The notes under the pieces were generated by a model that saw only the letters and a program-made list of their open reading frames with translations, did not search any database and had not been told where the DNA came from. Both the position numbers and the translations under genes were made by a program. Below, piece after piece: positions 1 to 64,000 of a stretch of 64,000 bases of DNA (positions are counted from its first letter, which is position 1; the number at the start of each line of letters is the position of its first letter). Location: positions 1-64,000 of the forward strand of contig JAIQES010000009.1 in NCBI GenBank assembly GCA_020073705.1, in the 5' to 3' direction. Source of the DNA: Terriglobia bacterium (GTDB lineage Bacteria > Acidobacteriota > Terriglobia > Acidiferrales > UBA7541).

Positions 1-465
1 TCGGGATACAGAAGGGAGGCGCTTCAATTCCTCCATGGTGAAGACCAGGGGACGGTCCACCATGCCGTAAATCATGAGAGTGTGCTTTTGGGGATCAATG
101 TTCATGATATGCATATCATGCTGAACCAAGTAATGATAAGAGGATGGTGTGATGACTCCTATCGAATCCTGAAGCGGAGTCAGATTTCGTAGTCCCGTGT
201 CGCCGAGTGTTCCTATACTTGGTGAGCGTACGGTGGTTTCGTAGCGAGAACGCCCGCCATATAACAAATCCTGAATGTTGGGTTCGTCAGGGGTAACGCC
301 TTCCTTGTTAGGGATGGGTTCGCTGCCGATGCCACCGTTGATCAAACCAGGGGTAACGCTCGCGAGCGCCTTGCCATTCGCGAACGGTATCGAGCCCACG
401 GCCAAGCCGGCCAGAGCCGCACTTCGCTTCAAAAATCCTCTACGATCAGACATCTTGGAATTCAT
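1..465 (-). CDS. soxC: Sulfite dehydrogenase SoxC-like molybdoenzyme, N-terminal part (cut by window edge)
   Basis: The first 155 codons of a gene that runs off the left edge. A twin-arginine signal is visible (RRGFLKRSAALAGLA, from about residue 8), so the product is probably exported folded to the periplasm. After it come an ITPSSYHYLVQHD stretch and a DPQKHTLMIYGMVDRPLVF segment, which resemble the start of the molybdopterin-binding domain of SoxC/sulfite-oxidase proteins. Such enzymes oxidise sulfite or sulfane intermediates and pass electrons to a c-type cytochrome. The start ATG at 465 has a strong AGGAGG box at 474-479; an in-frame ATG four codons later is the alternative. The cysteine that binds the cofactor lies outside the window, so activity cannot be judged. 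The family is fairly sure; the SoxC subtype rather than a general sulfite-oxidase-like protein is an inference. Confidence 0.82.
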   Translation of the reverse strand, partial: MNSKMSDRRGFLKRSAALAGLAVGSIPFANGKALASVTPGLINGGIGSEPIPNKEGVTPDEPNIQDLLYGGRSRYETTVRSPSIGTLGDTGLRNLTPLQDSIGVITPSSYHYLVQHDMHIMNIDPQKHTLMIYGMVDRPLVFTMEELKRLPSVSR

Positions 466-564
466 GGTGGCAACCTCCTAAACTAATACCTCTTATAAAG
501 TTGAAGTTAGCCCTGAGATCAATTCATGTCAAGAAGGTAGTTGTAAACTCTTTGAGAAGGCGCC

Positions 565-744
565 GTGTCGCCGGACGTGAATAGGCGTATCCTGCTCATC
601 GCGTTTGTCGGGTTGCTATCGCAATTTTCCTGCGGCGTCTATCTTGGGGAGTACCCCACCCCGGCCCAGCCGAACCGCAGGCCTCCGCTCCGGCCGCCAT
701 CCTCCCCGCTAATCCCTGATCTCCCCTTCACTCCCCTGGTCTAG
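565..744 (+). CDS. Possible small proline-rich lipoprotein
   Basis: A 59-codon frame starting with GTG, preceded by GAGAAGG at 554-560. The N-terminus has two arginines, a hydrophobic run (ILLIAFVGLLSQFSCG) and a cysteine in a plausible lipobox (QFSC). The rest is rich in proline and arginine, which suits a short outer-membrane or periplasmic lipoprotein. The stop codon lies inside the IS21-like end at 721-763, so the C-terminus may have been created by that insertion. No family recognised. The short length and the overlap with a mobile-element end keep confidence low. Confidence 0.3.
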   Translation: MSPDVNRRILLIAFVGLLSQFSCGVYLGEYPTPAQPNRRPPLRPPSSPLIPDLPFTPLV

Positions 745-763
745 TTTTACTCCGCCCTTGACA
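721..763. repeat. Left IS21-like element end, inverted relative to 2315-2396
   Basis: The 37 bases at 721-757 are the reverse complement of 2360-2396 with one mismatch. Read on the minus strand the element starts TGTCAAGG at 763, the same tip as at 2315-2322. The tip faces the NHL gene. This copy lacks about 38 bases of internal repeat that the right copy has. Confidence 0.7.
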
Positions 764-792
764 GAGCAGTCCGCCCGAGACCTTTATTTCCA

Positions 793-2079
793 CTATTTCC
801 ACGCCGAATATACAGGCTTGCTGACCAAATACGCGGGGTTCGCGCCCGCCCGTGGGGTGAACTTCTGCACGCGGCCGTTGTCCACTTCGGCGACGTAGAA
901 ATTGCCGTCCTGATCGACGCTGAATCCGTGCACTCCCCAGAACCCGCCGGGGAAATCGCCCCACGTGCCCCAAGAGTACAAGAAGTGTCCTTCAAGGTCA
1001 TACTTCAACATTTTGTTTGTTCCACGGTCAAACGCCCATAGCATTCTATCGGCTCCGATATAAAGCAGATGTATGTCCGATGGGTCCGGGCCAAAGTTCC
1101 ACTCGTAAAGATACTTACCCATATCGTCGAAGACCTGAACGCGGTGATTGGCACGATCATTCACAAATACATGCTTGGTCTGCGGGTCCACGGCGATCCC
1201 GTGGACGTTATTCATGTAATACGGCCGCTTGTCATTCGGAGGATCGCCCTTCTTGCCCCAGTCCATCAGGAACTTACCGGTCTTGTCGAATTTCGCGACG
1301 CGCGTGCCGTTGTATCCGTCGGCGACGAACAGGGTGCTGTCAGGCAACCACGTGAGGAACGTCGGCCGGTTGAAATGCGTGCCGTCCGCGCCTTTTACTG
1401 TGGGCGTGCCGATCGTCTGCACGAGCGTTTTCATGTCATGGTCGAATATATAAATGGCGTGCATGTGATCGTCCACGATCCATATGTGTTTATCCGGATC
1501 GTATGGGTTGATGGCAATGAAGTGTGGGCGCTTGAAGAGATGATCATATTGAGGAAACGTCTCGATGATGTTGCCCTTACCATCCACGATCGTCAGGCAG
1601 TGCTCCCACTTTGCGTCCACGCCGACGGTTCCTTTCCAAAGTTTTGGTCCATCGTCGGGATCCTGGCCCGTCCCGCCTGCCCCTGGCAGGGCGGACATCG
1701 TCGCGTCTCGCCACGGCAATCGCCCGATAGGATATTGGAGGCTGGGTCCGAACTCAGGAACCAGCTTGATCTCCGGACGCTTAATGTTGGGCAGTTCGCC
1801 ACGGAAAAGCAGGAAGACACGATTTGGATTCTCAGCGTAGACACCCTGCCCTGCGCCCCAGGTCCAGTGCTCATTTCCCGGCAACGTGCTGATGTTCGCC
1901 GGCCAATTCTTGTCAATGTCATAGGGCCCTAAAATGTCCTGCCCACCCACCGCCCCTGGGATCGCCGCAACGCTGCCTGCGCTTCCCTGTCCAAAAACAG
2001 TCACCGGATTACTCGCGAGCAGAAAACCGACCAGGCAACCAACACTGATTGCCAGAACCGCTAAGGCAACTCTACGCAT
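793..2079 (-). CDS. Secreted NHL-repeat six-bladed beta-propeller protein
   Basis: 428 aa. Residues 1 to about 31 form a signal peptide (MRRVALAVLAISVGCLVGF, then a small-residue run ending near VFGQ), so the protein is exported. The body carries successive NHL blades of the type 'xVxxxDxxGxxL': HIWIVDDHMHAIYIFD, LFVADGYNGTRVAKFDKTG, HVFVNDRANHRVQVFD and NFYVAEVDNGRVQKF. This architecture resembles peptidyl-alpha-hydroxyglycine lyase-like propellers, which are numerous in Acidobacteriota. Function is not predictable from this; binding of a peptide, sugar or metal is possible, and lyase activity is only a family-level suggestion. The start is well supported by GGAGGA just upstream of the ATG at 2079. 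The gene lies between two IS21-like ends, so it may have been carried in, though its composition looks like its neighbours. A long plus-strand frame at 1069-1932 is its shadow. Confidence 0.85.
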   Translation of the reverse strand: MRRVALAVLAISVGCLVGFLLASNPVTVFGQGSAGSVAAIPGAVGGQDILGPYDIDKNWPANISTLPGNEHWTWGAGQGVYAENPNRVFLLFRGELPNIKRPEIKLVPEFGPSLQYPIGRLPWRDATMSALPGAGGTGQDPDDGPKLWKGTVGVDAKWEHCLTIVDGKGNIIETFPQYDHLFKRPHFIAINPYDPDKHIWIVDDHMHAIYIFDHDMKTLVQTIGTPTVKGADGTHFNRPTFLTWLPDSTLFVADGYNGTRVAKFDKTGKFLMDWGKKGDPPNDKRPYYMNNVHGIAVDPQTKHVFVNDRANHRVQVFDDMGKYLYEWNFGPDPSDIHLLYIGADRMLWAFDRGTNKMLKYDLEGHFLYSWGTWGDFPGGFWGVHGFSVDQDGNFYVAEVDNGRVQKFTPRAGANPAYLVSKPVYSAWK

Positions 2080-2314
2080 AGATGTCCTCCAGGAAATCTC
2101 GATTCAGGAACGGTATCGACGGGGTGATGCTGCATAATGCGCTCAAACGCTGCGTTTATACGCCAGCCCCTGCGAGGAGTCAAACCCCGCGTTCAGCGCA
2201 GCGCACATTTTCGTTTGATTGTCGTCATTCATATTGTCCATGACGCTTCATAAATTCTCTGCTAGGTTTATTTCAAGAATTTGAAAGCCGCATCATGGAG
2301 GATACACTTGAGAA

Positions 2315-2396
2315 TGTCAAGGCCGGAGTGAAACTTGGGAGAGTGAAACTAGACCACTGGGGCGGAGGAAAACTAGACCAGGGGAGTGAAGGGGAG
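2315..2396. repeat. Right IS21-like element end with internal repeats
   Basis: Starts TGTCAAGG and contains three spaced variants of a 'GTGAAACTAGACC'-like unit (about 2329, 2343 and 2368). Multiple short repeats inside the end are characteristic of the IS21 family. The last 37 bases match the left end at 721-757 in inverted orientation (36 of 37). An istA fragment directly adjoins it. Confidence 0.7.
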
Positions 2397-2535
2397 AAAT
2401 GCACCTTGCATTCCACTCCGGCGACGCTCACCCAGGCTTCTCCGAAGTTCGCTTGTGCATTGCCAGGGGCATGGGTCAGCGGTACAAACATTTCCCTCGT
2501 CCGCACACGTCCATAGATCTCCACGGTGTCCATCC
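2397..2535 (-). pseudogene. istA: istA (IS21-family transposase) fragment
   Basis: The minus-strand translation reads TREMFVPLTHAPGNAQANFG followed by EAWVSVAGVECKVHF. This matches the segment around the first catalytic Asp of the IstA DDE domain, usually 'REVFVPLxHxPGxAQVDFGEA'. The DFGEA aspartate is Asn here (ANFGEA). No continuous frame exists on either side: the fragment runs straight into the element end at 2396 and frame is lost upstream of about 2535. It is therefore an internally deleted, inactive relic. No istB is seen. Confidence 0.75.
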
Positions 2536-2823
2536 CTCCGGCATCCCGCGAACTTGGCCTTCTCCACAACCGTTCGTGAAACCAAGATCCGGCGGTCTAC
2601 TTTTCCACTGCCGCATCACCCGTGCCCCCGGCGTGATGTGGCCTATTCTTGCTTCCTTCCGCCTTGCCTAATGTCCAGGTTTGGCTATACTGCTGTGTCC
2701 TATCTTGGTTTCCTAGTAGGCGCGGGTGAGATCAACTGTCGTGATTCCCGGCCAGACCAGGACAGGAAACTGGCGGCTGCCCATATGTGCCGGTACCTGA
2801 TGTTTGATTTGTGAAGCACTCCA

Positions 2824-4068
2824 ATGTCGACGCGCCGCGTGGGATGCGAAAAGACTCTGCGGCTCGGGAAGGTCACACTGCACCAGCGGATCGAAAAGGG
2901 ACGCGGACACAGTTCCGGTCGTCAGGTCGCTATCATCGGCGGCTCCGCTTCAGGTTTTTTTGCCGCGTCTCTTCTGGCGCGAGCGGGCTGCTCGGTGGAA
3001 GTCATCGAGCGGTCCGAGCATCTCGATCCCACGCCCCGCACGCTGATCGTCACAAGCCACATGCGCACCCTGTTGGGCGAAGTGGGGGAGCGCGCCGTCG
3101 TCAACGAAATCCACAAATTTGAACTCTTTACCGACGGCCGCGCCGCCCAGGTTCCATTGGACCGCCCGGACCTGATTATTGAGCGCGCGCGATTGATCTG
3201 CAGCCTTGCCGAGCAGGCGCAGAGCCATGGCGCAAAGGTTTCGTTCGGCAATCGATTTGTATCGTTGCAAAGCAACGGAAGCGGCTTGCGCGTTGGCGTC
3301 GAGCGCGCCCGTGACGCCCGCAGGGAAGAACTGCCCGCCGATATTGTCGTCGGCGCCGACGGCGCTCTCTCCCGCGTTGCACAGGCTGCCGGGTGGCCGC
3401 GCCAGCCAACCGTGCCCCTGGTCCAGGCCATCGTCCGGCTGCCTGGGGACATGTCTCCGGACACAGTGCGTGTCTGGTTCGTGCCAGACGACACGCCCTA
3501 CTTTTACTGGCTGATCCCGGAATCGCACGAGCGCGCGGTTTTGGGTCTGATCGGCGAAGACGGCCAGGAAACGCGACGCTGCCTCGAACGCTTCATGGAA
3601 AAGCGCGGGTTCACGCCACTCGGGTTCCAGGCTGCGCGCATTCCGGTGTATGAGCGGTGGACGCCGGTTGAGCGCCGCGTCGGGGCAGGACGTGTATTTT
3701 TGGTCGGCGACGCCGCCGGACAGGTGAAGGTTTCGACGGTCGGAGGAATCGTCACCGGTTTCCGCGGCGCGCTCGGCGTCAGCGAGGCGATCCTCAACCA
3801 CGGCGAAAGCCGCGAGCTCCGCTCCCTGCGCCGCGAGCTTGATCTCCATCTACTCATTCGCAAGACGATCCACCAATTCAAGCAGGCCGATTACAGCCGT
3901 CTGGTGGATCTGATGAATGTTTCGACGCGCCGGTCGTTGAGCCAATACACGCGCGACGAGGCGGCACGCGTCCTTTGGCACATCACTCTGAGCCAGCCGC
4001 GTCTACTTCTGCTTGGCCTTCGCGGATTGCTCTCCGGCGGCTCGATCCTTCCCAAGAACCGTGGCTGA
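2824..4068 (+). CDS. FAD-dependent oxidoreductase (geranylgeranyl-reductase-like)
   Basis: 414 aa. The dinucleotide-binding motif is VAIIGGSASGFFAASLLARAG (about residues 35-55), followed by an acidic strand end (VEVIER). DIVVGADGALSRV (about 176-188) and VFLVGDAAGQVKVSTVGG (about 294-311) are the DG and GD motifs of class A flavin monooxygenases and geranylgeranyl reductases. The GDAAG motif followed by a glycine-rich turn and a helical C-terminus fits the geranylgeranyl reductase group, which saturates isoprenoid chains, but a halogenase or hydroxylase role cannot be excluded. The first 33 residues are not conserved-looking and have no good ribosome-binding site, so a downstream start is possible. 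It opens a plus-strand run with a carbamoyltransferase and a glycosyltransferase, suggesting a role in modifying a lipid carrier or small glycolipid. Confidence 0.8.
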   Translation: MSTRRVGCEKTLRLGKVTLHQRIEKGRGHSSGRQVAIIGGSASGFFAASLLARAGCSVEVIERSEHLDPTPRTLIVTSHMRTLLGEVGERAVVNEIHKFELFTDGRAAQVPLDRPDLIIERARLICSLAEQAQSHGAKVSFGNRFVSLQSNGSGLRVGVERARDARREELPADIVVGADGALSRVAQAAGWPRQPTVPLVQAIVRLPGDMSPDTVRVWFVPDDTPYFYWLIPESHERAVLGLIGEDGQETRRCLERFMEKRGFTPLGFQAARIPVYERWTPVERRVGAGRVFLVGDAAGQVKVSTVGGIVTGFRGALGVSEAILNHGESRELRSLRRELDLHLLIRKTIHQFKQADYSRLVDLMNVSTRRSLSQYTRDEAARVLWHITLSQPRLLLLGLRGLLSGGSILPKNRG

Positions 4069-4153
4069 TCCGTCACGGCGCGTGGACACGCATACCGTCT
4101 CCAAGTAAACTTCGCGTTGCCGCCTGTTCCTTGGGCAGAATTAGGGGACATTC

Positions 4154-5884
4154 GTGAACATTCTGGGACTATCCGGACTCGTGCACGATTCCGCCGCCGC
4201 TTTGCTGTCCGACAGCGGCATTGTCGCTGCCATGGAGGAGAGCAAGCTGGTTCGCAGCCGCACTGCCGCCGGGATTCCGCGCGAGGCGATCCGGTATTGC
4301 CTGGAGCGTGCCGGGACCGGATGGAGCGGCGTCGAATGTGTCTCCGTGGCCAGCCGCCCGCTGCGAGCGTGGGCTCGTCAGGCATGGCTGCGCACCAGGC
4401 TCACGCCGTTTGCCCCCATTCCCAGTGGCTACTATCAGACGAAGGCCCTCGGAGAGTTGGGCCGCGAACTCAACAATGGCCGCTTGCTCCATCTGCTGGG
4501 TGAATCGCCGCACCTTCGCGTCCTGCACCTCGAACATCACCTCTGCCATGCTGCAAGCGCCTTCTACGCGTCAGCAGCCGATCGCGCCGTTGTGCTCACG
4601 CTCGACGAGCAAGGCGACGGCCGCGCCGGTTCGATTGCGCTCGGTGAAGGCACGCGGCTGCGCATCCTTCGCTCGATCTCGTTTCCGCATTCGCCTGCTT
4701 GGATTTTTTCACAGGTCACGGATTTGATCGGCTTCACGCCCCATGGCGATGAGCACAAGACGCAATGGCTTGGCCTCGAAGGGGAGCCTGTGTTCGAGAA
4801 ACTTTTTCTCGAGTTGCTTCGCCGCTCGCCGGGGAAATTGCCTCGTCTTGCCACCAGTTACTTTAACGGAGGCCTCGCCGGCCGCATTGCCTTCTCGGCC
4901 AAATTCTATCGGGCCGTGGGTGTGGATCCCGCCATCGGCAAAGCCGCGGAGAGCGATTCGCCCCGCCCGCAGATTCCGGACCCGCTTCGTAAGCAACTCG
5001 CCGCGAGCGTCCAGCAAGCTTGTGCCAAAGTGGCTGCGGAGTTGGCCGAGCGATACCGGAAACAGACCGGCGCGAAATCGCTGTGTCTTGCCGGCGGATT
5101 GTTTCTGAACCCCGTTGTGGTTTCGCACGTCGAAAGAAATACCGGCTTCGATCACGTTTTCGTTCAGCCCGCTGCGGGGAATGAAGGCACGGCACTTGGC
5201 GCCGCCTGGTATGTGCGCCACCACCTGCAGAGAAGTCCGCGGCAGGCTCCGGTGGCGCAACTCGATTGGGGGCCGAGTTACTCCAGTCAGGAAATCAAGC
5301 AGGTTCTCGACAATTGCAAGGCGCGCTACCGGTTCCATGTGAGCGAGGAGCAAAGTCTGGAAGAAACGATTCAATTGCTGGGTGCCGGGAAAATCGTGGG
5401 ATGGTATCACGGCGCAGCCGAATTCGGCCCGCGCGCGCTTGGCAATCGGAGCCTGCTGGCCTCTCCCTGGGCGCCCTACGTCAAGGAGAACCTGAATGAA
5501 TATGTGAAGCACCGCGAAGCGTTCCGTCCGTTCGCGATCTCTGTTACGTCTGAGCGCGCGGCGGAGTTCTTTGACTTCTCGCCGGCAGCGCGCTTCATGG
5601 CCACGCTCGGTTTTGCCAAGCCCGAGGCCGCCCGCTTGCTCGAGGGATTCCTGCTTCCGGGCGGGCGTGTGCGATTGCACGTGGTCGACCGCAGAGCAAA
5701 CCCGCTCCTTTGGCGGTTGCTTGAGCGATTCGGCCAGCTTGCCGCTGCGCCGATGCTGGTGAACACTTCGTTCAATTTGTTTGGCGAGCCGTTGGTTGTG
5801 TCGCCCCGTGACGCCGTGCGCAGTTATTTTTGTTCCGGCATCGACGCACTCATCATCGGAAGCTTCTCACTCGCGAAAACCTGA
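4154..5884 (+). CDS. Carbamoyltransferase, NodU/CmcH/TobZ family
   Basis: 576 aa, the usual length. GTG start after TTAGGGGAC. The N-terminal half is the Kae1/TsaD-like ASKHA domain: it begins MNILGLSGLVHDSAAALL, and LEHHLCHAASAFYASAADRA (about 126-145) has the histidines that bind the catalytic metal. AAGNEGTALGAAW (about 340-352) closes that domain. The C-terminal NodU domain has GAAEFGPRALGNRSLLASPW (about 422-441) and VNTSFNLFGEPLV near the end. Family members transfer a carbamoyl group from carbamoyl phosphate through a carbamoyl-adenylate to a hydroxyl of a sugar or antibiotic. Its neighbours (FAD oxidoreductase, YdcF, GT39-type glycosyltransferase) point to an envelope glycan or secondary metabolite; the substrate is unknown. 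Confidence 0.92.
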   Translation: MNILGLSGLVHDSAAALLSDSGIVAAMEESKLVRSRTAAGIPREAIRYCLERAGTGWSGVECVSVASRPLRAWARQAWLRTRLTPFAPIPSGYYQTKALGELGRELNNGRLLHLLGESPHLRVLHLEHHLCHAASAFYASAADRAVVLTLDEQGDGRAGSIALGEGTRLRILRSISFPHSPAWIFSQVTDLIGFTPHGDEHKTQWLGLEGEPVFEKLFLELLRRSPGKLPRLATSYFNGGLAGRIAFSAKFYRAVGVDPAIGKAAESDSPRPQIPDPLRKQLAASVQQACAKVAAELAERYRKQTGAKSLCLAGGLFLNPVVVSHVERNTGFDHVFVQPAAGNEGTALGAAWYVRHHLQRSPRQAPVAQLDWGPSYSSQEIKQVLDNCKARYRFHVSEEQSLEETIQLLGAGKIVGWYHGAAEFGPRALGNRSLLASPWAPYVKENLNEYVKHREAFRPFAISVTSERAAEFFDFSPAARFMATLGFAKPEAARLLEGFLLPGGRVRLHVVDRRANPLLWRLLERFGQLAAAPMLVNTSFNLFGEPLVVSPRDAVRSYFCSGIDALIIGSFSLAKT

Positions 5885-6011
5885 CCGTATGTCATTTGCA
5901 ACACCAGCGTGACATTTCCACTTTCCCCGGCCGCGCGGATGGGAAAGCCTCCCGATCAGGATTGACCTCGAACGATGGGCGGGTTAGCATTCCGCGTACG
6001 CATCCTACGCC

Positions 6012-6227
6012 ATGTCGCATGCCCGCTTCTATTTCCTGCGATGCTGCCCGTCTTGCAAGGGCTTGAACGTGCGCCGCTCGCACCGCCGGGGCTTGCTCGA
6101 GATGGTCCTTCTCCCATTACTGTTGTTGCGGCCATTTCGTTGTGAGGACTGCGCCAAGCGGCACTATAATCTCTTCTTCACTCGGGCATTGCACGACCCC
6201 GGGGAAGCGATTCACCGCAATGCCTGA
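6012..6227 (+). CDS. Small zinc-ribbon protein with one hydrophobic segment
   Basis: 71 aa. Two CxxC-type pairs (CCPSC near residue 11 and CEDC near residue 44) can hold one zinc. Between them lie a basic patch (RRSHRRG) and a leucine-rich stretch (LLEMVLLPLLLLRPF) long enough to touch a membrane. I recall similar short zinc-ribbon proteins from acidobacterial genomes, without a known role. It lies in the plus-strand run between the carbamoyltransferase and the YdcF gene. The frame is supported by the spaced cysteine pairs rather than by a strong ribosome-binding site. Confidence 0.65.
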   Translation: MSHARFYFLRCCPSCKGLNVRRSHRRGLLEMVLLPLLLLRPFRCEDCAKRHYNLFFTRALHDPGEAIHRNA

Positions 6228-6298
6228 GCAGCGGCACATGCAGCCCCTGCCAAAAATGGATGAGGTGTGGCCGGACTGTGACTGAAGCAAGGCCCAGA

Positions 6299-6925
6299 AT
6301 GCGTCGCTGGCTGATCACGGCAGGAATTCTGACTGTGCTGGCAGTTGCTGGAATTGTAACCTTTGTCACCATCGGACAATGGCTTGTCGTTCAGGATCCG
6401 CTGGTTCACGCGGACGTTATCGTGATCTTGAGCGGCCACCTTCCTGATCGCGCGCTCGAAGCCGCGCAGATGTACCGTGCCGGCTATGCCGAGCAGGTCT
6501 GGATTTCGCAACCAATTTCTCCCACGGCAGAGCTAAAGACAATGAACATCTACTTTCTCGGAGAGGATTTCTATAACGAGAAGGTCCTGCTGGCGCGGGG
6601 CGTTCCTGCGGATGTAATTGAAATCCTGGAGCATCCCAGCGCGAATACGGAGGAGGAGGTGCGCGAAATCTCCGAAACGATGCGCCGGAACAATTTCCAC
6701 AGCGTGATCGTGGTTACATCGAAGGCTCATACGCGCCGTGTGCGGACGATCTGGCATAAACTCGTGGGTTCCGATCCGCGCGCAATCGTCCGTTTCGCGG
6801 AGGATGACCCATACGATGGCGCACACTGGTGGCATCATACACAAGATGCCCTGGATATCGTCCGTGAAATTCTCGGCCTGCTCAATGCCTGGGGCGGCTT
6901 TCCGTTGCGTCCGAGCCGGTCCTGA
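6299..6925 (+). CDS. YdcF/ElyC family (DUF218) membrane-anchored protein
   Basis: About 208 aa from the chosen ATG (MRRWLITAG); the frame stays open upstream to 6260 and a GTG at 6278 is an alternative. One N-terminal membrane anchor (ILTVLAVAGIVTFVTIGQWLVV) is followed by the DUF218 fold: ADVIVILSGHLPDRALEAAQ, an HPSANTEEEVREI stretch, VIVVTSKAHTRRVRTIWHKL, and a terminal amphipathic helix. The ST(R/E)-type acidic motif and 'TSxxHxxR' are typical of the family. ElyC and SanA of enterobacteria act on envelope integrity and lipid-carrier use; the precise chemistry is unknown. The stop and the next gene's start are two bases apart, so co-transcription with the glycosyltransferase is likely. Confidence 0.82.
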   Translation: MRRWLITAGILTVLAVAGIVTFVTIGQWLVVQDPLVHADVIVILSGHLPDRALEAAQMYRAGYAEQVWISQPISPTAELKTMNIYFLGEDFYNEKVLLARGVPADVIEILEHPSANTEEEVREISETMRRNNFHSVIVVTSKAHTRRVRTIWHKLVGSDPRAIVRFAEDDPYDGAHWWHHTQDALDIVREILGLLNAWGGFPLRPSRS

Positions 6926-6927
6926 AC

Positions 6928-8502
6928 ATGCCCGTCCTTAAACAAAGTCGAAATGAAATCGCACGGCAAGTGATGCCGCTCCTGATCTTCGGTGCCGCGC
7001 TGATTGCCTCGAATCGCAATTTCACGTTTATCGATGACGAGGTCTGGATTCTGGACGGCGCAGCGCAACCTGTGCGAACGACGCTTGCTTTGTTTCGGTC
7101 GGGCGTGGGCCAGCACGAGCATCCGCCACTCTACGATATCCTTCTTCATTTCTGGCTGCGTTGGACCGGGGGAAGCTTCGAATATCTGCGTGTCCCTTCC
7201 ATTCTATTTTTTCTCGCGGGGCTCTTTCTTCTGGCGCGTGCCGCGCACCGGCTGGGCAGTCCGTCGAGCGCCCTTGCCGTGGTGTGGCTCGGCGCTCTGT
7301 GGCCCTTCGGCTTTTATTATGGACGCCTCGCCGCCTGGTACTCGTTTTCGTTTTTTCTGGTCGCCGGGCTGACGCTTGCCTACCTGCGGTACGTCGAGGA
7401 CCAGAGCTTCGGCCGCTGGGCCGTGTTCTTTCTGTCCGGTGTGGCGCTGCTGTGGACGAATTATTTCGGCTGGGCCCTTCTCGGGTGTCTCGCGATCGAT
7501 CAGTTTATTCGCCATCGCTTTGCCGAGCGCGTGGTTCGCCCTGCGGTGCTTGCGGGCACGGCCGCCCTGTTCGGCGTGGCCTATGTTCCGCTGTTTCGCG
7601 CGTTTCGCCACGAGATCGCCACGGGCGTGAATGTTCACCACGGCGCCACTGCGGTAATTGCCAACGCAGCGTTTAATGTTTACTCGCTGTTTGTCAGCGA
7701 ATCGGTGGCGCCGTGGCATTGGTTTCTGAGCGTTCCCGCGGGACTTGCCGTGCTGGCCTGCGTCCTTCCGGTTCTTTTGTACGGCCCACGGTCCCCGCGG
7801 CGGTTCCTGCTCTACGGCGCTCTATTGATCGCTGTGATGGCGGTGACAGGAATTTTGGTCACCAAACGGCTGTTTCTGGTCGCGCCTTGGATCTTGTTGC
7901 CGATCGGAGTCGCTGTGGGGACGGATATGCCTCGCCGGGCGCGTTTCGGGCTGGCGCTGGCGCTGCTGGCCGTTGGCGGGATCGGGTGGTTTGGGATCTA
8001 TTCGCGGCATTATTACTCCGCGCTGAGATTTATCGAGCCCTGGCCGACGATCGCCGAGGATGCGGCGAACAAAATTCAGGGCGGCGCGACGGTCATCGCC
8101 AATAATCCTTCTTTCTTCTTTTATTTGACTTACGCTCTTCGCGTCCCCGGCAACGGCGCAATATGGAAATTTGCAGGCGTGCTCCCCGATGACGTTCGCC
8201 ATCCGCGTGTGACATCCGCAGACAAATGGCTTGCTTCGGGCCATCCATTGGCCACGACGATGATCTGGATCCGGGGGATGGCAGACCCGCAAACGCAAGG
8301 ACCAATGGACGATGCGGCACACGAACTGGGGCAGTCGTGCGGCGCACAAACCTCACGCTTGATGATGCGGGATGAAGGTTACCCGTGGAGGCAACGTTTC
8401 TTTCCCGGGCCATCCGGACTACCATGGCGCATTCAGGTGCGCGAATACGATGATTGTGTGTCCACAAACTCCAAGGAAATCCTGCACATCCCCCTGCGCT
8501 GA
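6928..8502 (+). CDS. GT39/ArnT-type integral membrane glycosyltransferase
   Basis: 524 aa with roughly ten hydrophobic helices in the first 370 residues. The first periplasmic loop carries FIDDEVWILDGA (about residues 31-42), the acidic motif of GT-C enzymes, and HEHPPLYDILLHFWLRWTGG (about 62-81), the H-x-HPPLY pattern of dolichyl-phosphate-mannose and ArnT-like transferases. Two aromatic-rich helices follow (GALWPFGFYYGRLAAWYSF). The C-terminal ~130 residues are soluble and probably periplasmic. These enzymes move a sugar from a polyprenyl-phosphate donor onto an acceptor on the outer face of the inner membrane. It is the last gene of the plus-strand run and fits a pathway that builds or decorates an envelope glycan. 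Donor and acceptor are unknown. Confidence 0.85.
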   Translation: MPVLKQSRNEIARQVMPLLIFGAALIASNRNFTFIDDEVWILDGAAQPVRTTLALFRSGVGQHEHPPLYDILLHFWLRWTGGSFEYLRVPSILFFLAGLFLLARAAHRLGSPSSALAVVWLGALWPFGFYYGRLAAWYSFSFFLVAGLTLAYLRYVEDQSFGRWAVFFLSGVALLWTNYFGWALLGCLAIDQFIRHRFAERVVRPAVLAGTAALFGVAYVPLFRAFRHEIATGVNVHHGATAVIANAAFNVYSLFVSESVAPWHWFLSVPAGLAVLACVLPVLLYGPRSPRRFLLYGALLIAVMAVTGILVTKRLFLVAPWILLPIGVAVGTDMPRRARFGLALALLAVGGIGWFGIYSRHYYSALRFIEPWPTIAEDAANKIQGGATVIANNPSFFFYLTYALRVPGNGAIWKFAGVLPDDVRHPRVTSADKWLASGHPLATTMIWIRGMADPQTQGPMDDAAHELGQSCGAQTSRLMMRDEGYPWRQRFFPGPSGLPWRIQVREYDDCVSTNSKEILHIPLR

Positions 8503-8508
8503 TCTTTA

Positions 8509-8655
8509 GCAGTTTGTTGAAAAACTCTTGCGGCTCGTCATTCCGAGGAGCGAAGCGACGAGGAATCTCTCTTTTTCTTGGGTTTTGTTTAAGAGAGATT
8601 CCTCGCTACGCTCGGAATGACACACAAAGTGAGTGTTTCCGCAGCCTGTTAGCAG
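8509..8655. repeat. REP-like palindromic element, family A, copy 1
   Basis: Core 8537-8621 starts GTCATTCCGAG and ends CTCGGAATGAC, with an inner inverted pair AATCTCTCTT / AAGAGAGATT. Outer flanks are also inverted (GAAAAACTC on the left, GAGTGTTTCCGCAGCCTG on the right). Two related copies lie at 10453-10603 and 36931-37074. No coding frame is associated. Confidence 0.85.
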
Positions 8656-8746
8656 AGAAACATTCCCTTGCCGGCCACCCTGCAAATCTCGCTGGCGGGA
8701 TGCGCGCTGCGCTTTTTCCGACGCGCGCAACGGACACGCTTTCAGC

Positions 8747-8752
8747 TATAAT
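8747..8752 (+). promoter_or_regulatory. -10 box close to the start codon of the deoxynucleoside kinase
   Basis: Perfect TATAAT ending nine bases before the ATG at 8761. No good -35 box is seen at the expected distance. Initiation about seven bases downstream would leave at most a one- or two-base leader, and there is no Shine-Dalgarno sequence. Confidence 0.45.
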
Positions 8753-8760
8753 CCCTCGCC

Positions 8761-9438
8761 ATGCCGCGAACTCAGCCGCCCGCGCCGCAGACGACTCCCG
8801 CGTTCCAGCCGCCGCGCACAATTGCGATCGAAGGACCAATTCGCGTTGGCAAGTCCACGCTGGCGCGCAGCGTGGCCGACCGCCTGCACGCGCGGCGCGT
8901 CTTCGATTCCGAGGACAATCCGTTTCTCGCCGACTTCTACAAGGAAAAGCCCGGCTCGGCCTTCCGTGCGCAGATGTATTTCCTGATCGAGCGGCACCGC
9001 CGGATGAGCGAAGTGCAACAGAGCGACGCGGCTGTACCTCTAGTATCCGATTTCCTGTTTGAGAAGGACAAGATTTTCGCGTACATCAACCTGGACAATG
9101 AGGAACTGAAGCTCTACGAGCGCTACTTCGAGATGCTCGCGGCCGGCCTCAAACCGCCCGACCTGGTGATCTATCTCCAGGCCACGCCCGAAGTCCTGCG
9201 CGAGCGCATTGCGAAGAAACAATCGCCGGCGGAAAAACAGATCGCGCGCGCCTACCTCGAGGAAGTCGTCCGCGCCTACGAACATTTCTTCTTCCGCTAC
9301 TCGGCGTCCGACCTGCTTGTCATCAATACATCGGAAATCGACTTCGTTGGTCGCAACGCCGACCTGCAACAGCTCCTGCGCCGCCTGCAGGAGCCGGTCA
9401 AGGGCACGCAGTACTTCCTCCCTCTGGGGACAGACTGA
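8761..9438 (+). CDS. Deoxynucleoside kinase (dNK/dGK-dCK family)
   Basis: 225 aa. The P-loop is EGPIRVGKSTLA (about residues 24-35), fitting the deoxynucleoside kinase pattern rather than thymidylate kinase. SDFLFEKDKIFAYINL (about 95-110) matches the D-R/F segment that sits near the nucleoside, and LRERIAKKQSPAEKQIARAY (about 145-164) is the arginine-rich lid. The enzyme phosphorylates deoxynucleosides for nucleotide salvage in the cytoplasm. The first 20 residues are a proline-rich, probably disordered tail. It stands alone between a repeat element and a convergent secreted protein, with a -10 box right at its start. Which base it prefers cannot be read from the sequence. Confidence 0.87.
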   Translation: MPRTQPPAPQTTPAFQPPRTIAIEGPIRVGKSTLARSVADRLHARRVFDSEDNPFLADFYKEKPGSAFRAQMYFLIERHRRMSEVQQSDAAVPLVSDFLFEKDKIFAYINLDNEELKLYERYFEMLAAGLKPPDLVIYLQATPEVLRERIAKKQSPAEKQIARAYLEEVVRAYEHFFFRYSASDLLVINTSEIDFVGRNADLQQLLRRLQEPVKGTQYFLPLGTD

Positions 9439-9443
9439 CAGTT

Positions 9444-9461
9444 GATTGAAAGTGTCTCTAA
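9444..9461. repeat. 18-bp direct repeat, left copy
   Basis: GATTGAAAGTGTCTCTAA, identical to 10405-10422. The two copies bracket the gene at 9544-10263. Confidence 0.7.
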
Positions 9462-9543
9462 CCCACAGCTCGAAAACCGCGAGCAGGGGGGTAACCCGAG
9501 GTTCACAATCGCTTGGAGGCTGACGCACCTGGTCTAATCGTGT

Positions 9544-10263
9544 CTATTTTTTATGATGAAAGGCTTTGCGAATATCCGGCCAAAATTCCGCCAATACGCG
9601 CCACCCTACGCTCGACAGAAGCGCCGTTGATCCCCGCTCCAGCGCTTTATGGATGTGATCTTGGCTTGGAGGTTCCCAGGCGTTACCAATAAAGGCAGCG
9701 CCATAGACTCCTGCAAAGCGCGAGTAGGCCGGCATCGTGCCACCGCTGTTGGTGCGAGAAACAAACGTTCCCACGACGGCGTGCCGCGTGCGTCGCCATA
9801 GCCCGCTTTTGTTTGACGGGACGAAACGAGGGTCCTCGTGATCAACAGCGGCAACTCCGAACCCGATGGTGCGACCTATGACGCTTCGCCCGTAACCAGA
9901 CGCAAAACGACGCCCATACCCTGCCCCCCCTTGCCCCCATTCCGGTGGCGTATTATCCGCTTGACCTATACCGGCCCCGAGTGCGGGCCCAATCAAGGAC
10001 TCAGGGTTTGTAAAGGAACGCTCGTAAATCTTGAGCCGTTCGGCAAAAGTCAAGGTATGTGGAGAAGGAACGGAGGCATTGTTAGAAGGAACATTTGGCA
10101 ATGAAATATTTTTGGTGCTGGTGTCATGGGTGGGTTTAAACGGCAGGTCCGCAGTCTGCTGAGCGTGCAGCAATCCAAGACCTGACGTAGGCATGCATCC
10201 CCACGCAAGCACGCATACCGCAATAACCTTATTTGTCCCCAGATTGTTCCTCAAACGTCTCAC
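9544..10263 (-). CDS. Secreted acidobacterial protein of unknown function
   Basis: 239 aa from the GTG at 10263, chosen because AGGA lies nine bases upstream and because the longer frame (to 10479) runs into a REP-like repeat. A signal peptide is visible (VRRLRNNLGTNKVIAVCVLAWG, cut near LLHAQ). The mature part has a short linker, then TFAERLKIYERSFTNPESLI, a Gly/Ala-rich run, QGGAGYGRRFASGYGRSVIG and AAVDHEDPRFVPS. I recall this set of motifs from many Acidobacteriota proteins of unknown role. The alternating Gly/Ala helices might insert into or line a membrane, but that is speculation. An 18-bp direct repeat lies on either side of the gene. Confidence 0.72.
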   Translation of the reverse strand: MRRLRNNLGTNKVIAVCVLAWGCMPTSGLGLLHAQQTADLPFKPTHDTSTKNISLPNVPSNNASVPSPHTLTFAERLKIYERSFTNPESLIGPALGAGIGQADNTPPEWGQGGAGYGRRFASGYGRSVIGRTIGFGVAAVDHEDPRFVPSNKSGLWRRTRHAVVGTFVSRTNSGGTMPAYSRFAGVYGAAFIGNAWEPPSQDHIHKALERGSTALLSSVGWRVLAEFWPDIRKAFHHKK

Positions 10264-10404
10264 GGCAGTTCCTATCTTTCTGTCTCGGCGCCTGGAATTG
10301 ACTTTCAAGAGTACTGCACATGACAAGAACGCTGCCATATGAGTTTGTTTTTGGAATGCTTTATTGCGTCTATACTTACCTTCAGCAGGCAGCGGCCCGG
10401 TTCC

Positions 10405-10422
10405 GATTGAAAGTGTCTCTAA
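10405..10422. repeat. 18-bp direct repeat, right copy
   Basis: Identical to 9444-9461 (GATTGAAAGTGTCTCTAA). Confidence 0.7.
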
Positions 10423-10452
10423 TTCTTTCATTCCGAGCCACCCACAAGGGTG

Positions 10453-10603
10453 GTCATTCCGAGCGCTCGCACCGTTCACGGTGAACCGAGACCTTCAGGC
10501 TGAGGTCTCGCGCCGAGGCGTAGCGAGGAATCTCCCTGCGGTTTTCTCCCTCGTCAGGCAACAGCACAGAGGGATTCCTCATCGCTTCGCTCTTCGGAAT
10601 GAC
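10453..10603. repeat. REP-like palindromic element, family A, copy 2
   Basis: Begins GTCATTCCGAGCG and ends TTCGGAATGAC, with inner arms GAGGAATCTCCCT / AGAGGGATTCCTC. Longer inner loop than copies 1 and 3. A partial extra arm (CATTCCGAG) occurs at 10428. Confidence 0.8.
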
Positions 10604-10663
10604 CCGTTTCAAAGAAGTCCCAAGACCCTCGACACAATACTGCTCATTGACCTACCGCAATGG

Positions 10664-10669
10664 TATTAT
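10664..10669 (+). promoter_or_regulatory. Extended -10 box upstream of unknown gene 10734
   Basis: TGG-TATTAT matches the TGn extended -10 pattern about 65 bases before the start codon. A TTGACC at 10647 is too close (11 bases) to be its -35. Confidence 0.35.
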
Positions 10670-10733
10670 CCTCACCAGTGTCGCAGCGAGCACTCGACGC
10701 CCGGAAATCAGAATTCATTGGTGAAGGATGGCG

Positions 10734-11462
10734 ATGTCCATTGATGACCCACTGAGCGCGCTGGATCAGCAGTTCGAAAACGAAAAACGGTCGACAGACC
10801 CAGTGATGGGCCTCCTAGCGGATTTGGCCTCGATACTTCCTCTGCCGTGGCAAGTGGACAAAATAGTGCAACGGATAATCCGTCATCTCGGCGCTGACCG
10901 GCTTGAAAAGATTGAGTTGACGATCAACGCCATTCGGGACGAACTCCGGCGACACGAGGATCGCCTTCGCGAGATGGCCACCACTGACGAAGAGCAAGCG
11001 GAGCAACGCTTGCAAGAATGGCTTGAACTCGCTAAGGATGGGATAGAGAGGGCTCAAAGAACGAGAGCTCGCGAGCGGGTCGAGAGAATCGGCAAGATAC
11101 TGGCCAACTCTCTCGTGGCTGTGAATGTCCCCAAAGCGGACGATGTCGAAGAGATGATGCGGGTAGCGATGGAGCTTTCGGATAAGGAAGTAGCGCTGTT
11201 GGCTGAACTAGTCCGTGTCCAGGGTAATATGCTGGAAAACACAGGGAGGGTGCCCCGTTACCAGGCGTGGGAGTCCTGGCGCAATGGGAATTGGGGCGAT
11301 ACTTCTAACGGCGAGATCGAGAGTATATTTAGCAAGCTTGAAAGCTTTGGCTTGGTAAGTCGGCTAGCCGCCCCTAATAACCTCAACATTATGGCCGACA
11401 TTCAGAATCGTTACGGGCTGCTGAAGAAAGCCTTGGACTTTATCAACTTCGCTCAGCATTAG
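10734..11462 (+). CDS. Unknown protein, helical coiled-coil centre with wHTH-like tail
   Basis: 242 aa. Start chosen at the ATG at 10734 because GAAGG lies six bases upstream; an in-frame ATG at 10728 overlaps that box. The N-terminal ~50 residues are short helices (LLADLASILPLPWQVDKIVQ). Residues about 55-125 are charged and heptad-like (LEKIELTINAIRDELRRHED, then RLQEWLELAKDGIERAQRTR), a likely coiled coil. The last ~90 residues contain SDKEVALLAELVRVQG and IESIFSKLESFGLVSRLAAP, which look like a winged-helix fold with a recognition helix. No signal peptide or membrane span is clear. I do not recognise the family. It ends at a strong hairpin terminator and sits in a repeat-rich region, so an accessory or defence-related role is possible but unproven. 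Confidence 0.6.
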   Translation: MSIDDPLSALDQQFENEKRSTDPVMGLLADLASILPLPWQVDKIVQRIIRHLGADRLEKIELTINAIRDELRRHEDRLREMATTDEEQAEQRLQEWLELAKDGIERAQRTRARERVERIGKILANSLVAVNVPKADDVEEMMRVAMELSDKEVALLAELVRVQGNMLENTGRVPRYQAWESWRNGNWGDTSNGEIESIFSKLESFGLVSRLAAPNNLNIMADIQNRYGLLKKALDFINFAQH

Positions 11463-11467
11463 GCCAG

Positions 11468-11524
11468 GCGGCGCAGCCTTTGAAGCCAAGAGATTTTTCG
11501 CGCGGCGGGTGGCGCAGCCTTTGA
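11468..11524. repeat. Tandem GGCGCAGCCTTTGA repeats (family B related)
   Basis: GGCGCAGCCTTTGA occurs at about 11469 and again at about 11511, the second preceded by GCGGGT. Related GCGGGTGGC motifs are found at 36741-36765 and 36895-36930. Confidence 0.5.
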
Positions 11525-11545
11525 GGACCACATGAATTTTCGGGT

Positions 11546-11582
11546 GCCCTATGCTTCAGTTTTCTTGAAGCGTAGGGCTTTT
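11546..11582 (+). terminator. Rho-independent terminator after unknown gene 10734
   Basis: GCCCTATGCTTCA and TGAAGCGTAGGGC form a stem of about 13 pairs (one G-T) around a short T-rich loop, followed by TTTT at 11579-11582. The T-run is short. Confidence 0.6.
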
Positions 11583-11640
11583 GGGTCACAGGGCTCCGAA
11601 AATCGCCAAGACCTAGGGTCTTACCCCATCGCGCGTGTCG

Positions 11641-11718
11641 TTACTTCATATCGTTTCGGAAAACCACCCCACCCTTCATCACAAATGTGACTCGTTCCAT
11701 CCACGGACTAGGAAACTC
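11641..11718 (-). pseudogene. C-terminal tail of an amidohydrolase, truncated
   Basis: The minus-strand frame ends ...WMERVTFVMKGGVVFRNDMK-stop. VxFVMKxGxVxxND is the typical end of imidazolonepropionase-like amidohydrolases, the last strand of the small beta-sandwich. Only about 25 codons remain; upstream, where the TIM-barrel should be, lies the plus-strand FAD oxidoreductase gene. It looks like the scar of a deletion or rearrangement whose breakpoint is near 11720-11750. Confidence 0.5.
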
Positions 11719-11749
11719 ACGCCCGCTTGTTTTCCGCTTGTAATTCGCT

Positions 11750-12898
11750 ATGCTGTTCCACGTGGAACGCGCGAACATCGTAATTATTGGCGGCGGCGTG
11801 GTAGGCTGCGCGGTGGCGCGCGCGGTGGCGCGCCGGTGGAGCGACGTTTTCCTGGTCGAGCAAATGCCGAAGCTCGGCATGGGAGCGAGCACGCGCAACA
11901 GCGGCGTGATTCATTCGGGCATCTATTATCCGCCCGGCTCGCTCAAAGCGCAGTTGTGCGTCGCGGGCAACCGGATGCTGCATGAATTCTGCGCCGCGCA
12001 TGACGTGCCACACCGGAATTGCGGGAAGCTCGTGGTGGCGCACGGCAGCCAGCAGGAAGCGGCGCTCGAACATCTGGCTGAAAACGGCCGCGCGAACGGC
12101 GTCAACGGCCTGCGCATGGTGGACCGGGCCACGGTTCGCGCGCGCGAGCCGCATATCGACGCGACCGCCGCGCTCGAAGTGCCTTCGACCGGCATCGTCT
12201 TGGCGGAAGACCTCGTGAAGGCGCTGGCGCGCATCGCTGCCGGCCAGGGCGCAAGCATTTTGACGCGCGCGCGCGTGGCCAAGCTTGAAGAACGCGCGGA
12301 GTGCGTCGCTGTGACGCTCATCGAGGGCGACGCGAGCAGTCCGGAAACCTTAAGCGAAGAGACTGTGGAAGCGCGGTGCGTGATCAATTGCGCGGGGCTC
12401 TATGCCGACGAAATTGCGGCTATGCTCGGCAACCGCAGCTATCGCATCTATCCCGTACGCGGAGAATACTGCGAACTGGTGCGCGCAAAATCCTACCTGG
12501 TGAACAACCTCGTCTATCCGCTGCCCCACACTGATTTGCTGACTCTTGGGATGCACTTTACGCGCACGATCTGGGGCACGGTACTGGTGGGCCCGACGGC
12601 GGATTACATCTCCGCGAAAAACGATTACGAGAACAACCGCCTGCCGGTCGAAGAATTCGTGCGCCGCGCAAAGCCCTTGCTGCCGGAACTTGAGGCTGCG
12701 GATCTGCAACTTGCCTACTCGGGAATTCGCGCGAAGCTGACGCCGCCCGGGCAAACAGGCGTTGCGGATTTCATAATCACGCGCGACGCGCATGCGCCGC
12801 GTGCGATTCAACTCATCGGAATCGAGTCGCCGGGACTGACGTCGTGTCTGGCGATTGCGGAGCGAGTTGCGTCGCTGGCCGCGGAAGTCCTCAACTGA
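11750..12898 (+). CDS. lhgO: L-2-hydroxyglutarate oxidase-like FAD oxidoreductase
   Basis: 382 aa. ANIVIIGGGVVGCAVARAVA (about residues 8-27) is the FAD-binding motif of the D-amino-acid oxidase superfamily. ASTRNSGVIHSGIYYPPGSL (about 47-66) is the signature of LhgO/L2HGDH proteins. RCVINCAGLYAD, YPVRGEYCEL and a C-terminal IGIESPGLTSCLAIAERVA complete the fold. LhgO oxidises L-2-hydroxyglutarate to 2-oxoglutarate and passes electrons to quinones at the inner membrane. The first codons overlap a perfect parS-like palindrome, so the start could be the ATG at 11750 or the GTG at 11762 inside it. It stands alone; the assignment rests on the signature. Confidence 0.82.
   Translation: MLFHVERANIVIIGGGVVGCAVARAVARRWSDVFLVEQMPKLGMGASTRNSGVIHSGIYYPPGSLKAQLCVAGNRMLHEFCAAHDVPHRNCGKLVVAHGSQQEAALEHLAENGRANGVNGLRMVDRATVRAREPHIDATAALEVPSTGIVLAEDLVKALARIAAGQGASILTRARVAKLEERAECVAVTLIEGDASSPETLSEETVEARCVINCAGLYADEIAAMLGNRSYRIYPVRGEYCELVRAKSYLVNNLVYPLPHTDLLTLGMHFTRTIWGTVLVGPTADYISAKNDYENNRLPVEEFVRRAKPLLPELEAADLQLAYSGIRAKLTPPGQTGVADFIITRDAHAPRAIQLIGIESPGLTSCLAIAERVASLAAEVLN
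11754..11769. promoter_or_regulatory. parS: parS-like centromere site (ParB binding palindrome)
   Basis: TGTTCCACGTGGAACG contains the perfect 14-base palindrome GTTCCACGTGGAAC. This matches the parS sites known from Pseudomonas (TGTTCCACGTGGAACC) and is close to the Bacillus form (TGTTTCACGTGAAACA). It overlaps codons 2-7 of the oxidoreductase gene. Only one site is seen here and no parAB genes lie in the window. Confidence 0.6.
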
Positions 12899-12917
12899 AC
12901 TCCACCCCCCGCCAATT

Positions 12918-14072
12918 TCAGCGCGCCAAATCGGATGCAAAAACCAGGGTGATGCCCTGGCGCTCGATGCCCGGAAGCATATCGGTGAGGACCTGCAAGG
13001 TTTCCGGATGCGGGTGACCAATGGCCAACGCGGAGCCTTTTTCCCGTGCGTTGCGAACAGCCACGGCGAATTGCTTTCGGATGGCACCGGACGACTGCTC
13101 ATCGTCGAGAAAGACATTGCGCGAAGTGGCCGGGACACCGGCACTATGGGCTGCAGCCTCGGCGACAGTGGCGGCCGTTGTCCGGCTATCGACAAAAAAG
13201 AGATTGCGCTCGTGCAATAACGGCATCAACTCGTTCATCAGCGTGTGGTCGGATGTGCCGAGCGAACCCTCATGATTGTTGACGCCGGCGGCGTATGGGA
13301 CAGTGTCCAGCATGGCCGCCAACGTCTGCCTCACCGTGTTCGAATCCATGCCTGGGCGCAGCTCAATCGGCTCGTCCTTTTCTCCGCCGGTTGAGGCCAT
13401 GGGCAAATGGAGTAGAACCTGATAGCCGCGCCGGTGCGCCTCTTCGGCGATCTCCCCGGAGTCGGGCAGATGCGGGAGCACGGAAAGGGTCAACGGAAAG
13501 GACAGTCGAAACAGGGCGTCGGCCTGGGCGGGGTCGTTGCCGAGATCATCGATCACGATCGCGAGGAGCGGCCGGCGAGACGTGGGTCGTGCGGAGACGG
13601 CAGCGGCGAGCGGCGTAATCAGATGAATCGACTGCGTGCGCCGACCGTCCAGCATGTAATCGAAACGCTCCATGCCGGGAACTCCGGACCGCGCGACGCG
13701 CCGCAGGTGATGAAACTGAGCGACACGGGCTAACTCCTTTTCGATCGCATCGTGCGCGGCCCGGTCCGGCAGGCCCGCGCGGGTGAGCGGCACTGTGATG
13801 TAAATTTGATCGGTGGCGAGCGTTTGGGGCTTGCCGGGTTGGCGCGGGGCATACTCAGGGCGCATTCCGACTTCGGCCCGCCCGCCAGTCGCATTCCGCG
13901 CGGCGAAAACCAGTTCGCGAGTTACGGCGCGGATTTGCGCGGTTGCCGGAGGGGGTTTTTTCTTGCAGCCAGCCGCGCAGATCAGCGCGGCTCCAAGCAG
14001 AAAAAGAAATACAAGCCGTGTGCGGAAAGCACACGCGGCGTGCTGGCGGAAGCCTTCCAAGCCGCGCCTCAC
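12918..14072 (-). CDS. Divergent polysaccharide deacetylase (YibQ-like)
   Basis: 384 aa. The N-terminus has a signal with a lipobox-like end (FLFLLGAALICAAGC), so the product is probably a lipoprotein. After a variable region of about 130 residues comes the NodB-type domain: LLAIVIDDLGNDPAQADALF (the DD pair), LTLSVLPHLPDSGEIAEEAH, VLLHLPMASTGG, VNNHEGSLGTSDHTLMNELM, FFVDSRTTA and a late IGHPHPETL. This set is that of the 'divergent polysaccharide deacetylase' family (E. coli YibQ), whose activity is unproven. The gene starts three bases after the S41-family gene ends. An S41 peptidase next to a yibQ-type gene recurs in other bacteria near cell-division amidase activators, so a role in peptidoglycan remodelling is a fair inference. 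Confidence 0.85.
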   Translation of the reverse strand: MRRGLEGFRQHAACAFRTRLVFLFLLGAALICAAGCKKKPPPATAQIRAVTRELVFAARNATGGRAEVGMRPEYAPRQPGKPQTLATDQIYITVPLTRAGLPDRAAHDAIEKELARVAQFHHLRRVARSGVPGMERFDYMLDGRRTQSIHLITPLAAAVSARPTSRRPLLAIVIDDLGNDPAQADALFRLSFPLTLSVLPHLPDSGEIAEEAHRRGYQVLLHLPMASTGGEKDEPIELRPGMDSNTVRQTLAAMLDTVPYAAGVNNHEGSLGTSDHTLMNELMPLLHERNLFFVDSRTTAATVAEAAAHSAGVPATSRNVFLDDEQSSGAIRKQFAVAVRNAREKGSALAIGHPHPETLQVLTDMLPGIERQGITLVFASDLAR

Positions 14073-14075
14073 ACG

Positions 14076-15296
14076 TCAGGCGGCCTTGCGGGCCTCGCCG
14101 CCCTTGAGCAGTTCGAGCGCCTTGTTGTAAACCGGGTCGTCCGGCGCAGGCAATTGGCCGGGACCCAATGGCGGTGGTCCTGCTGTGTCGCTACTCGCAG
14201 ATGGGTCAAGAAACGTGGGATGCACTTCAACGGTCGGCGCAACGCCTTCGTCCACGATGGACTTGCCTGCGGGCGTGGAATAGAACGCGACCGTGAGGAT
14301 CACGGCTCCGCCATCGTCGAGTGGAATGACTTTTTGTTCGGATGCGGAGCCAAACGTGCGTTCGCCGACCACATCGCCGCGCTTATTGCCCCCAATTGCC
14401 GCGGCCAGGACTTCCGCGGCGCCCGAGGTGCTCGGCGAAATTAGGACGTCCACCGGGGCGCGCCACACGACCTTGTCGGCCTCAGCCGGAAACTCCTTGC
14501 GTGGAACCGTTTGTCCTTCGAGAGAGGTAATCTTGCCGGAAGATAGGAAGAGCTGGGCCGCAACAATCGCATCGGGAACTTGCCCGCGTGTGCAGCCGCG
14601 GAGGTCCAGAACAAGTTTGTGCACGCCCTGCTTATCGAACTGCAGAAGTTTATCGCGCAATTCCGTCACATCCAGGGTCTCGATCGCCGGCAGGCGCACG
14701 TAAGCGACATCCTCGGCGACGCGGTCCGCCACAACATGCTGCGGGCCGATCACGGCGCGGTTGACGCTGACTTCCTGCGGCTCTGACTTGCCGCGCTGCA
14801 CGACGGAGAGATTCACGGCCGTGCCCGGAGCGCCTTGCAAAAGTAGGTTGGCCTGCTCGACCGACATGTCGCGCGTACTAAACCCGCCAATGGCCTCGAG
14901 GATTTCTCCGCTGCGCATGCCAGCCTTCTCGGCCGGACCATCTGGCACAACCGAGACGACGACGATGTAGCCGTAACGCTTTGAGAGCGTCATCCCGGCT
15001 TCACCATGCTGCGCGTTCTTCCTCCGGTCGCGGTAGTCCGCATACTCGCGCGGGCTCAGATATCCGGACAGCGGGTCCAGAGATTCGAGCAGGCCGTGCA
15101 GGGCCCCGGCAGTTACCACAGCCATGTTTGGCTCGTCGACGTAGTCGTCCTGGATGTGCTGCAACACCTCGCCGAACACGCTCAACGAGCGGTAGGTCTT
15201 GTCGTCGCCCGTCTTGCCGAGAACGTAGCCTAAGCCGACATACAGAAACACAACGACGGAAAGGGTGACGATAGCAACTCTTGCGAGGCGGCTCAT
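14076..15296 (-). CDS. S41-family (CtpA-like) protein lacking the catalytic dyad
   Basis: 406 aa. One N-terminal anchor (VAIVTLSVVVFLYVGLGYVLG). A helical region with DDYVDEPNMAVVTAGALHGL precedes a PDZ domain (about residues 95-180: YGYIVVVSVVPDGPAEKAGM, GEILEAIGGFSTRDMS). The peptidase fold follows. In active CtpA proteins the nucleophile lies in 'TASAAEI' and the lysine in 'GEKTFGKGSVQ'. Here these read TSGAAEV and GERTFGSASEQ, so Ser is Gly and Lys is Ser. The rest of the domain is intact, including FYSTPAGKSI and the proline-rich tail. It is likely an inactive scaffold or regulator in the periplasm. It shares an operon with the YibQ-like gene, three bases away. The alternative is that a nearby serine serves as nucleophile, but no lysine is available. 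Confidence 0.85.
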   Translation of the reverse strand: MSRLARVAIVTLSVVVFLYVGLGYVLGKTGDDKTYRSLSVFGEVLQHIQDDYVDEPNMAVVTAGALHGLLESLDPLSGYLSPREYADYRDRRKNAQHGEAGMTLSKRYGYIVVVSVVPDGPAEKAGMRSGEILEAIGGFSTRDMSVEQANLLLQGAPGTAVNLSVVQRGKSEPQEVSVNRAVIGPQHVVADRVAEDVAYVRLPAIETLDVTELRDKLLQFDKQGVHKLVLDLRGCTRGQVPDAIVAAQLFLSSGKITSLEGQTVPRKEFPAEADKVVWRAPVDVLISPSTSGAAEVLAAAIGGNKRGDVVGERTFGSASEQKVIPLDDGGAVILTVAFYSTPAGKSIVDEGVAPTVEVHPTFLDPSASSDTAGPPPLGPGQLPAPDDPVYNKALELLKGGEARKAA

Positions 15297-15382
15297 ATTT
15301 TGTTTACCTTTAATCTCGAATCCTGCCTAGTAATTATAGCACGCTCAGCGACTTCCTCGTGCGGGGATTGTGGAAGGATTCT

Positions 15383-16303
15383 CTAGCGGGACATTGCCGC
15401 TTTGCGTGCAGCCGCCGGCGGCTCATCGACTGCAAAATTTTGAATCGGCGTGAGAAACGTCTGAGAGATGCGGTCTTGCCAGCAGAGATGGTCTTCATCC
15501 CACAGCGCCCACAGGAATCCCAGAAGGCAGGTTCCAGCGGCAACCAGATAACCGAAACTCCTCCACACCATCTGCCGGGATGTTGGTACGCTGCCATCGA
15601 AGCTGACCACGTGCAGTCCGCGAAGCGTCATCCCAGGCGTGGAACCGCCGAAAACCGTGAACAGCGCAAAGTATTGCGCGTAAAACAGTATGAGTGTGAC
15701 AACGGTGACCACGGCGTCTAGCTTATTGAATCCGAGGCGGCCTCCCAGAGCCCAGAACAACGCGAGCATCCCGCCATAGCTGAACAGCAGGAGCGCGGCG
15801 TCCAGCAGTGCTGCAAGTCGGCGTTCGGATAGCGAAGCAACTGGGGAAAAGGCATCCGGTTGCGCTCCGAAACCCGGATGCGCAGCCGCCGCACGATGAA
15901 TTCCTGCAGCCGTGGATGCCATCTCATATCTTGGGATCGAGATCTCGACGCGCTCGGCGCGCTGCCGCCGTTGACGCGGCGGCTGCGCAGCAGGCGCCGG
16001 CGGAACAAATTCAGGGGCGGTGTCAGAATCTTCAACCGAGGGTGCGGAGACAGCCTCAAATGGAAGCGCAGACTGCAACTCAGCGGTTGCACCACCATGG
16101 CGGCGGGCACGATACGCATGAAGCCGGTTGGATACCTCGCGCCGCCATTCGGGCTGGACGGCTAGGTTGCCTTCCGTGCGAGTGACGACGCGACGCGAAA
16201 CAGCGGTCCGCCCCGTATAGCCCAGGGGTGCGTCACAAGAACAGCAAATCTCAGCCGGTTCGCCGTTAACGGCGCCGCAATGCTGGCAGGTTTTTATCAC
16301 CAT
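15383..16303 (-). CDS. RDD-family membrane protein with N-terminal zinc ribbon
   Basis: 306 aa. CQHCGAVNGEPAEICCSCDAPLGY (about residues 6-29; shown split as CQHC...CCSC) is a zinc ribbon. A long variable linker of about 120 residues rich in Pro, Ala and Arg follows. The RDD domain (about 155-290) starts with SERRLAALLDAALLLFSYGG, which holds the R and D of the family name, then two more hydrophobic helices and GSTPGMTLRGLHVVSFDG. A final helix and DRISQTFL end the domain. RDD proteins are small integral membrane proteins; some act as ion antiporters, most are unassigned. No operon partner: it diverges from lptD. Confidence 0.85.
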   Translation of the reverse strand: MVIKTCQHCGAVNGEPAEICCSCDAPLGYTGRTAVSRRVVTRTEGNLAVQPEWRREVSNRLHAYRARRHGGATAELQSALPFEAVSAPSVEDSDTAPEFVPPAPAAQPPRQRRQRAERVEISIPRYEMASTAAGIHRAAAAHPGFGAQPDAFSPVASLSERRLAALLDAALLLFSYGGMLALFWALGGRLGFNKLDAVVTVVTLILFYAQYFALFTVFGGSTPGMTLRGLHVVSFDGSVPTSRQMVWRSFGYLVAAGTCLLGFLWALWDEDHLCWQDRISQTFLTPIQNFAVDEPPAAARKAAMSR

Positions 16304-16483
16304 TTCCGTTTTGCGCTGCGGATGTCTCGCCGAACGGAAATCGGGAGTCCCAAAGATTTTAGCAGCGGTGCGAGCAGCGGAAAAGGAAATGCTTCGAATT
16401 GTCGCGAATTGGATACCCTCGGGCAGCCCGCAGTACGCGATCTGAATCTATGGAAAGCGGCGCTGCGGTCCGATTCACCAGCG

Positions 16484-16512
16484 TTGTAAGCATCCGGGGG
16501 GAATGCTAGGCT
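16484..16512 (+). promoter_or_regulatory. Candidate lptD promoter
   Basis: TTGTAA at 16484, 17-base spacer, TAGGCT at 16507 with TGC before it (extended -10). About 65 bases of leader precede the lptD start. Confidence 0.4.
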
Positions 16513-16577
16513 AGCGAGCTATTTCGAGCGAAGCTCTCCAGGATGGCCGTTCTCCGGGCGGGCGGCTGAGTTGACTC

Positions 16578-18914
16578 ATGGCCATCTTCCACAAGATCAC
16601 TGGCGCAGTTTCGGCGCGCATCCTCTGCGCCCTGCTCGCTGGCGCAACTCTGACGTGCGGCGCCGCGGCACAACAGGGGCTCCCGCCGGCCGGCGAAGCG
16701 ACGGTGCGTCTGGAAGCCGAACAGCAGCGCAAGGAAGGCGACCTATTTTTCGCCGACGGCAACGTCGAAATTCACTACCGCAACTATCGCTTGCGGTCCG
16801 ACCACGTGCAATACAACGCGAAGACCTACATGGCTGTTGCGCGCGGCCACGTCCAACTGGACGTGGACACGCAGCACTTGACCGCGGATTCGGCCGACTT
16901 CAACGTGCGGAGCGGTGAAGGCCGTTTCGAGCACGTACGGGGCGAAGTGAGAGCGGAACATCGGCCGAACGCCAACGTCCTAGTCTCGCCCAACCCGTTG
17001 GTGTTTGAGGCGCGCGAGGTACGGCGGCTCGACGACCGCACCTACATGATTGAGCAGGCGTGGCTGACCGTGTGTGACCCGGACAAGCCAACCTGGAAGT
17101 TCTTCAGCACACACGCCACGCTGCATGTAGATCGTTCGGTCGCCATGGTCAATGCCAACTTCCGCCTGTTCCGAATCCCGTTGTTGTATATGCCGTACGC
17201 GACGGCGCCCGCGGGGCGCAACCTGCGGCAATCCGGATTTCTGTTGCCGGAGTTCAGCGACACTTCGCTCAAGGGAGTTGTCTTGGGCGACGGCTATTAC
17301 TGGGCGCCAAGAAGCTGGACGGATATTTCTCTCGGCGGGGCATATCTCAGCCGCCGTGGATGGCAGCAGAACGTCGAATTTCGCGCGAAGCCCTGGGAGA
17401 ATGTGACTATTTCGGCAAGATATTTCGGCGTGGTAGACCGCGGGTTGCCAACCACTGTCATCAGCTCCTCGGGGAATTCCGTCGAGAAATTGGACAAGCA
17501 GGGCGGCCACAGCGCGCAGTTCAAACTCGACGCGCGCCTGCGTGACGGCTGGCGGGCCGTTGCGGATCTCAATCAGCTCACCTCGCAGATTTTTCAACTA
17601 GCCTTCGCACCCACGTTTGGCGAGGCAGTGAATTCGGAAGTGCGCACCTCGGCATTTCTAACGAATAACTTCCGCGGCTTCAGCGTCAATTTCGCCGCGG
17701 AGAACTATAAGAACTTCCAAGACGCACAGCCGCAAGTCGACGTGGTGGTACGCGGCGCTCCGGAGGCGCGGTTCAGTTCGGTGGACCAGGCGCCTTGGAA
17801 GCGCCTGCCGATTTATATGGGCGTGGATGCCTTCGCCGGAGCGGTACATCGCAGCGATGAAAATTTGGTAACGGATCCGGTGACGGGAGCGCAAAGTGTC
17901 GTGCCCAGAATTAATACGGGAGCAGCCGTGGAGCGCTCGGAATTCGCGCCACGCGTCGTCGTGCCGCTGCGCTGGGGGCCCTGGCTCGGGGTCACCACGA
18001 GCTACACGGTGCGCACCATGAGTTACGGCGCGCAAGTCCTCGCCGGTTCGGTGGTGAATGATCCTCTGCGCCGGACCACGGGCGAGTTGAGTATCGATCT
18101 CCGGCCGCCGACTTTCGAGCGCGTGTGGGAAAACCGGAGCGGGAAATGGAAACACACGATTGATCCGAAAATTACGTACAACTACGTGCGGGGCGTCAAC
18201 CAATTCGACCATTTCATTCGCTTCGACGAAGATGAAACGCTCACGGACACAAATGAATTCATGTACTCGATCACGCAACGGCTGTTCCACCGCGCGAGAG
18301 ACGGGCAGGCCGACGAACTTGTAAGCTGGAAGATCGCGCAGAAGTATTACTTCGATCCGACATTCAACGGCGCGCTCGTGCCCGGAACGCGCAACGTCTT
18401 CCAGGCACTCGATTCGATCACTCCGTTTGCCTTTGCGGATGAGCCGCGCCGCTTTTCACCGATCGACAGCGACCTCCGCATCACGCCCGGCGGCGCCTAC
18501 GATGCCGAGGTCCGATTGGATTACGATACCGTGCGTCAAAAGATCACCACGGCGGGCACGCTATTGAAACTTCGGCCTTACCAAAATTTCAACTTTACGC
18601 TGGCGCATTTTTCAATTGACAACTCTAATGTCCTGCAACCTCCCGCGAACCAGATCCGTTCGCTGGTGGGATACGGCGACTTGAACCGCCGCGGATGGAA
18701 CGCTTCTTTGGGCTTCAGTTACGACGTCAAGAAGGAGCTCTTGCAAAGTCAGCTTGTGCAGATTGGCTACAACGGCTCCTGCTGTGGGATCGCAATCGAG
18801 TATCGCCGTCTGGCGCTCGGTCCGATTCGCACGGAAAACCAGTTTCGCGTGGCTCTGACCATCGCTAACATCGGGACTTTCGGAAATCTCCGCCGGCAGG
18901 AAAAGATTTTCTAG
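16578..18914 (+). CDS. lptD: LPS-assembly protein LptD
   Basis: 778 aa, normal length. A signal peptide (ILCALLAGATLTCGAAAQ) is followed by an LptA/OstA-like beta-jellyroll (about residues 45-150: LFFADGNVEIHYRNYRLRSD, DTQHLTADSADFNVRSGEGR). The C-terminal barrel domain begins near VMVNANFRLFRIPLLYMPYA (written here from AMVNANF) with GRNLRQSGFLLPEFSDTSLK, then many aromatic-ended strands to the C-terminus. A CC pair (SCCGIAIEYRR, near residue 735) matches the C-terminal cysteine motif of LptD; the N-terminal partner pair is not obvious. LptD inserts lipopolysaccharide into the outer leaflet together with LptE, so this organism should make LPS. A candidate promoter lies at 16484-16512. It is followed 51 bases later by an amidase gene. 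Confidence 0.92.
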   Translation: MAIFHKITGAVSARILCALLAGATLTCGAAAQQGLPPAGEATVRLEAEQQRKEGDLFFADGNVEIHYRNYRLRSDHVQYNAKTYMAVARGHVQLDVDTQHLTADSADFNVRSGEGRFEHVRGEVRAEHRPNANVLVSPNPLVFEAREVRRLDDRTYMIEQAWLTVCDPDKPTWKFFSTHATLHVDRSVAMVNANFRLFRIPLLYMPYATAPAGRNLRQSGFLLPEFSDTSLKGVVLGDGYYWAPRSWTDISLGGAYLSRRGWQQNVEFRAKPWENVTISARYFGVVDRGLPTTVISSSGNSVEKLDKQGGHSAQFKLDARLRDGWRAVADLNQLTSQIFQLAFAPTFGEAVNSEVRTSAFLTNNFRGFSVNFAAENYKNFQDAQPQVDVVVRGAPEARFSSVDQAPWKRLPIYMGVDAFAGAVHRSDENLVTDPVTGAQSVVPRINTGAAVERSEFAPRVVVPLRWGPWLGVTTSYTVRTMSYGAQVLAGSVVNDPLRRTTGELSIDLRPPTFERVWENRSGKWKHTIDPKITYNYVRGVNQFDHFIRFDEDETLTDTNEFMYSITQRLFHRARDGQADELVSWKIAQKYYFDPTFNGALVPGTRNVFQALDSITPFAFADEPRRFSPIDSDLRITPGGAYDAEVRLDYDTVRQKITTAGTLLKLRPYQNFNFTLAHFSIDNSNVLQPPANQIRSLVGYGDLNRRGWNASLGFSYDVKKELLQSQLVQIGYNGSCCGIAIEYRRLALGPIRTENQFRVALTIANIGTFGNLRRQEKIF

Positions 18915-18965
18915 CGGTTCGGCACTTGAGATCACACAGCGGCGTTCGAATCCGGGAGAGACGCA

Positions 18966-20405
18966 ATGACGAATGAAGGGCTCCTCGCATTTGCCACAAT
19001 CGAAGAACTCGCCGCACGCTTGGCGAAACATGAAGTTTCGCCCGTCAATCTGACCGAGCAGTTTCTGCGCCGCATCGAGCGGCACAACCCGCAACTCAAC
19101 GCATATCTAACCGTCACGGCAGAGCGCGCGCTTACTGCCGCGCGGCGCGCGGAGAAGGAGTTGACCCGCAGCCGCAGCAGGCCAAGCGGCCGGCATCGTC
19201 CGCTTCTCGGAATTCCCATCGCGCTCAAGGACAACATCTGGACGCGCGGCATCCGCACGACAGCGGGATCGAAGGTCATGCGCGATTTCGTTCCGGCCGA
19301 AGACGCAACCGTTGCGCGGAAGCTTGCCCGCGCGGGCGCCATCCTGCTCGGCAAGACCAATATGCACGAATTCGCCTACGGGATTACGAACAACAACGCG
19401 CATTATGGCCCTGTGCATAATCCTTGGGGACTCGATCGGATTTCCGGTGGCTCGAGCGGCGGCTCCGCCGCAGCCATTGCAGCGGGTCTCTGTGTGGCGT
19501 CTGTAGGCACCGATACGGGCGGCTCGATTCGAATTCCGTCCGCGATGTGCGGGATTGTAGGGCTGAAGCCGACCTTCGGGCGCGTGAGCGTATACGGCAC
19601 GGTGCCGCTGGCTCCGACTTTTGACCACGTCGGCCCCCTCGCGCGCAGCGTCGCGGACGCCGCGATCTTGCTCGGCCTGCTCGCCGGACGCGATCCGCTG
19701 GACCCGGCATCCTCGGCGCGGCGTGTGGAAAATTTCAGCGCCGCTCTCTGCAAGCCCATTCGGAAATTCCGCCTCGGCCGCCCGCGTGAATATTTCTGGG
19801 AAAAACTCGACGGCGAAGTGCGCCACGCAACGGAAGCAGCCGTGCGCGACATGGAAAAGCATGGCGCAACGGTCCGTGAAATCTCCCTGCCGCATTTGGG
19901 CGAATCGGTCGAGGCTTCCACGAATATTTCTCTTGCCGAAACGCGCCACTTCCATGAAGCGGCGGGTTATTTCCCCGCGCACGCGGACGAATACAGCGAA
20001 GAAGTACGGCAGCGCCTCGATGCGGGTGGGAACGTGCTCGCCGTGAAGTATCTGGATGGGCTCGCCGCGCAGAAACGCGTGCGCGCAGAATTTGACGCCG
20101 CATTTCGCGAGGTGGACGCGATTATAGCGCCCACGGTTCCGGTTCCGGCGCCGCCAATCGGCGCGGAATTCGTCGACATTGACGGCGAGCAGCACGGCGT
20201 CCGCCCCGCATTAGTGGGGATGAATCGCCCGGCAAACTTCACCGGTCATCCTGCGATTTCGGTGCCGTGCGGTTTCACCCGGGATGGCTTGCCCGTCGGC
20301 CTTCAATTGATCGGCCGCGCATTCGACGAAGCCACGCTGCTGCGCATTGCGCTTTCTTACGAACGCGCGCACGGTTGGCGTGTGCGCCACCCTCGCATCG
20401 ATTAA
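18966..20405 (+). CDS. Amidase (amidase signature family, GatA-like)
   Basis: 479 aa. The Ser-cisSer-Lys triad is visible: the lysine in GIPIALKDNIWTRGIRTTAG (about residues 81-100), the cis-serine in RISGGSSGGSAAAIAAGLCV (about 158-177) and the nucleophile in GTDTGGSIRIPSAMCGIVGL (about 181-200). A final GHPAISVPCGFTRDGLPVGL is typical. GatA would work with GatB and GatC to form Gln-tRNA(Gln); those genes are not nearby, and lone GatA-like genes are often general amidases. The start ATG at 18966 follows GGGAGAG. Substrate not readable. Whether it is the true gatA would be settled by looking for a second copy beside gatC. Confidence 0.88.
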   Translation: MTNEGLLAFATIEELAARLAKHEVSPVNLTEQFLRRIERHNPQLNAYLTVTAERALTAARRAEKELTRSRSRPSGRHRPLLGIPIALKDNIWTRGIRTTAGSKVMRDFVPAEDATVARKLARAGAILLGKTNMHEFAYGITNNNAHYGPVHNPWGLDRISGGSSGGSAAAIAAGLCVASVGTDTGGSIRIPSAMCGIVGLKPTFGRVSVYGTVPLAPTFDHVGPLARSVADAAILLGLLAGRDPLDPASSARRVENFSAALCKPIRKFRLGRPREYFWEKLDGEVRHATEAAVRDMEKHGATVREISLPHLGESVEASTNISLAETRHFHEAAGYFPAHADEYSEEVRQRLDAGGNVLAVKYLDGLAAQKRVRAEFDAAFREVDAIIAPTVPVPAPPIGAEFVDIDGEQHGVRPALVGMNRPANFTGHPAISVPCGFTRDGLPVGLQLIGRAFDEATLLRIALSYERAHGWRVRHPRID

Positions 20406-20595
20406 TCTGCCGCACAATGCGAACCGTCAGTGCCTTTTCGCGGCAGCCGCCGGACCTCGTGCCAGTGAAGGATTCCACAAGGCATGCACGTGCCTCGGAT
20501 AAATGCGCTGTGGATTGAATCTTCGGGGTATCCGCAACTGTCCGAATGATACAATATTTATTTGAAAGCGTGGCTCGCCGGAGGCCATTGACCTG

Positions 20596-21504
20596 ATGCA
20601 AGTTTCTATTCTTTACGCCTTCGTGGCAGGGATTATTTCGTTCCTGTCTCCTTGTGTACTGCCTCTGGTGCCTGGATACGTCTCCATGCTTTCGGGGATC
20701 GGGGTCGAACAACTCCGAGCGGGCCAACCGGCGCGTAACAGCCTGTTCTTCTCGTCGCTGGCATTCGTTGCGGGATTCTCTGTCGTCTTCATCAGTTTTG
20801 GGGCTTCAGCGAGCGCAGTGGGCCAGTTTTTGCTGCAGCATAAATCGGTGATGGGGCCTGTGGCCGGAGCTGTCATCATCCTGTTCGGGCTGCATTTGGT
20901 CGGCTGGCTGATCAAGATTCCTGTGAACGCGGGACTGGTGATCGGCGGCGTGCTGGCGTTTGGGGCTGCGATCCTGTGGCGCCGTTCCGGGACCGAAGCC
21001 GCGGGGCCCGCGGGGTTGTTCGGCTCGGTGCAATTGTTTTCGGTTGCGCTCATTTTCCTTGTGGGTCCATCGCTGACGCGCTGGCTCAACCGCGACGTCC
21101 GCTTCCGCAATCTTGGCGGCCGGACGGAAGAAGAAGCCAAATCCGGCGGGGCATTCTCGGGTGTGACCAGCGGCTTCCTGCTCGGCTTCGCATTTGCCTT
21201 TGGTTGGACGCCCTGTATTGGTCCGATCCTCGCCGCCGTACTCGTTCTGGCGGCGAACGCCGAGACGGTTTCTCGCGGCGTTTTTCTTCTCGCGGTCTAT
21301 TCGGCCGGCCTCGCGGTTCCGTTCCTGCTGACCGCGATCGGGATCAACAGGTTCCTGCGTTTTTATCAGCGCTTCCGGCGCCATCTGCACACCGTTGAAG
21401 TTTTAAGCGGCGTGTTGCTGTTGTTCGTCGGAGGGCTGATTTTCATGAACCGACTGACCTGGCTATCAGGCAAACTGGGTTTTCTGAATCGTTTCGCGCT
21501 ATAG
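20596..21504 (+). CDS. ccdA: CcdA-family thiol-disulfide transporter
   Basis: 302 aa with about seven or eight hydrophobic helices. The two redox cysteines sit in SFLSPCVLPLVPGYVSML (about residues 16-33) and FGWTPCIGPILAAVLV (about 204-219), the hallmark of CcdA/DsbD-beta proteins. It carries electrons from cytoplasmic thioredoxin across the inner membrane to periplasmic partners. It is longer than minimal CcdA (~240 aa), with a loop around residues 110-190 that includes one extra hydrophobic segment. GGAGG lies 11 bases upstream. A TlpA protein follows after 11 bases and a DsbD-alpha-like domain protein three genes on, so this is a split DsbD-type relay, perhaps for cytochrome c maturation. 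Confidence 0.92.
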   Translation: MQVSILYAFVAGIISFLSPCVLPLVPGYVSMLSGIGVEQLRAGQPARNSLFFSSLAFVAGFSVVFISFGASASAVGQFLLQHKSVMGPVAGAVIILFGLHLVGWLIKIPVNAGLVIGGVLAFGAAILWRRSGTEAAGPAGLFGSVQLFSVALIFLVGPSLTRWLNRDVRFRNLGGRTEEEAKSGGAFSGVTSGFLLGFAFAFGWTPCIGPILAAVLVLAANAETVSRGVFLLAVYSAGLAVPFLLTAIGINRFLRFYQRFRRHLHTVEVLSGVLLLFVGGLIFMNRLTWLSGKLGFLNRFAL

Positions 21505-21515
21505 GAGTTTCTGGG

Positions 21516-22073
21516 ATGAAAAAGGGCCTCCTTGTTAGTCTCGGTGTGATTGCGTTGCTTGCGATCATGGTGTGGGCCGATCGAAAATTTCCGGCGGTCG
21601 GAAGGCCGGCGGCGAATACGCCCAGCGCGGCCAGCGAAGCCCCGATGCCCGCCGTCGTTATCAAGGATCTGAACGATCGGGACGTGACGCTTGATCAGTA
21701 CAAGGGACAGGTGGTCCTGGTGAACTTCTGGGCCACGTGGTGCGCGCCCTGCAAGATCGAAATCCCCTGGATGATCGAGTTTCAGGATAAGTATGGCCCG
21801 CGCGGCTTCACCATCCTGGGGGTTTCGATGGATGAAGAGGGCAAGAAAGTGGTCGAGCCCTTCGTCGAAAAAGAGCGTTTTGACGTAAGTGGGCAGAAAG
21901 AAGCGATGAATTATCCGATTCTGCTCGGCAGCGATTCCATCGCGGACAAGTTCGGAGGCATCATGGGTCTGCCCACCAGCATGCTCTACACGCGCGATGG
22001 CAAGAAGATCAAGACGATCGTTGGCCTGGTCAATCACGATGACATTTCCAAGGCCATCGAGGGCCTGCTCTAG
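21516..22073 (+). CDS. TlpA/ResA-like membrane-anchored thioredoxin
   Basis: 185 aa. Preceded by AGGAG. One signal anchor (GLLVSLGVIALLAIMVW), then a thioredoxin fold. The active site is VNFWATWCAPCKIEIPWMIE (about residues 69-88), a WCxPC motif of TlpA type. VSMDEEGKKVVEPF and GIMGLPTSMLYTRDGK (cis-Pro loop) follow. It reduces periplasmic disulfides, receiving electrons from the upstream CcdA. Same operon; only 11 bases separate the genes. Confidence 0.92.
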   Translation: MKKGLLVSLGVIALLAIMVWADRKFPAVGRPAANTPSAASEAPMPAVVIKDLNDRDVTLDQYKGQVVLVNFWATWCAPCKIEIPWMIEFQDKYGPRGFTILGVSMDEEGKKVVEPFVEKERFDVSGQKEAMNYPILLGSDSIADKFGGIMGLPTSMLYTRDGKKIKTIVGLVNHDDISKAIEGLL

Positions 22074-22118
22074 GCCTCTTCCTTGCTCGTCCGGACGCTT
22101 CGCGGTACTGTTCTTGCC

Positions 22119-22448
22119 ATGGTTGAAAAAGAGTTCCAGAAACGCTGTGATGCCGCCTTTGAAGGTCTCCGCCGGCGGCTGGCGGAGCTTGGCGACGTTC
22201 ACGGATTCGAAGTCGAGGGCGGAAACGGAAAACTCGAAGTGCTGTTCGATCAGCCCGAAGAAACGAAATTCGTCATCAGCCCGAACGCGCCAGTGCGCCA
22301 GATCTGGATTTCCGCACTCTCCACCAGTTTCAAGCTCTCCTGGTCGGATGCAGCCGGGGCTTTCGTTTTTGAAAAAACCGGAGAGACGCTGATGCAGCTC
22401 ATGGGCCGCATCCTCACCGAGCAACTCGGCAGCCCTGTGAGCGTCTAA
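22119..22448 (+). CDS. cyaY: Frataxin-like iron donor protein CyaY
   Basis: 109 aa from the ATG at 22119, which aligns with the family start; the frame is open back to a TTG at 22083. The pattern follows CyaY: helix MVEKEFQKRCDAAFEGLRRR, a strand pair ending KLEVLFDQPEETKFVISPNA, the conserved PVRQIWISALSTSFKLSW with its tryptophan, and a final helix GETLMQLMGRILTEQLG. CyaY/frataxin binds iron and tunes the cysteine desulfurase in Fe-S cluster assembly. The first helix is more basic than in E. coli CyaY, so the acidic iron-binding ridge looks weakened. It lies between a TlpA gene and a DsbD-alpha gene, an unusual place. Confidence 0.78.
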   Translation: MVEKEFQKRCDAAFEGLRRRLAELGDVHGFEVEGGNGKLEVLFDQPEETKFVISPNAPVRQIWISALSTSFKLSWSDAAGAFVFEKTGETLMQLMGRILTEQLGSPVSV

Positions 22449-22453
22449 TAGGC

Positions 22454-23107
22454 ATGATCCTCTTATCCCAGGACGTCCCGCAGAGCTCCGGCCTCTCGAC
22501 GAATGCCGCTGTTCTTGTTCGCAGCATCCGCGGGCCAAAGCGGCGCGCGTTTTTCACATTCCTCGTGTTCGTGGCTCTGGCCGCAACCGCGCCCGCGCAG
22601 GACAAGGCCTATCCACGGGCGGCAAGTGTGCTCCAGCCACAAGCGTACGTTTCGCTTCAACCCGTGCCGCGCGGCCGTTCCTTTGAGGTCGCCATAGTCG
22701 CCAAGATTACTCCCGGCTTCCACGTCAATGCGCACGAGCCGTCGGAAGACTATCTGATCCCCACCAAAATCACGGCGGACCTCCCTCCCGGCATTGTCCT
22801 TTTGGAAACGGCTTATCCACGGGGAGTGATGCGCGGCTTCCGGTTTGCGAAAACACCACTGCGCGTATACGACGGCTCATTCACCGTGCGGATGAAACTG
22901 CGCGCTGAAGCGGGTGCGCCGCTCGGGCGGCAAAAAATAGGCCTTACGGTTGCCTACCAGGCGTGCAACCAGGACGCCTGTCTGCCGCCGACAAAAATTC
23001 CGGCCACGGCTGAACTTGAAATTGCCGCCATGGGCGCGCCCGCCCATCCGGCGAACGCCGGAATCTTTCCCCCGGCGTCTCCGATGGAGTTCCCTTCACA
23101 GCGCTAG
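22454..23107 (+). CDS. DsbD N-terminal (alpha) domain protein
   Basis: 217 aa. A signal peptide with a hydrophobic core (FFTFLVFVALAATAPAQ, about residues 35-51) follows a longer-than-usual N-terminus, so the start may be downstream. The DsbD-alpha immunoglobulin-like domain covers about 65-200: GFHVNAHEPSEDYLIPTKIT, then VAYQACNQDACLPPTKIPAT, whose two cysteines are the redox pair. In DsbD this domain takes electrons from the membrane domain and reduces DsbC or CcmG. Here it is a separate protein encoded three genes after the CcdA-type membrane part, so DsbD is split. Six bases after cyaY; same operon. Confidence 0.87.
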   Translation: MILLSQDVPQSSGLSTNAAVLVRSIRGPKRRAFFTFLVFVALAATAPAQDKAYPRAASVLQPQAYVSLQPVPRGRSFEVAIVAKITPGFHVNAHEPSEDYLIPTKITADLPPGIVLLETAYPRGVMRGFRFAKTPLRVYDGSFTVRMKLRAEAGAPLGRQKIGLTVAYQACNQDACLPPTKIPATAELEIAAMGAPAHPANAGIFPPASPMEFPSQR

Positions 23108-23139
23108 ATTTTTTGGCGGAGGCTTTTTTTGCCGCAGGG

Positions 23140-24633
23140 TCAGCGCGCGGCGAGCGCTTTGACGGCGCGGCGCAGGCGGCTGACTACACGCTCCTGCCCG
23201 AGCACGACCATCGTTTCGAACAGCGGCGGCGCCACGGCCTGCCCTACAATTGCGACGCGCGCCGCGTTGATCAGCAGACCGGCCTTGACGCCTTCGGCCG
23301 CGGCCAGTTCGCGTAACACGTGGTCGCACCCGTCGTGGTTCCAGTCGGGGAGCAACGCGAGGCCATCCGCAAGCTTGTCGAGCATCCCGCCCAGGCGCTC
23401 ATCCTTCCAGAACTTCTCGCAGGCCCGCGGATCGTAGTCGAACGAATCGCTGAAGAATGCGCGAGCCCACGTCGAGAAATCCGGCAGCAGGCGCGTGCGC
23501 GGGCGCAGCAGGTCCACGGTCTTCGAGAACCACTCGCGTTTCGCCGCCGCCCACTCCGGTTGCCAGAGTTTCGCGCGTTCGAGCTCGCCCTGCACGGCGG
23601 GCAGCAGGTCGTCAATCGGCAGCTTCTGCAGATATTGCGTGTTGTACCACTCGAGCTTGGCGCGATCGAACACGCCATTGTTGCGGCTCACGCCTTCGAG
23701 CGAGAAACGAGAAACGAGTTCGGAGGTGCGCAGGAATTCGGTGTCGTCGCCCGGCGACCACCCGAGCAGCGCAAGAAAATTACGGAATGCTTCAGGAAGG
23801 AATCCCTCATCGCGGTAAGAGCCCACGCTGGTAGCGCCGTGGCGTTTCGAAAGCCGCGTGCGGTCCGCGCCGAGGATCAGCGGCACGTGCGCAAAGACGG
23901 GGGGCGCGGCGCGCATCGCGCGATACAGCAGCACCTGCTTCGGCGTGTTGGAGATGTGATCGGAGCCGCGGATCACATGCGTGATGCGCATGTCGATGTC
24001 ATCGACGACGACGCTCAGTTGGTAGGTCGGCGCGCCGTGCCCCTGGTCTTCTTTTGGCGAACGCAGGAGAACGAAATCTTCGATCTCCTCATTCGCCACT
24101 TCGTGCGGGCCGAACACCGCATCGTTAAATCTCGTGGTCGCATCAAGAGGGACACGGAATCGGATGGCCGGCTTTTGATTGGACGGGGCAGGCTTGCCGG
24201 TGCGGCACGCGCAGCGCGTGACGCGACGCGGCCCCGCTTCCTTCTTCGCGTCTTCTGTTTCCTCGACCGCGTCGCCGCCCGCGTATTTCTCCGGCGGACA
24301 ATAGCAGAGATACGCCGCGCCGGAAGCAAGCAGCTTTTCTGCTGCGGCGCGGTGCAAATCCAGGCGCTGCGATTGGAAGTACGGCCCTTCATCCCAATCG
24401 ACACCCAGCCACCGCAATCCGTCGAGAATTCCTTCCACCAGTTCCGGCCGGTTCCGTTCGAGATCGGTGTCCTCAACGCGCAGGATCAACGTGCCACCCT
24501 GCCGGCGCGCAAATAGCCAGTTGAAGAGCGCCGTGCGCGCTCCTCCAACATGCAGATAGCCTGTCGGCGAGGGTGCAAATCTCACGCGAACACCGCCCAA
24601 AGGAATTCCTAACGCGTTCGAAGTGGTGGCCAT
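23140..24633 (-). CDS. gltX: Glutamyl-tRNA synthetase
   Basis: About 497 aa from the ATG at 24633; the frame is open 44 codons further. The start is chosen because RVRFAPSPTGYLHVGGARTA, the class-I HIGH-type motif (HVGG), should be close to the N-terminus. The KMSKS loop reads RTRLSKRHGATSVGSY (near residue 260). The discriminating domain and helical anticodon-binding domain follow to the C-terminus. It charges tRNA-Glu (and tRNA-Gln in organisms that use GatCAB). A residue run CRCACRTG-like with cysteines near 125-150 matches the zinc-binding insert of some GluRS. Single gene facing the ccdA operon tail to tail. Confidence 0.93.
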   Translation of the reverse strand: MATTSNALGIPLGGVRVRFAPSPTGYLHVGGARTALFNWLFARRQGGTLILRVEDTDLERNRPELVEGILDGLRWLGVDWDEGPYFQSQRLDLHRAAAEKLLASGAAYLCYCPPEKYAGGDAVEETEDAKKEAGPRRVTRCACRTGKPAPSNQKPAIRFRVPLDATTRFNDAVFGPHEVANEEIEDFVLLRSPKEDQGHGAPTYQLSVVVDDIDMRITHVIRGSDHISNTPKQVLLYRAMRAAPPVFAHVPLILGADRTRLSKRHGATSVGSYRDEGFLPEAFRNFLALLGWSPGDDTEFLRTSELVSRFSLEGVSRNNGVFDRAKLEWYNTQYLQKLPIDDLLPAVQGELERAKLWQPEWAAAKREWFSKTVDLLRPRTRLLPDFSTWARAFFSDSFDYDPRACEKFWKDERLGGMLDKLADGLALLPDWNHDGCDHVLRELAAAEGVKAGLLINAARVAIVGQAVAPPLFETMVVLGQERVVSRLRRAVKALAAR

Positions 24634-24798
24634 ACGTTCTGTTGGTATCTCCCGCGATGAAAAACGCCCCATCTTAGCCGAACCTGAGCCGGAACGCGAG
24701 CGCCCCGTATTGGGACTGTCGCATGATGGCAGGACAAACACTTTTTCATCAGGAGTAGCGGGCAATTTTTCTTAGGAATGACAATGTGCCAAACGAGG

Positions 24799-25146
24799 CT
24801 ACTGTGAGAAGCTCGCCACTGCCTTGACCTCGTCATTGTGAATCTCGAAGACGGGGTAGAGCTTTGTGATTTGCAGGAGCTCGCTGATTCTCTTGGTGAG
24901 GTTCAAGAGCTTCAATTCCCCGTTTTGGGCCTTCACGAGCCTGTACCCGCTCACCAGTTCCCCGAGACCCGTGCTGTCGATATAGTTTACTCCGGCCAAG
25001 TTGAGCAGGAGCATCTTATGCCCGCTGTTGACTTTTTCGCGAATGAGGTCGCGCAGCAACGCGCCTCCATCGCCAAGCGTGATTCGTCCGTCCAGATCGA
25101 TCACGGTCACGCCGCCGATCTCGCGACTGGTTGCCTTAAGACTCAT
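24799..25146 (-). CDS. Anti-sigma factor antagonist (STAS, SpoIIAA/RsbV-like)
   Basis: 115 aa from the ATG at 25146, which has GGGGAAGG seven bases upstream. The STAS domain fills the protein: GVTVIDLDGRITLGDGGALL, then LLLNLAGVNYIDSTGLGELV, where the serine after 'D' in IDSTGLG is the phosphorylated residue. In partner switching the unphosphorylated form binds the anti-sigma kinase and releases a sigma factor or other target. The kinase-like gene is directly upstream. Confidence 0.9.
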   Translation of the reverse strand: MSLKATSREIGGVTVIDLDGRITLGDGGALLRDLIREKVNSGHKMLLLNLAGVNYIDSTGLGELVSGYRLVKAQNGELKLLNLTKRISELLQITKLYPVFEIHNDEVKAVASFSQ

Positions 25147-25197
25147 CGCAAACCCTTCCCCTGTTTTCATGAGAGGATTTCGTATCCGGCGGCTCCC

Positions 25198-25686
25198 CTA
25201 CATTGCTTGCGAGTTGTTCTGCGCGCGGTAGCGCTTTGCCATAATGACTTCGCCGCCTCCGCCCTGCACGACCTGCACGTCAAACTCATCCATGAACGTC
25301 CTCATCAGGAGAACCCCACGGCCGGAATCCCCCAGCATGTTTTCATCCGTCCGGGGGTCTGGCACATCTTCAAGCCTAAAACCAGTTCCCTGGTCCGCCA
25401 CGTGGATTACCATCTTTTCACTGAATAGTTCGAACAACACGTGAATCTTTCTCTCCCGCTGCTGCTGATTGCCGTATTGAAACGCGTTCATGACCCCTTC
25501 GTGTACCGCCAGACCGATCTTGTACTGATCATCCTCGTCAAATCCCGCCGCTGCGGCAACAGACACTCCGATCTCTTCTGCGAGAGCGATGCTTTCGAGC
25601 AACGTCTCCAGTACGACTTCGATCCGTCGTGGTTTTAAGGGCATCCAGCAGTTAGGACCAGGGTCTTGAACCTGTATGCGTAACAC
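25198..25686 (-). CDS. Anti-sigma regulatory factor (SpoIIAB/RsbW-type HATPase)
   Basis: 162 aa; the true start may be nearer residue 15. GHKL ATPase boxes are present: N-box KIGLAVHEGVMNAFQYGNQQ, G1 VADQGTGFRLEDVPDP, and G2 DSGRGVLLMRTFMDEF. The protein phosphorylates the STAS partner on serine and sequesters a target. Fifty-one bases separate it from the STAS gene. No sigma factor gene lies nearby. Confidence 0.88.
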   Translation of the reverse strand: MLRIQVQDPGPNCWMPLKPRRIEVVLETLLESIALAEEIGVSVAAAAGFDEDDQYKIGLAVHEGVMNAFQYGNQQQRERKIHVLFELFSEKMVIHVADQGTGFRLEDVPDPRTDENMLGDSGRGVLLMRTFMDEFDVQVVQGGGGEVIMAKRYRAQNNSQAM

Positions 25687-25853
25687 AGCCCCTTTAGATA
25701 AGTCAATCCCAATATTGGGTCTGGTTGAACCTGGGCAGCAGGAAATCGGACCGGCCGATCCGGTTGTTATATTGTATTCAGGGTGACACGGGATTACGGT
25801 TTACGGCGAATTCTGATGCGGAAGAATGTTAAGTTGTATTCCTCGAAATCGTC

Positions 25854-26600
25854 ATGGGTGCCTATCTATTGCTGGCTTGCGCTGCGTTTGCCGCGGGGCT
25901 GATCAACTCAGTCGCGGGAGGAGGTTCGTTCCTCACCTTCCCCGCGCTTGTTTTCACCGGCGTGCCCTCCATCATCGCCAACGCTTCGAGCACCCTGGCG
26001 CTGTTTCCGGGGAGCTTCGCGAGCGCCTGGGCCTATCGCGATGACTTCAAAAAATCTGAGGGTTTCCCGTTTCGACCGATGCTGATCGTCAGCCTAGCCG
26101 GAGGCATCACGGGCGCGCTGCTGCTGCTCTTCACGCCGCAAAGAACCTTCGACGCGGTGATCCCATGGCTGATGCTGGGTGCGGCACTCTTATTCACATT
26201 TGGCCCGCGTGTGTCGCCGATCCTCCAGCGAATGTTCCACATCGGCCCGATAACACTGGTCTGCATCCAGGCCCTGGTCGCTATCTACGGAGGCTATTTC
26301 GGAGGGGCGATCGGGATCATGATGCTCGCGGCGTGGTCACTGTTCGGCCTCAAGGACATTCATGTGATGAACGCGAACAAGACCTTGCTGGGGGGCTCGA
26401 TGAACTCTGTCGCGGTGGTCCTGTTTGTGATTGCCCGCAAGATCTGGTGGCCCCAGACACTGGTGATGCTGGTTGCGGGAGTCATTGGCAGCTACACCGG
26501 CGCACGCACGGCCAAGGCTGTCAACCCGCGCTATGTCCGGAACGCCATCACGGTCGTCAGTTTGGCCATCACGATCGCGTTCTTCCTGCGGCGCCACTAA
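25854..26600 (+). CDS. Sulfite exporter TauE/SafE family permease
   Basis: 248 aa with about eight hydrophobic helices. The N-terminus has LINSVAGGGSFLTFPALVFT (about residues 20-39), the first of the two repeats of the family, and AIYGGYFGGAIGIMMLAAWS (about 142-161) is the second. Such permeases move small organosulfur or sulfite ions; substrate is not readable. No sulfur-metabolism neighbour is close, though a SoxC-type gene lies at the window start. Confidence 0.88.
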   Translation: MGAYLLLACAAFAAGLINSVAGGGSFLTFPALVFTGVPSIIANASSTLALFPGSFASAWAYRDDFKKSEGFPFRPMLIVSLAGGITGALLLLFTPQRTFDAVIPWLMLGAALLFTFGPRVSPILQRMFHIGPITLVCIQALVAIYGGYFGGAIGIMMLAAWSLFGLKDIHVMNANKTLLGGSMNSVAVVLFVIARKIWWPQTLVMLVAGVIGSYTGARTAKAVNPRYVRNAITVVSLAITIAFFLRRH

Positions 26601-26914
26601 TCCGAGCTAGATAATCTGAATCCAGCCGGCGGGCAATCCTAAGCGCAGGAGGGATAGGAGTTTGTCCCGCAGGAAAGAGGGAGAGAGATGAGTTTGCGTT
26701 GCATGGCAGGGCGTAGTGCTGTTTGCGGTGAGGGAAACGCACGGGGAAACGCGGTGTCTGCAGTCAAACCTCAATGCGTCCACCCTCAGTTGACTTTCAT
26801 ACGAGACGGTAAGCTCTTCGCCGCCAATTGAACCAATCCTCAAACCGTCCTACAATAGGCCGCGCATCACCCGCACCACTGTATAATGTAAGTTTCCACG
26901 AGCGTTTGCTGCGC
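26601..26914. other. Intergenic stretch upstream of tRNA-Arg
   Basis: 314 bases. Apart from the -10 box of the tRNA gene nothing is recognisable. Confidence 0.5.
26884..26889 (+). promoter_or_regulatory. -10 box of the tRNA-Arg gene
   Basis: Perfect TATAAT 25 bases before the tRNA 5' end. The -35 region is weak. Confidence 0.5.
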
Positions 26915-26989
26915 GCCCGTAGCTCAGATGGATAGAGCACGTGCCTCCGAAGCACGGGGTCGCCAGTTCGAATCTGGCCGGGCGCGCCA
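26915..26989 (+). tRNA. tRNA-Arg(CCG)
   Basis: Acceptor arm GCGCCCG pairs with CGGGCGC; D-arm TAGCTCAGATGGATAGAGC; anticodon loop CTCCGAA gives anticodon CCG; T-arm GCCAG-TTCGAAT-CTGGC; discriminator G and an encoded CCA end. It reads the CGG codon. Confidence 0.97.
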
Positions 26990-27582
26990 CTGTTAACCAA
27001 TGTTCATAATTGTTATGGCGTCACAGGCAATTTTCAGTTGGTCGCCAAGCGGTCACGAGAAGTCATCTCATGAATGGGCAACGAAACAAGCTCGATAGGA
27101 CTTCAGGGGCTAAAGCCGTTGCTCTGCGGGCCTTTGAATGTCGCGGCTGAAGCCGCGACCCACAAAGATTATTTATGAGATCGCTTCTAGAATAGGACGT
27201 CGGTGGGGGCTGAATTGTCGGCAACAACATGACTACATAAAGAAATTGAGCGTGCACGTCGATTCGGTGAGCAAATCGGGGACCTTGTCATACGAGTAGT
27301 CGATGCTGCAGCCTGTCCTGATACTGCATCTCTGCAGCGGTTCCCAGCAAACCATAGCGAATCTACCTCTCAACACCCGCACCTGAAACCGCCAGGGGCC
27401 GCGATTCGTCTATATCCATGTAGGAAGAACACGATGTGGTATTTGCTTTGCCAAAGTCGCGCTTGAAGTTATGCCAAACATCGGACTGATCTCATATAGC
27501 ATTGCGAGGCATCTATTCGATGGACACTTGGCGAACGCTTCTCACCGAACGAACAAATCGAAAGCAATTATGGTGACTCAGC
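26990..27582. other. Intergenic stretch after tRNA-Arg
   Basis: 593 bases. Holds a short GC-rich palindrome (27140-27159) within a repeat-like segment. No integrase, att duplication of the tRNA 3' end or coding frame was found. Confidence 0.5.
27101..27165. repeat. GGCTAAAGCC / GGCTGAAGCC palindromic repeat
   Basis: Contains GGGGCTAAAGCC and a perfect palindrome GTCGCGGCTGAAGCCGCGAC around a two-base centre (27140-27159). The 'GGCT(A/G)AAGCC' style suggests a dispersed intergenic repeat; only one copy is in this window. Confidence 0.5.
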
Positions 27583-28269
27583 ATGCGCGGTAACGTCCTG
27601 TTAGTGGAAGACGAAGAAGCGTTGCGCATGACCGTTGGCGACCGCTTGCGGAACGAAGGATACGCGGTGGAATATGCAGCCAATGGGGATGAAGGATTTG
27701 AGAAGGCAACTCTCCTTCCTTTTGATCTAATCATCCTGGATGTCATGTTGCCGCTCAAAAGTGGACTCGTGGTTTGCCGCGAAATCCGGCAGGCGGGTCT
27801 CGTCACTCCCATTCTCATGCTGACGGCTCGCGGGCAGACAGCGGACAAAGTCAATGGACTGAAAATCGGCGCCGATGACTATGTCACTAAACCATTCGAT
27901 ATGCGGGAGCTCGTAGCCCGAATCGAGGCGCTCCTCAGGCGACCGCCGAGCCGGCCAGTTGTGCAGACCGACGACTTTCACTTTGGATCCGTTCATGTTG
28001 ACCTTGCGGGGACGGAGGCGAAACGGGATGGCGCAGTTGTGAATCTGTCTGCCCGCGAATTCCAACTTCTTCGGTATTTCATCGAACACCGCGGCGCCAC
28101 ACTTTCGCGCGACGAACTGTTGAAACAGGTGTGGGGATACAGCGCATACATGTACACCCGCACCGTGGATGTCCACGTTGCCAGCTTGCGTCAAAAGCTG
28201 GAGAGCGACCCGAAGCAGCCGAAATCCATTCTGACGGTGTGGGGACTCGGTTACAAATTCAAATCGTAA
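27583..28269 (+). CDS. OmpR/PhoB-family response regulator
   Basis: 228 aa. The receiver domain (1 to about 120) has the acidic pair in VLLVEDEEAL, the phospho-acceptor in FDLIILDVMLPLKSGL, the Thr in ILMLTARG and the Lys in DYVTKPFDMRELV; all key residues are present. The C-terminal winged helix (about 130-226) has LSAREFQLLRYFIEHRGATL and TVDVHVASLRQKLE, and ends in ILTVWGLGYKF. It should bind DNA direct repeats as a dimer after phosphorylation. No histidine kinase is adjacent on either side, so it is an orphan here. The porin gene converges on it. Confidence 0.92.
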   Translation: MRGNVLLVEDEEALRMTVGDRLRNEGYAVEYAANGDEGFEKATLLPFDLIILDVMLPLKSGLVVCREIRQAGLVTPILMLTARGQTADKVNGLKIGADDYVTKPFDMRELVARIEALLRRPPSRPVVQTDDFHFGSVHVDLAGTEAKRDGAVVNLSAREFQLLRYFIEHRGATLSRDELLKQVWGYSAYMYTRTVDVHVASLRQKLESDPKQPKSILTVWGLGYKFKS

Positions 28270-28662
28270 CCAGTTCGAGTGTCCTGAACCGGTGCGGCTC
28301 CAACTAATTTCGGGTAATCCCCAGCCATGTAGCCAAACGTTGCCGGACGCACGGTTTTTCCTCTTTGTTGCTTTGCGATTCGCATGTGTAATCACAGGCT
28401 CATCAAGTTGGAACGGCACTAGCAGACCTGCGTTCGAATATCTTTCCTGGGCCATCCATACCAGGATCGTCTTGAATTTCAAGCTTTGCAGCGAGAGGTC
28501 TTGAATTCCAGTCATGGCGGCTGATCGCTCCTTGCGTCAAACGTCGGCATCGGACGCAATCAGAGGTCGACAGTAACTTCCATCGCAAGCCCCAAGGCAG
28601 CGCCGCGGATTCCGGCAGCTGCCTTGGAGTCGTTCGCTTCTGTAACGTGCTTGCGGCCCGTC
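28270..28662. other. Convergent intergenic stretch
   Basis: 393 bases between the response regulator and the porin. A hairpin at 28592-28627 is the only clear structure. Confidence 0.5.
28592..28627 (-). terminator. Hairpin downstream of the porin gene
   Basis: CCAAGGCAGC and GCTGCCTTGG form a perfect 10-pair stem, and the loop can extend it with GCCG/CGGC. It lies 36 bases past the porin stop. No T-run follows on the minus strand, so it may be a processing or stability hairpin instead. Confidence 0.4.
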
Positions 28663-30408
28663 CTACGGGAGGTCGTAGCGGAGGTTGATGTAGATCATGC
28701 TGGTGTGAGCGGTTGCCGGAGTACCGGGAGCGACATACCAGGGCGTGCGCGACACGTAGGAATATTGAGTCATGAGCCTGAGGTCCCCATAATTTGGGTT
28801 CCGCCACATCATGTAGTGGATGCCGAACGTCGGTTCGTAGAGATACCGATTGTTGTTGTTGCCCGAACCCGGGAAGCCGTATCCTGTGTAAGTAGTACCA
28901 GTCAAGTCGAAGTTCCTGCCGAAATACGCTCCGCTGTAGTATGCATAGATTACTGTCTTCGGGTTCGGCTGATATTCAAGTCCACCAATCCCTGATCCCG
29001 AATGGATTCCGGAAAGCGTCCCATTCGGGCGAATGATGAGATCAGGGCCGCCGGTGCTTGCGATATAGCGGCCACCGCCGTAACTATAGAACGCAGTAGT
29101 GATGAGCCGCAAGTTCTTGACTAGCTCGATGTTCATCGTGCCGGCGACGCCGCCACCATGAATCGTAGTCGTGACCGTGTTGGCCTGGGTAATCGATGAG
29201 GGGGTTGCGATCAAATTAACTGCCTTGAAGCTACGGAAAAGGCCCGCGACGTCGAAGTGCACCTGGTGACCGCCCGGCTTAGCGTCGAATGCGGTCTTGA
29301 GAATGACATCGGGGTGAAGGTTGGGCACGTTCGGGTTGTTTACGCCCGTGGAGCTGCTCGTGTTACCGCTGTTGCTGTCAAACCCCTGGAAACTATTGGC
29401 CGTGGAAGTCGTGCCTGAAGGTACTGTTACAGAACTCGGGAGAGTTTGTTGGGGATTCTCGAGCGCAACGCCAAGGGACCAATTATTGGTCGGGTGGACG
29501 ATCACGCGGAATGACGTTTGCCGCGCCCAGGTCAGACCCAATTGGTAGTTCGTGTCCACGTCCTGGGAGTAAAAGAGATCCCCGGGCATCGCGGATAGCC
29601 CATTGCGGTTCGGAGTCATGAAGCTCCAGGATTGCCCGCCGAAGACTTCAATCTTGCCGCGCTTGTAGTTCACCCAGTAGAGACGCATGCGGAGCGAATT
29701 GCTGTTGCTCGTATCGTTGCCGTTGGGAGGCAGATAACCCAGGAAGTCGGCCTCGAGGTAGCCGGTCACATCGGCTTCGCCGAACTTAGCATGTGTCCTC
29801 AAGCCAATGCGCGAGTTCTGCGTTGAAAACCGGAACTCGCTGAGCCGACCAGGTATCGTGTTGCTGAAGTTGATCGAACCAAAGTTTGTGCCGATGCCCC
29901 CAAGGTTCGTGGTGCGGAATACACCCGTCATATCCATGAAGCCCAGAGGATAAAACTCCGCGGCGCCGATCTTGAAATAGAGTGGCGACGGCTTTTCCGC
30001 TTCTCCGCCCTGTGCCGGGATTGCAGCAGCATTGGAAAGCGTCCGTGGCGTCACGCCAATCTCCGCGACGGGCGTTACTGCGGAGGTTGCGGGCGATGCC
30101 GTGACCGGATTGCTCGCCGGCTCCGAAGGCGTCGTGACCAGCTTCTCCTCCAAAGCTTCCATCTTCAATTGCTGCGCCTTGAGCGCTGCACGCTGCGCTT
30201 CGAGTTCCTGCTTCTGCTCCTCCACCAGACTGCGAAGGTCTTGCATCTCGCTCTCGATGACTGCATTCTCTGACCTCGTTGTTTCTTTCGGTTTGTCTGC
30301 CGCGGTCGTGACGCGCGATTCCTCCGTGCCGGCATCTTTGGCATCATTCGCCAGTAGAGGCACAGCCGCAAGACTCAAACTCAGCACTACTGCTGCAAAT
30401 GCTCGCAT
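28663..30408 (-). CDS. DcaP-like trimeric outer-membrane porin
   Basis: 581 aa. AAGGAGGAAAGG directly precedes the ATG. Signal peptide MRAFAAVVLSLSLAAVPLLA. Residues about 45-95 form a coiled coil (MQDLRSLVEEQKQELEAQRA, then QLKMEALEEKLV), the trimerisation helix of DcaP-type porins. The remainder is a barrel with alternating strands and aromatic girdles, e.g. FSTQNSRIGLRTHAKFGEAD and VIYAYYSGAYFGRN, ending with a final strand MIYINLRYDLP. DcaP porins admit dicarboxylates and other small anions. Substrate here is unknown. A Ser/Thr/Asn-rich loop near residue 340-365 is probably extracellular. Confidence 0.82.
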   Translation of the reverse strand: MRAFAAVVLSLSLAAVPLLANDAKDAGTEESRVTTAADKPKETTRSENAVIESEMQDLRSLVEEQKQELEAQRAALKAQQLKMEALEEKLVTTPSEPASNPVTASPATSAVTPVAEIGVTPRTLSNAAAIPAQGGEAEKPSPLYFKIGAAEFYPLGFMDMTGVFRTTNLGGIGTNFGSINFSNTIPGRLSEFRFSTQNSRIGLRTHAKFGEADVTGYLEADFLGYLPPNGNDTSNSNSLRMRLYWVNYKRGKIEVFGGQSWSFMTPNRNGLSAMPGDLFYSQDVDTNYQLGLTWARQTSFRVIVHPTNNWSLGVALENPQQTLPSSVTVPSGTTSTANSFQGFDSNSGNTSSSTGVNNPNVPNLHPDVILKTAFDAKPGGHQVHFDVAGLFRSFKAVNLIATPSSITQANTVTTTIHGGGVAGTMNIELVKNLRLITTAFYSYGGGRYIASTGGPDLIIRPNGTLSGIHSGSGIGGLEYQPNPKTVIYAYYSGAYFGRNFDLTGTTYTGYGFPGSGNNNNRYLYEPTFGIHYMMWRNPNYGDLRLMTQYSYVSRTPWYVAPGTPATAHTSMIYINLRYDLP

Positions 30409-30725
30409 TCCTTTCCTCCTTGATGGTTTTCCGCAAACTTGTTCTGGCTCCTACGACACCTTGAGCTGGAGGAATACTATCGCGGGCGGCTTAACAGCCG
30501 GTTAGAGGAGTGTGAATACTCAGTTACAGCTGTGGAAATCGGGTATATGGGCCAATCTCTCTGGAAGGCCTTCCTTGTACTCGGTGCACGCAGGAAGACA
30601 GGCAATGCATATCTTTTACACACTTATCACCGAGTTTCAAACCGGGAATCCGGGGCTAATGATCTGTTACAAATGGCCGCGTGCATCCGAGTGCACAGGA
30701 CTGTTGATTCTAGACTATGTATTGC
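30409..30725. other. Intergenic stretch upstream of the porin gene
   Basis: 317 bases between the porin start and the end of the CHAD gene. It must hold the porin promoter; no consensus box stands out. Short plus-strand frames here show no family features. Confidence 0.5.
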
Positions 30726-32222
30726 TCAAGCTGCATCGCTGTGTGCGGCTTGCCGCACGAGTCGAGGCGCCATAATCCGGGCGCCAGGCGCAAGGATGTG
30801 GACGGGATGATGACATGCAAATTCCATCAGGCGTATTGCGACGGACAATTTGGACGCAAGGGGCTGTGCTTCAATGTACCCTTCGGCGCGCACTACAATT
30901 ACACCCGAACAGTTCTCCACTTCCAGACGCCGGACGCCCCGGTAAGGTTTGGCGCCGAACGCGTTTGCCAAACGCAACATAGCGGCCAGAAGGACGAGCG
31001 ACTGCCGTAACGGAAGCTGGTAGGTCTTCAATATCTTGTGGTGCAGATCGGGCAAGGCACGGCGATGGAACCGCGCGACCAACGCCACCAGGTCGAGGTC
31101 CCTCTTGGACCAGCCGACCGGCGGCGTGGTTCTGCGAATCATCCGATAGGACTCTTTGTGGTGGGCTTTGCTCTTCCGGAAAAGGCCAACGTCCTGCAGC
31201 AACGCCGCAGCATGGAGAATGAACCGCTCCTCGATATCCGAATCGCGTCCAACCAGTCCGCAATTTGCAAACCCATCGTAAATTTGCAATGCGAACCTTG
31301 CGACCTTGCGAACGCGAGGGAAATCGGGCGTTACAAAATAGGCCCAGGCGGCAAGCCTCGCCAATCCGGCGGACCGCAGTTTCCTTTCCCCAGGCAATCC
31401 CTCTCGCCAGACCCAAAGGGGAGACGATTTCCCCGCCATTTTCGCGCGATATTGTTGAAGCCGGGAGGAGCGCTCCGCTTCCAGCTTCTTGGCCCACAGG
31501 GTACGGGTTGCTTCGTCAGAACGACGCCTGTTTTTCACGATCATTTGTGAAAGGACATCCAGGTCGTGAATTTCCCCAAGCAAGTCCTGCAGAAATTTCA
31601 AGTCTGGCGCCCAGCCGGGATACATCGAAGGAAGGAAATTCTCGACGGCGTATCGAAATTTCTTGAGTTCCACGCGCAGCCGGTGGTACGCGATACGGCT
31701 CCGGTTCTTTTGCGCGCGACGATGCAGGTCCCGAACGGCCTCCCAAGTTTCGAGCGCCAGGGCCTCACAGGCAGACTGATCGGAAACCAGGTGGCGGAAA
31801 CGGCCGGTCAATTCCCTCACCCAGGCGCGCCATTGCTTCCTGTCAAACTCTCTTGCGGCGTCCTGCGCCGTGGCGCGATCCTGCTCATATTTTGCCTTCA
31901 ACCCTTCAAGAAGCGTTGCGGTTGAAGCTTCGCCCGGAGTGCCGAGCCGCTCTACCCATTCCGTCAAGACCTGTGCGTCCCGCAATGCTCCTAAATGCTG
32001 GAAAAGGTGCCTCCCTGCCTTTCGCATGGGCTTCCAATCACCGCCCGGGTCCAAATCTTTCATGATGTCGGCGATTAGAATGCAGCGGCGTAAGGCAACA
32101 CGCAGGTCATGGACGGGGTCGGCAGACAAGTGATCGCCGAGTTTCGCGTGTTCCTCGAGGACCTGGTCCATCCAGTACATGAGACCAGTCTTCTCCGGAT
32201 TGATGGCGCCCGATACAGCCAC
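30726..32222 (-). CDS. CHAD domain fused to a Ppx/GppA-type HD domain
   Basis: 498 aa. Residues about 12-280 are a CHAD domain, with the conserved-histidine segment PVHDLRVALRRCILIADIMK and GALRDAQVLTEWVERLG, and a second half with YHRLRVELKKFRYAVENFLP and LLGEIHDLDVLSQMI. CHAD helices bind polyphosphate. Residues about 310-480 resemble the C-terminal HD-like domain of exopolyphosphatase: ERFILHAAALLQDVGLFRKS, AHHKESYRMIRR, LVALVARFHRRALPDLHHKI and LLAAMLRLANAFG. In Ppx the first motif is usually 'ALLH(D/E)(I/V)G'; here the His is Gln. The ASKHA phosphatase domains of Ppx are absent. It should bind polyphosphate, perhaps in granules; catalysis is doubtful. GTG start; no operon partner. Confidence 0.8.
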   Translation of the reverse strand: MAVSGAINPEKTGLMYWMDQVLEEHAKLGDHLSADPVHDLRVALRRCILIADIMKDLDPGGDWKPMRKAGRHLFQHLGALRDAQVLTEWVERLGTPGEASTATLLEGLKAKYEQDRATAQDAAREFDRKQWRAWVRELTGRFRHLVSDQSACEALALETWEAVRDLHRRAQKNRSRIAYHRLRVELKKFRYAVENFLPSMYPGWAPDLKFLQDLLGEIHDLDVLSQMIVKNRRRSDEATRTLWAKKLEAERSSRLQQYRAKMAGKSSPLWVWREGLPGERKLRSAGLARLAAWAYFVTPDFPRVRKVARFALQIYDGFANCGLVGRDSDIEERFILHAAALLQDVGLFRKSKAHHKESYRMIRRTTPPVGWSKRDLDLVALVARFHRRALPDLHHKILKTYQLPLRQSLVLLAAMLRLANAFGAKPYRGVRRLEVENCSGVIVVRAEGYIEAQPLASKLSVAIRLMEFACHHPVHILAPGARIMAPRLVRQAAHSDAA

Positions 32223-32307
32223 GGTAGGGGTAAACGCCTCTCTGAGAGATCTACAGGAGACGTGATTCTAGCTGTTTGGCGTGAGAAAAGGCAAATTCTG
32301 GGGGCTC

Positions 32308-32961
32308 TCAATCTGTCGCGGCGGTCGTGGGCTCTTTCCGCGTTACGCTGCCTGGCAAAGGACGACGGTGGGAACCATGCAACCAGAGGAATAGCCGCCA
32401 GCTGAGCAGAATCGCGACAATTGCCGCGTATTCAAGCGGTTTATGGACGTCTGATTTTACCTGCCAGTAGTAATGAATCACGCCGGCCACCGCGGTCAGG
32501 TAAATCAAACGATGCAGCATCTGCCAGCGCCACCCCCCCAGCCGGCGAATCCACCCGGCTGTGGAAGTGATGGCTAGCGGGATCATCAGCACAAATCCCG
32601 TGAACCCAACCGTGATATAGCGCCGCTTCATCACATCTTTCCACACGTCACGCAGATTCAACATCTGGTCAAGACCCAGGTAAGTGCTGAAGTGCAGGCA
32701 CCCGTAGAAAAACGCGAAAAGACCGAACATGCGGCGGTAACGGATCAATTGCGGCAAGCCCAGGATCTTCCGCAGAGGCGAGATGGCCAGCGTGATGGCG
32801 AGAAACCGGAGTATCCAGTCACCGGTGGCATGCTCGATAAATTCAGTCGGATTCGCGCCCAGGCCACCATTGAAAGCTTCCCAAACCAGCAAGCCGAGCG
32901 GTCCCAGACAAGCCATAAATACAGCGGTCTTCGTCCATTTGTTGATCAGGATGCGATTCAT
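32308..32961 (-). CDS. msrQ: MsrQ, heme-binding membrane subunit
   Basis: 217 aa with six hydrophobic helices. The ferric-reductase-like heme domain shows the histidines in FFYGCLHFSTYLGLD and WQMLHRLIYLTAVAGVIHYY, spaced as in MsrQ (YedZ). It takes electrons from quinol or flavin reductase and hands them to MsrP for repair of oxidised methionine in the periplasm. It starts 13 bases after msrP ends; same operon. Confidence 0.93.
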   Translation of the reverse strand: MNRILINKWTKTAVFMACLGPLGLLVWEAFNGGLGANPTEFIEHATGDWILRFLAITLAISPLRKILGLPQLIRYRRMFGLFAFFYGCLHFSTYLGLDQMLNLRDVWKDVMKRRYITVGFTGFVLMIPLAITSTAGWIRRLGGWRWQMLHRLIYLTAVAGVIHYYWQVKSDVHKPLEYAAIVAILLSWRLFLWLHGSHRRPLPGSVTRKEPTTAATD

Positions 32962-32974
32962 CGGCTGATGTTTC

Positions 32975-33940
32975 TCAATAATTCTTGACCAGGTCCATTC
33001 CGTTGTACAGGCTGGCCACTTGGTCCGCGTAACCGTTGAACATCAGTGTCGGCGTATTCTTGAAGTACCCAGGCAGGCGGCGCTCCCGAGCCTGGCTCCA
33101 GCGAGGGTGATCCACCTTCGGATTCACGTTGGAATAGAAGCCGTATTCATGAGCGTTTGTGATGTTCCAGGTCGTTTGCGGCTGATTCTTGACGAATTTT
33201 ATTTTTACCAGCGACTTGATGCTCTTGAACCCATATTTCCAAGGGAGAACCATCCTCACCGGCGCGCCATCCTGGTTTGGAAGTGTTTCACCGTACATGC
33301 CCACACAGAGCAGTGCGAGTGGATGCATCGCTTCGTCGAGCCTCAATCCCTCTACATATGGCAGTTGAATCCCGGCGTACTTCCACAAAGGCATCTGCTT
33401 CGGATCGAAATAGCTTTCGAACGCCACATATTTCGCTTTCGGGGTGGGCTCCACCAGATTCGCCAGCACACTGAACGAAAAACCGATCCACGGCACGACG
33501 ATCGACCATGCCTCGACGCATCGGTGCCGGTAGATTCGCTCCTCCAGCGGCGCAAGCTTCAAGATTTCGTCCATTGTGAACTTGCGCGGCTTGTTCACTT
33601 CACCTTCGACGGAAACGGACCACGGCGAGGTCTGAAATTTGCCCGAATTTTTGGAGGGGTCGCGCTTCTCGGTACCGAACTCATAGAAATTGTTGTAGGT
33701 CGTCACCAACCCCTCGGGAGTCACCTTCTCGTCTGTGCTGAACGGTCCTTTGACGACACCCTCGAGCTTAGTGGAAGCGTATGCTCGAACCGAGGGGTAG
33801 AGTAGATTCGCCAGGTTCTTCCCGGCCAGCGCTACTCCACCCGTTAATCCCATTCCGAATAGGAATTTACGCCGATTCAGGTAGACCTGACGTGGGGTTA
33901 CATCAGAATACTTCAGGTCGGGAGAACGCTTCAGAAGCAT
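32975..33940 (-). CDS. msrP: MsrP, periplasmic methionine-sulfoxide reductase
   Basis: 321 aa. A Tat signal with RRKFLFGMGLTGGVALAGKN (about residues 23-42). The sulfite-oxidase-type molybdopterin domain has the cofactor cysteine in YRHRCVEAWSIVVPWIGFSF (about 138-157) and KYGFKSIKSLVKIKFV further on. MsrP reduces both stereoisomers of protein methionine sulfoxide using electrons from MsrQ. AGAGG lies upstream of the ATG. Confidence 0.94.
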   Translation of the reverse strand: MLLKRSPDLKYSDVTPRQVYLNRRKFLFGMGLTGGVALAGKNLANLLYPSVRAYASTKLEGVVKGPFSTDEKVTPEGLVTTYNNFYEFGTEKRDPSKNSGKFQTSPWSVSVEGEVNKPRKFTMDEILKLAPLEERIYRHRCVEAWSIVVPWIGFSFSVLANLVEPTPKAKYVAFESYFDPKQMPLWKYAGIQLPYVEGLRLDEAMHPLALLCVGMYGETLPNQDGAPVRMVLPWKYGFKSIKSLVKIKFVKNQPQTTWNITNAHEYGFYSNVNPKVDHPRWSQARERRLPGYFKNTPTLMFNGYADQVASLYNGMDLVKNY

Positions 33941-34040
33941 GATACACCTCTGCGGAATATCGATGCCTTAGTCCTGTCTATCCATTGGATTGCTATACGT
34001 CAGGTTTGATTCATGGGATGCGGATTGGGGTTTCCTTCGC

Positions 34041-34091
34041 TTCCCGGCGCGGATGTCTTGGAGGAGCTTTACGATGCCCTGCCCGAGTGGG
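34041..34091. repeat. Imperfect direct repeat, left copy (flanks MFS gene)
   Basis: Shares CGGATGTCTTGGA and TTACGATGCCCTG, in the same order and spacing, with 35546-35594; about 80% identical overall. Confidence 0.5.
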
Positions 34092-34096
34092 CACGA

Positions 34097-35446
34097 TTAA
34101 TCAGGTAATGGTTGCCCTTTGGTTTCCACGCCCCAAGGCAACAGCGCCAGGCCGACCACGAACGCGAGCGACGTCATCGCCACGGGAATCCCAATGGTTT
34201 GGTAATGTGATACGCCCGCGCCCACAAGGAACGTAAAGCCCGCACACACGAACCGACCGACCGAGGTCGCAAATCCAAAGGCGCTCGCGCGGCATTCGGT
34301 TCGATACTGCTCCGGGAACCAGAGTGAGTACATGGCCTGGTTGGCGCCGCCAAATCCCATAACGAAAACCAGCACCAGGAACCACTGCAGCGCGTGTTCT
34401 TGCATGTAGAAGGCGTAACCAAAGCCCAGGGAGATCGAGAGAAGCATCAGGGTGAAAAAGAAGGCCTGCGTCCAGCGACGGCCGAAACGCTCAGCGAGCG
34501 GCGGTACGGCCAAACATCCGAGGACTGTGCCGAGGCCTAGAAGAACAGTTCCAAACGAGGCAATTCGCACAGCCCCTGTCGAGCTAAGCCCTGCCTTCCC
34601 CGCCAGGAAAGTCAGCGCTGCAGGCGAATACACCGAGCCGGCCCAAAGTCCGATGATCGAGACCAGCAGGTAAAGCGAGTTCAGAATCGTGCGCTTGCGG
34701 TACTCTTTGGTGAAGAGCATCCTCATGGCGCGCACGGTGGACTCGGCCGGCTTCCAGCGCTTCGGTTCATGCACGCCCTTGCGGATGAAGATCACCAGCA
34801 TCGCGGGAAATCCGCCGACTGCGAACATGGCCCGCCATCCGAAATGAGCGCCGACAGTAGCATTGAGCAGCGCAGCAAGGAAAAATCCGAAGTAGTAGCC
34901 AGTATGCATCAAGCCGGCGCCCATCTTACGCCGATCCTCGGGCCACTCCTCGGCGATGAAAGTTCCTCCGATGGTCCACTCACCGCCGATGCCAATGCCT
35001 CCCAGCAGTCGGAATGCCGCCAGTTGCCATACGTTCGTCACGAAGGCGCACGCCCAGGTAAAAATTGAATAACAGAGGATGGTTAGCATCAGTGTGCGCA
35101 CGCGTCCGAAGCGATCTCCTATCGGTCCCCACAATAACGAAAGGCCCCAGCCAACCAGGAAAAGAGCAAACATGATTCCGCCGTAGTAGCCGATTTCCCC
35201 GGTGGATGCGGCGATTCCCGAGCGCGGCAGAAGTTCACGCAAGGCCGGCACAAGAACGAGCGCGTAGATGAACGAATCCATCCCGTCCAGACACCAGCCA
35301 CCCCAAGCGGCCCAGAATCCGCGGATCTGATTGCTGTTCAGCTTGGTTCTTTGGGTGGCACGGTTGCCCGCAGGGTCAAGGACGCTCTGTTGTGTGTCCG
35401 TCAAGGTTAAGGACGCGCTTCGTGCATGGCAGCAATTAGGCGGCAC
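34097..35446 (-). CDS. MFS transporter, metabolite:H+ symporter type
   Basis: 449 aa with twelve hydrophobic helices and a central cytoplasmic loop. The loop 2-3 motif is GDRFGRVRTLMLTILCYSIF (about residues 107-126) and its echo is LAERFGRRWTQAFFFTLMLL (about 310-329). The first helix reads GFWAAWGGWCLDGMDSFIYA, with the D of the metabolite/aromatic acid symporters. The first ~35 residues before it are unlike a membrane protein, so the start may be downstream. Substrate unknown: sugars, carboxylates or aromatics are possible. Flanked by an imperfect direct repeat. Confidence 0.85.
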   Translation of the reverse strand: MPPNCCHARSASLTLTDTQQSVLDPAGNRATQRTKLNSNQIRGFWAAWGGWCLDGMDSFIYALVLVPALRELLPRSGIAASTGEIGYYGGIMFALFLVGWGLSLLWGPIGDRFGRVRTLMLTILCYSIFTWACAFVTNVWQLAAFRLLGGIGIGGEWTIGGTFIAEEWPEDRRKMGAGLMHTGYYFGFFLAALLNATVGAHFGWRAMFAVGGFPAMLVIFIRKGVHEPKRWKPAESTVRAMRMLFTKEYRKRTILNSLYLLVSIIGLWAGSVYSPAALTFLAGKAGLSSTGAVRIASFGTVLLGLGTVLGCLAVPPLAERFGRRWTQAFFFTLMLLSISLGFGYAFYMQEHALQWFLVLVFVMGFGGANQAMYSLWFPEQYRTECRASAFGFATSVGRFVCAGFTFLVGAGVSHYQTIGIPVAMTSLAFVVGLALLPWGVETKGQPLPD

Positions 35447-35545
35447 ATCTTATCAAATATATTTTTCATACAAAAGAGACTAATTCGAGCTTAGTTGAAA
35501 GTTGTGGCTCTCGACTTCGGGCACCTTACGCCACCCGCCGAAGGG

Positions 35546-35594
35546 CTCCCGGCGGATGTCTTGGACGGGCCTTACGATGCCCTGTCCGCCGTGG
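35546..35594. repeat. Imperfect direct repeat, right copy (flanks MFS gene)
   Basis: See 34041-34091. A short plus-strand frame across it (35495-35716) has no family features. Confidence 0.5.
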
Positions 35595-35701
35595 CCGAGA
35601 AACCCGCGACTGGCTGCGGTGGAATGACGGATAGATCAATCGTGAGGATCGCACCCCTGCGGAAACCGCAAGGATGCGGCGCCCCGAACTTCAAAATCGC
35701 C

Positions 35702-35896
35702 CTAGCTGTGCCTTGAAAGTCTCAAACCCTTATACGCCAAGAATCCTGCAATCACGAAAGCGACCCAGCTTACCCACATGGGCACGGTCCAACCACCGAA
35801 AGTCACGTGCCATCCTAGGGCAAACCGCAAGGCGTGCATGACCGCGACCAGGAGAAAAACAAGGCCAGCCACTAAGCAAAAGTTTTTCTGGCTCAT
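35702..35896 (-). CDS. Small two-helix membrane protein
   Basis: 64 aa. Two hydrophobic helices: NFCLVAGLVFLLVAVMHALR and WVSWVAFVIAGFLAYKGLRL, joined by a short loop with a GGWTVPMW turn. Similar small proteins are familiar from acidobacterial genomes, role unknown. Consistent composition and termini support a real gene. Confidence 0.65.
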   Translation of the reverse strand: MSQKNFCLVAGLVFLLVAVMHALRFALGWHVTFGGWTVPMWVSWVAFVIAGFLAYKGLRLSRHS

Positions 35897-36030
35897 CGGA
35901 TGTATCCCTCCAATGAAACGAGAGCAGCCGGAGTTTATGAACTGGATTGTACTCTGTCAATGCAAAGTGGGAAGGTTTTGTGCAGTGCCGATTCGGGGTC
36001 TCTTTCCGCCCGCACTCCCCACCCCGAAGT

Positions 36031-36060
36031 TGGCACTCGATAAAGGCGCGGCCACCCGCC
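36031..36060. repeat. 30-bp direct repeat (family B), left copy
   Basis: TGGCACTCGATAAAGGCGC followed by GGCCACCCGCC; 29 of 30 bases equal 36901-36930. The two copies bracket the gene at 36069-36725. Confidence 0.85.
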
Positions 36061-36068
36061 AACCAGCC

Positions 36069-36725
36069 TCACTCTAAATCGAATGATGGCAATAACCTTC
36101 TGTCCATGGCGTATATGTTGAAGCAGTATTCGATTAGTGAAAATGCCGGAATAGGTTCGGCGAGCGTCTCAAACTTGCTAGATGTTGGAGTGCGCCTTTC
36201 GTCGAATGAAACATCCTTTAAAAGCATTTCTGCCGCCAACTCGCCAGCGAATCCATAATGTGTTAAGTGCGCCACAGGCCCAATGTCCAAGAACGCGAAG
36301 GAGTCCCAGCTTATCCTCTCCAGCGCCGCTTGAACGGCAGACTCCAGCACGTGACCACCGATGTCGTTCCTCATGTCTTTGAGAACTGAATGTGCCTTGC
36401 CCAAAGTCGCGGCCACCGATGTAAATTTGGCTCTGACTCCGACCGATTGCTTTGCTAGCAGTGCTTTGAATTCCGCGTTGCACAGCAAGTTGTGCAGAGC
36501 GCTCGAGAGCTCCATTTGAGTTCTCGCCAGATTTCGCAGAAAGTACATCTTCCGAAACATTGGTGAGAGCCCATCAAGTTCCTCGATGTCTTCCGTGCGC
36601 AGGCCGTGCATTTCAAGGAGCAAGTCTTCTCTGAGAATGCAAAGCCGGGCGATTTTCGCCGCCAGCGGGTCATGGGGCGGAAACCATTTTCTCAGCACGA
36701 CGGTTCTGACGTAAGCTCCGGGCAT
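36069..36725 (-). CDS. Unknown all-helical protein with HEPN-like motif
   Basis: 218 aa, no signal peptide or membrane helix. Predicted mainly helical. VLKDMRNDIGGHVLESAVQA (about residues 114-133) contains R-N-x4-H, the R(x4-6)H arrangement of HEPN RNases and related helical proteins. The first half has an acidic and leucine-rich region (EDLLLEMHGLRTEDIEELDG). No toxin partner gene is next to it. Function cannot be named; a HEPN-like nuclease or scaffold is a hypothesis only. It lies between 30-bp direct repeats and next to a REP-like element, so it may be a mobile single-gene cassette. Confidence 0.55.
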   Translation of the reverse strand: MPGAYVRTVVLRKWFPPHDPLAAKIARLCILREDLLLEMHGLRTEDIEELDGLSPMFRKMYFLRNLARTQMELSSALHNLLCNAEFKALLAKQSVGVRAKFTSVAATLGKAHSVLKDMRNDIGGHVLESAVQAALERISWDSFAFLDIGPVAHLTHYGFAGELAAEMLLKDVSFDERRTPTSSKFETLAEPIPAFSLIEYCFNIYAMDRRLLPSFDLE

Positions 36726-36894
36726 ATGAGATTATAACCGCCTAGGCGGGTGGCCAAGCCTTTCGTGTTTTTTTCTGTTGACGACTGCTCATAATTGGAT
36801 GATACCACTCCAGTACATCACCGCTGAATGACGGTTTTGACTTTCCGGGTGCCTGACCCTTTGGGTTGGAAGGGTGAGTGTTTAGAATTCTCTG

Positions 36895-36930
36895 GGCGGG
36901 TGGCACTCGATAAAGGCGCTGCCACCCGCC
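36895..36930. repeat. Hairpin with 30-bp direct repeat (family B), right copy
   Basis: GGCGGGTGGCA and TGCCACCCGCC form a perfect 11-pair stem around a 14-base loop. Bases 36901-36930 are the direct repeat of 36031-36060. Confidence 0.85.
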
Positions 36931-37074
36931 TGCGGAAAAACTCAAAACGTTGTCATTCCGAGGCACGCTGCGTGCCGAGGAATCTCTCTTTTCCTGGGTC
37001 TTGAACAAAGAGAGATTCCTCGCTTCGCTCGGAATGACACCCTAACCCACTTTTTCCGCAGCCTGTATAGTTCC
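36931..37074. repeat. REP-like palindromic element, family A, copy 3
   Basis: Core 36952-37038 starts GTCATTCCGAGG and ends CTCGGAATGAC, with AATCTCTCTT / AAAGAGAGATT arms. Outer flanks TGCGGAAAAACTC and TTTTTCCGCAGCCTG are inverted. Very close to copy 1. Confidence 0.85.
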
Positions 37075-37092
37075 GCTCGGGCGGGGTGGCGG

Positions 37093-39687
37093 CTATTTCC
37101 CAGAGAGTTCCTTGAGCAAGGACTGGCGGAGGCGTTCCTGATGCTCTGGAGTGAGCTTGCCGCCCGAGGAGGTGAGATAAAATACGTCGATGGCCGTCTG
37201 GCCTTCGGTATCAATCAGGGCGATGTCGATGTTGCAGTTCTGATGTGAGAGGACAGAACTGATCCGGTACAGCAGGCCGGGCTGATCCTGCGTAATGACC
37301 TCCACCAGCGTGCTGTGGGCGGAGCAACCGTCATCAAATTGAATTTGCGTCGCCACCACGCCCTTCGTAAAACGATCCTTCTCCGAACGAAGGCGTTCCC
37401 GCACCATGCGGTCCAAGTCTTGCTTCCCTGACAGGACAGCGTGAACGGTCCCCTTGAAGCGCTCCCACTCCGGCAAGTTCATTTCCAACGTTCGAAAGCG
37501 GTCGGTAAAACAAAACGTGTCCACGACGGTGCCGCCTTGATTGGAAAATGCGCCCGCCTTCACGATGTTCATTCCGCAGGCAGCCAGCACGCCAGCCACG
37601 GTGACGAACAGGAAAGGACGATCCGGAGTGACAAGCGTCAGTTCATACCAGTGGCGGCTGCGCTTCAGCGCCAACTGCACGGGATCCTGTCCGAGCCGGT
37701 TTGCCATTTCGAGGTGCCTCAGAATCTCGTCCACAGGATGCGTGCGCAGATACCGCCGCGGTAAGCCTTCGAGGAACGTCTGGAGCTTCTTCCCTGCCGC
37801 CGGGGCCAGCGACCGGAGGTGATTCAGAACCTCATCGTGGGCGTCTGCGTGCACGCGTTCGTCCACGCTTCGGTCGAGATAGTTCGCGGTGCCGATATAG
37901 AGCTGCCAGAGGTCTTCCGCTTTCCAAGAGGTGAGCGCTTCCGGACTGACCGCCTTGATGTCCGCATACGTAAACAGGCAGAGCATCTTGAGGCGATCCG
38001 GCGCGCCGACGGTATCCGCGAACTGCGCCACGGTGCGTGGGTCGAAGATGTCCCTGCGAAGATTGGCGCCCATATCCAGATGATGCTCGATCAGAAATAA
38101 CACGGTCTCCCGGTCGGGTGCGGGGAGTTCCAACCGTTCGAGGCACCCTTTCGCGATCACTAAGCTGGCCTGGACATGATCCTCCAGCGTGACAGCCTTT
38201 CCGGTATCGTGGAGCAAGATCGCGAGATATAGCAGCTCCGGCTGCTCAAGTTCATCGAGGATCTCTGCATAGCGCTCGTCCCACTTGGATTTGGATTGGC
38301 GCAAGGCCTGCACGTTTTCGACGGCTTGGAGGGTGTGTTCATCCACGGTAAAACGATGCGAAAAATCTCGTACGGCCAGGGCGTCTATGCCCTGAAGCTC
38401 CGGCAGAAACATCGCCAGCAAGTGGAGGGAGTGCATCGCTCGCAAAGCGTCCCCCGCGTGCAAATCCCCCAGGATTTCCTGAAGAAAGCGCCAGAAATCG
38501 CTCCCCTTTGGCGGATGGTCCGCCAGCGGCGGCAGCGCCTGCTCCAGTTGATGCTCCGCCGCCGGGCTGAGCTTGAAGCCGCGTTGCGCGATGAGGCGAA
38601 AAGTGCGGAAAAATAATCCGGGATCTGCAAGATCCTCGGGACGCTGCAGGAAAATCAGTCCGTCCACGACGGAAAAGTCCGCATCGGAAAAGCCGGTCCG
38701 CCAAGTTTCGAGTTGCCGGTAAAACAAAGATTGGGCCGCCGGCATTTCCTCCAGGAGATGGCCGGAAATCCGGTGAACCGCGCGGGCATGTGCAAAGTAG
38801 ATCCGCATCCACTCGGCGGAACTGGTGCGATCCGCAGAGCCTGCGCCGACTCTCTGGGACGCTGCGTCATCCTGCGCATCCCAGGTCAAGATGTTGTCAT
38901 CGCCTCGGTGACGAAAATGGAGAAAGCAGCGCACGGACGCGAAAAACTGCAGCGCTGAGTCGAGCGCTTTTCTAACCGGCGGAGAAACGATCGTGTCCGG
39001 TTCGGGCCAGCCATGCCGCTTCTCCATCGCCGAGATCAACGCAAGCCAACAGGCTAGAGTGTAATCGCGGTAACCGCCCGGACCATCCTTCACGTTCGGT
39101 TCCTGATGAAGCACCGTATTCCCGAATTTGCGGTGGCGGGCCCTGGTAATTTCCGCCAGGCGTCCCACAAGGACCTGCGACTCCCGAGCTACGATCTCAG
39201 GAATCAGCTGATTCCGAAGATTCGCGAAAAGCTTTGGGTCACCCGCGAGGTAACGGCTATCGAGCAAAGAAAGGACCGGCTCTGGATTGTCCGGGTCAAA
39301 TGGATTGAATTCAGAGAAGGTCCGCATCGTTGTGTTCAATTTCAACCGAAGATCCCGCAATCCTTGTGAAAATCGATTCGTTGAATCCTTGAACTTTTCC
39401 ACTGTATCTGCTGCCGCATGGAGAAAGAGAAGGTCGACCTCCGAATAAGGAAACGGTGACCGGCTCCCCAAATCTCCTAGGGCAACCAGCACAAGACCCG
39501 AAGGCCCGGCTTTTTCGGAGGAAACGAATTGCTCCCAGAGGCGGGAAGCGATGGATTCCACTAGCGCGGATCGTTGGAGCAGAAAACTTAAGCCGTCTTT
39601 CGTGACGGAGAACTGCTGTTGCAACCTCGAGGATTCGGTGTCGTACAGTTCCCTTAATTCACTGCCGGGTGGGGATTGTGTGGGCAT
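37093..39687 (-). CDS. glnD: GlnD-type PII uridylyltransferase / uridylyl-removing enzyme
   Basis: 864 aa from the ATG at 39687 (frame open to 39744). Domains in order: nucleotidyltransferase (about residues 50-300), with [20 protein letters not shown] where other GlnD proteins have 'GGYGRGE...SDIDLL'; the conserved [22 protein letters not shown] domain (about 430-580) with [20 protein letters not shown] and [15 protein letters not shown]; two ACT domains (about 680-864) with [20 protein letters not shown] and [20 protein letters not shown]. The first metal-binding Asp is Glu and the GG pair is GD, so uridylylation may be lost while the HD (deuridylylation) site is intact. GlnD senses glutamine and sets the state of PII, which controls Amt and glutamine synthetase. 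Amt is the next gene upstream; no glnB or glnK is in the window. Confidence 0.88.
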
Positions 39688-39796
39688 GCCTGCTTTTCTG
39701 GTCTGTGACCGGGAATCGCGCCAACTGGAACCGCAACCTTGCACCCACTAGGCTTCGGGAACGGCGGAATTGCGATCAGAGAACCAATTGTTACGC

Positions 39797-41236
39797 CTAA
39801 GCCTCCCAGTTATACCCTTCCTCTCCATGTTGCGAAAGGTCCAGACCCTCATTTTCCTGCTCCGCGGAAACGCGGAGGCCAACGAGTTTGTCCACGACGA
39901 ATAAAATGGCCAGCGTGCCAACGATGGCCAGCACCCAGGCAATCGATACACCTAACAACTGGTTCAGGAGTTGATGCGCGTTTCCATCGATGAGGCCGGA
40001 CGCAAGCACTTTCCCATCCGAGTTCTTGAAGATCGGATTCACGGCGCTGACGGCGAAGACTCCCGTAAGGATCGCGCCAATGGTCCCACCTATACCATGC
40101 ACGCCGAAAGCGTCAAGCGAATCATCGTAGCCAAGGCGCGCCTTTACTTTCGCAACCATTAAGTAACATAGAACACCCGCGACGAAACCAATGACCATGG
40201 CGGGCATGGGCCTGACAAATCCTGAAGCCGGTGTTATCGCCACTAGACCGGCCACGGCGCCAGAGATCGCGCCCAACACGCTTGGCTTCCCACTGCGCTT
40301 CCATTCAGCCAACGACCAGCCCGCTGCGGCAGTAGCGGTGGCGAAGTGAGTCGCTACAAATGCGCTGGTCGCCAAGCTGCCGGCCGAAAGTGCGCTGCCG
40401 GCGTTGAATCCAAACCAGCCCACCCAAAGAAGGCAGGCGCCAATGAAGCTCAGGACCACGCTATGCGGCGGCACGGATTCTCTCGGGTACCCGATGCGGT
40501 TTCCTAGATAGAGTGCGCAAACCAGCGCGGAGACGCCCGAGGTAACATGCACGACCGTGCCGCCTGCAAAATCGAGCGTGGGGAAACGGCCACCGAGAGA
40601 GGCGTTCAGCAATCCGCCCGTGCCCCAAACCATGTGCGCCATCGGACTGTACACCACTACCGACCACAGGGCCATGAACAGCATCATGGCCTTGAATTTC
40701 ATACGCTCGGCGAAGGCCCCAGTTATCAGAGCGGGTGTGATAATGGCAAACATGAGTTGGTAAATCATGAATGTCTGATGCGGGATCGTCGCCGCATAGT
40801 CGGGGTTCGGATCTCCGCCCACACCACGCAGAAACAAATGCTTGAATCCGCCGATAAAACTATTCCCTGGACCGAATGCGAGGCTGTATCCAAATATGCC
40901 CCACATGATGGTCACCAAGACCATCATGGCGAAACTCTGCATCATGGTTGCCAGCACGTTTTTCTTCCGCACCAACCCGCCATAAAACAAAGCCAGGCCC
41001 GGCCCGGTCATCAGGAGCACCAGTGCCGAGCTCGTCAGCATCCACGAGTTATCCGCCGAACCCTTTGCTTCGGCGACCTGCTGTTCCAACGCCGCGATGC
41101 GTTCCGTATCCGTCTGAACGGCCGGAGCGATCAAAATCGTTGCGAACCGCCCAGTCCCGAGCGTACTCGCAGAGACGGTATGTGGTGAGATCCAAAGAAT
41201 CGAAGCCATGAACAACAGAAGCAGATTTTTTGTCAT
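39797..41236 (-). CDS. amt: Ammonium transporter Amt
   Basis: 479 aa from the ATG at 41236; a longer frame exists but this start gives a proper signal peptide (LLLLFMASILWISPHTVSAS). A short coiled coil (TERIAALEQQVAEAKG) precedes the first membrane helix, as often in acidobacterial Amt. Eleven helices follow, with GPGLALFYGGLVRKKNVLAT in helix 1-2, the first pore histidine in TVVHVTSGVSALVCALYLG and the second in FGVHGIGGTIGAILTGVF. Amt conducts ammonium and is gated by PII proteins. It shares direction with glnD, about 110 bases apart. Confidence 0.95.
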   Translation of the reverse strand: MTKNLLLLFMASILWISPHTVSASTLGTGRFATILIAPAVQTDTERIAALEQQVAEAKGSADNSWMLTSSALVLLMTGPGLALFYGGLVRKKNVLATMMQSFAMMVLVTIMWGIFGYSLAFGPGNSFIGGFKHLFLRGVGGDPNPDYAATIPHQTFMIYQLMFAIITPALITGAFAERMKFKAMMLFMALWSVVVYSPMAHMVWGTGGLLNASLGGRFPTLDFAGGTVVHVTSGVSALVCALYLGNRIGYPRESVPPHSVVLSFIGACLLWVGWFGFNAGSALSAGSLATSAFVATHFATATAAAGWSLAEWKRSGKPSVLGAISGAVAGLVAITPASGFVRPMPAMVIGFVAGVLCYLMVAKVKARLGYDDSLDAFGVHGIGGTIGAILTGVFAVSAVNPIFKNSDGKVLASGLIDGNAHQLLNQLLGVSIAWVLAIVGTLAILFVVDKLVGLRVSAEQENEGLDLSQHGEEGYNWEA

Positions 41237-41647
41237 TGTCGCAGGTCCGAGTTCGGAACAATACCAAATCTGAGGTTGCAACGCCACAATTTGCGCAACA
41301 CATCGAGAAGTAAGTGATTCGCTGTCTTCTTGGAATTGTGTGCGATACGAGAAGTTCAACACTCCCTGCGCCCCGGCAAAGGGATACCAGATTCCGCATC
41401 CGTGAAAAGGCTTGTCTGTATTCAGATTCCGGCGCTATCGTGGCGTGGAAGTGCTTGAGGCCGACAACCTAGACTATAATTCCGTGATCTCCGGTTCCGA
41501 CCGGAATTGGCGAATCACTGGAGAAATTCTGTGGTGGACAAGATTGGCGCCCTGAAGTGCAGGCCATTATGGCCGGGCCAACCGTCCAACAAACATTGAA
41601 GGGCCGCTCCGTGATTTTCAAAGGGCGCTACGCCAGTCTGCGATTGA
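41237..41647. other. Intergenic stretch with a plus-strand -10 box and hairpin
   Basis: 411 bases upstream of amt and downstream of the HD-GYP gene. TATAAT at 41475-41480 is followed by a hairpin TCCGGT-TCCG-ACCGGA enclosed by GTGAT/ATCAC (41484-41518). No sigma-54 box is evident upstream of amt. Confidence 0.4.
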
Positions 41648-42679
41648 CTAAACTGATCGAATTGCTCCCACTCCGTTCTTCGCCACATCAGAAGGCTGGG
41701 GTCTTCCACGATTTCCAAGCGCTACCGAGTTTTCAGATCCGACCACAAGCGACGCAAATTGGCTGACCAAGCCCTCATCCAGCCAGCCCCGATCCGCTTC
41801 TTCAAAGAGAACAATCAACGCGCGTGACAACGACAAGCCCTTCCGATACGAGCGATCACTCGTCAGCGCGTCACAGATGTCCACGATCTGGAGTATGCGC
41901 ACAGTCAAAGGGATGTGTTCTCCCTGCAAACCGTCGGGGTAGCCGCTGCCATCCATGCGTTCGTGATGGTGGCGAATGATGGGCAGAACGTGACGGAGCG
42001 ATTTGAGCGGCGCGCAGATCTGCTCTCCGAGGATAGGATGTTGTTCGACAATCTTGATCTCTTCGGAATCCAGCGGCCCGGGCTTGGACAGAATGGTATT
42101 CGGGACTCCGATCTTGCCGATATCGTGGATCAGACCTCCGATTTTTAAAGCGTCGAGATCGTCCTGACTCAGGTCCAGACTCTTTCCGAATCGCACGGCA
42201 TAATTCGAAACTCGTGAACAATGTCCTCCGCCACCTGGGTCTTGCGTTTCGATGCTGTGCGCGAGAGAAAAGATTACGGATTCCGCCTGTTCGTCGATAT
42301 AGGTTTTCAGTTGGAGCAAAGAATGAACCCGGCCCAGCGCCTCCCCTGGCGTGGGCGCGTGCTCCCAGAAATCGTCGGCTCCAGCTTCGAACCCTCGCGA
42401 AACGTCGGAGGAATCACCGGAAGCCTTAAGCAACACGACTGGTGTCAAGCGATTGCGCGGGTCAGCCTTTAGTCGCCGGCATATTTCGAAGCCATGAATG
42501 TCCGGCAACAAGTCATTTAGCAAAACCAAATCGGGTTGGAGATGTGGACAAATGGCAAGAGCAATTTCCCCGCCTCTTGCCGCAATGACCTCGTACCCTT
42601 GATTCTGCAGTATTGCTTCCCAATCCGCACAATTCCGATTCAATGGATCCGCGCCTACAATCAGAACCGTTGCGGTCAT
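41648..42679 (-). CDS. HD-GYP phosphodiesterase with degenerate receiver domain
   Basis: 343 aa from the ATG at 42679 (AGAGAG seven bases upstream; another ATG is two codons before). The N-terminal ~120 residues have a receiver fold but lack its active site: the DD pair is replaced (VLIVGADPLN), the acceptor Asp is Asn (PDLVLLNDLLPDIHG), the Thr is Lys (VVLLKASG) and the Lys is His (FWEHAPTPGE). The C-terminal HD-GYP domain is intact: GHCSRVSNYAV, IGGLIHDIGKIGVPNTILSK, VEQHPILGEQI, IIRHHHERMDGSGYPDGLQG. It should hydrolyse cyclic-di-GMP, with the N-terminal domain acting as a phosphorylation-independent sensor or dimer surface. No operon partner. Confidence 0.87.
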   Translation of the reverse strand: MTATVLIVGADPLNRNCADWEAILQNQGYEVIAARGGEIALAICPHLQPDLVLLNDLLPDIHGFEICRRLKADPRNRLTPVVLLKASGDSSDVSRGFEAGADDFWEHAPTPGEALGRVHSLLQLKTYIDEQAESVIFSLAHSIETQDPGGGGHCSRVSNYAVRFGKSLDLSQDDLDALKIGGLIHDIGKIGVPNTILSKPGPLDSEEIKIVEQHPILGEQICAPLKSLRHVLPIIRHHHERMDGSGYPDGLQGEHIPLTVRILQIVDICDALTSDRSYRKGLSLSRALIVLFEEADRGWLDEGLVSQFASLVVGSENSVALGNRGRPQPSDVAKNGVGAIRSV

Positions 42680-42685
42680 TGTCAT

Positions 42686-43025
42686 CTCTCTTTCGTCACG
42701 CATTACAAGGAAGCCGCTGCGAATGAAGAATGCAAGGGCACCATGAAAACTGCATGCACCATCAGTGGTCTCCCCGCCGACGATCCAGCCTGAAGCCCCT
42801 CGGGGATGAAGGACATTGTTGACGGGCACCCGCAGGTATTGCACGGCGCCGACCACACGACGTTGCCCGTAATCTTTTGGAAATCTACGACTTATTTTGT
42901 GTACTAGATGGAATCATACCCGCCTAAAGGTCAAAATTTCTATCGGCGTGGAGATCTTACCCACTTCGATGACCTCTCAAGCGTTCGTCTGATTTTCGCC
43001 TGGGCGCAACTGCAATGCGAATCCA
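42686..43025. other. Intergenic stretch upstream of the HD-GYP gene
   Basis: 340 bases between the HD-GYP start and the end of the quinone oxidoreductase gene. Nothing recognisable. Confidence 0.5.
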
Positions 43026-43994
43026 TCACGGAATTAATAACAATTTCCCCGTCGTCTTGCGTGCTTCCAAATCTCGATGTGCTTGCTGCACATCCCGCAA
43101 AGGATAGATATGCTCAATGCGCAGTTTCACTGTTTCGTTTGAGATCATGTTCAAGACCTGGGCTGCGCGCTGTTGAAGTTCTTCATGGGTAGCGATGTAA
43201 TTGACCAAGGTAGGACGCGTAACGTACAGGGAACCTTTTTGCGAGAGTCTTACCAGATCGAAAGGCGGCACTGCCCCGCTTGCGGCGCCGAAAAGAACCA
43301 AATAGCCGCGCGGACGTAGAATATTGAGATCCTTATCAAACGTGGTCTTGCCAACACCGTCGTAAATAACGTGAACCCCTTTCCCGCCGGTGAGGCGCTT
43401 CGTTTCCGCCTCAAAATCCTGCTGTGAATAGACGATGACTTCATCCGCGCCGGCTTCACGCGCAAGCTTGGCCTTGTCCTCAGTGCCAGTCGTAGCGAGC
43501 ACTCGCGCGCCAATGTTCTTCGCCATCTGGACAAGGAGTCGCCCGACGCCGCCAGCAGCCGCGTGAATCAGGGCCGTCTCACCCTTCTTCAACGGATATG
43601 TGTCGTACACCAGATAGTGCGCAGTCATCCCTTGCAGCATGGCGGCCGCGGCCTGTTGCTGGGTGATTCCTTCTGGCACGCGAACGAGCCGGTCTGCGGG
43701 CACTGCGGCATATTCGGCGTTCGCACCCATAATCCCTGTGTAGGCGACGCGGTCTCCCGGCTTGAATGACTTCACTTCGGCGCCGACTTCGCTCACAATC
43801 CCGCTGGCCTCCTGACCCGAAACGAATGGCAGAGCCGCTGGATACCGGCCTTCGCGAAAATAGACGTCAATGAAGTTGATTCCCGCAGCCGAAACCTTTA
43901 CGACGACCTCATTTGGCTTAGGTTTGGGCACTGGAATGTCAACAAGCGTAAGGGCTTCAGGTCCACCGGGTTTTTGAACTTGTATCGCTTTCAT
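43026..43994 (-). CDS. NADPH:quinone oxidoreductase (zeta-crystallin type)
   Basis: 322 aa. Medium-chain dehydrogenase fold without zinc: VVVKVSAAGINFIDVYFREG (about residues 30-49), YPLKKGETALIHAAAGGVGR (the nucleotide-binding start), LLVQMAKNIGARVLATTGTE, and VIYDGVGKTTFDKDL. It reduces quinones by one or two electrons with NADPH, detoxifying them in the cytoplasm. Preceded by AGAGGA. The MaoC gene upstream is separate by about 120 bases. Confidence 0.9.
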   Translation of the reverse strand: MKAIQVQKPGGPEALTLVDIPVPKPKPNEVVVKVSAAGINFIDVYFREGRYPAALPFVSGQEASGIVSEVGAEVKSFKPGDRVAYTGIMGANAEYAAVPADRLVRVPEGITQQQAAAAMLQGMTAHYLVYDTYPLKKGETALIHAAAGGVGRLLVQMAKNIGARVLATTGTEDKAKLAREAGADEVIVYSQQDFEAETKRLTGGKGVHVIYDGVGKTTFDKDLNILRPRGYLVLFGAASGAVPPFDLVRLSQKGSLYVTRPTLVNYIATHEELQQRAAQVLNMISNETVKLRIEHIYPLRDVQQAHRDLEARKTTGKLLLIP

Positions 43995-44115
43995 AGTGAT
44001 TCCTCTTGAAATCGTGGTCTTGTAATTTCCATTCGCCCCGCACCAAGGCGCTGGGTCCGTCTCATTTCTAGTCGGCTAGTATATTCCACCTGGAGCCTTT
44101 AGAGAGCACGCCCTG

Positions 44116-44586
44116 CTATTTAGTAGCTGCCGGTTTCTTCAACATGAGCGCGAGCCGCTGGCAGGACGCGACTTCCTCATCGTGCTGATTGAAGCAGCGG
44201 TGAATAAAGGTCACAACACCCCGATCGGGTTTGCTACGGCTTTCCCGCACACCGATCACTTCGGTTTGGACCCGGATGGTGTCGCCATGAAAGAGTGGCT
44301 TTGGAAATCGCACGTTGTCCCATCCCAAATTGGCTATCGTCGTCCTTAACGTGGTATCTCCGATCGATATTCCCACCATCATGCTGAGCGTAAGACAGCT
44401 ATTGACCAGCGGCCGGCCATATTGGGACTTTTTCATGTACTCGGCATCCAGATGGAGCGCGGAGGGATTGTGCGTCATCGTGGTGAAAAAAACATTGTCG
44501 GCTTCGGTAATCGTGCGGTGCAATGAATGATTAAAGATCATGCCCACTTTAAACTCTTCAAAATATAGGCCTGTCATCTTCGTCAC
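44116..44586 (-). CDS. MaoC-family (hot-dog) dehydratase
   Basis: 156 aa. AGGAG precedes the ATG. FEEFKVGMIFNHSLHRTITE (about residues 9-28) and NVFFTTMTHNPSALHLDAEY (about 31-50) are typical of MaoC; the D and H of 'D/N...NPxHxD' are represented by NPSALHLD. VNSCLTLSMMVGISIGDTTL continues the helix of the hot-dog. Family members hydrate enoyl-CoA or mesaconyl-like esters. The exact substrate is unknown. Confidence 0.85.
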   Translation of the reverse strand: MTKMTGLYFEEFKVGMIFNHSLHRTITEADNVFFTTMTHNPSALHLDAEYMKKSQYGRPLVNSCLTLSMMVGISIGDTTLRTTIANLGWDNVRFPKPLFHGDTIRVQTEVIGVRESRSKPDRGVVTFIHRCFNQHDEEVASCQRLALMLKKPAATK

Positions 44587-44878
44587 TCCTATCGGCCCAG
44601 TCGCATGGGATCTTCATGAGAGCACTTCAATGTCGTGATCGAAACCCCTTGGAATAATACCGGCATTCACGTCCCCACGAACAGTAGAAATGAGGAGATA
44701 GCTATGACGCATCATGGGACGCCCGCAAGAACGACACAGAACCATCTTGGAGATTCCGTGAGGGCGTCGCAATCTGAACTTATGGCAAGCATTGGCATTG
44801 GGCGCCCATCTCTGCTGCCGGAGCCGGCGTTGCCCACTTCGAGTTTCCGGAAGTGAGCAGAGTAATAATTGACGCTCT

Positions 44879-47140
44879 TCAGGTGTTCGGAATGCGGCGC
44901 TGTCGATTGTCCGACAGGTGTTTCCGCAGAGCATCAATAATCTTCTGACGCCCATCGCCCTGTATGTCCTTGCGTAGTTCCTGAAGAGCGATGTGAACGA
45001 CGTCGTGATGATGAAGTTCCTCCGGCGCGACTTCATTGCTGAGTTCGAGCCAGATGCCGTGGAGCAGATCAATTTCTTTGGAGGTCAGCCGCGGGGCGTG
45101 GGGACCCAGATAAAATACATGCTCCTGGCCGCTCGGCGAATAAATTTCGAGCGTCAAATGAGGTCTCGGTTCAGGCAGTGCTTCCCAGGCCAAGCCTGCT
45201 ATGCGAGCTTCGTCCGCTATCGCTCTCCAAGACGACAATCCCAGTGCAATCGTGGAGGATTGAAGACTTTGCGCCGCGCGAAGGATGCCATCCCATTTCT
45301 CTGTCGCAGGCGCGACGGCCAGATGAATGGATTTGCCTTTCTTCTCTGCCAAGGCCAGCGCGCGGGTAAATAAATCCTGTTCATTGACGCTAAAGAGATC
45401 TTCGGCTGAGAGTTCGTGCTCTCCGGCACCGGCACGAGCGAGGAGCCGCAAGTGAATGACGATGACGTCTTGCTCATGGGGATTGACGCGGTCAAGCACC
45501 GCAGACAGGTTATAAAGTGTGTTGTAGTTCCGGACCATCACAAGTGTGTTCCCGGGGCGAACGTCGAGGGCGGTAGGGGTTAAGTCCCCGCCGGCCTCCA
45601 GGTTGAACATATCGAGTTCGGCATGGATCCCGCCATGCTTCCGAGTGGCTTTTTCTGAGATCACAAAAATGGAAAAAAAGATTATTGTGAAACCAACCCC
45701 GGCGAGCGTGGCCACCTGCTTTGTGAAGAGATTGATAATGCTGAGAGCAAAGAGCGTGAGCGTAAGCAAACCCAGCCCCAGCGGAATTTCCAGTTTCCCC
45801 AATTTAAAATTCAAAGGCACACGGAATTCCCGTTTCCCGGGCTGTTTGTACCGGAGCACCAGCACCGCCAGACCCTTCATCGAGAAGCTCCACATCACGC
45901 CAAACGCATAAGCTTCACCGAGGACAAAAATATTTCCCCGGCTCAGTATGATCGTCAGCAGTTGTAGAGCCACGATGAGGTTGATTAATCGATAGGAGGT
46001 CCCAAACCGTCGATGCGGGTGACGGAACCACGGCGGGAGAATGCCGTCTTCGGAGACCCTGTTGAGGACGCCGTTCGAACCCACGATCGCGGTATTCACG
46101 GCGCCCGCCAGCATCAGGACGCCCACGAGCACAACAAAGGCCTGGAAAACCAATCTCAGGTGGTAGGGTCCGACAAAATTCATGGCCAGACCACTTATCA
46201 AGTTGCCGAAGTATTGGGGGCGAACCGCGTTCGGGATAATCATGAATGCAAGGAATGAGACACCTGCAGTGAAAATAACGCTGTAAACGAATATGACAAA
46301 ACCTGCCTTCTTCAAATTGAGAAGCTTCGGATGCTCAATTTCACGGTAGACCTGCGCCAGGGTCTCCTCGCCGCTCATTGCCAAAACGGAGTGCCCAAGG
46401 CCAATGAGAATGCCGATGAGGCCGACCGTGTAAGGCAAATGGCTGAAGCGCAGCCACCCAAGGGCTTCGTCTGAAAACGTCAGATTCGAGGGCCTCGGCA
46501 ACGGCGGGAGATGAACCCCGCGCACCCAGAGGGTCACGATGCCCCAGACAACCATCACGATGACCATGGCCGTGGTCACGTACATGATCTGCAGCGCCTT
46601 CCCGCTCGCCTCCGGTATTCCTTTAACGTTCTCCCACCAGAAATAGACAGTGATCAGGACGGCGAATACCGCCGACGTCGAATTGATGGGAAGCGCGAAA
46701 TGCATGTGCAAACCGCTGAACACCTCGTTGAGGAATCCGGTCAAGTATTGGCCTGCCGAGACGCCGCTGATGGGCCCGGTCAAGATGTAATCGAACATCA
46801 AGGCGGAAACGGAAAAGTTCGCGAGCGTGCTGCCCATCGCTTCTTTAACTACACGATACACACCCCCTCGCACGAACATGCTGCAGCTCTCGATGTACAT
46901 CGCACAGACCGCATATGAGAGCAGCATGATGCCCAGGATGAACCAGGGCGCTGCCTTGCCGATGGCTTGTTCGGCGATTGCTCCCGCATAGAAGGCAGAG
47001 GAGCCAAGATCATTGAGTACGATGGCGGCCGCCCGCCAGAAAGAAATGAAGGACAGCATGGCGGTCGTCGCAAGCACGACCCGTGGCAGGCCGGGCTTGC
47101 CAGTTGCGCTCGGCGTCTGTGGAACGCTATTGGTGGACAT
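44879..47140 (-). CDS. APC-family amino acid permease with cytoplasmic domain
   Basis: 753 aa. The first ~490 residues have about twelve hydrophobic helices; the start of helix 1 reads RVVLATTAMLSFISFWRAAA, and LIGLGHSVLAMSGEETLAQV (about 230-249) has the 'SGEE' turn of the family. The C-terminal ~230 residues form a soluble domain with alternating strands and helices (DVRPGNTLVMVRNYNTLYNL, DVIVIHLRLLARAGAGE, IHLAVAPATEKWDGILRAAQ), resembling a universal-stress-type fold. Such large APC proteins couple transport to a regulatory domain. Substrate unknown. The gene upstream, a USP-like pseudogene, ends seven bases before its start. Confidence 0.85.
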   Translation of the reverse strand: MSTNSVPQTPSATGKPGLPRVVLATTAMLSFISFWRAAAIVLNDLGSSAFYAGAIAEQAIGKAAPWFILGIMLLSYAVCAMYIESCSMFVRGGVYRVVKEAMGSTLANFSVSALMFDYILTGPISGVSAGQYLTGFLNEVFSGLHMHFALPINSTSAVFAVLITVYFWWENVKGIPEASGKALQIMYVTTAMVIVMVVWGIVTLWVRGVHLPPLPRPSNLTFSDEALGWLRFSHLPYTVGLIGILIGLGHSVLAMSGEETLAQVYREIEHPKLLNLKKAGFVIFVYSVIFTAGVSFLAFMIIPNAVRPQYFGNLISGLAMNFVGPYHLRLVFQAFVVLVGVLMLAGAVNTAIVGSNGVLNRVSEDGILPPWFRHPHRRFGTSYRLINLIVALQLLTIILSRGNIFVLGEAYAFGVMWSFSMKGLAVLVLRYKQPGKREFRVPLNFKLGKLEIPLGLGLLTLTLFALSIINLFTKQVATLAGVGFTIIFFSIFVISEKATRKHGGIHAELDMFNLEAGGDLTPTALDVRPGNTLVMVRNYNTLYNLSAVLDRVNPHEQDVIVIHLRLLARAGAGEHELSAEDLFSVNEQDLFTRALALAEKKGKSIHLAVAPATEKWDGILRAAQSLQSSTIALGLSSWRAIADEARIAGLAWEALPEPRPHLTLEIYSPSGQEHVFYLGPHAPRLTSKEIDLLHGIWLELSNEVAPEELHHHDVVHIALQELRKDIQGDGRQKIIDALRKHLSDNRQRRIPNT

Positions 47141-47146
47141 ATCAGT

Positions 47147-47680
47147 CTAAGTAGGTATCCGCTCCGACGCAGCGAGCATCGCGGAAATGTTCTCCTTCGT
47201 AAGTATAAACAGAACTCGTAGCCCGCATGATTGGAGAAAGGCAGCCGGCTTTTGCTCCTGAGTGGGCAATCAACGCCTCTTGCCGCCGACGAGAATGATG
47301 GATTCGGGTTCGAGAACATTCGGCAAGCATTGTTCCTTGTCCCTGCACAAGCATACCCGAATTACGATCTCCAAGTCCTCGCAACCCGCCGCGGCCAAGG
47401 ATTGAAGGCGTTGTTCGGTGAACGTTGTAGGGACCGGCGGGACTGTTATGGAAAACTGGCGCGGAACGATCTGGGGGAACCAGCGCACGATTCGAGCGCC
47501 CAGACAACGTGCCCATTTGCTAGCCGTATGCAACGCAACTTGAGCACCAAGCCAAGTGGTAAATATGACGTTGACTTCGAACTTCGCATCGAATCCTGAG
47601 CATTCGCGGGGCACAGGAATCGCCATCTGCTCGCCCACCGTGAGCAATCCAGGTTTTCTACTCTCTGACATGCAGTTCAC
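47147..47680 (-). pseudogene. USP-like small protein gene broken by an in-frame TGA
   Basis: The frame from 47680 reads to a TGA at 47270-47272, then continues open for 40 more codons to a TAG at 47147-47149. The residues on both sides belong to one domain: FTEQRLQSLAAAGCEDLEIV, VCLCRDKEQCLPNVLEP, ESIILVGGKRR, [TGA], LPTQEQKPAAFLQSCGLRVL. In homologous proteins I recall a Trp-Trp or Trp at this place ('GGRRRWWPT'), so TGG to TGA is the simplest change. The protein looks like half of a universal-stress-like pair and sits next to the APC permease, whose own tail has a similar fold. Either the gene is inactive, or the TGA is read through. Confidence 0.65.
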
Positions 47681-47913
47681 GGCCTAAATAAATACATTAG
47701 AATTCGTAAGGAACTCATAAAGACCGCGGGAATTTCACTGAGGCACAGAAATGCACCAACCAGCTAAATCGCTGTCAAATCAGTGAATGAGACGACTTGC
47801 GACTAAGTCTGTGGACGGAGGGTAAACCGAGGAACAAACGAACGTTTCGGCTTCATCGCAACATCGCGCCGATCTGCGCGTCCGGGGATCAACGCCGGCT
47901 CATGACATGGCCC

Positions 47914-50900
47914 CTATCGCGAGGAACCTAAATCCGACAGGTTCGGTGCATCCGCCCTGCGAGCGATCGGCGCGCCAATAGGCCCACTGGGGACTTGGCC
48001 GTGCGAGGAAGGACCCGTTTCGGACTCAACACCGTGCTTGCGGCCGAACATGCGTGCTCCCCACTCCTTCGCCTGTTCCATATAGATATAGACGACTGGC
48101 GTGAGGAAAAGTGTCACGATTTGGGAGAAAGCCAGCCCGCCGACTACTGACACCCCAAGAGGCCGCCGCGTCTCACCGCCCGCCCCAAGACCCAAAGCGA
48201 TCGGGAGCGTGCCCATCAGCGCCGCCATCGTCGTCATCATGATGGGGCGGAACCGGACCAAGCAGCCCTGATAGATGGCCTCGGCCGGACTCAAGCCTTC
48301 CTTGCGTTGCGCCTCGAGCGCAAAGTCGATCATCATGATGGCATTTTTCTTGACGATGCCGATGAGCATGATGATGCCCACAAAGCCATAGATGTCCAGG
48401 TTCATATCGAGGAGCGGTGAAACCCATCCCTTCGCCGCAGCCATATGGAAAAGGTAGAGTGACAGAAGCGCCCCAAAGCCCGCTGCAGGCAGTCCGGATA
48501 GAATCGTAATGGGATGGAGGAAGCTTTCATAGAGAATGCCGAGAATGATGTAGATCACAAGGACGGCCATCACGAGTAGCATGCCGAGACCCGCAAGTGA
48601 TGACTGAAAGGCCTGCGCATTTCCTTGGAAGGTGGTCGTGGTTGTCGGGGGGAGAGCCTCCCTTGCCAAGTCATCGATTTCGTTCACGGCGTCTCCAATC
48701 GAAGTGCCGGGCTTTAGGTTAAAGGAAATAGTTACCGCGGGCAGTTGCCCCAAGTGATTTACCGAAAGCGGTCCCAAGGTGGGAGTAAGTTTCGCCACGG
48801 CACTGAGCGGCACGAGTTGCCCGGACTTTGTCGAGTGGACGTAGAGTGACGCAATCTTATTCGCATCGCGCTGATATTCCGGCTCCAGTTCGAGGATGAC
48901 CCAATACTGGTTATTGGGCGCAAAAATGGTAGAGATCTGGCGTTGGCCATAGGCAGAATACAGCGCGCTTTCGATTTGATTCACCGTCACCCCATACGAG
49001 GAAGCGGCGTCGCGGTCGATATCGACGTTGATCTGAGGATTTCGGATTTGGAGATCGCTGCTGACGTCTGTCAGACCCGGCAGGGCACGCATCTTCGCCG
49101 TGAAACCCTGCGCTGAATCGTAGAGGTCCTTCGTACTCGGGCTTTGTATCGTGAACTGGTAGAGGGCCTTGCTTTGCAAACCGCCGATACGGATTGGAGG
49201 ATCGTTCCGGAGATACGTTGTGATCCCGGGCACCGCGGCAAGCTTGGGGCGTAACTCGTTGATGACCTGGTCGACCTGCAGGCGTTCGGAGCGCGGCTTC
49301 AGCCGGATGCTGAGGTTTCCTTGATTCATGGTTTTGTTGCCCACGCCAATCCCTGACATTACGTAGGCGACCGCAGGATCCTGCACCAGGATCTCGCAGA
49401 CTTGTCTCTGGTGCTCCCGAATGGCGTCAAACGAAATCCCTTCAATGGCTTCGGTGGTCCCGTTGATCTGATTGGTATCCTCGCTCGGCAGGAAACCCTT
49501 CGGGATGATGACAGCGAGATAGTACGTCCCGACCGCCAGGGCCGCCGCAAACATCATCGTGGCCAACTTATGCCGAAGCGCGACCTGAAGACAACGGGTG
49601 TATCCCGTCTGGAGCCCCACCTGCATGGACTCAAAGAAGTTGTAGAGGCGGCCATGCTTTATCTCGCGCTGAGGTTTCAGGAAGCGGCTGCAAAGCATCG
49701 GCGTGAGCGTCAGGGACACGAAGCCTGACACCAGGATGGCCGTCATGATCGTCACGGCGAACTCGTGCAATAGCCGGCCGAGGACGCCCCCCATGAACAG
49801 CACCGGAAGAAACACAGCCGTAAGCGACAGCGTCATCGAAAGGATCGTAAAACCGATCTCCCCGGAGCCGTTGATGGCGGCCTCCATCACGCCTTCTCCG
49901 TGCTCTATGTGACGCACAATGTTTTCCAGCATCACGATCGCGTCGTCCACGACGAAGCCCACCGAGAGACATAGGGCCATCAGCGAAAGGTTGTCGATCG
50001 AATAGCCGCACAGATACATCACGGCAAAGGTGCCCACAAGCGAGAATGGGAGCGCAAGGCTGGGAATCGTCGTTGCCGACAAGTTCCGCAAAAACAGGAA
50101 GATGACCATGATCACAAGGCAAAGTGCAAGCAAGAGGGTGTACTTTACATCATCCACCGAGTTGCGAATCGTGATCGAACGGTCGAAAAGTACGTACATG
50201 TTCACGGACGGAGGTAGCTCCGCCTGCAAACGGGGCAGCATCGCTTTGATTCCGTCCACCACTTGCACAGCATTCGTGCCAGGCTGTTTAAAGATGGCCA
50301 TATTGATGGCGAGCGTACCGTGGGGCGCGTTCGCGTCATAGTAGAAGTTCAGGTTCTTGTCGTTTTGGACGCTGTCGATGACGCGCCCTAAATCAGCAAT
50401 CCGGACTGGGGAGCCATTACGGTAAGCGACGATCAACTTGGCATAATCAGCAGCTTTGAAGAGCTGGCCCTGGGTCTGCACGGTTGGCGCGCGCTGGGGC
50501 CCCCAGATCGTGCCCGTCGGGAGGTTTACATTGCCACTTGTGATAGCGCTCTCGACGTCATCAATGCCGATTTGCCGGGTGGAAAGCGCTTGGGGATCCA
50601 ATTGAATATGCGGGGAATATTTAAAATTTCCCCAAATCTGCACCAGCGCGACGCCGTCCACCGTTGAGATACTCGGGGCGATCATCGTCTCGGCATACTC
50701 ATCCACATCGGAAAGCCGGAGCGTGTTCGAGGTGAGGGTTACTGCGAGGACCGGATAGTCGGCCGGGTTTTGCCTGGTGTACGAAGGCGGGGCCGGCATA
50801 CTCGGCGGCAACAGCCGACCAGCCTGCGAAATAGCGGCTTGCACGTCCTGAGCGGCGCCGTCGAGATTGCGTTCGAGACTGAACTGCAGCACGATCTGGG

Positions 50901-51165
50901 TCGCGCCGACCCTGCTCGAGGACACCATGGAATCAAGACCAGCGATATTGGAGAACTGTCTTTCCAGCGGCAACGCAACCGCTGCGGCCATCGTGTCCGG
51001 GTTCGCGCCGGGCAGGCTCGCATACACGTTGATAGTCGGATAGTCTACGTTCGGTAAATCGCTCACCGGCAAGACCCGGTAACTTGCGATCCCAAATAGC
51101 AGGATGGCCATCATGACCAGCGTGGTTGCGATCGGCCGCTGAATAAATCTTTCAGGAATGCTCAT
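47914..51165 (-). CDS. RND efflux permease (MdtB/AcrB type)
   Basis: 1083 aa. Twelve membrane helices in two halves with two large periplasmic loops. The proton relay pair is in LCLSVGFVVDDAIVMLENIV (about residues 398-417), and the second half has LDIYGFVGIIMLIGIVKKNA. The N-terminus MSIPERFIQRPIATTLVMMA is typical of MdtB/MdtC permeases. It pumps hydrophobic compounds out of the periplasm with an adaptor and an outer-membrane channel. Its adaptor is 32 bases upstream; no channel is in this pair, so it may use the OMF encoded at 53961. Confidence 0.93.
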   Translation of the reverse strand: MSIPERFIQRPIATTLVMMAILLFGIASYRVLPVSDLPNVDYPTINVYASLPGANPDTMAAAVALPLERQFSNIAGLDSMVSSSRVGATQIVLQFSLERNLDGAAQDVQAAISQAGRLLPPSMPAPPSYTRQNPADYPVLAVTLTSNTLRLSDVDEYAETMIAPSISTVDGVALVQIWGNFKYSPHIQLDPQALSTRQIGIDDVESAITSGNVNLPTGTIWGPQRAPTVQTQGQLFKAADYAKLIVAYRNGSPVRIADLGRVIDSVQNDKNLNFYYDANAPHGTLAINMAIFKQPGTNAVQVVDGIKAMLPRLQAELPPSVNMYVLFDRSITIRNSVDDVKYTLLLALCLVIMVIFLFLRNLSATTIPSLALPFSLVGTFAVMYLCGYSIDNLSLMALCLSVGFVVDDAIVMLENIVRHIEHGEGVMEAAINGSGEIGFTILSMTLSLTAVFLPVLFMGGVLGRLLHEFAVTIMTAILVSGFVSLTLTPMLCSRFLKPQREIKHGRLYNFFESMQVGLQTGYTRCLQVALRHKLATMMFAAALAVGTYYLAVIIPKGFLPSEDTNQINGTTEAIEGISFDAIREHQRQVCEILVQDPAVAYVMSGIGVGNKTMNQGNLSIRLKPRSERLQVDQVINELRPKLAAVPGITTYLRNDPPIRIGGLQSKALYQFTIQSPSTKDLYDSAQGFTAKMRALPGLTDVSSDLQIRNPQINVDIDRDAASSYGVTVNQIESALYSAYGQRQISTIFAPNNQYWVILELEPEYQRDANKIASLYVHSTKSGQLVPLSAVAKLTPTLGPLSVNHLGQLPAVTISFNLKPGTSIGDAVNEIDDLAREALPPTTTTTFQGNAQAFQSSLAGLGMLLVMAVLVIYIILGILYESFLHPITILSGLPAAGFGALLSLYLFHMAAAKGWVSPLLDMNLDIYGFVGIIMLIGIVKKNAIMMIDFALEAQRKEGLSPAEAIYQGCLVRFRPIMMTTMAALMGTLPIALGLGAGGETRRPLGVSVVGGLAFSQIVTLFLTPVVYIYMEQAKEWGARMFGRKHGVESETGPSSHGQVPSGPIGAPIARRADAPNLSDLGSSR

Positions 51166-51197
51166 GTCCTTCTCCTGTGAAATTCGGTCGACGCCCT

Positions 51198-52436
51198 TTA
51201 CTGTGCCTTGGGACGGGTCGATTTACCTGTTGATGGATCTGCAGCACCCGCTTGCTGATCTGCTGGGCGGTCCGCAGCCTTATCCGTTGGTCCGGCGTTG
51301 CCATTCTTGACCTCGACCTTCGCGCCAGGCACCAAATTTACCTGGCCATCGGTGACGACGGTCTCGCCGGGCTGGAGCCCCTTCTCAACTACGGTATCAG
51401 CGTCAATGGTCCTGGTTGGCACAACAGCGCGCTGTTCGACCGTATTGTTCGCCCTCACCACGTACACATACGAACCCTGCAGGGTCGTGACAATGGAATG
51501 TGCCGGCACAACGGTAGCATTGGGTTGTTCTGAGAGCGTAAGCAAGACATTAACGTACAAGCCGGGCCAGAGACGATTCCGCGAATTTTCGAATGTCCCC
51601 CTCAGGTGAATCGATCCGGTCGTGGAATCCACGATGTTGTCCACGAACGTTAGTGTGCCCTGTATTGGCGGACCCGGATCCTGCGGTATGGTGGCCATGA
51701 CGTGGAGCGCTCCCCGGTCCACATGTTCCTTGATATCGGGCCAATACTGCTGCGGGACGGTAAAGTTCACATAAATTGGGTTAACTTGATTGATTATAAC
51801 AATGGGCACATCCGCTACCTTCACCAAATTGCCGGGCTTCACCATGATTGTGCCGGTCCGCCCGTCAATCGGCGACTTGATCGTGCAGTATTCAAGATTG
51901 AGTTCCGCTGTCTTGACGGCGGCCTCATCGGCATGCACGATTGCATCGGACGCGTCGGCTGCGCTTGTATAAGAGTCCACCTGCTGAGCCGGCACTACCC
52001 CTTGATCGAAAAGCGTCTTGTAGCGCTGCGCTTGCGCGCGATTGTACATGCCTGTGGCCTTATCGCGAGCGAGCGCAGCCTTTGCTTGCGCGAGCGCGGC
52101 ATCATAGGGCCGCGGGTCGATCGTGAGCAATACTCGTCCCTTGGTAACGAAATCACCCTCTTTGAAATGAACGTCTTGAACCTCACCGGGAACCTGCGCC
52201 CTAATCGAGATCGTAGAAATCGCCTCCACGTTGCCCACAGCCGTGACCTCGACAGGCATCGTCTTTTGGGTGACCGTGCCGACAACCACAGGAACCGGTG
52301 GCCGCGGTGGCGGCGCGGCCTGCTGCTTCGCACAACCAGAGGCAAATGCACCTAGAGTAATCAGGGTGGCGGGCGCGAGTATCCACCGTGCCCAGCACAT
52401 GCGTGTTTTCAAGTTCCAATCATGATATCTGCTCAT
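51198..52436 (-). CDS. RND efflux periplasmic adaptor (MdtA type)
   Basis: 412 aa. A lipoprotein signal (LAPATLITLGAFASGCAKQQ) puts it on the inner membrane. Beta-barrel and lipoyl halves flank a helical hairpin (about residues 100-200): ISIRAQVPGEVQDVHFKEGD, LAQAKAALARDKATGMYNRA, and SPIDGRTGTIMVKPGNLVKV. The C-terminal membrane-proximal domain has TVVEKGLQPGETVVTDGQVN. A Lys/Asn-rich, Thr/Pro-rich tail ends it. Operon with the permease at 47914. Confidence 0.92.
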   Translation of the reverse strand: MSRYHDWNLKTRMCWARWILAPATLITLGAFASGCAKQQAAPPPRPPVPVVVGTVTQKTMPVEVTAVGNVEAISTISIRAQVPGEVQDVHFKEGDFVTKGRVLLTIDPRPYDAALAQAKAALARDKATGMYNRAQAQRYKTLFDQGVVPAQQVDSYTSAADASDAIVHADEAAVKTAELNLEYCTIKSPIDGRTGTIMVKPGNLVKVADVPIVIINQVNPIYVNFTVPQQYWPDIKEHVDRGALHVMATIPQDPGPPIQGTLTFVDNIVDSTTGSIHLRGTFENSRNRLWPGLYVNVLLTLSEQPNATVVPAHSIVTTLQGSYVYVVRANNTVEQRAVVPTRTIDADTVVEKGLQPGETVVTDGQVNLVPGAKVEVKNGNAGPTDKAADRPADQQAGAADPSTGKSTRPKAQ

Positions 52437-52844
52437 ATTTACCAGTCACCTAGCCAAGTCTGCGTCCACATTCCCGTAGGGGTACAATCTTCAAATTCTT
52501 AGACGTTCCACGACCTACCTGGGTTACACGCAGAAACATGCGAGCGGTCATAAGTTTTAGTGATAGCACCCCTTACGCAACTTCCGTCGGACGCTACGAC
52601 CCCCAAACCTACGCCGACCCTATTCATCATCAGATTCTATAAACAGCCTCTTTGATAAGTGGGCCTGATGCCATCCTTTGGCGATGGAACTACATTTCAT
52701 GGCTCTCGTGATCTTAAAAATCTAGCTCAAATGGCAGCGAGTTCCGGGCCCACTTCGCGCGTAAGTCCAAAGGCGAACCGGATGGGAGAACCGGCCATTT
52801 CAAACGCGTATTCGTAGTGTCGCGCCAGCGCTCTTTCCGGGAAT
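52437..52844. other. Intergenic stretch
   Basis: 408 bases between the adaptor start and the end of the flavin reductase gene. Nothing recognisable beyond the expected promoter of the adaptor operon. Confidence 0.5.
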
Positions 52845-53486
52845 CTACTGCGAGCCCGGCCGTTTCTTCCAGTCGTCCAAGGGGATGCGAGGCATTTGGA
52901 AAAGGTCTGATGTACGCGCATACCAGCCAGTGCCGTGCATGCGGCCGATCAGCTTTAGCTTTGGCGTGTCGATGTACTGCTTTGAGGCGTCGATCACCAC
53001 GTCATCGCGAATGTGCATCACTAGCACACGGCCCAGAACCAATCCGTAGTTCGGGCCCAGGTCGATGATCTGCATCAGTTCGCATTCCATCGCGACGGGG
53101 CTCTCCGCTATGCGCGGCGGCTTCACGCGCACGGAGGGAAGGGTCGTCAGCCCTGCTTGCGTCAATTCATTCACCCCAGGCTCGAACTCGATCGCGGTTA
53201 CGTTCATCGCCTGGGCGATCTCTTCGGAAACCAAGTTGACGACAAACTGCCCGATCTCCCGGATGTTGGCGCGGCTATCCTTCGGCTGCCCCGGCTTGTG
53301 GCTGCCGATACCGATACCCACAACGGGAGGATCTCCGGCGAACGCATTGAAGAAGGAGAATGGCGCGGCATTTATTACGCCGTTCCGGTCCTGGCTCACC
53401 ACCCACGCGATTGGGCGCGGCGTGATGGTGGAGACCAGCAGCTTGTAGCGTGCATTGGCAGCAAGATCGGCGAAGTCGAACAGCAT
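52845..53486 (-). CDS. Flavin reductase-like FMN-binding split-barrel protein
   Basis: 213 aa from the ATG at 53486, preceded by GGGAGG; an earlier ATG in the same frame overlaps that box. The flavin_reduct fold shows YKLLVSTITPRPIAWVVSQD, INAAPFSFFNAFAGDPPVVG and DSRANIREIGQFVVNLVSEE. The family carries FMN and uses NAD(P)H to reduce free flavin or small acceptors. Family members of this 'TPRPIAWV' type are often of unknown substrate. Lone gene between two efflux operons. Confidence 0.85.
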   Translation of the reverse strand: MLFDFADLAANARYKLLVSTITPRPIAWVVSQDRNGVINAAPFSFFNAFAGDPPVVGIGIGSHKPGQPKDSRANIREIGQFVVNLVSEEIAQAMNVTAIEFEPGVNELTQAGLTTLPSVRVKPPRIAESPVAMECELMQIIDLGPNYGLVLGRVLVMHIRDDVVIDASKQYIDTPKLKLIGRMHGTGWYARTSDLFQMPRIPLDDWKKRPGSQ

Positions 53487-53960
53487 TGGCATCCTCCCGG
53501 GATTCATAGAGCGCAAATAGGTCGAAGTCGGACGGCAACGTCTTTCAAGTCAATGAGTATAATCGAAAAACTGAGCGCTGATCAGATCACGGTGCCGGCT
53601 CCCTTCGAGCGAGTAGACTTGGTTGATTTCTCTACTACCCTCGCAGCGCCCGGCACACCCTGCCCAAGACCTCCGCGCTGTAGCTCCTTCCTGTTGTTGT
53701 TAACTATAACGAACATTATAATTCTTAGGTATACTTCCATTTGAACATCCATTCCGAGCGGCAGGATTCAGGGCTAGTCCCTTCCCTTGGCTCAGGGCAA
53801 ACCGCGCCTCGCATAGAGGCGCGTGAAACTCAATCCCAGGCTGCTAGGCTGATTTTCGGCTCGCAATCGGGTAATAAAGGGGCTTACGTGGCCCGAACGA
53901 CACACGCTCGGGGAGTACGGAATCAAAAGAACCAGAGCCGCACGTCGATGTAACAGTTTG
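53487..53960. other. Intergenic stretch
   Basis: 474 bases. A weak hairpin near 53899-53920 (CCCGAACG...CTCGGG) lies past the OMF stop. Nothing else recognisable. Confidence 0.4.
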
Positions 53961-55433
53961 CTAGTCGACCGGAGGCAACTTGGAAACATCCCAGCCGCCG
54001 CCCAGCGCTTTCACCAGGAGAACGCTGGAGGTCATGCGGCGTGTCAGGAGATCGACGGCAGTTCGCTGATTCGCCAGTGCAGTGCTTTGCGCCGTGATGA
54101 CGGTCAGATAGTTGTCGATCCCGCCCTTGTAGCGGTTGACGGCTTGATCGAGCGAGCGTTGCGCAGCGGAGACAGCGGCGTCTTGCGTCTTGGCTTCTTC
54201 CTCCAGAACGCGAAGGTCGGAGAGGGAGTCTTCCACTTCCTGAAATGCCGTCAGAACCGTCTGTTGGTAGGACGCCACGGTTCCGTCGTAGGCGGCTTTC
54301 GCCTGATCGGAAATGGCCCGCCGGCGTCCGGCGTCGAAAATGGTTTGAAGCGCAGACCCGCCAACCGACCAAAGCCCGCTGGGACCGGACAGCCAAGACG
54401 TGAACGCACCGCTCTCGAAGCCACCTACCAGCCCCAGTGAGATTAACGGGAAGTAAGCCGCTCTGGCTATGCCAACTTGAGCGTTGGCTGCTTCGACGCG
54501 TCTTTCCACATCGGCGATATCAGGACGCCTCTCAAGCAATTCCGAAGGCAGGCCGGGGGGAATCGTCGGCGGAGTTGTCACCAGCGGGGCCGCCGACAAG
54601 CTGAAGGTAGAGGCTGGCTGTCCGATCAGGACTGCGATGGCATGTTCAAACTGGTCGCGGGCCGCAGTGATGTTAATGTCCTGAGCGCGCGTCTGCTCGA
54701 GCAGCGTCGTCGCCTGTTCTACATCTTCTCTTGAGGCAAGCCCGCCCTGAAAACGGTTTTGGGTCAGTTCCAGCGCCTTTTCGAACGCCGCCACCGTCGA
54801 ATCAAACAGGTTTTTCTGGGCATCCAGGCCGCGAAGGATGAAGTAATCCATGGCGAGTTCGGCATGGAGACTCAAACGGACTGTTTCCAGGTCAGCCGCG
54901 CTCGCCTGCGCCTGCGCACGGCTCGATTCTACGGTCTTTCGAACCCTGCCCCAGACATCAACCTCATAGGAAATATCACCGCCGGAAACGAGAAAGTCTG
55001 AATAATTGAACGGCCTGTTTGGGTTTGCCAGCGTACGATTGCGTGATATGCGGTTTCGCGTGATGGTGGCGCCCGCCGTGACCAGTGGGAATTGGGCAGA
55101 ACGCGAAATTCGCAGCGCGGCACGTGCCTGGATAAAACTGTCCTGCGCTACCCTCAAAGTCTGGTTCGATACAGTCAATTGCTCTTCGAGAGCATTGAGC
55201 TGCGGGTCCTTGAAGATCTCCCACCAGTTTCCCTTGCGAGCTTGGTCACTCGGCTCAGCGGGCTTCCAGTTGCCGATTTCTTTATATGCAGGAGGAATCT
55301 GCGTAGTGGGCTTTGTGTACTTTGGGCCCACCGAGCAGCCTTCGATCAGAGCAAGGCAGAGAATCGCAAAGGCGCTCCAGGAAAAACATTTGCCATCGGG
55401 GGAGGCAGGCCTACGAACGTTGACACCAGACAT
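53961..55433 (-). CDS. RND efflux outer-membrane factor (NodT/OprM type)
   Basis: 490 aa. A lipoprotein signal (FAILCLALIEGCSVGPKYTK) and the 'GPxYxxP' start of OprM-type channels. Two OEP repeats follow: LDAQKNLFDSTVAAFEKALE with TQNRFQGGLASREDVEQATT, and GIARAAYFPLISLGLVGGFE with VEDSLSDLRVLEEEAKTQDA. Family motif RPDIADVERRVEAANAQVGI is present. It forms the trimeric outer-membrane duct. Its ATG overlaps the TAA of the adaptor (TAATG), so translation is coupled. The first RND pair (47914/51198) has no channel of its own and may share it. Confidence 0.92.
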   Translation of the reverse strand: MSGVNVRRPASPDGKCFSWSAFAILCLALIEGCSVGPKYTKPTTQIPPAYKEIGNWKPAEPSDQARKGNWWEIFKDPQLNALEEQLTVSNQTLRVAQDSFIQARAALRISRSAQFPLVTAGATITRNRISRNRTLANPNRPFNYSDFLVSGGDISYEVDVWGRVRKTVESSRAQAQASAADLETVRLSLHAELAMDYFILRGLDAQKNLFDSTVAAFEKALELTQNRFQGGLASREDVEQATTLLEQTRAQDINITAARDQFEHAIAVLIGQPASTFSLSAAPLVTTPPTIPPGLPSELLERRPDIADVERRVEAANAQVGIARAAYFPLISLGLVGGFESGAFTSWLSGPSGLWSVGGSALQTIFDAGRRRAISDQAKAAYDGTVASYQQTVLTAFQEVEDSLSDLRVLEEEAKTQDAAVSAAQRSLDQAVNRYKGGIDNYLTVITAQSTALANQRTAVDLLTRRMTSSVLLVKALGGGWDVSKLPPVD

Positions 55434-56668
55434 TATTGCTTTCCTTCCGCAATAGGTTGGCCTTGAGCAAGTCTGACAGCCTGCCCGTTTGCAAGTGAAT
55501 CGGAAGGGTTGATTACGACGGATTCGTCTCCTTTGAGGCCCGCAAGGATTTCCATCTCGGTTCCAAAGTCGCGACCAGGTGTAATTGGGATCAAAGCGAT
55601 GGTTTTCCCATCCTTCACCGTGGCGACCTGCATGCCCGCAGCCCTGAAGATCACGGCGTTTATGGGCAGCGTGAATGTTGTTACCGACGTGGGCAGCTTG
55701 AGATGAACTTCCACATAAGAGCCCGGTCTTAGTTCGCCCAACGGATTGTTGACGTCGATTTCCGTGAGCAAGGTGCGTGTTGTATTGTCGATCGAACCCG
55801 AATTTCGAACAAGCGTTCCTTCGAACCGACGTCCGGGATATTCAGACAACGCCAGCTCCGCACGCAAGCCGGGCCGGATGAGGGGAGAATAAACCTGTGG
55901 CACATTGACGTAGACTCGGAGCTGCTTGACCGCTGCGATATGAAATAGTTCACGCGCAGGACCGCCGCTACTTCCCGAATCAATCAGCGCTCCGATATCC
56001 GTGTTGCGTGCCGTGATCAGACCATCGAAGGGAGCGTAGATCTTCTTGAACGATTGCATCTGTTCCAACCGCCTCACATTGGACTTTGCCGATTCCACGG
56101 TGGTTCTGCGCGCCTCGAGGCTCCCCGTTGCATTGTCAACGTCCTGCTGGGCAACCGACTCCGTTTTCAACAAATCCTTGTACCGGGTGGCGGTAATTTC
56201 CGCCAAGCGCAGATTGGCCTCGGCAGTCGCCAGATCGGCACGCGCCTGTTCAAGTTGCTGGTCGATTTCGGGCGTATCAATCTCGGCCAGTAATTGGCCA
56301 GCTTTGACGTGCGCACCGATGTCCACCTGCCATCTCTTCAGGTACCCATTGGTCCGAGCGTAGATCGGGGCGTCCGTATAGGGTTGCATGTCACCAGGAA
56401 GAATAATCTCCTGTTGAGGTGCCCCGCGCTTTGGATGAATTACCATTACTGTTGGAATCGCAAGTTCATGGGTTTCCTGTGCAAGTTGAGCATTTGCCTC
56501 GTGCCTGCTGGAAATCCCCGAAATGACGGCGAAAGTGACTATGAGAACAGTGAGAAGTAGCAGGATTACACGCGTAGCCGCACTGCCGGACGCAGACGAA
56601 CGAATATGTTCCTCACGATCCTTGACCAGTGGCGCTTGTCTCTCCCTACGATTTGCAAGATCTTCCAT
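55433..56668 (-). CDS. RND efflux periplasmic adaptor
   Basis: 411 aa. An N-terminal membrane anchor (VILLLLTVLIVTFAVISGIS, about residues 34-53) rather than a lipobox. Lipoyl and beta-barrel parts: PIYARTNGYLKRWQVDIGAH and KAGQLLAEIDTPEIDQQLEQ. A helical hairpin follows (ARADLATAEANLRLAEITAT, EARRTTVESAKSNVRRLEQM), then IYAPFDGLITARNTDIGALI. Overlaps the channel gene by one base and follows the permease by 28. Confidence 0.9.
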   Translation of the reverse strand: MEDLANRRERQAPLVKDREEHIRSSASGSAATRVILLLLTVLIVTFAVISGISSRHEANAQLAQETHELAIPTVMVIHPKRGAPQQEIILPGDMQPYTDAPIYARTNGYLKRWQVDIGAHVKAGQLLAEIDTPEIDQQLEQARADLATAEANLRLAEITATRYKDLLKTESVAQQDVDNATGSLEARRTTVESAKSNVRRLEQMQSFKKIYAPFDGLITARNTDIGALIDSGSSGGPARELFHIAAVKQLRVYVNVPQVYSPLIRPGLRAELALSEYPGRRFEGTLVRNSGSIDNTTRTLLTEIDVNNPLGELRPGSYVEVHLKLPTSVTTFTLPINAVIFRAAGMQVATVKDGKTIALIPITPGRDFGTEMEILAGLKGDESVVINPSDSLANGQAVRLAQGQPIAEGKQ

Positions 56669-56696
56669 CTAATCCTCCGAAAAAATCATGCGAAAC

Positions 56697-59600
56697 CTAT
56701 GCATCCGGAAGCTCAAGAACTACAGACTTGCTGGGGTTCTTACGAGAACCATAAATCAGGCTGTATACCGCGGGGACAAAGAGCAGCGTAGCAACGGTGG
56801 CGAATACAAGGCCGCCGATGACTGCGCGCCCCAGGGGCGCATTCTGCTCACCGCCTTGGCCGAGGCCGATAGCCATCGGCACCATGCCGATGATCATGGC
56901 CAGGGCCGTCATGATCACGGGACGAAAACGCGTAAATCCCGCTTCTTCCGCCGCGCGTACCGGATCCATTCCTTCATGTAGCTGCTGTTTACAAAAACTC
57001 ACCACGAGGATGCTGTTTGCGGTGGCCACACCCATGCACATGATGGATCCAGTCAAGGCGGGCACGCTAACCGTCGTGTGTGTCAGGAAAAGCATCCAGA
57101 CGATTCCTGCCAGCGCCGCTGGCAGAGCCGAGATGATAATGAACGGATCGAGCCAGGACTGGAAATTAACTACGATCAGCAAATAAACCAGCAGGATGAC
57201 AAACGCCAGTCCCGACAGCAGACCCACGAACGACGACCGCATCGTTTCTATCTGGCCGCGCACAATAATTTCCGAGCCCCTGGGAAGCTGACTGCGATTC
57301 CGGTTCAATATGGCCTGAACTTCGCGAGCCACGCCGCCCAGGTCCCGCCCCTGCGCGGAGCCGAAAATATCGAGCACCGGCTGAGCGTTATAGTGCGACA
57401 CCGTGGTCATCCCCGCGCCGCGCGTGATCGTTCCCAGGTTGGCCAACATTTGCCACGGTGCATTCCTGCCGCCGCTCACTGGAATGTTTTCGAGGTCTTG
57501 CAGAGATTCGAAGTTGTATTGCGGCGATTGCGTATTTACGAAATAGGACACTCCGGTCCTGGGGTCCAGCCAGAACGAGGGAGATGTCTGAAAGCTCCCG
57601 CTTAGCGAAGCAAGCACATTCTGCGCCACATTGATTTGCGTAAGTCCGGTTTGGATGGCTTTGGTGCGATCTACGTCTATGTGCAGTTTCGGTTGGTTGA
57701 AGGGCTGCTGAATGCGCAGATCGGCGATGCCCGTGACCGTGCTCAATTGATTCATCAGCGCATTGGCAAACCGGCGGTTGCCTTCGAGATCGCGTCCCAT
57801 GATCTGGACATCGATCGGGGCGGGCAGACCGAAATTCAAAATCTGGCTGACCATGTCGGCCGGGGGAAAATAGAACACCATGCCCGGGAACTCCCTCGCC
57901 AGCTTCAAGCGCAGATCGTGAATGTATTCGGCTGTAGGCCGGTGCTTCTCGGACAGCGAAATCATGATATCGGCGTCTTCCGGACCAATGGGCGCCGAAG
58001 TGCTGTAGGTGTAATTAATCAGGCTGTAGGGCAGCCCGATATTGTCTATGATGCTGGTAACTTCTCGCGCGGGAATCAGCTCGCGGATCGAGTTCTCGAT
58101 GTTCCCGCATATGGCCGCCGTTTCTTCAATCCGGGTGGCGGTTGGCACGCGCACATGCAGCTTGATTTGTCCCGTGTCTATTGTGGGGAAAAAATCCTGG
58201 CCCAGCCAGGGAACCAGCGCGAAAGAGCCCAGGCAAAGAGCCAAAAATCCAACTGGGAAGAGAATTCTGTGCGGCAGGCAAACGTGAAGCACCTGCCGGT
58301 ATGAATCGCGAAGCCTTTCGAACCACAACGTAAATTGTCTCTGCAACAGCACTAACGGGTTCCAGGTGGAGCGCGATTCTTGCACGCGCTCTTCGGCATG
58401 CGCCTTCAGCATGAACCGCGCCATGGTCACCACCAGTGTCCGGGACAACACATACGAAGCCAGCATCGCGAAGACCACCGCCTCGGCCAGCGGCACGAAT
58501 AGGTAGCGCGCCACGCCGGTGAGAAAGAACATCGGCACGAACGCAATACAAATCGAAAGCGTGGAAACAAAGGCGGGCACCGTGATCTCCTGCGAACCTT
58601 CCAGGATGGCCTGGATGTTTTCTTTACCCATCGCCAGGTGCCGGTTGATGTTCTCGATGGTCACGGTCGCGTCATCAATCAGAATTCCCACGGCCAGCGC
58701 CAGGCCGCCCAGAGTCATGATGTTGATGGTTTGTCCTATGGCGCTCAAAATGATCAGCGACGTCAAAATCGAAAGGGGAATCGAAACGGCGATGATCAGC
58801 GTGCTGCGCCAGCTTCCCAAGAAGACCAGGATCATCAGTCCCGTCAGACACGCGGCAATCACTGCTTCCCGCACCACGCCATTGACCGCCGCCCTGACGA
58901 ACACGGATTGGTCCGCAACGGGATGGACTTCGAATTCGGGCGGGAGGGTAGCAAGCACCCTTGGCAGCTCTTTTTTGATTCTAGTCACCACGTCGAGCGT
59001 GGAGGCTTTGCTCGACTTCATGATCGACAAGTACGAGGCACGCTGCCCATCTACGTGCACCATGTTGGTTTGCGGTGGGGAGCCGTCGCGCACGTGCGCT
59101 ACATCCCGGATGTAGATTGTGTTGGTGCCGATGGTCTTGATCGGCAAATCATTCAGTTCCGCGACGGTTTTCGGGCTGCTGTTGAGGTCAACGTCGGTTT
59201 CAAAAGCTCCGATTTTTGCTGTGCCCGCCGGCAGAATCAGGTTCTGGGAATTGATGGCGCTGACGACATCAGTCGGGGAGAGTCCTTTGGCTTGCAGCGC
59301 CGCGATATCAATGTCCACTTGGACCTGGCGTTGTCTTCCCCCGTAGGGAGCCATAATTGACGCGCCCTGCACGGTTGCCAGTTGCACCCGCAGGAGGTTC
59401 GAGCTGAGATCGTACAGTTGCTGCTCGGTGAGGCCCTTGCCGCCCAGCGCCAGCGTCAGGATGGGCACCGATGACGCATTGTAGGCGACGATCATGGGCG
59501 GGAAAGTGTTCGGCGGCGAACTCCGGATGTTGCTTTGCGAGACGGGCGTCACCTGCGAAAGCGCCATTTCAATGTTCGCGCCGGGATGAAAATAGATTTT

Positions 59601-59876
59601 CACCGCGCTGAATCCGTTCAGGGACTGAGATTCGATATGTTCGATATCGTCCACGGTCAACGTCAAAACTCTTTCGTAGTTCGCTACAATGCGGTTGGCC
59701 ATCTCATCGGCCGAAAGCCCGTTGTAGCTCCAGATAGTGGTGATGACTGGAATGTCAACACTGGGGAATATATCGGTGGGAGTGCGGTAAATAGCCAGCG
59801 AACCTAGAATTAGGATGAGCAGGGCCATCACGACAAAAGTGTAAGGCCTCCGCAAAGCTAACCGTACTAACCACAT
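56697..59876 (-). CDS. RND efflux permease, second system
   Basis: 1059 aa. Starts MWLVRLALRRPYTFVVMALL with AGGAG upstream. The proton relay reads LAVGILIDDATVTIENINRH (about residues 400-419). Second-half motif TGSIMCMGVATANSILVVSF matches HAE1-type permeases; NGLSADEMANRIVANYERVL is the first periplasmic subdomain. First gene of a permease-adaptor-channel operon. Its sequence is clearly different from the other permease here (47914), so the two pumps are not a recent duplication. Confidence 0.92.
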   Translation of the reverse strand: MWLVRLALRRPYTFVVMALLILILGSLAIYRTPTDIFPSVDIPVITTIWSYNGLSADEMANRIVANYERVLTLTVDDIEHIESQSLNGFSAVKIYFHPGANIEMALSQVTPVSQSNIRSSPPNTFPPMIVAYNASSVPILTLALGGKGLTEQQLYDLSSNLLRVQLATVQGASIMAPYGGRQRQVQVDIDIAALQAKGLSPTDVVSAINSQNLILPAGTAKIGAFETDVDLNSSPKTVAELNDLPIKTIGTNTIYIRDVAHVRDGSPPQTNMVHVDGQRASYLSIMKSSKASTLDVVTRIKKELPRVLATLPPEFEVHPVADQSVFVRAAVNGVVREAVIAACLTGLMILVFLGSWRSTLIIAVSIPLSILTSLIILSAIGQTINIMTLGGLALAVGILIDDATVTIENINRHLAMGKENIQAILEGSQEITVPAFVSTLSICIAFVPMFFLTGVARYLFVPLAEAVVFAMLASYVLSRTLVVTMARFMLKAHAEERVQESRSTWNPLVLLQRQFTLWFERLRDSYRQVLHVCLPHRILFPVGFLALCLGSFALVPWLGQDFFPTIDTGQIKLHVRVPTATRIEETAAICGNIENSIRELIPAREVTSIIDNIGLPYSLINYTYSTSAPIGPEDADIMISLSEKHRPTAEYIHDLRLKLAREFPGMVFYFPPADMVSQILNFGLPAPIDVQIMGRDLEGNRRFANALMNQLSTVTGIADLRIQQPFNQPKLHIDVDRTKAIQTGLTQINVAQNVLASLSGSFQTSPSFWLDPRTGVSYFVNTQSPQYNFESLQDLENIPVSGGRNAPWQMLANLGTITRGAGMTTVSHYNAQPVLDIFGSAQGRDLGGVAREVQAILNRNRSQLPRGSEIIVRGQIETMRSSFVGLLSGLAFVILLVYLLIVVNFQSWLDPFIIISALPAALAGIVWMLFLTHTTVSVPALTGSIMCMGVATANSILVVSFCKQQLHEGMDPVRAAEEAGFTRFRPVIMTALAMIIGMVPMAIGLGQGGEQNAPLGRAVIGGLVFATVATLLFVPAVYSLIYGSRKNPSKSVVLELPDA

Positions 59877-60278
59877 AAACTGCTCCTGGGGGCTATCCGC
59901 AGATACTGATCAATATTCTAGAGACGCATAACTTAACATTTTTCTGATTATTCCCACAACGCATTATGTTCCCTCTTCGCGAACGACCCTGGACACCGGA
60001 TTCGCAGGCTGAATTGTTCCAGACAAGACACATCTTCCGTCAGTCCCGAAGAATTCCGGTTTTCATTCTTCCGTGACACGGTTTGACGCGAAAGTTCGCA
60101 ATCTCGTTACAAGTTTTTATGGCTGCTTGAAACGGTTCTGGGTTTTTCCGCCGCCCTCGCGAGGCCTTCTTTGAGTGCATTTTGCAGCTTCTCGGTTATA
60201 CTGTCGCAGTTCGTGCCGCCTGTTTCCCAAGCGAAACGAACCGTGATTCGCTTGTTACGCGCGAGAACTGGAGTTCGG
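59877..60278. other. Divergent intergenic stretch
   Basis: 402 bases between the efflux operon and the Lgt-like gene. TTGACG at 60083 with TACAAG at 60108 (19-base spacer) is a weak candidate promoter for the latter. No gene. Confidence 0.35.
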
Positions 60279-61046
60279 TTGTATCCCTACATTCACATTG
60301 GCCCATTGACACTCGGCACGTATGGCCTTCTGGTTGCCATTGGCCTGGTCTGCGCATTCTTCGTTCTTCGCGCTGATTTTGCACGCCGTGGGGTTTCGGC
60401 CGACGCGGAAGCGATTATCGGGATCACTGGCTTGGCTGGACTGGCGGGCTCACGGCTTTATCATTTGCTCGAAAGCCCGGCCGAGTTCTTCGCCGACCCG
60501 TGGCATTTGCTTTTCAGCACGATGGGGTTTGCCTTTTTCGGCGCGGTGATTGGCGGATTCATTGCGTTGCTGCTGCTGGCATGGCGCTTCCGGATGAAGC
60601 CTTTGCTCATGCTGGACGCCGCTTCACCTGCGGCCGCGCTGGGCTATGGCATCGGACGCATCGGCTGCCTGCTTTCCGGCGACGGGGATTACGGCATTCC
60701 CACATCACTGCCCTGGGGCATGAGTTTCCCGAACGGAATCGTGCCGACCACGGAGCGCGTTCATCCAACTCCAATTTATGAATTCCTCGTTGCACTTTTG
60801 ATTTTCTGGATTCTTTGGCGGCTGGGAGCGCACGGTCTTAGAACGCATGCGTCCTACGGGATTGTGTTCTCCGCTTATCTTGTCCTTACCGGCATCGCAA
60901 GATTTCTCGTTGAAATCATTCGCATCAATCCGCGGTCGTTCTATGGACTGACGAATGCGCAGGCTGCGAGCGTCGTGTCGATTCTTGCCGGTATAATCCT
61001 TTTTGTATCTGTCCGCCATACCTCCTCTGCGCCTCGCCGCGCTTGA
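60279..61046 (+). CDS. lgt: Lgt-like prolipoprotein diacylglyceryl transferase, divergent
   Basis: 255 aa from the TTG at 60279, which has GGAG six bases upstream and places the family start LYPYIHIGPLTLGTYGLLVA at the N-terminus; the frame is open to 60171. About seven hydrophobic helices. The signature region reads GYGIGRIGCLLSGDGDYGIP where Lgt has 'GRxGNFxNGExxG': Arg is kept but Asn is Cys and Glu is Asp. The 'FHGGLIGG' His is Phe here (AFFGAVIGGFIALLLL). Lgt adds diacylglycerol to the cysteine of lipoproteins. Several lipoproteins in the window need such an enzyme, so this may be the working form in this lineage, or a paralogue with another job. Confidence 0.78.
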   Translation: MYPYIHIGPLTLGTYGLLVAIGLVCAFFVLRADFARRGVSADAEAIIGITGLAGLAGSRLYHLLESPAEFFADPWHLLFSTMGFAFFGAVIGGFIALLLLAWRFRMKPLLMLDAASPAAALGYGIGRIGCLLSGDGDYGIPTSLPWGMSFPNGIVPTTERVHPTPIYEFLVALLIFWILWRLGAHGLRTHASYGIVFSAYLVLTGIARFLVEIIRINPRSFYGLTNAQAASVVSILAGIILFVSVRHTSSAPRRA

Positions 61047-61122
61047 CGCTTTCGGGCAGGTCGCTTAGTGTCAATGTCAGCAGGCCTTCCAGAGTCCAGC
61101 GGCAATGCTGGAGAGGTGCAAA

Positions 61123-61542
61123 ATGGGACGTCCGGTCGGAGTCACAATCCTCGGTGCGCTAATGATCGTTGCTGGGCTTGGATTCGCTGTTGTGGGGATC
61201 GTATTCTTGGACATGGGATCGACGGGTGCAATGAAGGCCACCCACACAAGCGGCGCTGCTCTTCTGGCGGCCCTCGGCGCCGCCGCCGGAGTGATATTTC
61301 TGCTTTTCGGCGGGTTGCACATCGTTTTGGCGATCGGGATCTTCAAGATGCGCAACATCGCTCGTATTCTTACGATCTTCCTGTTTGTGCTTATCGGAAC
61401 TGGGGCGTGCTTGGGTTTGATCGCGACGCTGCTGAGTTATAGTCACGTCGGATTGGCCTGGAACGGCTCGCTGCTTGCTGTGGATGCGTTGGCGCTCTGG
61501 TATCTGCTTCGCCCGGACGTCAAGGAAGCCTTTGGCGCGTAG
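61123..61542 (+). CDS. Four-helix membrane protein of unknown function
   Basis: 139 aa from the ATG at 61123, which has GAGAGG six bases before it. Four hydrophobic helices: GVTILGALMIVAGLGFAVVG, ALLAALGAAAGVIFLLFGGL, ILTIFLFVLIGTGACLGLIA and GSLLAVDALALWYLLRPDV. The ending 'LWYLLRPxVKxAF' recurs in small acidobacterial membrane proteins. No known role. Confidence 0.75.
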   Translation: MGRPVGVTILGALMIVAGLGFAVVGIVFLDMGSTGAMKATHTSGAALLAALGAAAGVIFLLFGGLHIVLAIGIFKMRNIARILTIFLFVLIGTGACLGLIATLLSYSHVGLAWNGSLLAVDALALWYLLRPDVKEAFGA

Positions 61543-61633
61543 TCCCTGCGCACAAGACAGAAAGCGGGCTCACCGCTCCTGTTTGAGAAAAATCCGCAGC
61601 CTGACACTTTACCGAAGGGCTCGTCTCAATTCA

Positions 61634-63157
61634 TTACTGCAATCCCGCACCCGTTGATTTGCTTCCCTCAACCGCAGGCTTGCCGGACGCGTCCACGATT
61701 TCAACCGTGCCGTATTTCTCCATGACCGTTTTGATTTTGTTTGCGTCGCCGACGGCAACCACCTGCATCGTTGCGGGATTGATGTATTTCTTTGCGACGC
61801 GTTGGACATCATCCGCTTTGATCGCCGCGATCTGAGCCGGATACTTATCCCAGTAATCGGCCCGGAACTTGTACGCCTTCCGCGTGATGGCGTAGTCGAT
61901 TAACTGCTGCGGGGATTCGAGCGAAAGCGCAAAACGCGCCACGACCGAACGCCTGGCGGCGCCGAGTTCATCGTCCGGCACTTTCTCATCGCGAATGCGG
62001 TTCAACTCGCGCAGGAACTCTGTCATCGCTCCGTCGGTCACTTCCGTGCGCAGGTCGCCGCCGGCGGTCCACGGACCGGCGTACTTTCGCGCGATCAGAT
62101 TGCTGTACACGCCGTAGGTGTAGCCTTTTTCTTCGCGCAGGTTCAGGAACAGACGGCTCGCCGAGCCGGCACCGAGCACTTCATTCAGAACCACCAAAGC
62201 CGGAAAGTCCGGATCGCCGCGTTTGATCGCCAGATTACCCATCAGCAAGGTGGTCTGCACGGATCCGGGCCGGTCCACCAGATACACTTTGCCCTGGGTT
62301 GCGGGAGGAGGCCCTGCCGGGAAATTTACAGACGCCTTTGACCGCTGCCATTCCGCCAGCCATTGACGAAGCTTGGGGATCAACGTTGCGGCGCGCACGT
62401 CGCCTGAGATCGCCAGGATTGTGTTCTCGGGCGCGTAGTGCTTGTCGTGCCAGTCAGCAAGCATTGCCGGTGTCAGCGAGTCAATCGACTCTGGCGTTGC
62501 CGATACGACGGCAGCAGGGTAGGCCCCGTACAACGCGCGACTCAATGTCTGGTTCGCCAGAAAATTGGGTTGCGAGCGCTGTTGCAGAAGAGCGGGTTTT
62601 GCTCGCGATTGATATTGCGCCAACTCGCCGGCTGGAAAGGTTGGGTGGAGGAGCACATCCCTCGCCAGACCGAACCACTGTTCGAAAGTGTCCGACAACC
62701 CTGAAGCGGTTAGGATGGCAGCCCCGGAACCGAATCCCGCGGAAGCGGAGAGGGTTGCCCCCAGCGAATCAATTTGTTCGGCAATTTGCCTGCTCGTGCG
62801 GGTCTTTGTGCCCTCATCCAGCAGCTGGGCCGTTGCTCCGGCCAGTCCGGGCTGGTTTGCCGGCTCGTAGAGAGGTCCCGCACCGTCGATGTCGAATTGC
62901 ACGGTGACGAGCGGGAAGCGATGATCCTCAAGGATCATCACGTTGATTCCATTCGGAAGAGTCACCTCGACCGGACGCGGCAGCTTCACCCGCAGGATTT
63001 CCTTGGATACCGGCGCGCGGTTCAGCCGCTCGACCTTGCTGGCAGGAATAGACTTGTCCTGGTCCTGGTTGGTCTGGCTCCGGCCCGTTGCTGCCGTCGC
63101 GGCGGCCAAGGCCGCAGCCGTCCACATAAGGAACTTCATCCTTACTTTGAGTCTCAT
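61634..63157 (-). CDS. M16-family peptidase-like subunit, non-catalytic
   Basis: 507 aa. Signal peptide MKFLMWTAAALAAATAATGR (about residues 6-25; an earlier Met begins the frame). Two M16 halves. The N-terminal half has LPNGINVMILEDHRFPLVTV but no HxxEH: the site reads PGLAGATAQLLDEGTKTRTS. The C-terminal half has FLNLREEKGYTYGVYSNLIA, the R/Y pair used to bind substrate. Such subunits pair with a catalytic M16 protein, which is encoded next (63176). Exported to the periplasm. Confidence 0.88.
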   Translation of the reverse strand: MRLKVRMKFLMWTAAALAAATAATGRSQTNQDQDKSIPASKVERLNRAPVSKEILRVKLPRPVEVTLPNGINVMILEDHRFPLVTVQFDIDGAGPLYEPANQPGLAGATAQLLDEGTKTRTSRQIAEQIDSLGATLSASAGFGSGAAILTASGLSDTFEQWFGLARDVLLHPTFPAGELAQYQSRAKPALLQQRSQPNFLANQTLSRALYGAYPAAVVSATPESIDSLTPAMLADWHDKHYAPENTILAISGDVRAATLIPKLRQWLAEWQRSKASVNFPAGPPPATQGKVYLVDRPGSVQTTLLMGNLAIKRGDPDFPALVVLNEVLGAGSASRLFLNLREEKGYTYGVYSNLIARKYAGPWTAGGDLRTEVTDGAMTEFLRELNRIRDEKVPDDELGAARRSVVARFALSLESPQQLIDYAITRKAYKFRADYWDKYPAQIAAIKADDVQRVAKKYINPATMQVVAVGDANKIKTVMEKYGTVEIVDASGKPAVEGSKSTGAGLQ

Positions 63158-63175
63158 CGGATTTCCTCCGAGCCT

Positions 63176-64000
63176 TTACCGAGCCGGTGCCGCCTGCGGT
63201 TTCGGAATGGTCAATACAACCGTGCGCTGCGCTTCTCCCAGATACTGGCGGGCCACGCGCTGGATGTCAGCCGGTTGAACTTCACTGTAATTTGCGAGTG
63301 ACGTATTGATCAGGTTGGGATCATGGAAGTACACCGCGTATCGTCCTAGTGTACGCGCACGATTCAGAGTATTTGTCAGCGACTTAGCTTGCTGCAGCCG
63401 GTTCTGTATGCGTATCTTTTCCAGCTCCGCTGCCGTTACTCCATCGGTCTTGACGTGTTCGAACTCTTCGTAAATCAGTTTCTCGACCCCTTCTGCGTCC
63501 TGCCCCGGTTTCAACACCACAAAAGCCTGAAATAGAGCGGGACCGCGCCGCAAGTCGATTCCCCCAGCCACCCGCAGAGCTACCCCTTTCCCCTTCACCA
63601 GCTTCTGGTAGAGCCGTGAAGATGTGCCGCCGAACAAGATGTCACCGAGCATGTCGAGCGCATACCAATCCGGTGTATTTCCGGGGACGGCCTTGTAAAC
63701 AATGTCCAGGCGTGGCAGGCGCGCAAACGAATCCTCGATCACCGTCCTGCGTTCTGCTGTCTGCACGGGTTCGGTCATGTCCACCGGCGGCGACGCAGGC
63801 TGCGCCGGGATGTCCTCAAAGTATTTCCTGATCTTTTCCAGCGCCTCGGGCGTCTTGAAATCTCCCACGAGGGTTAGCACGGCATTGTTCGGCGCGTAGT
63901 ACGTCTTGAAAAATTGCGCCACGTCGGCAAGGCTTGCCGCGTTCAGGTCGGCCATGGACCCCATCGTAGAATGTTTATACGCAAAATTGTCGTACGCGAG
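63176..64000 (-). CDS. M16-family zinc peptidase, C-terminal part (cut by window edge)
   Basis: The C-terminal ~275 residues are present; the gene continues beyond 64000, where the frame stays open upstream of the Met at 63964. Seen: VAQFFKTYYAPNNAVLTLVG, LYQKLVKGKGVALRVAGGID and VAGGIDLRRGPALFQAFVVL, the middle and second half of an M16 protein. The HxxEH zinc site would lie outside the window. It precedes the non-catalytic subunit by 18 bases, giving the usual two-gene arrangement of heterodimeric periplasmic M16 peptidases. Confidence 0.88.
   Translation of the reverse strand, partial: LAYDNFAYKHSTMGSMADLNAASLADVAQFFKTYYAPNNAVLTLVGDFKTPEALEKIRKYFEDIPAQPASPPVDMTEPVQTAERRTVIEDSFARLPRLDIVYKAVPGNTPDWYALDMLGDILFGGTSSRLYQKLVKGKGVALRVAGGIDLRRGPALFQAFVVLKPGQDAEGVEKLIYEEFEHVKTDGVTAAELEKIRIQNRLQQAKSLTNTLNRARTLGRYAVYFHDPNLINTSLANYSEVQPADIQRVARQYLGEAQRTVVLTIPKPQAAPAR

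Follow-up and report, generated by a model that had tools for sequence, protein, structure and literature searches.

The window analysed here is a stretch of 64,000 nucleotides from a Terriglobia bacterium of the acidobacterial order Acidiferrales. One of its genes encodes an S41-type protein with a PDZ domain, which we call pseudo-CtpA. The plus strand of 14076-15296 contains several stops, and the reading frame is on the minus strand. The features of the locus are as follows.

12918..14072, minus strand: YibQ/SddA-type divergent polysaccharide deacetylase, 3 nt past the pseudo-CtpA stop (PF04748, 246.5 bits)
14076..15296, minus strand: pseudo-CtpA (S41 and PDZ), 406 aa, with an N-terminal membrane anchor and without catalytic Ser and Lys
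14346..14348, minus strand: codon of Ser317, at the position of the general-base Lys (alignment)
14421..14423, minus strand: codon of Gly292, at the position of the nucleophile Ser, Ser302 of P. aeruginosa CtpA (alignment including the S302A chain)
14583..14597, minus strand: broken oxyanion loop, residues 234-238, G-C-T-R-G replacing N-N-P-G-G (alignment)
14742..15014, minus strand: PDZ domain, about residues 95-185 (Pfam PDZ_6/PDZ/PDZ_2; structural match of 95-185 to the solved CTP PDZ 6bxg)
15021..15200, minus strand: putative counterpart of the N-terminal dimerization region, residues 33-92 (AlphaFold helices 33-51, 58-63, 66-73 and 82-93; CtpA layout as given in the available text of PMC11021448)
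15219..15290, minus strand: N-terminal hydrophobic helix, residues 3-26, a membrane or signal anchor (sequence and AlphaFold helix H3-26)
15383..16303, minus strand: RDD-family membrane protein (PF06271), upstream, a possible operon neighbour

Pseudo-CtpA matched the Peptidase_S41 profile PF03572 at 113.6 bits (cut-off 24), and its PDZ domain, placed before the S41 core as in CtpA-type CTPs, scored above the Pfam cut-off. The match to TIGR00225 (prc, C-terminal processing peptidase), at 192.7 bits, was below the curated cut-off of 218.6. The first-pass annotation had described a protein in which Gly replaces the nucleophile Ser and Ser replaces the general base Lys, the PDZ and the rest of the peptidase fold being intact. 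Alignment with P. aeruginosa CtpA, ungapped across both catalytic sites, bore out the two substitutions: Gly292 pairs with Ser302, and Ser317 with the Lys. The column of Gly292 is where the S302A chain 7rqh departs from the wild-type chain 7rpq, and it is therefore that of the nucleophile. With Gly292 and Ser317, the protein lacks the Ser nucleophile and Lys general base of family S41, while the third active-site residue, Gln321, is retained. The description of the remaining fold stood only in part: the PDZ, the S41 domain and the overall fold are present, but the oxyanion motif R-N-N-P-G-G reads R-G-C-T-R-G, a change that had been missed. Loss of proteolysis by the window protein is well supported by these alignments.

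The same loss was found at almost all of the Acidobacteriota loci read. Acidobacteriota S41 genes were divided into a short class, which includes pseudo-CtpA, and a long class, each gene being assigned to the better-scoring of two HMMs built from sequences of this analysis; L332 and L333 (708 and 722 aa), which were HMM near-ties, and L315 (403 aa, with Ser and Lys) were placed in the long class. The final census, with duplicates merged and the incomplete L008 and L087 excluded, comprised 217 short-family loci from 215 genomes and 61 family codes, out of 226 genomes with any S41 row. Both Ser and Lys were missing at 197 loci, 10 kept one of them and 10 kept both, and in 54 of the 61 families every locus lacked both. 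All ten complete loci belong to a single family, f29; the family as a whole is therefore not uniformly dead. At the nucleophile position Gly predominated (180 loci), followed by Ser (15), Arg (10), Asn, Ala, Gln, His and Trp (2 each) and Lys and Asp (1 each). The Lys position was more mixed, with Leu at 51 loci, Thr at 32, Glu at 19, Arg at 18, Ala at 16, Ser and Lys at 15 each, and others. Likewise, the best 80 of at least 516 relatives were Acidobacteriota loci, and 80 of 80 lacked both residues; the nearest to the window protein among the matches listed were from Candidatus Acidiferrum and other Acidiferrales, and farther ones included Granulicella and Occallatibacter. The idea that the substitution is peculiar to the window sequence is rejected by these counts.

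As to how widely the gene occurs, S41 matches were present in 92 of 95 genomes of the window's order, and at 1e-50 in 183 of 396 sampled phylum genomes. The loci taken from these 183 genomes are a sample (29 class-level and 40 further loci). Among the genomes giving no match, 70 were followed up, and short-type candidates were taken from part of these 70. At 1e-20, G470 (family f6) and the followed-up f7 and f10 genomes yielded long-type S41 only, and G193 none.

The gene is under purifying selection. Against five relatives, dN/dS of the window gene was 0.089, 0.098, 0.091, 0.104 and 0.206, values that are only rough because dS exceeded 1 in all five comparisons. Selection and the breadth of the loss together strongly support the pseudoprotease assignment. 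N235, G237, S292, K317, V320 and D355, invariant in the active paralogue set, are mostly lost in pseudo-CtpA, and the family marks V44, V53, Y79 and T290 are retained; judging by the aligned residues, the losses centre on the catalytic apparatus. Conservation of the PDZ was 0.52 in sequences without Ser and Lys versus 0.62 in the active set, and the N-terminal region, alone among the parts of the family, was no less conserved than in the active set (0.58 versus 0.53). This contrast would fit a role in N-terminal assembly better than one in PDZ peptide binding, but it is only suggestive, because the two sets differ in breadth.

An AlphaFold monomer model of the window protein (pLDDT 82.0, pTM 0.80) is predicted to adopt the CtpA monomer fold with its N- and C-terminal helical regions, with Z of 36-37 over 331-348 residues. 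The best structural match was H. pylori CtpA (9jr1_A and relatives; Z 37.1, 331 residues, 3.1 A), followed by the photosystem II D1 protease (Z 36.5) and P. aeruginosa CtpA (8sxe_B; Z 36.2, 348 residues, 5.0 A). The last is also the best PDB sequence match (7rpq, 8sxe; residues 38-360, E 1.5e-44) and has the same domain order; the window protein differs from it by Gly and Ser in place of Ser302 and Lys and by the broken oxyanion loop. H. pylori CtpA has an active Ser300-Lys325-Gln329 triad (available text of PMC12749690), of which the window protein keeps the Gln position only.

The first-pass annotation had also asked whether a second, active CtpA exists. One with an intact site does, in the same genome, whose two S41 genes are pseudo-CtpA and a 546-aa protein with an intact SASASE/GKG site. 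This long paralogue shares the S41 and PDZ domains and about 31% identity with the window protein; the long type differs by the presence of Ser and Lys (42 of 42 loci) and by a longer C-terminus, most members being about 500-600 aa. Thirty genomes yielded loci of both types.

An unrooted tree of 135 rows placed the entire short family, with f29, on one side of the branch that splits the short and long clades (length 0.67, support 100). Those f29 rows that keep Ser, Lys and NAGG bear the family marks and nest inside the short family, and close f29 relatives have partial or lost sites, reading AK, AK, GK, SR, GR and GR at the two catalytic positions. Regain of all parts of the site is unlikely, and the common ancestor was therefore probably active, with loss coming later. 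From these sequences we infer at least one loss of activity outside f29 and renewed loss within it. An AU test on 44 of the 135 rows did not reject a scenario with only one loss outside f29 (p 0.133), and the additional losses inside f29 are visible in the sequences themselves. An origin of the f29 form by recent gene conversion from the long paralogue is disfavoured, because its STASGAE/YGKSIVQ/NAGG motifs differ from the long-type SASASE/WGKGLVQ/NPGG. In a genome of the window's own family, f1, a second pseudo-CtpA copy with G/D at the catalytic positions (L086, G010:C3:3490-4680) grouped with f5 and Bryobacterales/Solibacter sequences with support 100, a placement that suggests transfer between lineages.

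We then come to the neighbours. The adjoining gene had been read as a YibQ-type deacetylase, rightly so given its PF04748 score; it is the only PF04748 match in this genome. Its IDDLG, HLPM and NNHEG motifs align with 2nly, and the conserved Asp pair and two His residues expected of an SddA are kept. In E. coli SddA, residues D31/D32, H78, H123 and D179 were mutated, and changes in the His residues and the Asp pair abolish activity (available text of PMC12440217). An apparently live deacetylase thus adjoins the dead protease. In the window YibQ, moreover, about 170 N-terminal residues that include a lipobox-like motif precede the deacetylase domain; E. coli SddA, unlike the acidobacterial protein, is described as globular at the N-terminus and disordered in the C-terminal region that follows (PMC12440217, in part).

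Neighbour counts for loci of the window's order are lower bounds, flanks being short for many of them. Among the best 80 of at least 516 relatives, 32 of 36 Acidiferrales loci have YibQ downstream, often 3 nt past the stop, with a lipobox-like start in 23 of these 32 (by a simple regex), and EnvC adjoins pseudo-CtpA in 0 of the 36. Upstream on the same strand, at the place where an EnvC-CtpA-SddA operon would have EnvC, the window has its RDD-type gene, as do 10 of 30 order loci read with flanks of about 1.5 kb. The only M23 match of the window genome, which also has two amidase_3 matches, lies away from the locus; its HTGVD and HVH motifs are presumably catalytic. From the same best 80 of at least 516 relatives, two divergent upstream genes may be recorded for the Acidiferrales: LpxC in 20 of 36 loci (e.g. 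L180/L195) and a nucleotidyltransferase-hexapeptide (GlmU-like) gene in 19 of 36. Among the non-Acidiferrales loci of that set, a PBP1a-type bifunctional protein (PF00912 and PF00905) stands downstream in 33 of 44; a penicillin-binding protein is the neighbour in a sister family.

Of 101 phylum-level genomes, 53 have EnvC upstream and 40 have YibQ downstream, and 27 show the complete EnvC-S41-YibQ order; divergent MltG (YceG) and RuvX genes lay upstream in 19 and 22, respectively. The complete order is that of deep acidobacterial lineages, and the linkage of pseudo-CtpA with YibQ is old. Four EnvC-like ORFs beside pseudo-CtpA (L158, L138, L152 and L159) read, for example, FELR or FEMR at the second LytM metal motif, which we take to be HxH in active EnvC-like proteins. 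This motif being apparently missing, a second degenerate hydrolase may be encoded in the operon beside pseudo-CtpA. Around the long type, the flanks read contain no member of the neighbour families searched, which sets it apart from pseudo-CtpA.

P. aeruginosa has the operon envC-ctpA-PA5135, PA5135 being the YibQ/SddA orthologue (available text of PMC12569750), and this neighbourhood is the one seen in the deep acidobacterial lineages. Our proteobacterial comparison set consisted of three loci. In Methylobacterium and Shinella, EnvC, CtpA and YibQ follow in the same order with a catalytically intact CtpA, and the Ruegeria record is annotated gpmI - M23 - S41. In the unrooted tree, alphaproteobacterial CtpA grouped with the long acidobacterial type, away from the short family; orthology of pseudo-CtpA to proteobacterial CtpA therefore rests on gene order, not on the tree. 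Shared gene order thus links it with the cell-separation operon's CtpA, despite the tree grouping.

CtpA-type proteases are destroyers of peptidoglycan hydrolases, and EnvC is an amidase activator. Our preferred reading, to which we give a probability of roughly 0.6, is that pseudo-CtpA is the CtpA of the envC-ctpA-yibQ(sddA) operon turned pseudoprotease, binding wall-enzyme partners without cutting them. A scaffold controlling peptidoglycan enzymes, as the first-pass annotation had proposed, would be consistent with the gene order and with the retained N-terminal assembly region and PDZ. The protein would sit on its membrane anchor in the periplasm, assemble like CtpA through the N-terminal region, and bind the C-termini or surfaces of former substrates or partners without cleavage. 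P. aeruginosa CtpA is run by a lipoprotein partner, LbcA, which binds the N-terminal region through which CtpA assembles, and SddA deacetylates denuded glycan strands, with a proposed role in modulating the activation of amidases (PMC11021448 and PMC12440217, respectively, each in its available text). This parallel, the lipobox-like start of YibQ and the N-terminal conservation led us to propose, by analogy, a membrane-anchored pseudo-CtpA that may hold SddA, EnvC or PBP1a. For the window's lineage, the foremost partner would be SddA, the lipoprotein-like deacetylase encoded alongside, which acts on glycan strands stripped by amidases; where EnvC or PBP1a adjoins, these would be the likely partners. 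The net effect would be that septal wall remodelling is positioned or restrained by pseudo-CtpA, proteolysis being left to the longer active CtpA. The steps leading from binding to wall control are conjectural, and as neighbours vary by lineage (EnvC, YibQ, PBP1a, divergent MltG/RuvX), each partner named is a candidate. A bolder version, to which we give somewhat less than even odds, is that the whole phylum converted its cell-separation protease into an assembly of pseudo-CtpA, perhaps ring-shaped, that holds SddA, EnvC or PBP1a, depending on the lineage, and times septal remodelling without destroying them, with f29 preserving the intact form and intermediates.

Dead S41 folds are already known from IRBP; the present case is an inactive CtpA in an Acidobacteriota cell-separation operon. 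In the open-licence PMC literature, outside which most subscription papers lie, we found no description of an inactive S41/CtpA, either from Acidobacteriota or from an EnvC operon. EnvC and Atu2773, a YibQ homologue, are other inactive enzyme relatives of the same operon, from different enzyme families; ATU2773 lacks the Zn ligands and is still in an operon with envC (PMC12440217, in part). With this finding, the operon of the amidase activator EnvC also includes a dead protease. If nearly a whole phylum keeps a non-proteolytic protein at this operon position, binding itself must be useful, and a non-catalytic role of CtpA would become directly testable. Natural controls are available in f29, whose closely related members include intact, half-lost and lost sites, and in the long paralogue, which is intact. 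A further caution is that the activity implied by "S41 family peptidase" annotations in Acidobacteriota will often be misassigned.

Other roles can be envisaged. Pseudo-CtpA may be a decoy or regulatory subunit that competes with the long active CtpA for substrates or adaptors, or co-assembles with it, thereby limiting or guiding proteolysis by the long form. The two types coexist in 30 genomes, and the long one is consistently intact; moreover, only one CtpA per dimer is activated in the P. aeruginosa LbcA-CtpA complex (available text of PMC11021448), so that an inactive subunit is mechanically plausible. We nevertheless regard this as unlikely, since pseudo-CtpA is linked to EnvC, YibQ and PBP1a and not to the long CtpA, whose flanks hold none of the families searched, and since the two clades are deeply split.

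IRBP modules are non-catalytic S41 folds, and IRBP, a eukaryotic retinoid carrier without PDZ, binds lipid. By analogy, the old substrate cleft of pseudo-CtpA might sense or carry a lipid or glycan. The structural matches indeed include IRBP modules (4lur, Z 18.5; 1j7x, Z 17.4), LpxC is the divergent neighbour noted above, and P. aeruginosa CtpA activity may connect to phospholipid transport (PMC12569750, in part). CtpA structures match far better, at Z 36-37 against about 18, the PDZ is retained and most neighbours are peptidoglycan genes, all of which makes a ligand-binding protein of this kind distinctly improbable.

That some other residue pair restores catalysis is very improbable. Such a hidden protease could draw on Thr290 (96%) and Gln321, both retained, and the site is complete in the ten f29 loci. 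Among the 198 sequences without Ser and Lys, no replacement Ser, Cys, Lys or His was conserved at 85% or more in core residues 186-360, where the polar positions reaching that level were D231, R233, T290, E295, R306 and T314. Thr290 itself is the -2 position, occupied by Ser in 98% of active sequences, and the oxyanion loop is broken as well. An alternative dyad was accordingly rejected, no alignment having placed another conserved Ser and Lys in the sequences that miss the pair. A decaying pseudogene, or an annotation or assembly artefact, is scarcely conceivable and is refuted by the dN/dS of 0.09-0.2, the full-length frames in many families and the conserved operon position, even though one class-level orthologue (L110, G399:C17:323284-324525) has an in-frame TGA, possibly a recent loss or a sequence error.

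Finally, a scan of viral contigs returned one pseudo-CtpA locus, with G/A at the catalytic positions, on a contig that IMG/VR lists as viral (L162:3001-4131, IMGVR_UViG_3300047171_000143). A PBP1a-type gene lies about 1.85 kb downstream of it, and since the sequence is nested among class sequences in the tree, the contig is probably host DNA.

Follow-up and report, generated by a model that had tools for sequence, protein, structure and literature searches.

The window, by which we mean the whole 64,000-nucleotide stretch of DNA analysed, carries a gene for a protein that joins a CHAD domain to the C-terminal half of an exopolyphosphatase (Ppx) (Table 1). The initial annotation had placed this ORF exactly, without giving its strand, which is the minus strand. 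The gene is preceded by an MsrP/MsrQ-like pair and followed by a porin-like gene. These immediate neighbours are not repeated in L054, the one relative of the genus that we compared closely, and therefore no function was read from them.

Table 1. Positions of the fusion gene and of its domains in the window.
Feature	Position	Strand	Description or basis
CHAD + Ppx-C fusion gene	30726..32222	minus	498 aa, GTG start; orthologues found
CHAD domain, residues ~8-278	31389..32201	minus	Pfam, model, fold search, profile alignment to 6qv7
Ppx domain III / HD-fold part, residues ~285-424	30951..31370	minus	Pfam, fold search, column counts
Ppx domain IV-like part, residues ~425-480	30783..30950	minus	Model secondary structure, structural alignments reaching residues 477-482
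HD metal-site positions of the window protein	R303, Q343-D344, H354, H386, N420		Column counts

Domain composition and predicted structure

Pfam detected PF05235 (CHAD) at residues 27-227 (E 2.8e-26; 93.4 bits against a cut-off of 25.6) and PF21447 (Ppx-GppA_III) at residues 301-420 (E 2.3e-11; 44.3 bits against a cut-off of 27.3). The latter domain scored 46.4 bits in a search of the window's own genome, which has two genes with Ppx domain III, the fusion and a complete ppx located on a different contig, and a single CHAD gene, the fusion itself. PF02541, the Ppx-GppA ASKHA phosphatase family, gave no match in the window protein up to E 10, and residues 1-278 correspond to CHAD; the phosphatase domains are thus absent, as had been proposed. 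No CYTH/TTM domain was matched by Pfam in this protein, whose CHAD domain begins at about residue 8, and no NCBIfam model matched it.

An AlphaFold model built from an alignment of 29 full-length orthologues had a mean pLDDT of 90 and a pTM of 0.87. In fold searches, its residues 7-286 matched the solved CHAD structures 6qv5 (Z 20.6) and 6rn5 (Z 20.2) and the polyphosphate (polyP) complex 6qva (Z 19.2) over 249-270 residues, with CHAD matches overall at Z 18.7-20.6. Residues ~280-480 matched the C-terminal halves of Ppx/GppA proteins at Z 15.5-18.9, the best being 6pc0 (18.9), 8jgo (18.6), 2flo (18.1) and 1u6z (17.8), with 8gtz and others also found. The C-terminal half thus resembles the Ppx HD domain in structure, and the outcome that the initial annotation had named as refuting its reading did not occur; its domain order, CHAD followed by a Ppx/GppA-type C-terminal HD domain, is the one on which the Pfam, model and structural matches agree. 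A profile search against the PDB concurred (8jgt, E 5.4e-27; 6qv7, E 1.5e-14).

HD proteins outside the Ppx/GppA group reached only Z 11.6 and lower with the same model. The C-terminal part is therefore specifically the Ppx half rather than any HD domain. Beyond domain III, the model displays the elements of domain IV, namely strands at 432-438 and 441-447, a helix at 457-470 and a strand at 474-477, so that the fusion contains both domains III and IV, the complete C-terminal half of Ppx. The earlier description of this part as an HD domain was correct for the fold of domain III but incomplete, as domain IV had been overlooked.

PolyP ligand residues and the HD metal site

Mutations that abolish or weaken polyP binding by CtCHAD affect H253, R256, R260, R296 and R418/Y419 (PMC6537752). 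By motif and profile alignment, these residues correspond to H38, R41, R45, R81, R190 and Y191 of the fusion, which are invariant in 29 of 29 fusions. With every mutation-tested ligand residue in place, the assignment of the CHAD domain to the polyP-binding type holds.

As for the second half, the isolated C-terminal half of Pseudomonas aeruginosa Ppx has no enzymatic activity and its loss removes the preference of the enzyme for long chains (PMC4631893), while the Escherichia coli enzyme binds the chain mainly via its C-terminal region (PMC3411833). PolyP binding by the fusion is thus well supported from this side too, as its second half represents the known long-chain-binding, non-catalytic part of Ppx. 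This half is basic, with 36 Lys and Arg for 18 Asp and Glu. Column counts were made on a set of 98 sequences, 96 of them with the Ppx half aligned. R384, P391 and R417 are kept in 96/96 of these, and K356 and H386 in 95/96 each. All these positions are mostly or fully common to the 16 Ppx sequences that we compared.

The HD metal site is less constant. The window protein lacks three of the usual ligands, having R303 for the first His, Q343 for the His of the dyad and N420 for the last Asp, and the H...HD...D pattern of active HD domains is therefore broken (R303, Q343-D344, N420). The initial annotation was right to report a Gln instead of the first HD histidine as far as the HD dyad is concerned, in the motif AALLQDVG. 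Among the 98 fusions, 78 have the first His, 84 have the dyad His and 69 have the dyad Asp, and 62 carry Asn for the last Asp. Q343 is thus a trait of a lineage and does not define the family, because 84 fusions have His at that position. Judging from these substitutions, the HD metal site is eroded in the window lineage.

The frequent conservation of the two His and of the dyad Asp is what favours a catalytic reading: polyP or a nucleotide would be, or would have been until a short time ago, the substrate of a metal-dependent phosphohydrolase formed by the HD part, whose activity was then lost in the window lineage. PF01966 (HD) also matches Terriglobales members and the closest relative with E values of 1e-5 to 1e-8, whereas it has no match in the window protein up to E 10. 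Nevertheless, the same His residues are present in 15/16 Ppx proteins, whose C-terminal half alone is inactive (PMC4631893). The replacement of the last Asp in most fusions also argues against catalysis, and on the HD tree the dyad His and the first His each underwent at least four changes while the basic positions stayed fixed. From its residues, an active HD hydrolase is unlikely in the window lineage, although His-complete relatives such as L058 may have one, and we regard the hydrolase reading as a whole as quite improbable.

Distribution, history and genetic environment

Near full-query matches with 32-70% identity were found in 34 of the 101 genomes searched, the window's own genome included. 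At least 80 loci are present in named Acidobacteriota MAGs, including Candidatus Acidiferrum, Acidobacteriaceae and Candidatus Sulfotelmatobacter, the best 80 matches of the contig scan being all from Acidobacteriota. Within the class, approximately 66 of the 399 genomes sampled have a full-length orthologue, and these genomes all belong to families f1 and f11. A sample of the phylum at E <= 1e-60 yielded four further genomes, from one family (f41) of another class.

The HD domains of the fusions group together in a single clade (SH-aLRT 100), separate from Ppx. A recent partial duplication of the neighbouring ppx is ruled out by this separation from the Ppx proteins of the family. Comparisons within the genus gave dN/dS values of mostly 0.1-0.2 for CHAD and for each of the two Ppx subdomains, with dS near saturation in several pairs. 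These low ratios imply that the second half is maintained and that both halves are under purifying selection. We also discarded the idea of a decaying pseudo-domain, as dN/dS of the Ppx half is as low as that of CHAD and its basic positions are fixed.

CHAD-only proteins that stop before the Ppx C-terminal half occur in two genera of the window's family, g4 and g7. They belong to the same CHAD lineage, those of g4 sharing the extension to about residue 276, and a quick CHAD tree placed them among or beside the fusions, which suggests a secondary loss of the HD half in both genera. In an AU test, a single fusion clade was not rejected (p 0.77), so that the fusion may have arisen only once, and the CHAD-only proteins of g4 and g7 may represent either a loss or the older state.

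Two departures from the usual architecture were seen. At L162:3228-4659 (genome G329), the CHAD part and the Ppx C-terminal part are encoded by separate, overlapping ORFs that differ in frame, as a result of a frameshift, a sequencing error or gene fission. In genus g51 of family f11 (G113, G263, G321, G307, G381), a break of the match near profile position 100 in open frames of 560-686 aa suggests an insertion inside CHAD.

A set of genes comprising a pair of thymidylate-kinase-like genes, a complete ppx and sixA is oriented convergently to the fusion gene in the majority of the f1 genomes that we inspected, and the fusion lies within approximately 1-2 kb of ppx in many family members. The window's own genome has this set on contig C7, with ppx at L032:5763-7340, and the fusion apart on C29, and in Terriglobales the fusion is located elsewhere, away from the ppx set. 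In one f41 genome (L158), a sixA-like gene directly precedes the fusion on the same strand. A set of SixA, PPX, dTMP kinase and CHAD has been reported for biomining archaea of the Sulfolobales (PMC10892726). This neighbourhood and its archaeal parallel tie the fusion to polyP metabolism. A phage or defence role is unsupported, with no match in NCBIfam, PHROGs or PADLOC.

Directly after the fusion in Terriglobales, and before recR and dnaX, we observed a conserved gene for a protein of ~187 aa (L126:8074-8637 and relatives, a cluster of 30 loci), which has no match in Pfam.

The main rival to a polyP-holding function stems from this genetic association. The fusion might be an adaptor or regulator of full-length Ppx, with its Ppx half pairing with the C-terminal half of the enzyme in place of one subunit, and CHAD bringing or withholding polyP. 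Ppx enzymes dimerise, and their C-terminal halves take part in this in the E. coli structures. The proximity of the fusion gene to ppx, sixA and the kinase pair in many family members is consistent with such a role, as is the retention of a full ppx in nearly all fusion genomes searched. Nevertheless, the separate clade formed by the fusion HD domains means that co-evolution as an interchangeable Ppx subunit is not evident, and the fusion and ppx are unlinked in both the window's genome and Terriglobales. We therefore consider an adaptor role rather unlikely.

The tandem thymidylate-kinase-like genes adjoining ppx and sixA (L032:7331-8880; ~77.3-78.9 kb of C7 in the window's own genome) deserve mention in their own right. 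Among solved structures, the nearest to the first is 2plr from Sulfolobus, deposited as 'Probable thymidylate kinase', with 130.8 bits, the next kinases reaching 56. In nearly all of the pairs seen, the Walker A motif of one copy reads GxDGSGKST, with an Arg for the Lys in the other copy. A third thymidylate kinase gene of the same genome is located elsewhere (C21). The PPK1 middle domain is absent from this genome and from 23 of the 25 f1 genomes searched, and a single PPK2 is encoded at C29:84142. A 'distinct family of polyphosphate kinases' was recently named in Crenarchaeota, according to a title given in PMC13318637. Because this genome and most family members have no PPK1, and given that newly named crenarchaeal family, the tandem genes are candidate polyP kinases.

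Under a more specific proposal, the non-catalytic Ppx half with CHAD would be a Ppx pseudo-subunit in Acidobacteriota, governing chain access or processivity as part of a polyP gene set of sixA, ppx and thymidylate-kinase-like genes shared with Sulfolobales, in a family mostly devoid of PPK1. We deem it slightly less plausible again than an adaptor role in general.

Proposed function and comparison with known polyP-binding proteins

The CHAD ligand residues, together with a Ppx half that grips long chains and is inactive, make two polyP grips without catalysis the most economical reading. Thus, we propose that the fusion is probably a non-catalytic, phosin-like polyP-binding protein with two binding modules, which would hold long chains or granules. 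The basic pore of the CHAD domain would thread and hold polyP, and domains III and IV would provide a second, putative polyP surface. In the absence of a catalytic domain, the two modules together may bind long chains or granules avidly, and the protein could cross-link or coat them, thereby controlling polyP storage or the access of Ppx and kinases to it. We infer polyP binding by the fusion protein itself, its avidity and its role in storage or on granules from these features of its two halves.

Two observations count against this proposal. The CHAD-only relatives of g4 and g7 manage without the Ppx half, and therefore the second module is dispensable there. Furthermore, deletions of the Ralstonia CHAD proteins and of ygiF had no apparent phenotype (PMC6537752). 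The roles of polyP sensor and granule organiser envisaged in the initial annotation are hypothetical, and the protein lacks a signalling partner domain. In other bacteria, CHAD proteins are granule-associated (Tumlirsch and Jendrossek 2017, as cited in PMC6537752), and the fusion might alternatively position polyP granules by tethering them to a further structure of the cell, for example the nucleoid. However, the model has no extra DNA- or membrane-binding domain and its C-terminal tail is short, making a tether very improbable.

There are few polyP-binding proteins, and their deletion often has no phenotype, which leaves their role unclear. A natural two-grip protein without an enzyme allows the holding of long chains by avidity to be tested as a mode of action, and the Ppx tail to be tested as a natural stand-alone polyP-binding module. 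As a polyP probe, the fusion could also be stronger than each of its modules taken singly. No CHAD-Ppx C-terminal fusion was found in the mainly non-subscription literature that we searched, and to our knowledge a two-module polyP-binding protein of this kind has not been described previously.

CHAD-only proteins, i.e. the Ralstonia CHAD proteins, PptA of Streptomyces, CtCHAD and SsCHAD, share with the fusion the CHAD fold, the polyP ligand residues and the lack of a catalytic domain, but the fusion differs from these phosins by the addition of a complete Ppx C-terminal half. The chad gene of Sulfolobales is found with sixA, ppx and a dTMP kinase gene, as in the family of the window (PMC10892726). 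The CHAD-only proteins of g4 and g7 are of the same CHAD lineage as the fusion, which alone carries the Ppx half. In TTM-CHAD proteins of the ygiF type, CHAD is also joined to a second polyP-related domain; in contrast, the partner in the fusion is not a CYTH/TTM tripolyphosphatase, and it follows CHAD rather than preceding it. Relative to Ppx/GppA proteins, the fusion has the same C-terminal fold and conserved HHK, RYH, P and LR positions, but CHAD replaces ASKHA domains I and II and the HD domains form their own clade. Both modules are therefore known, and what is new is their combination without an enzyme.
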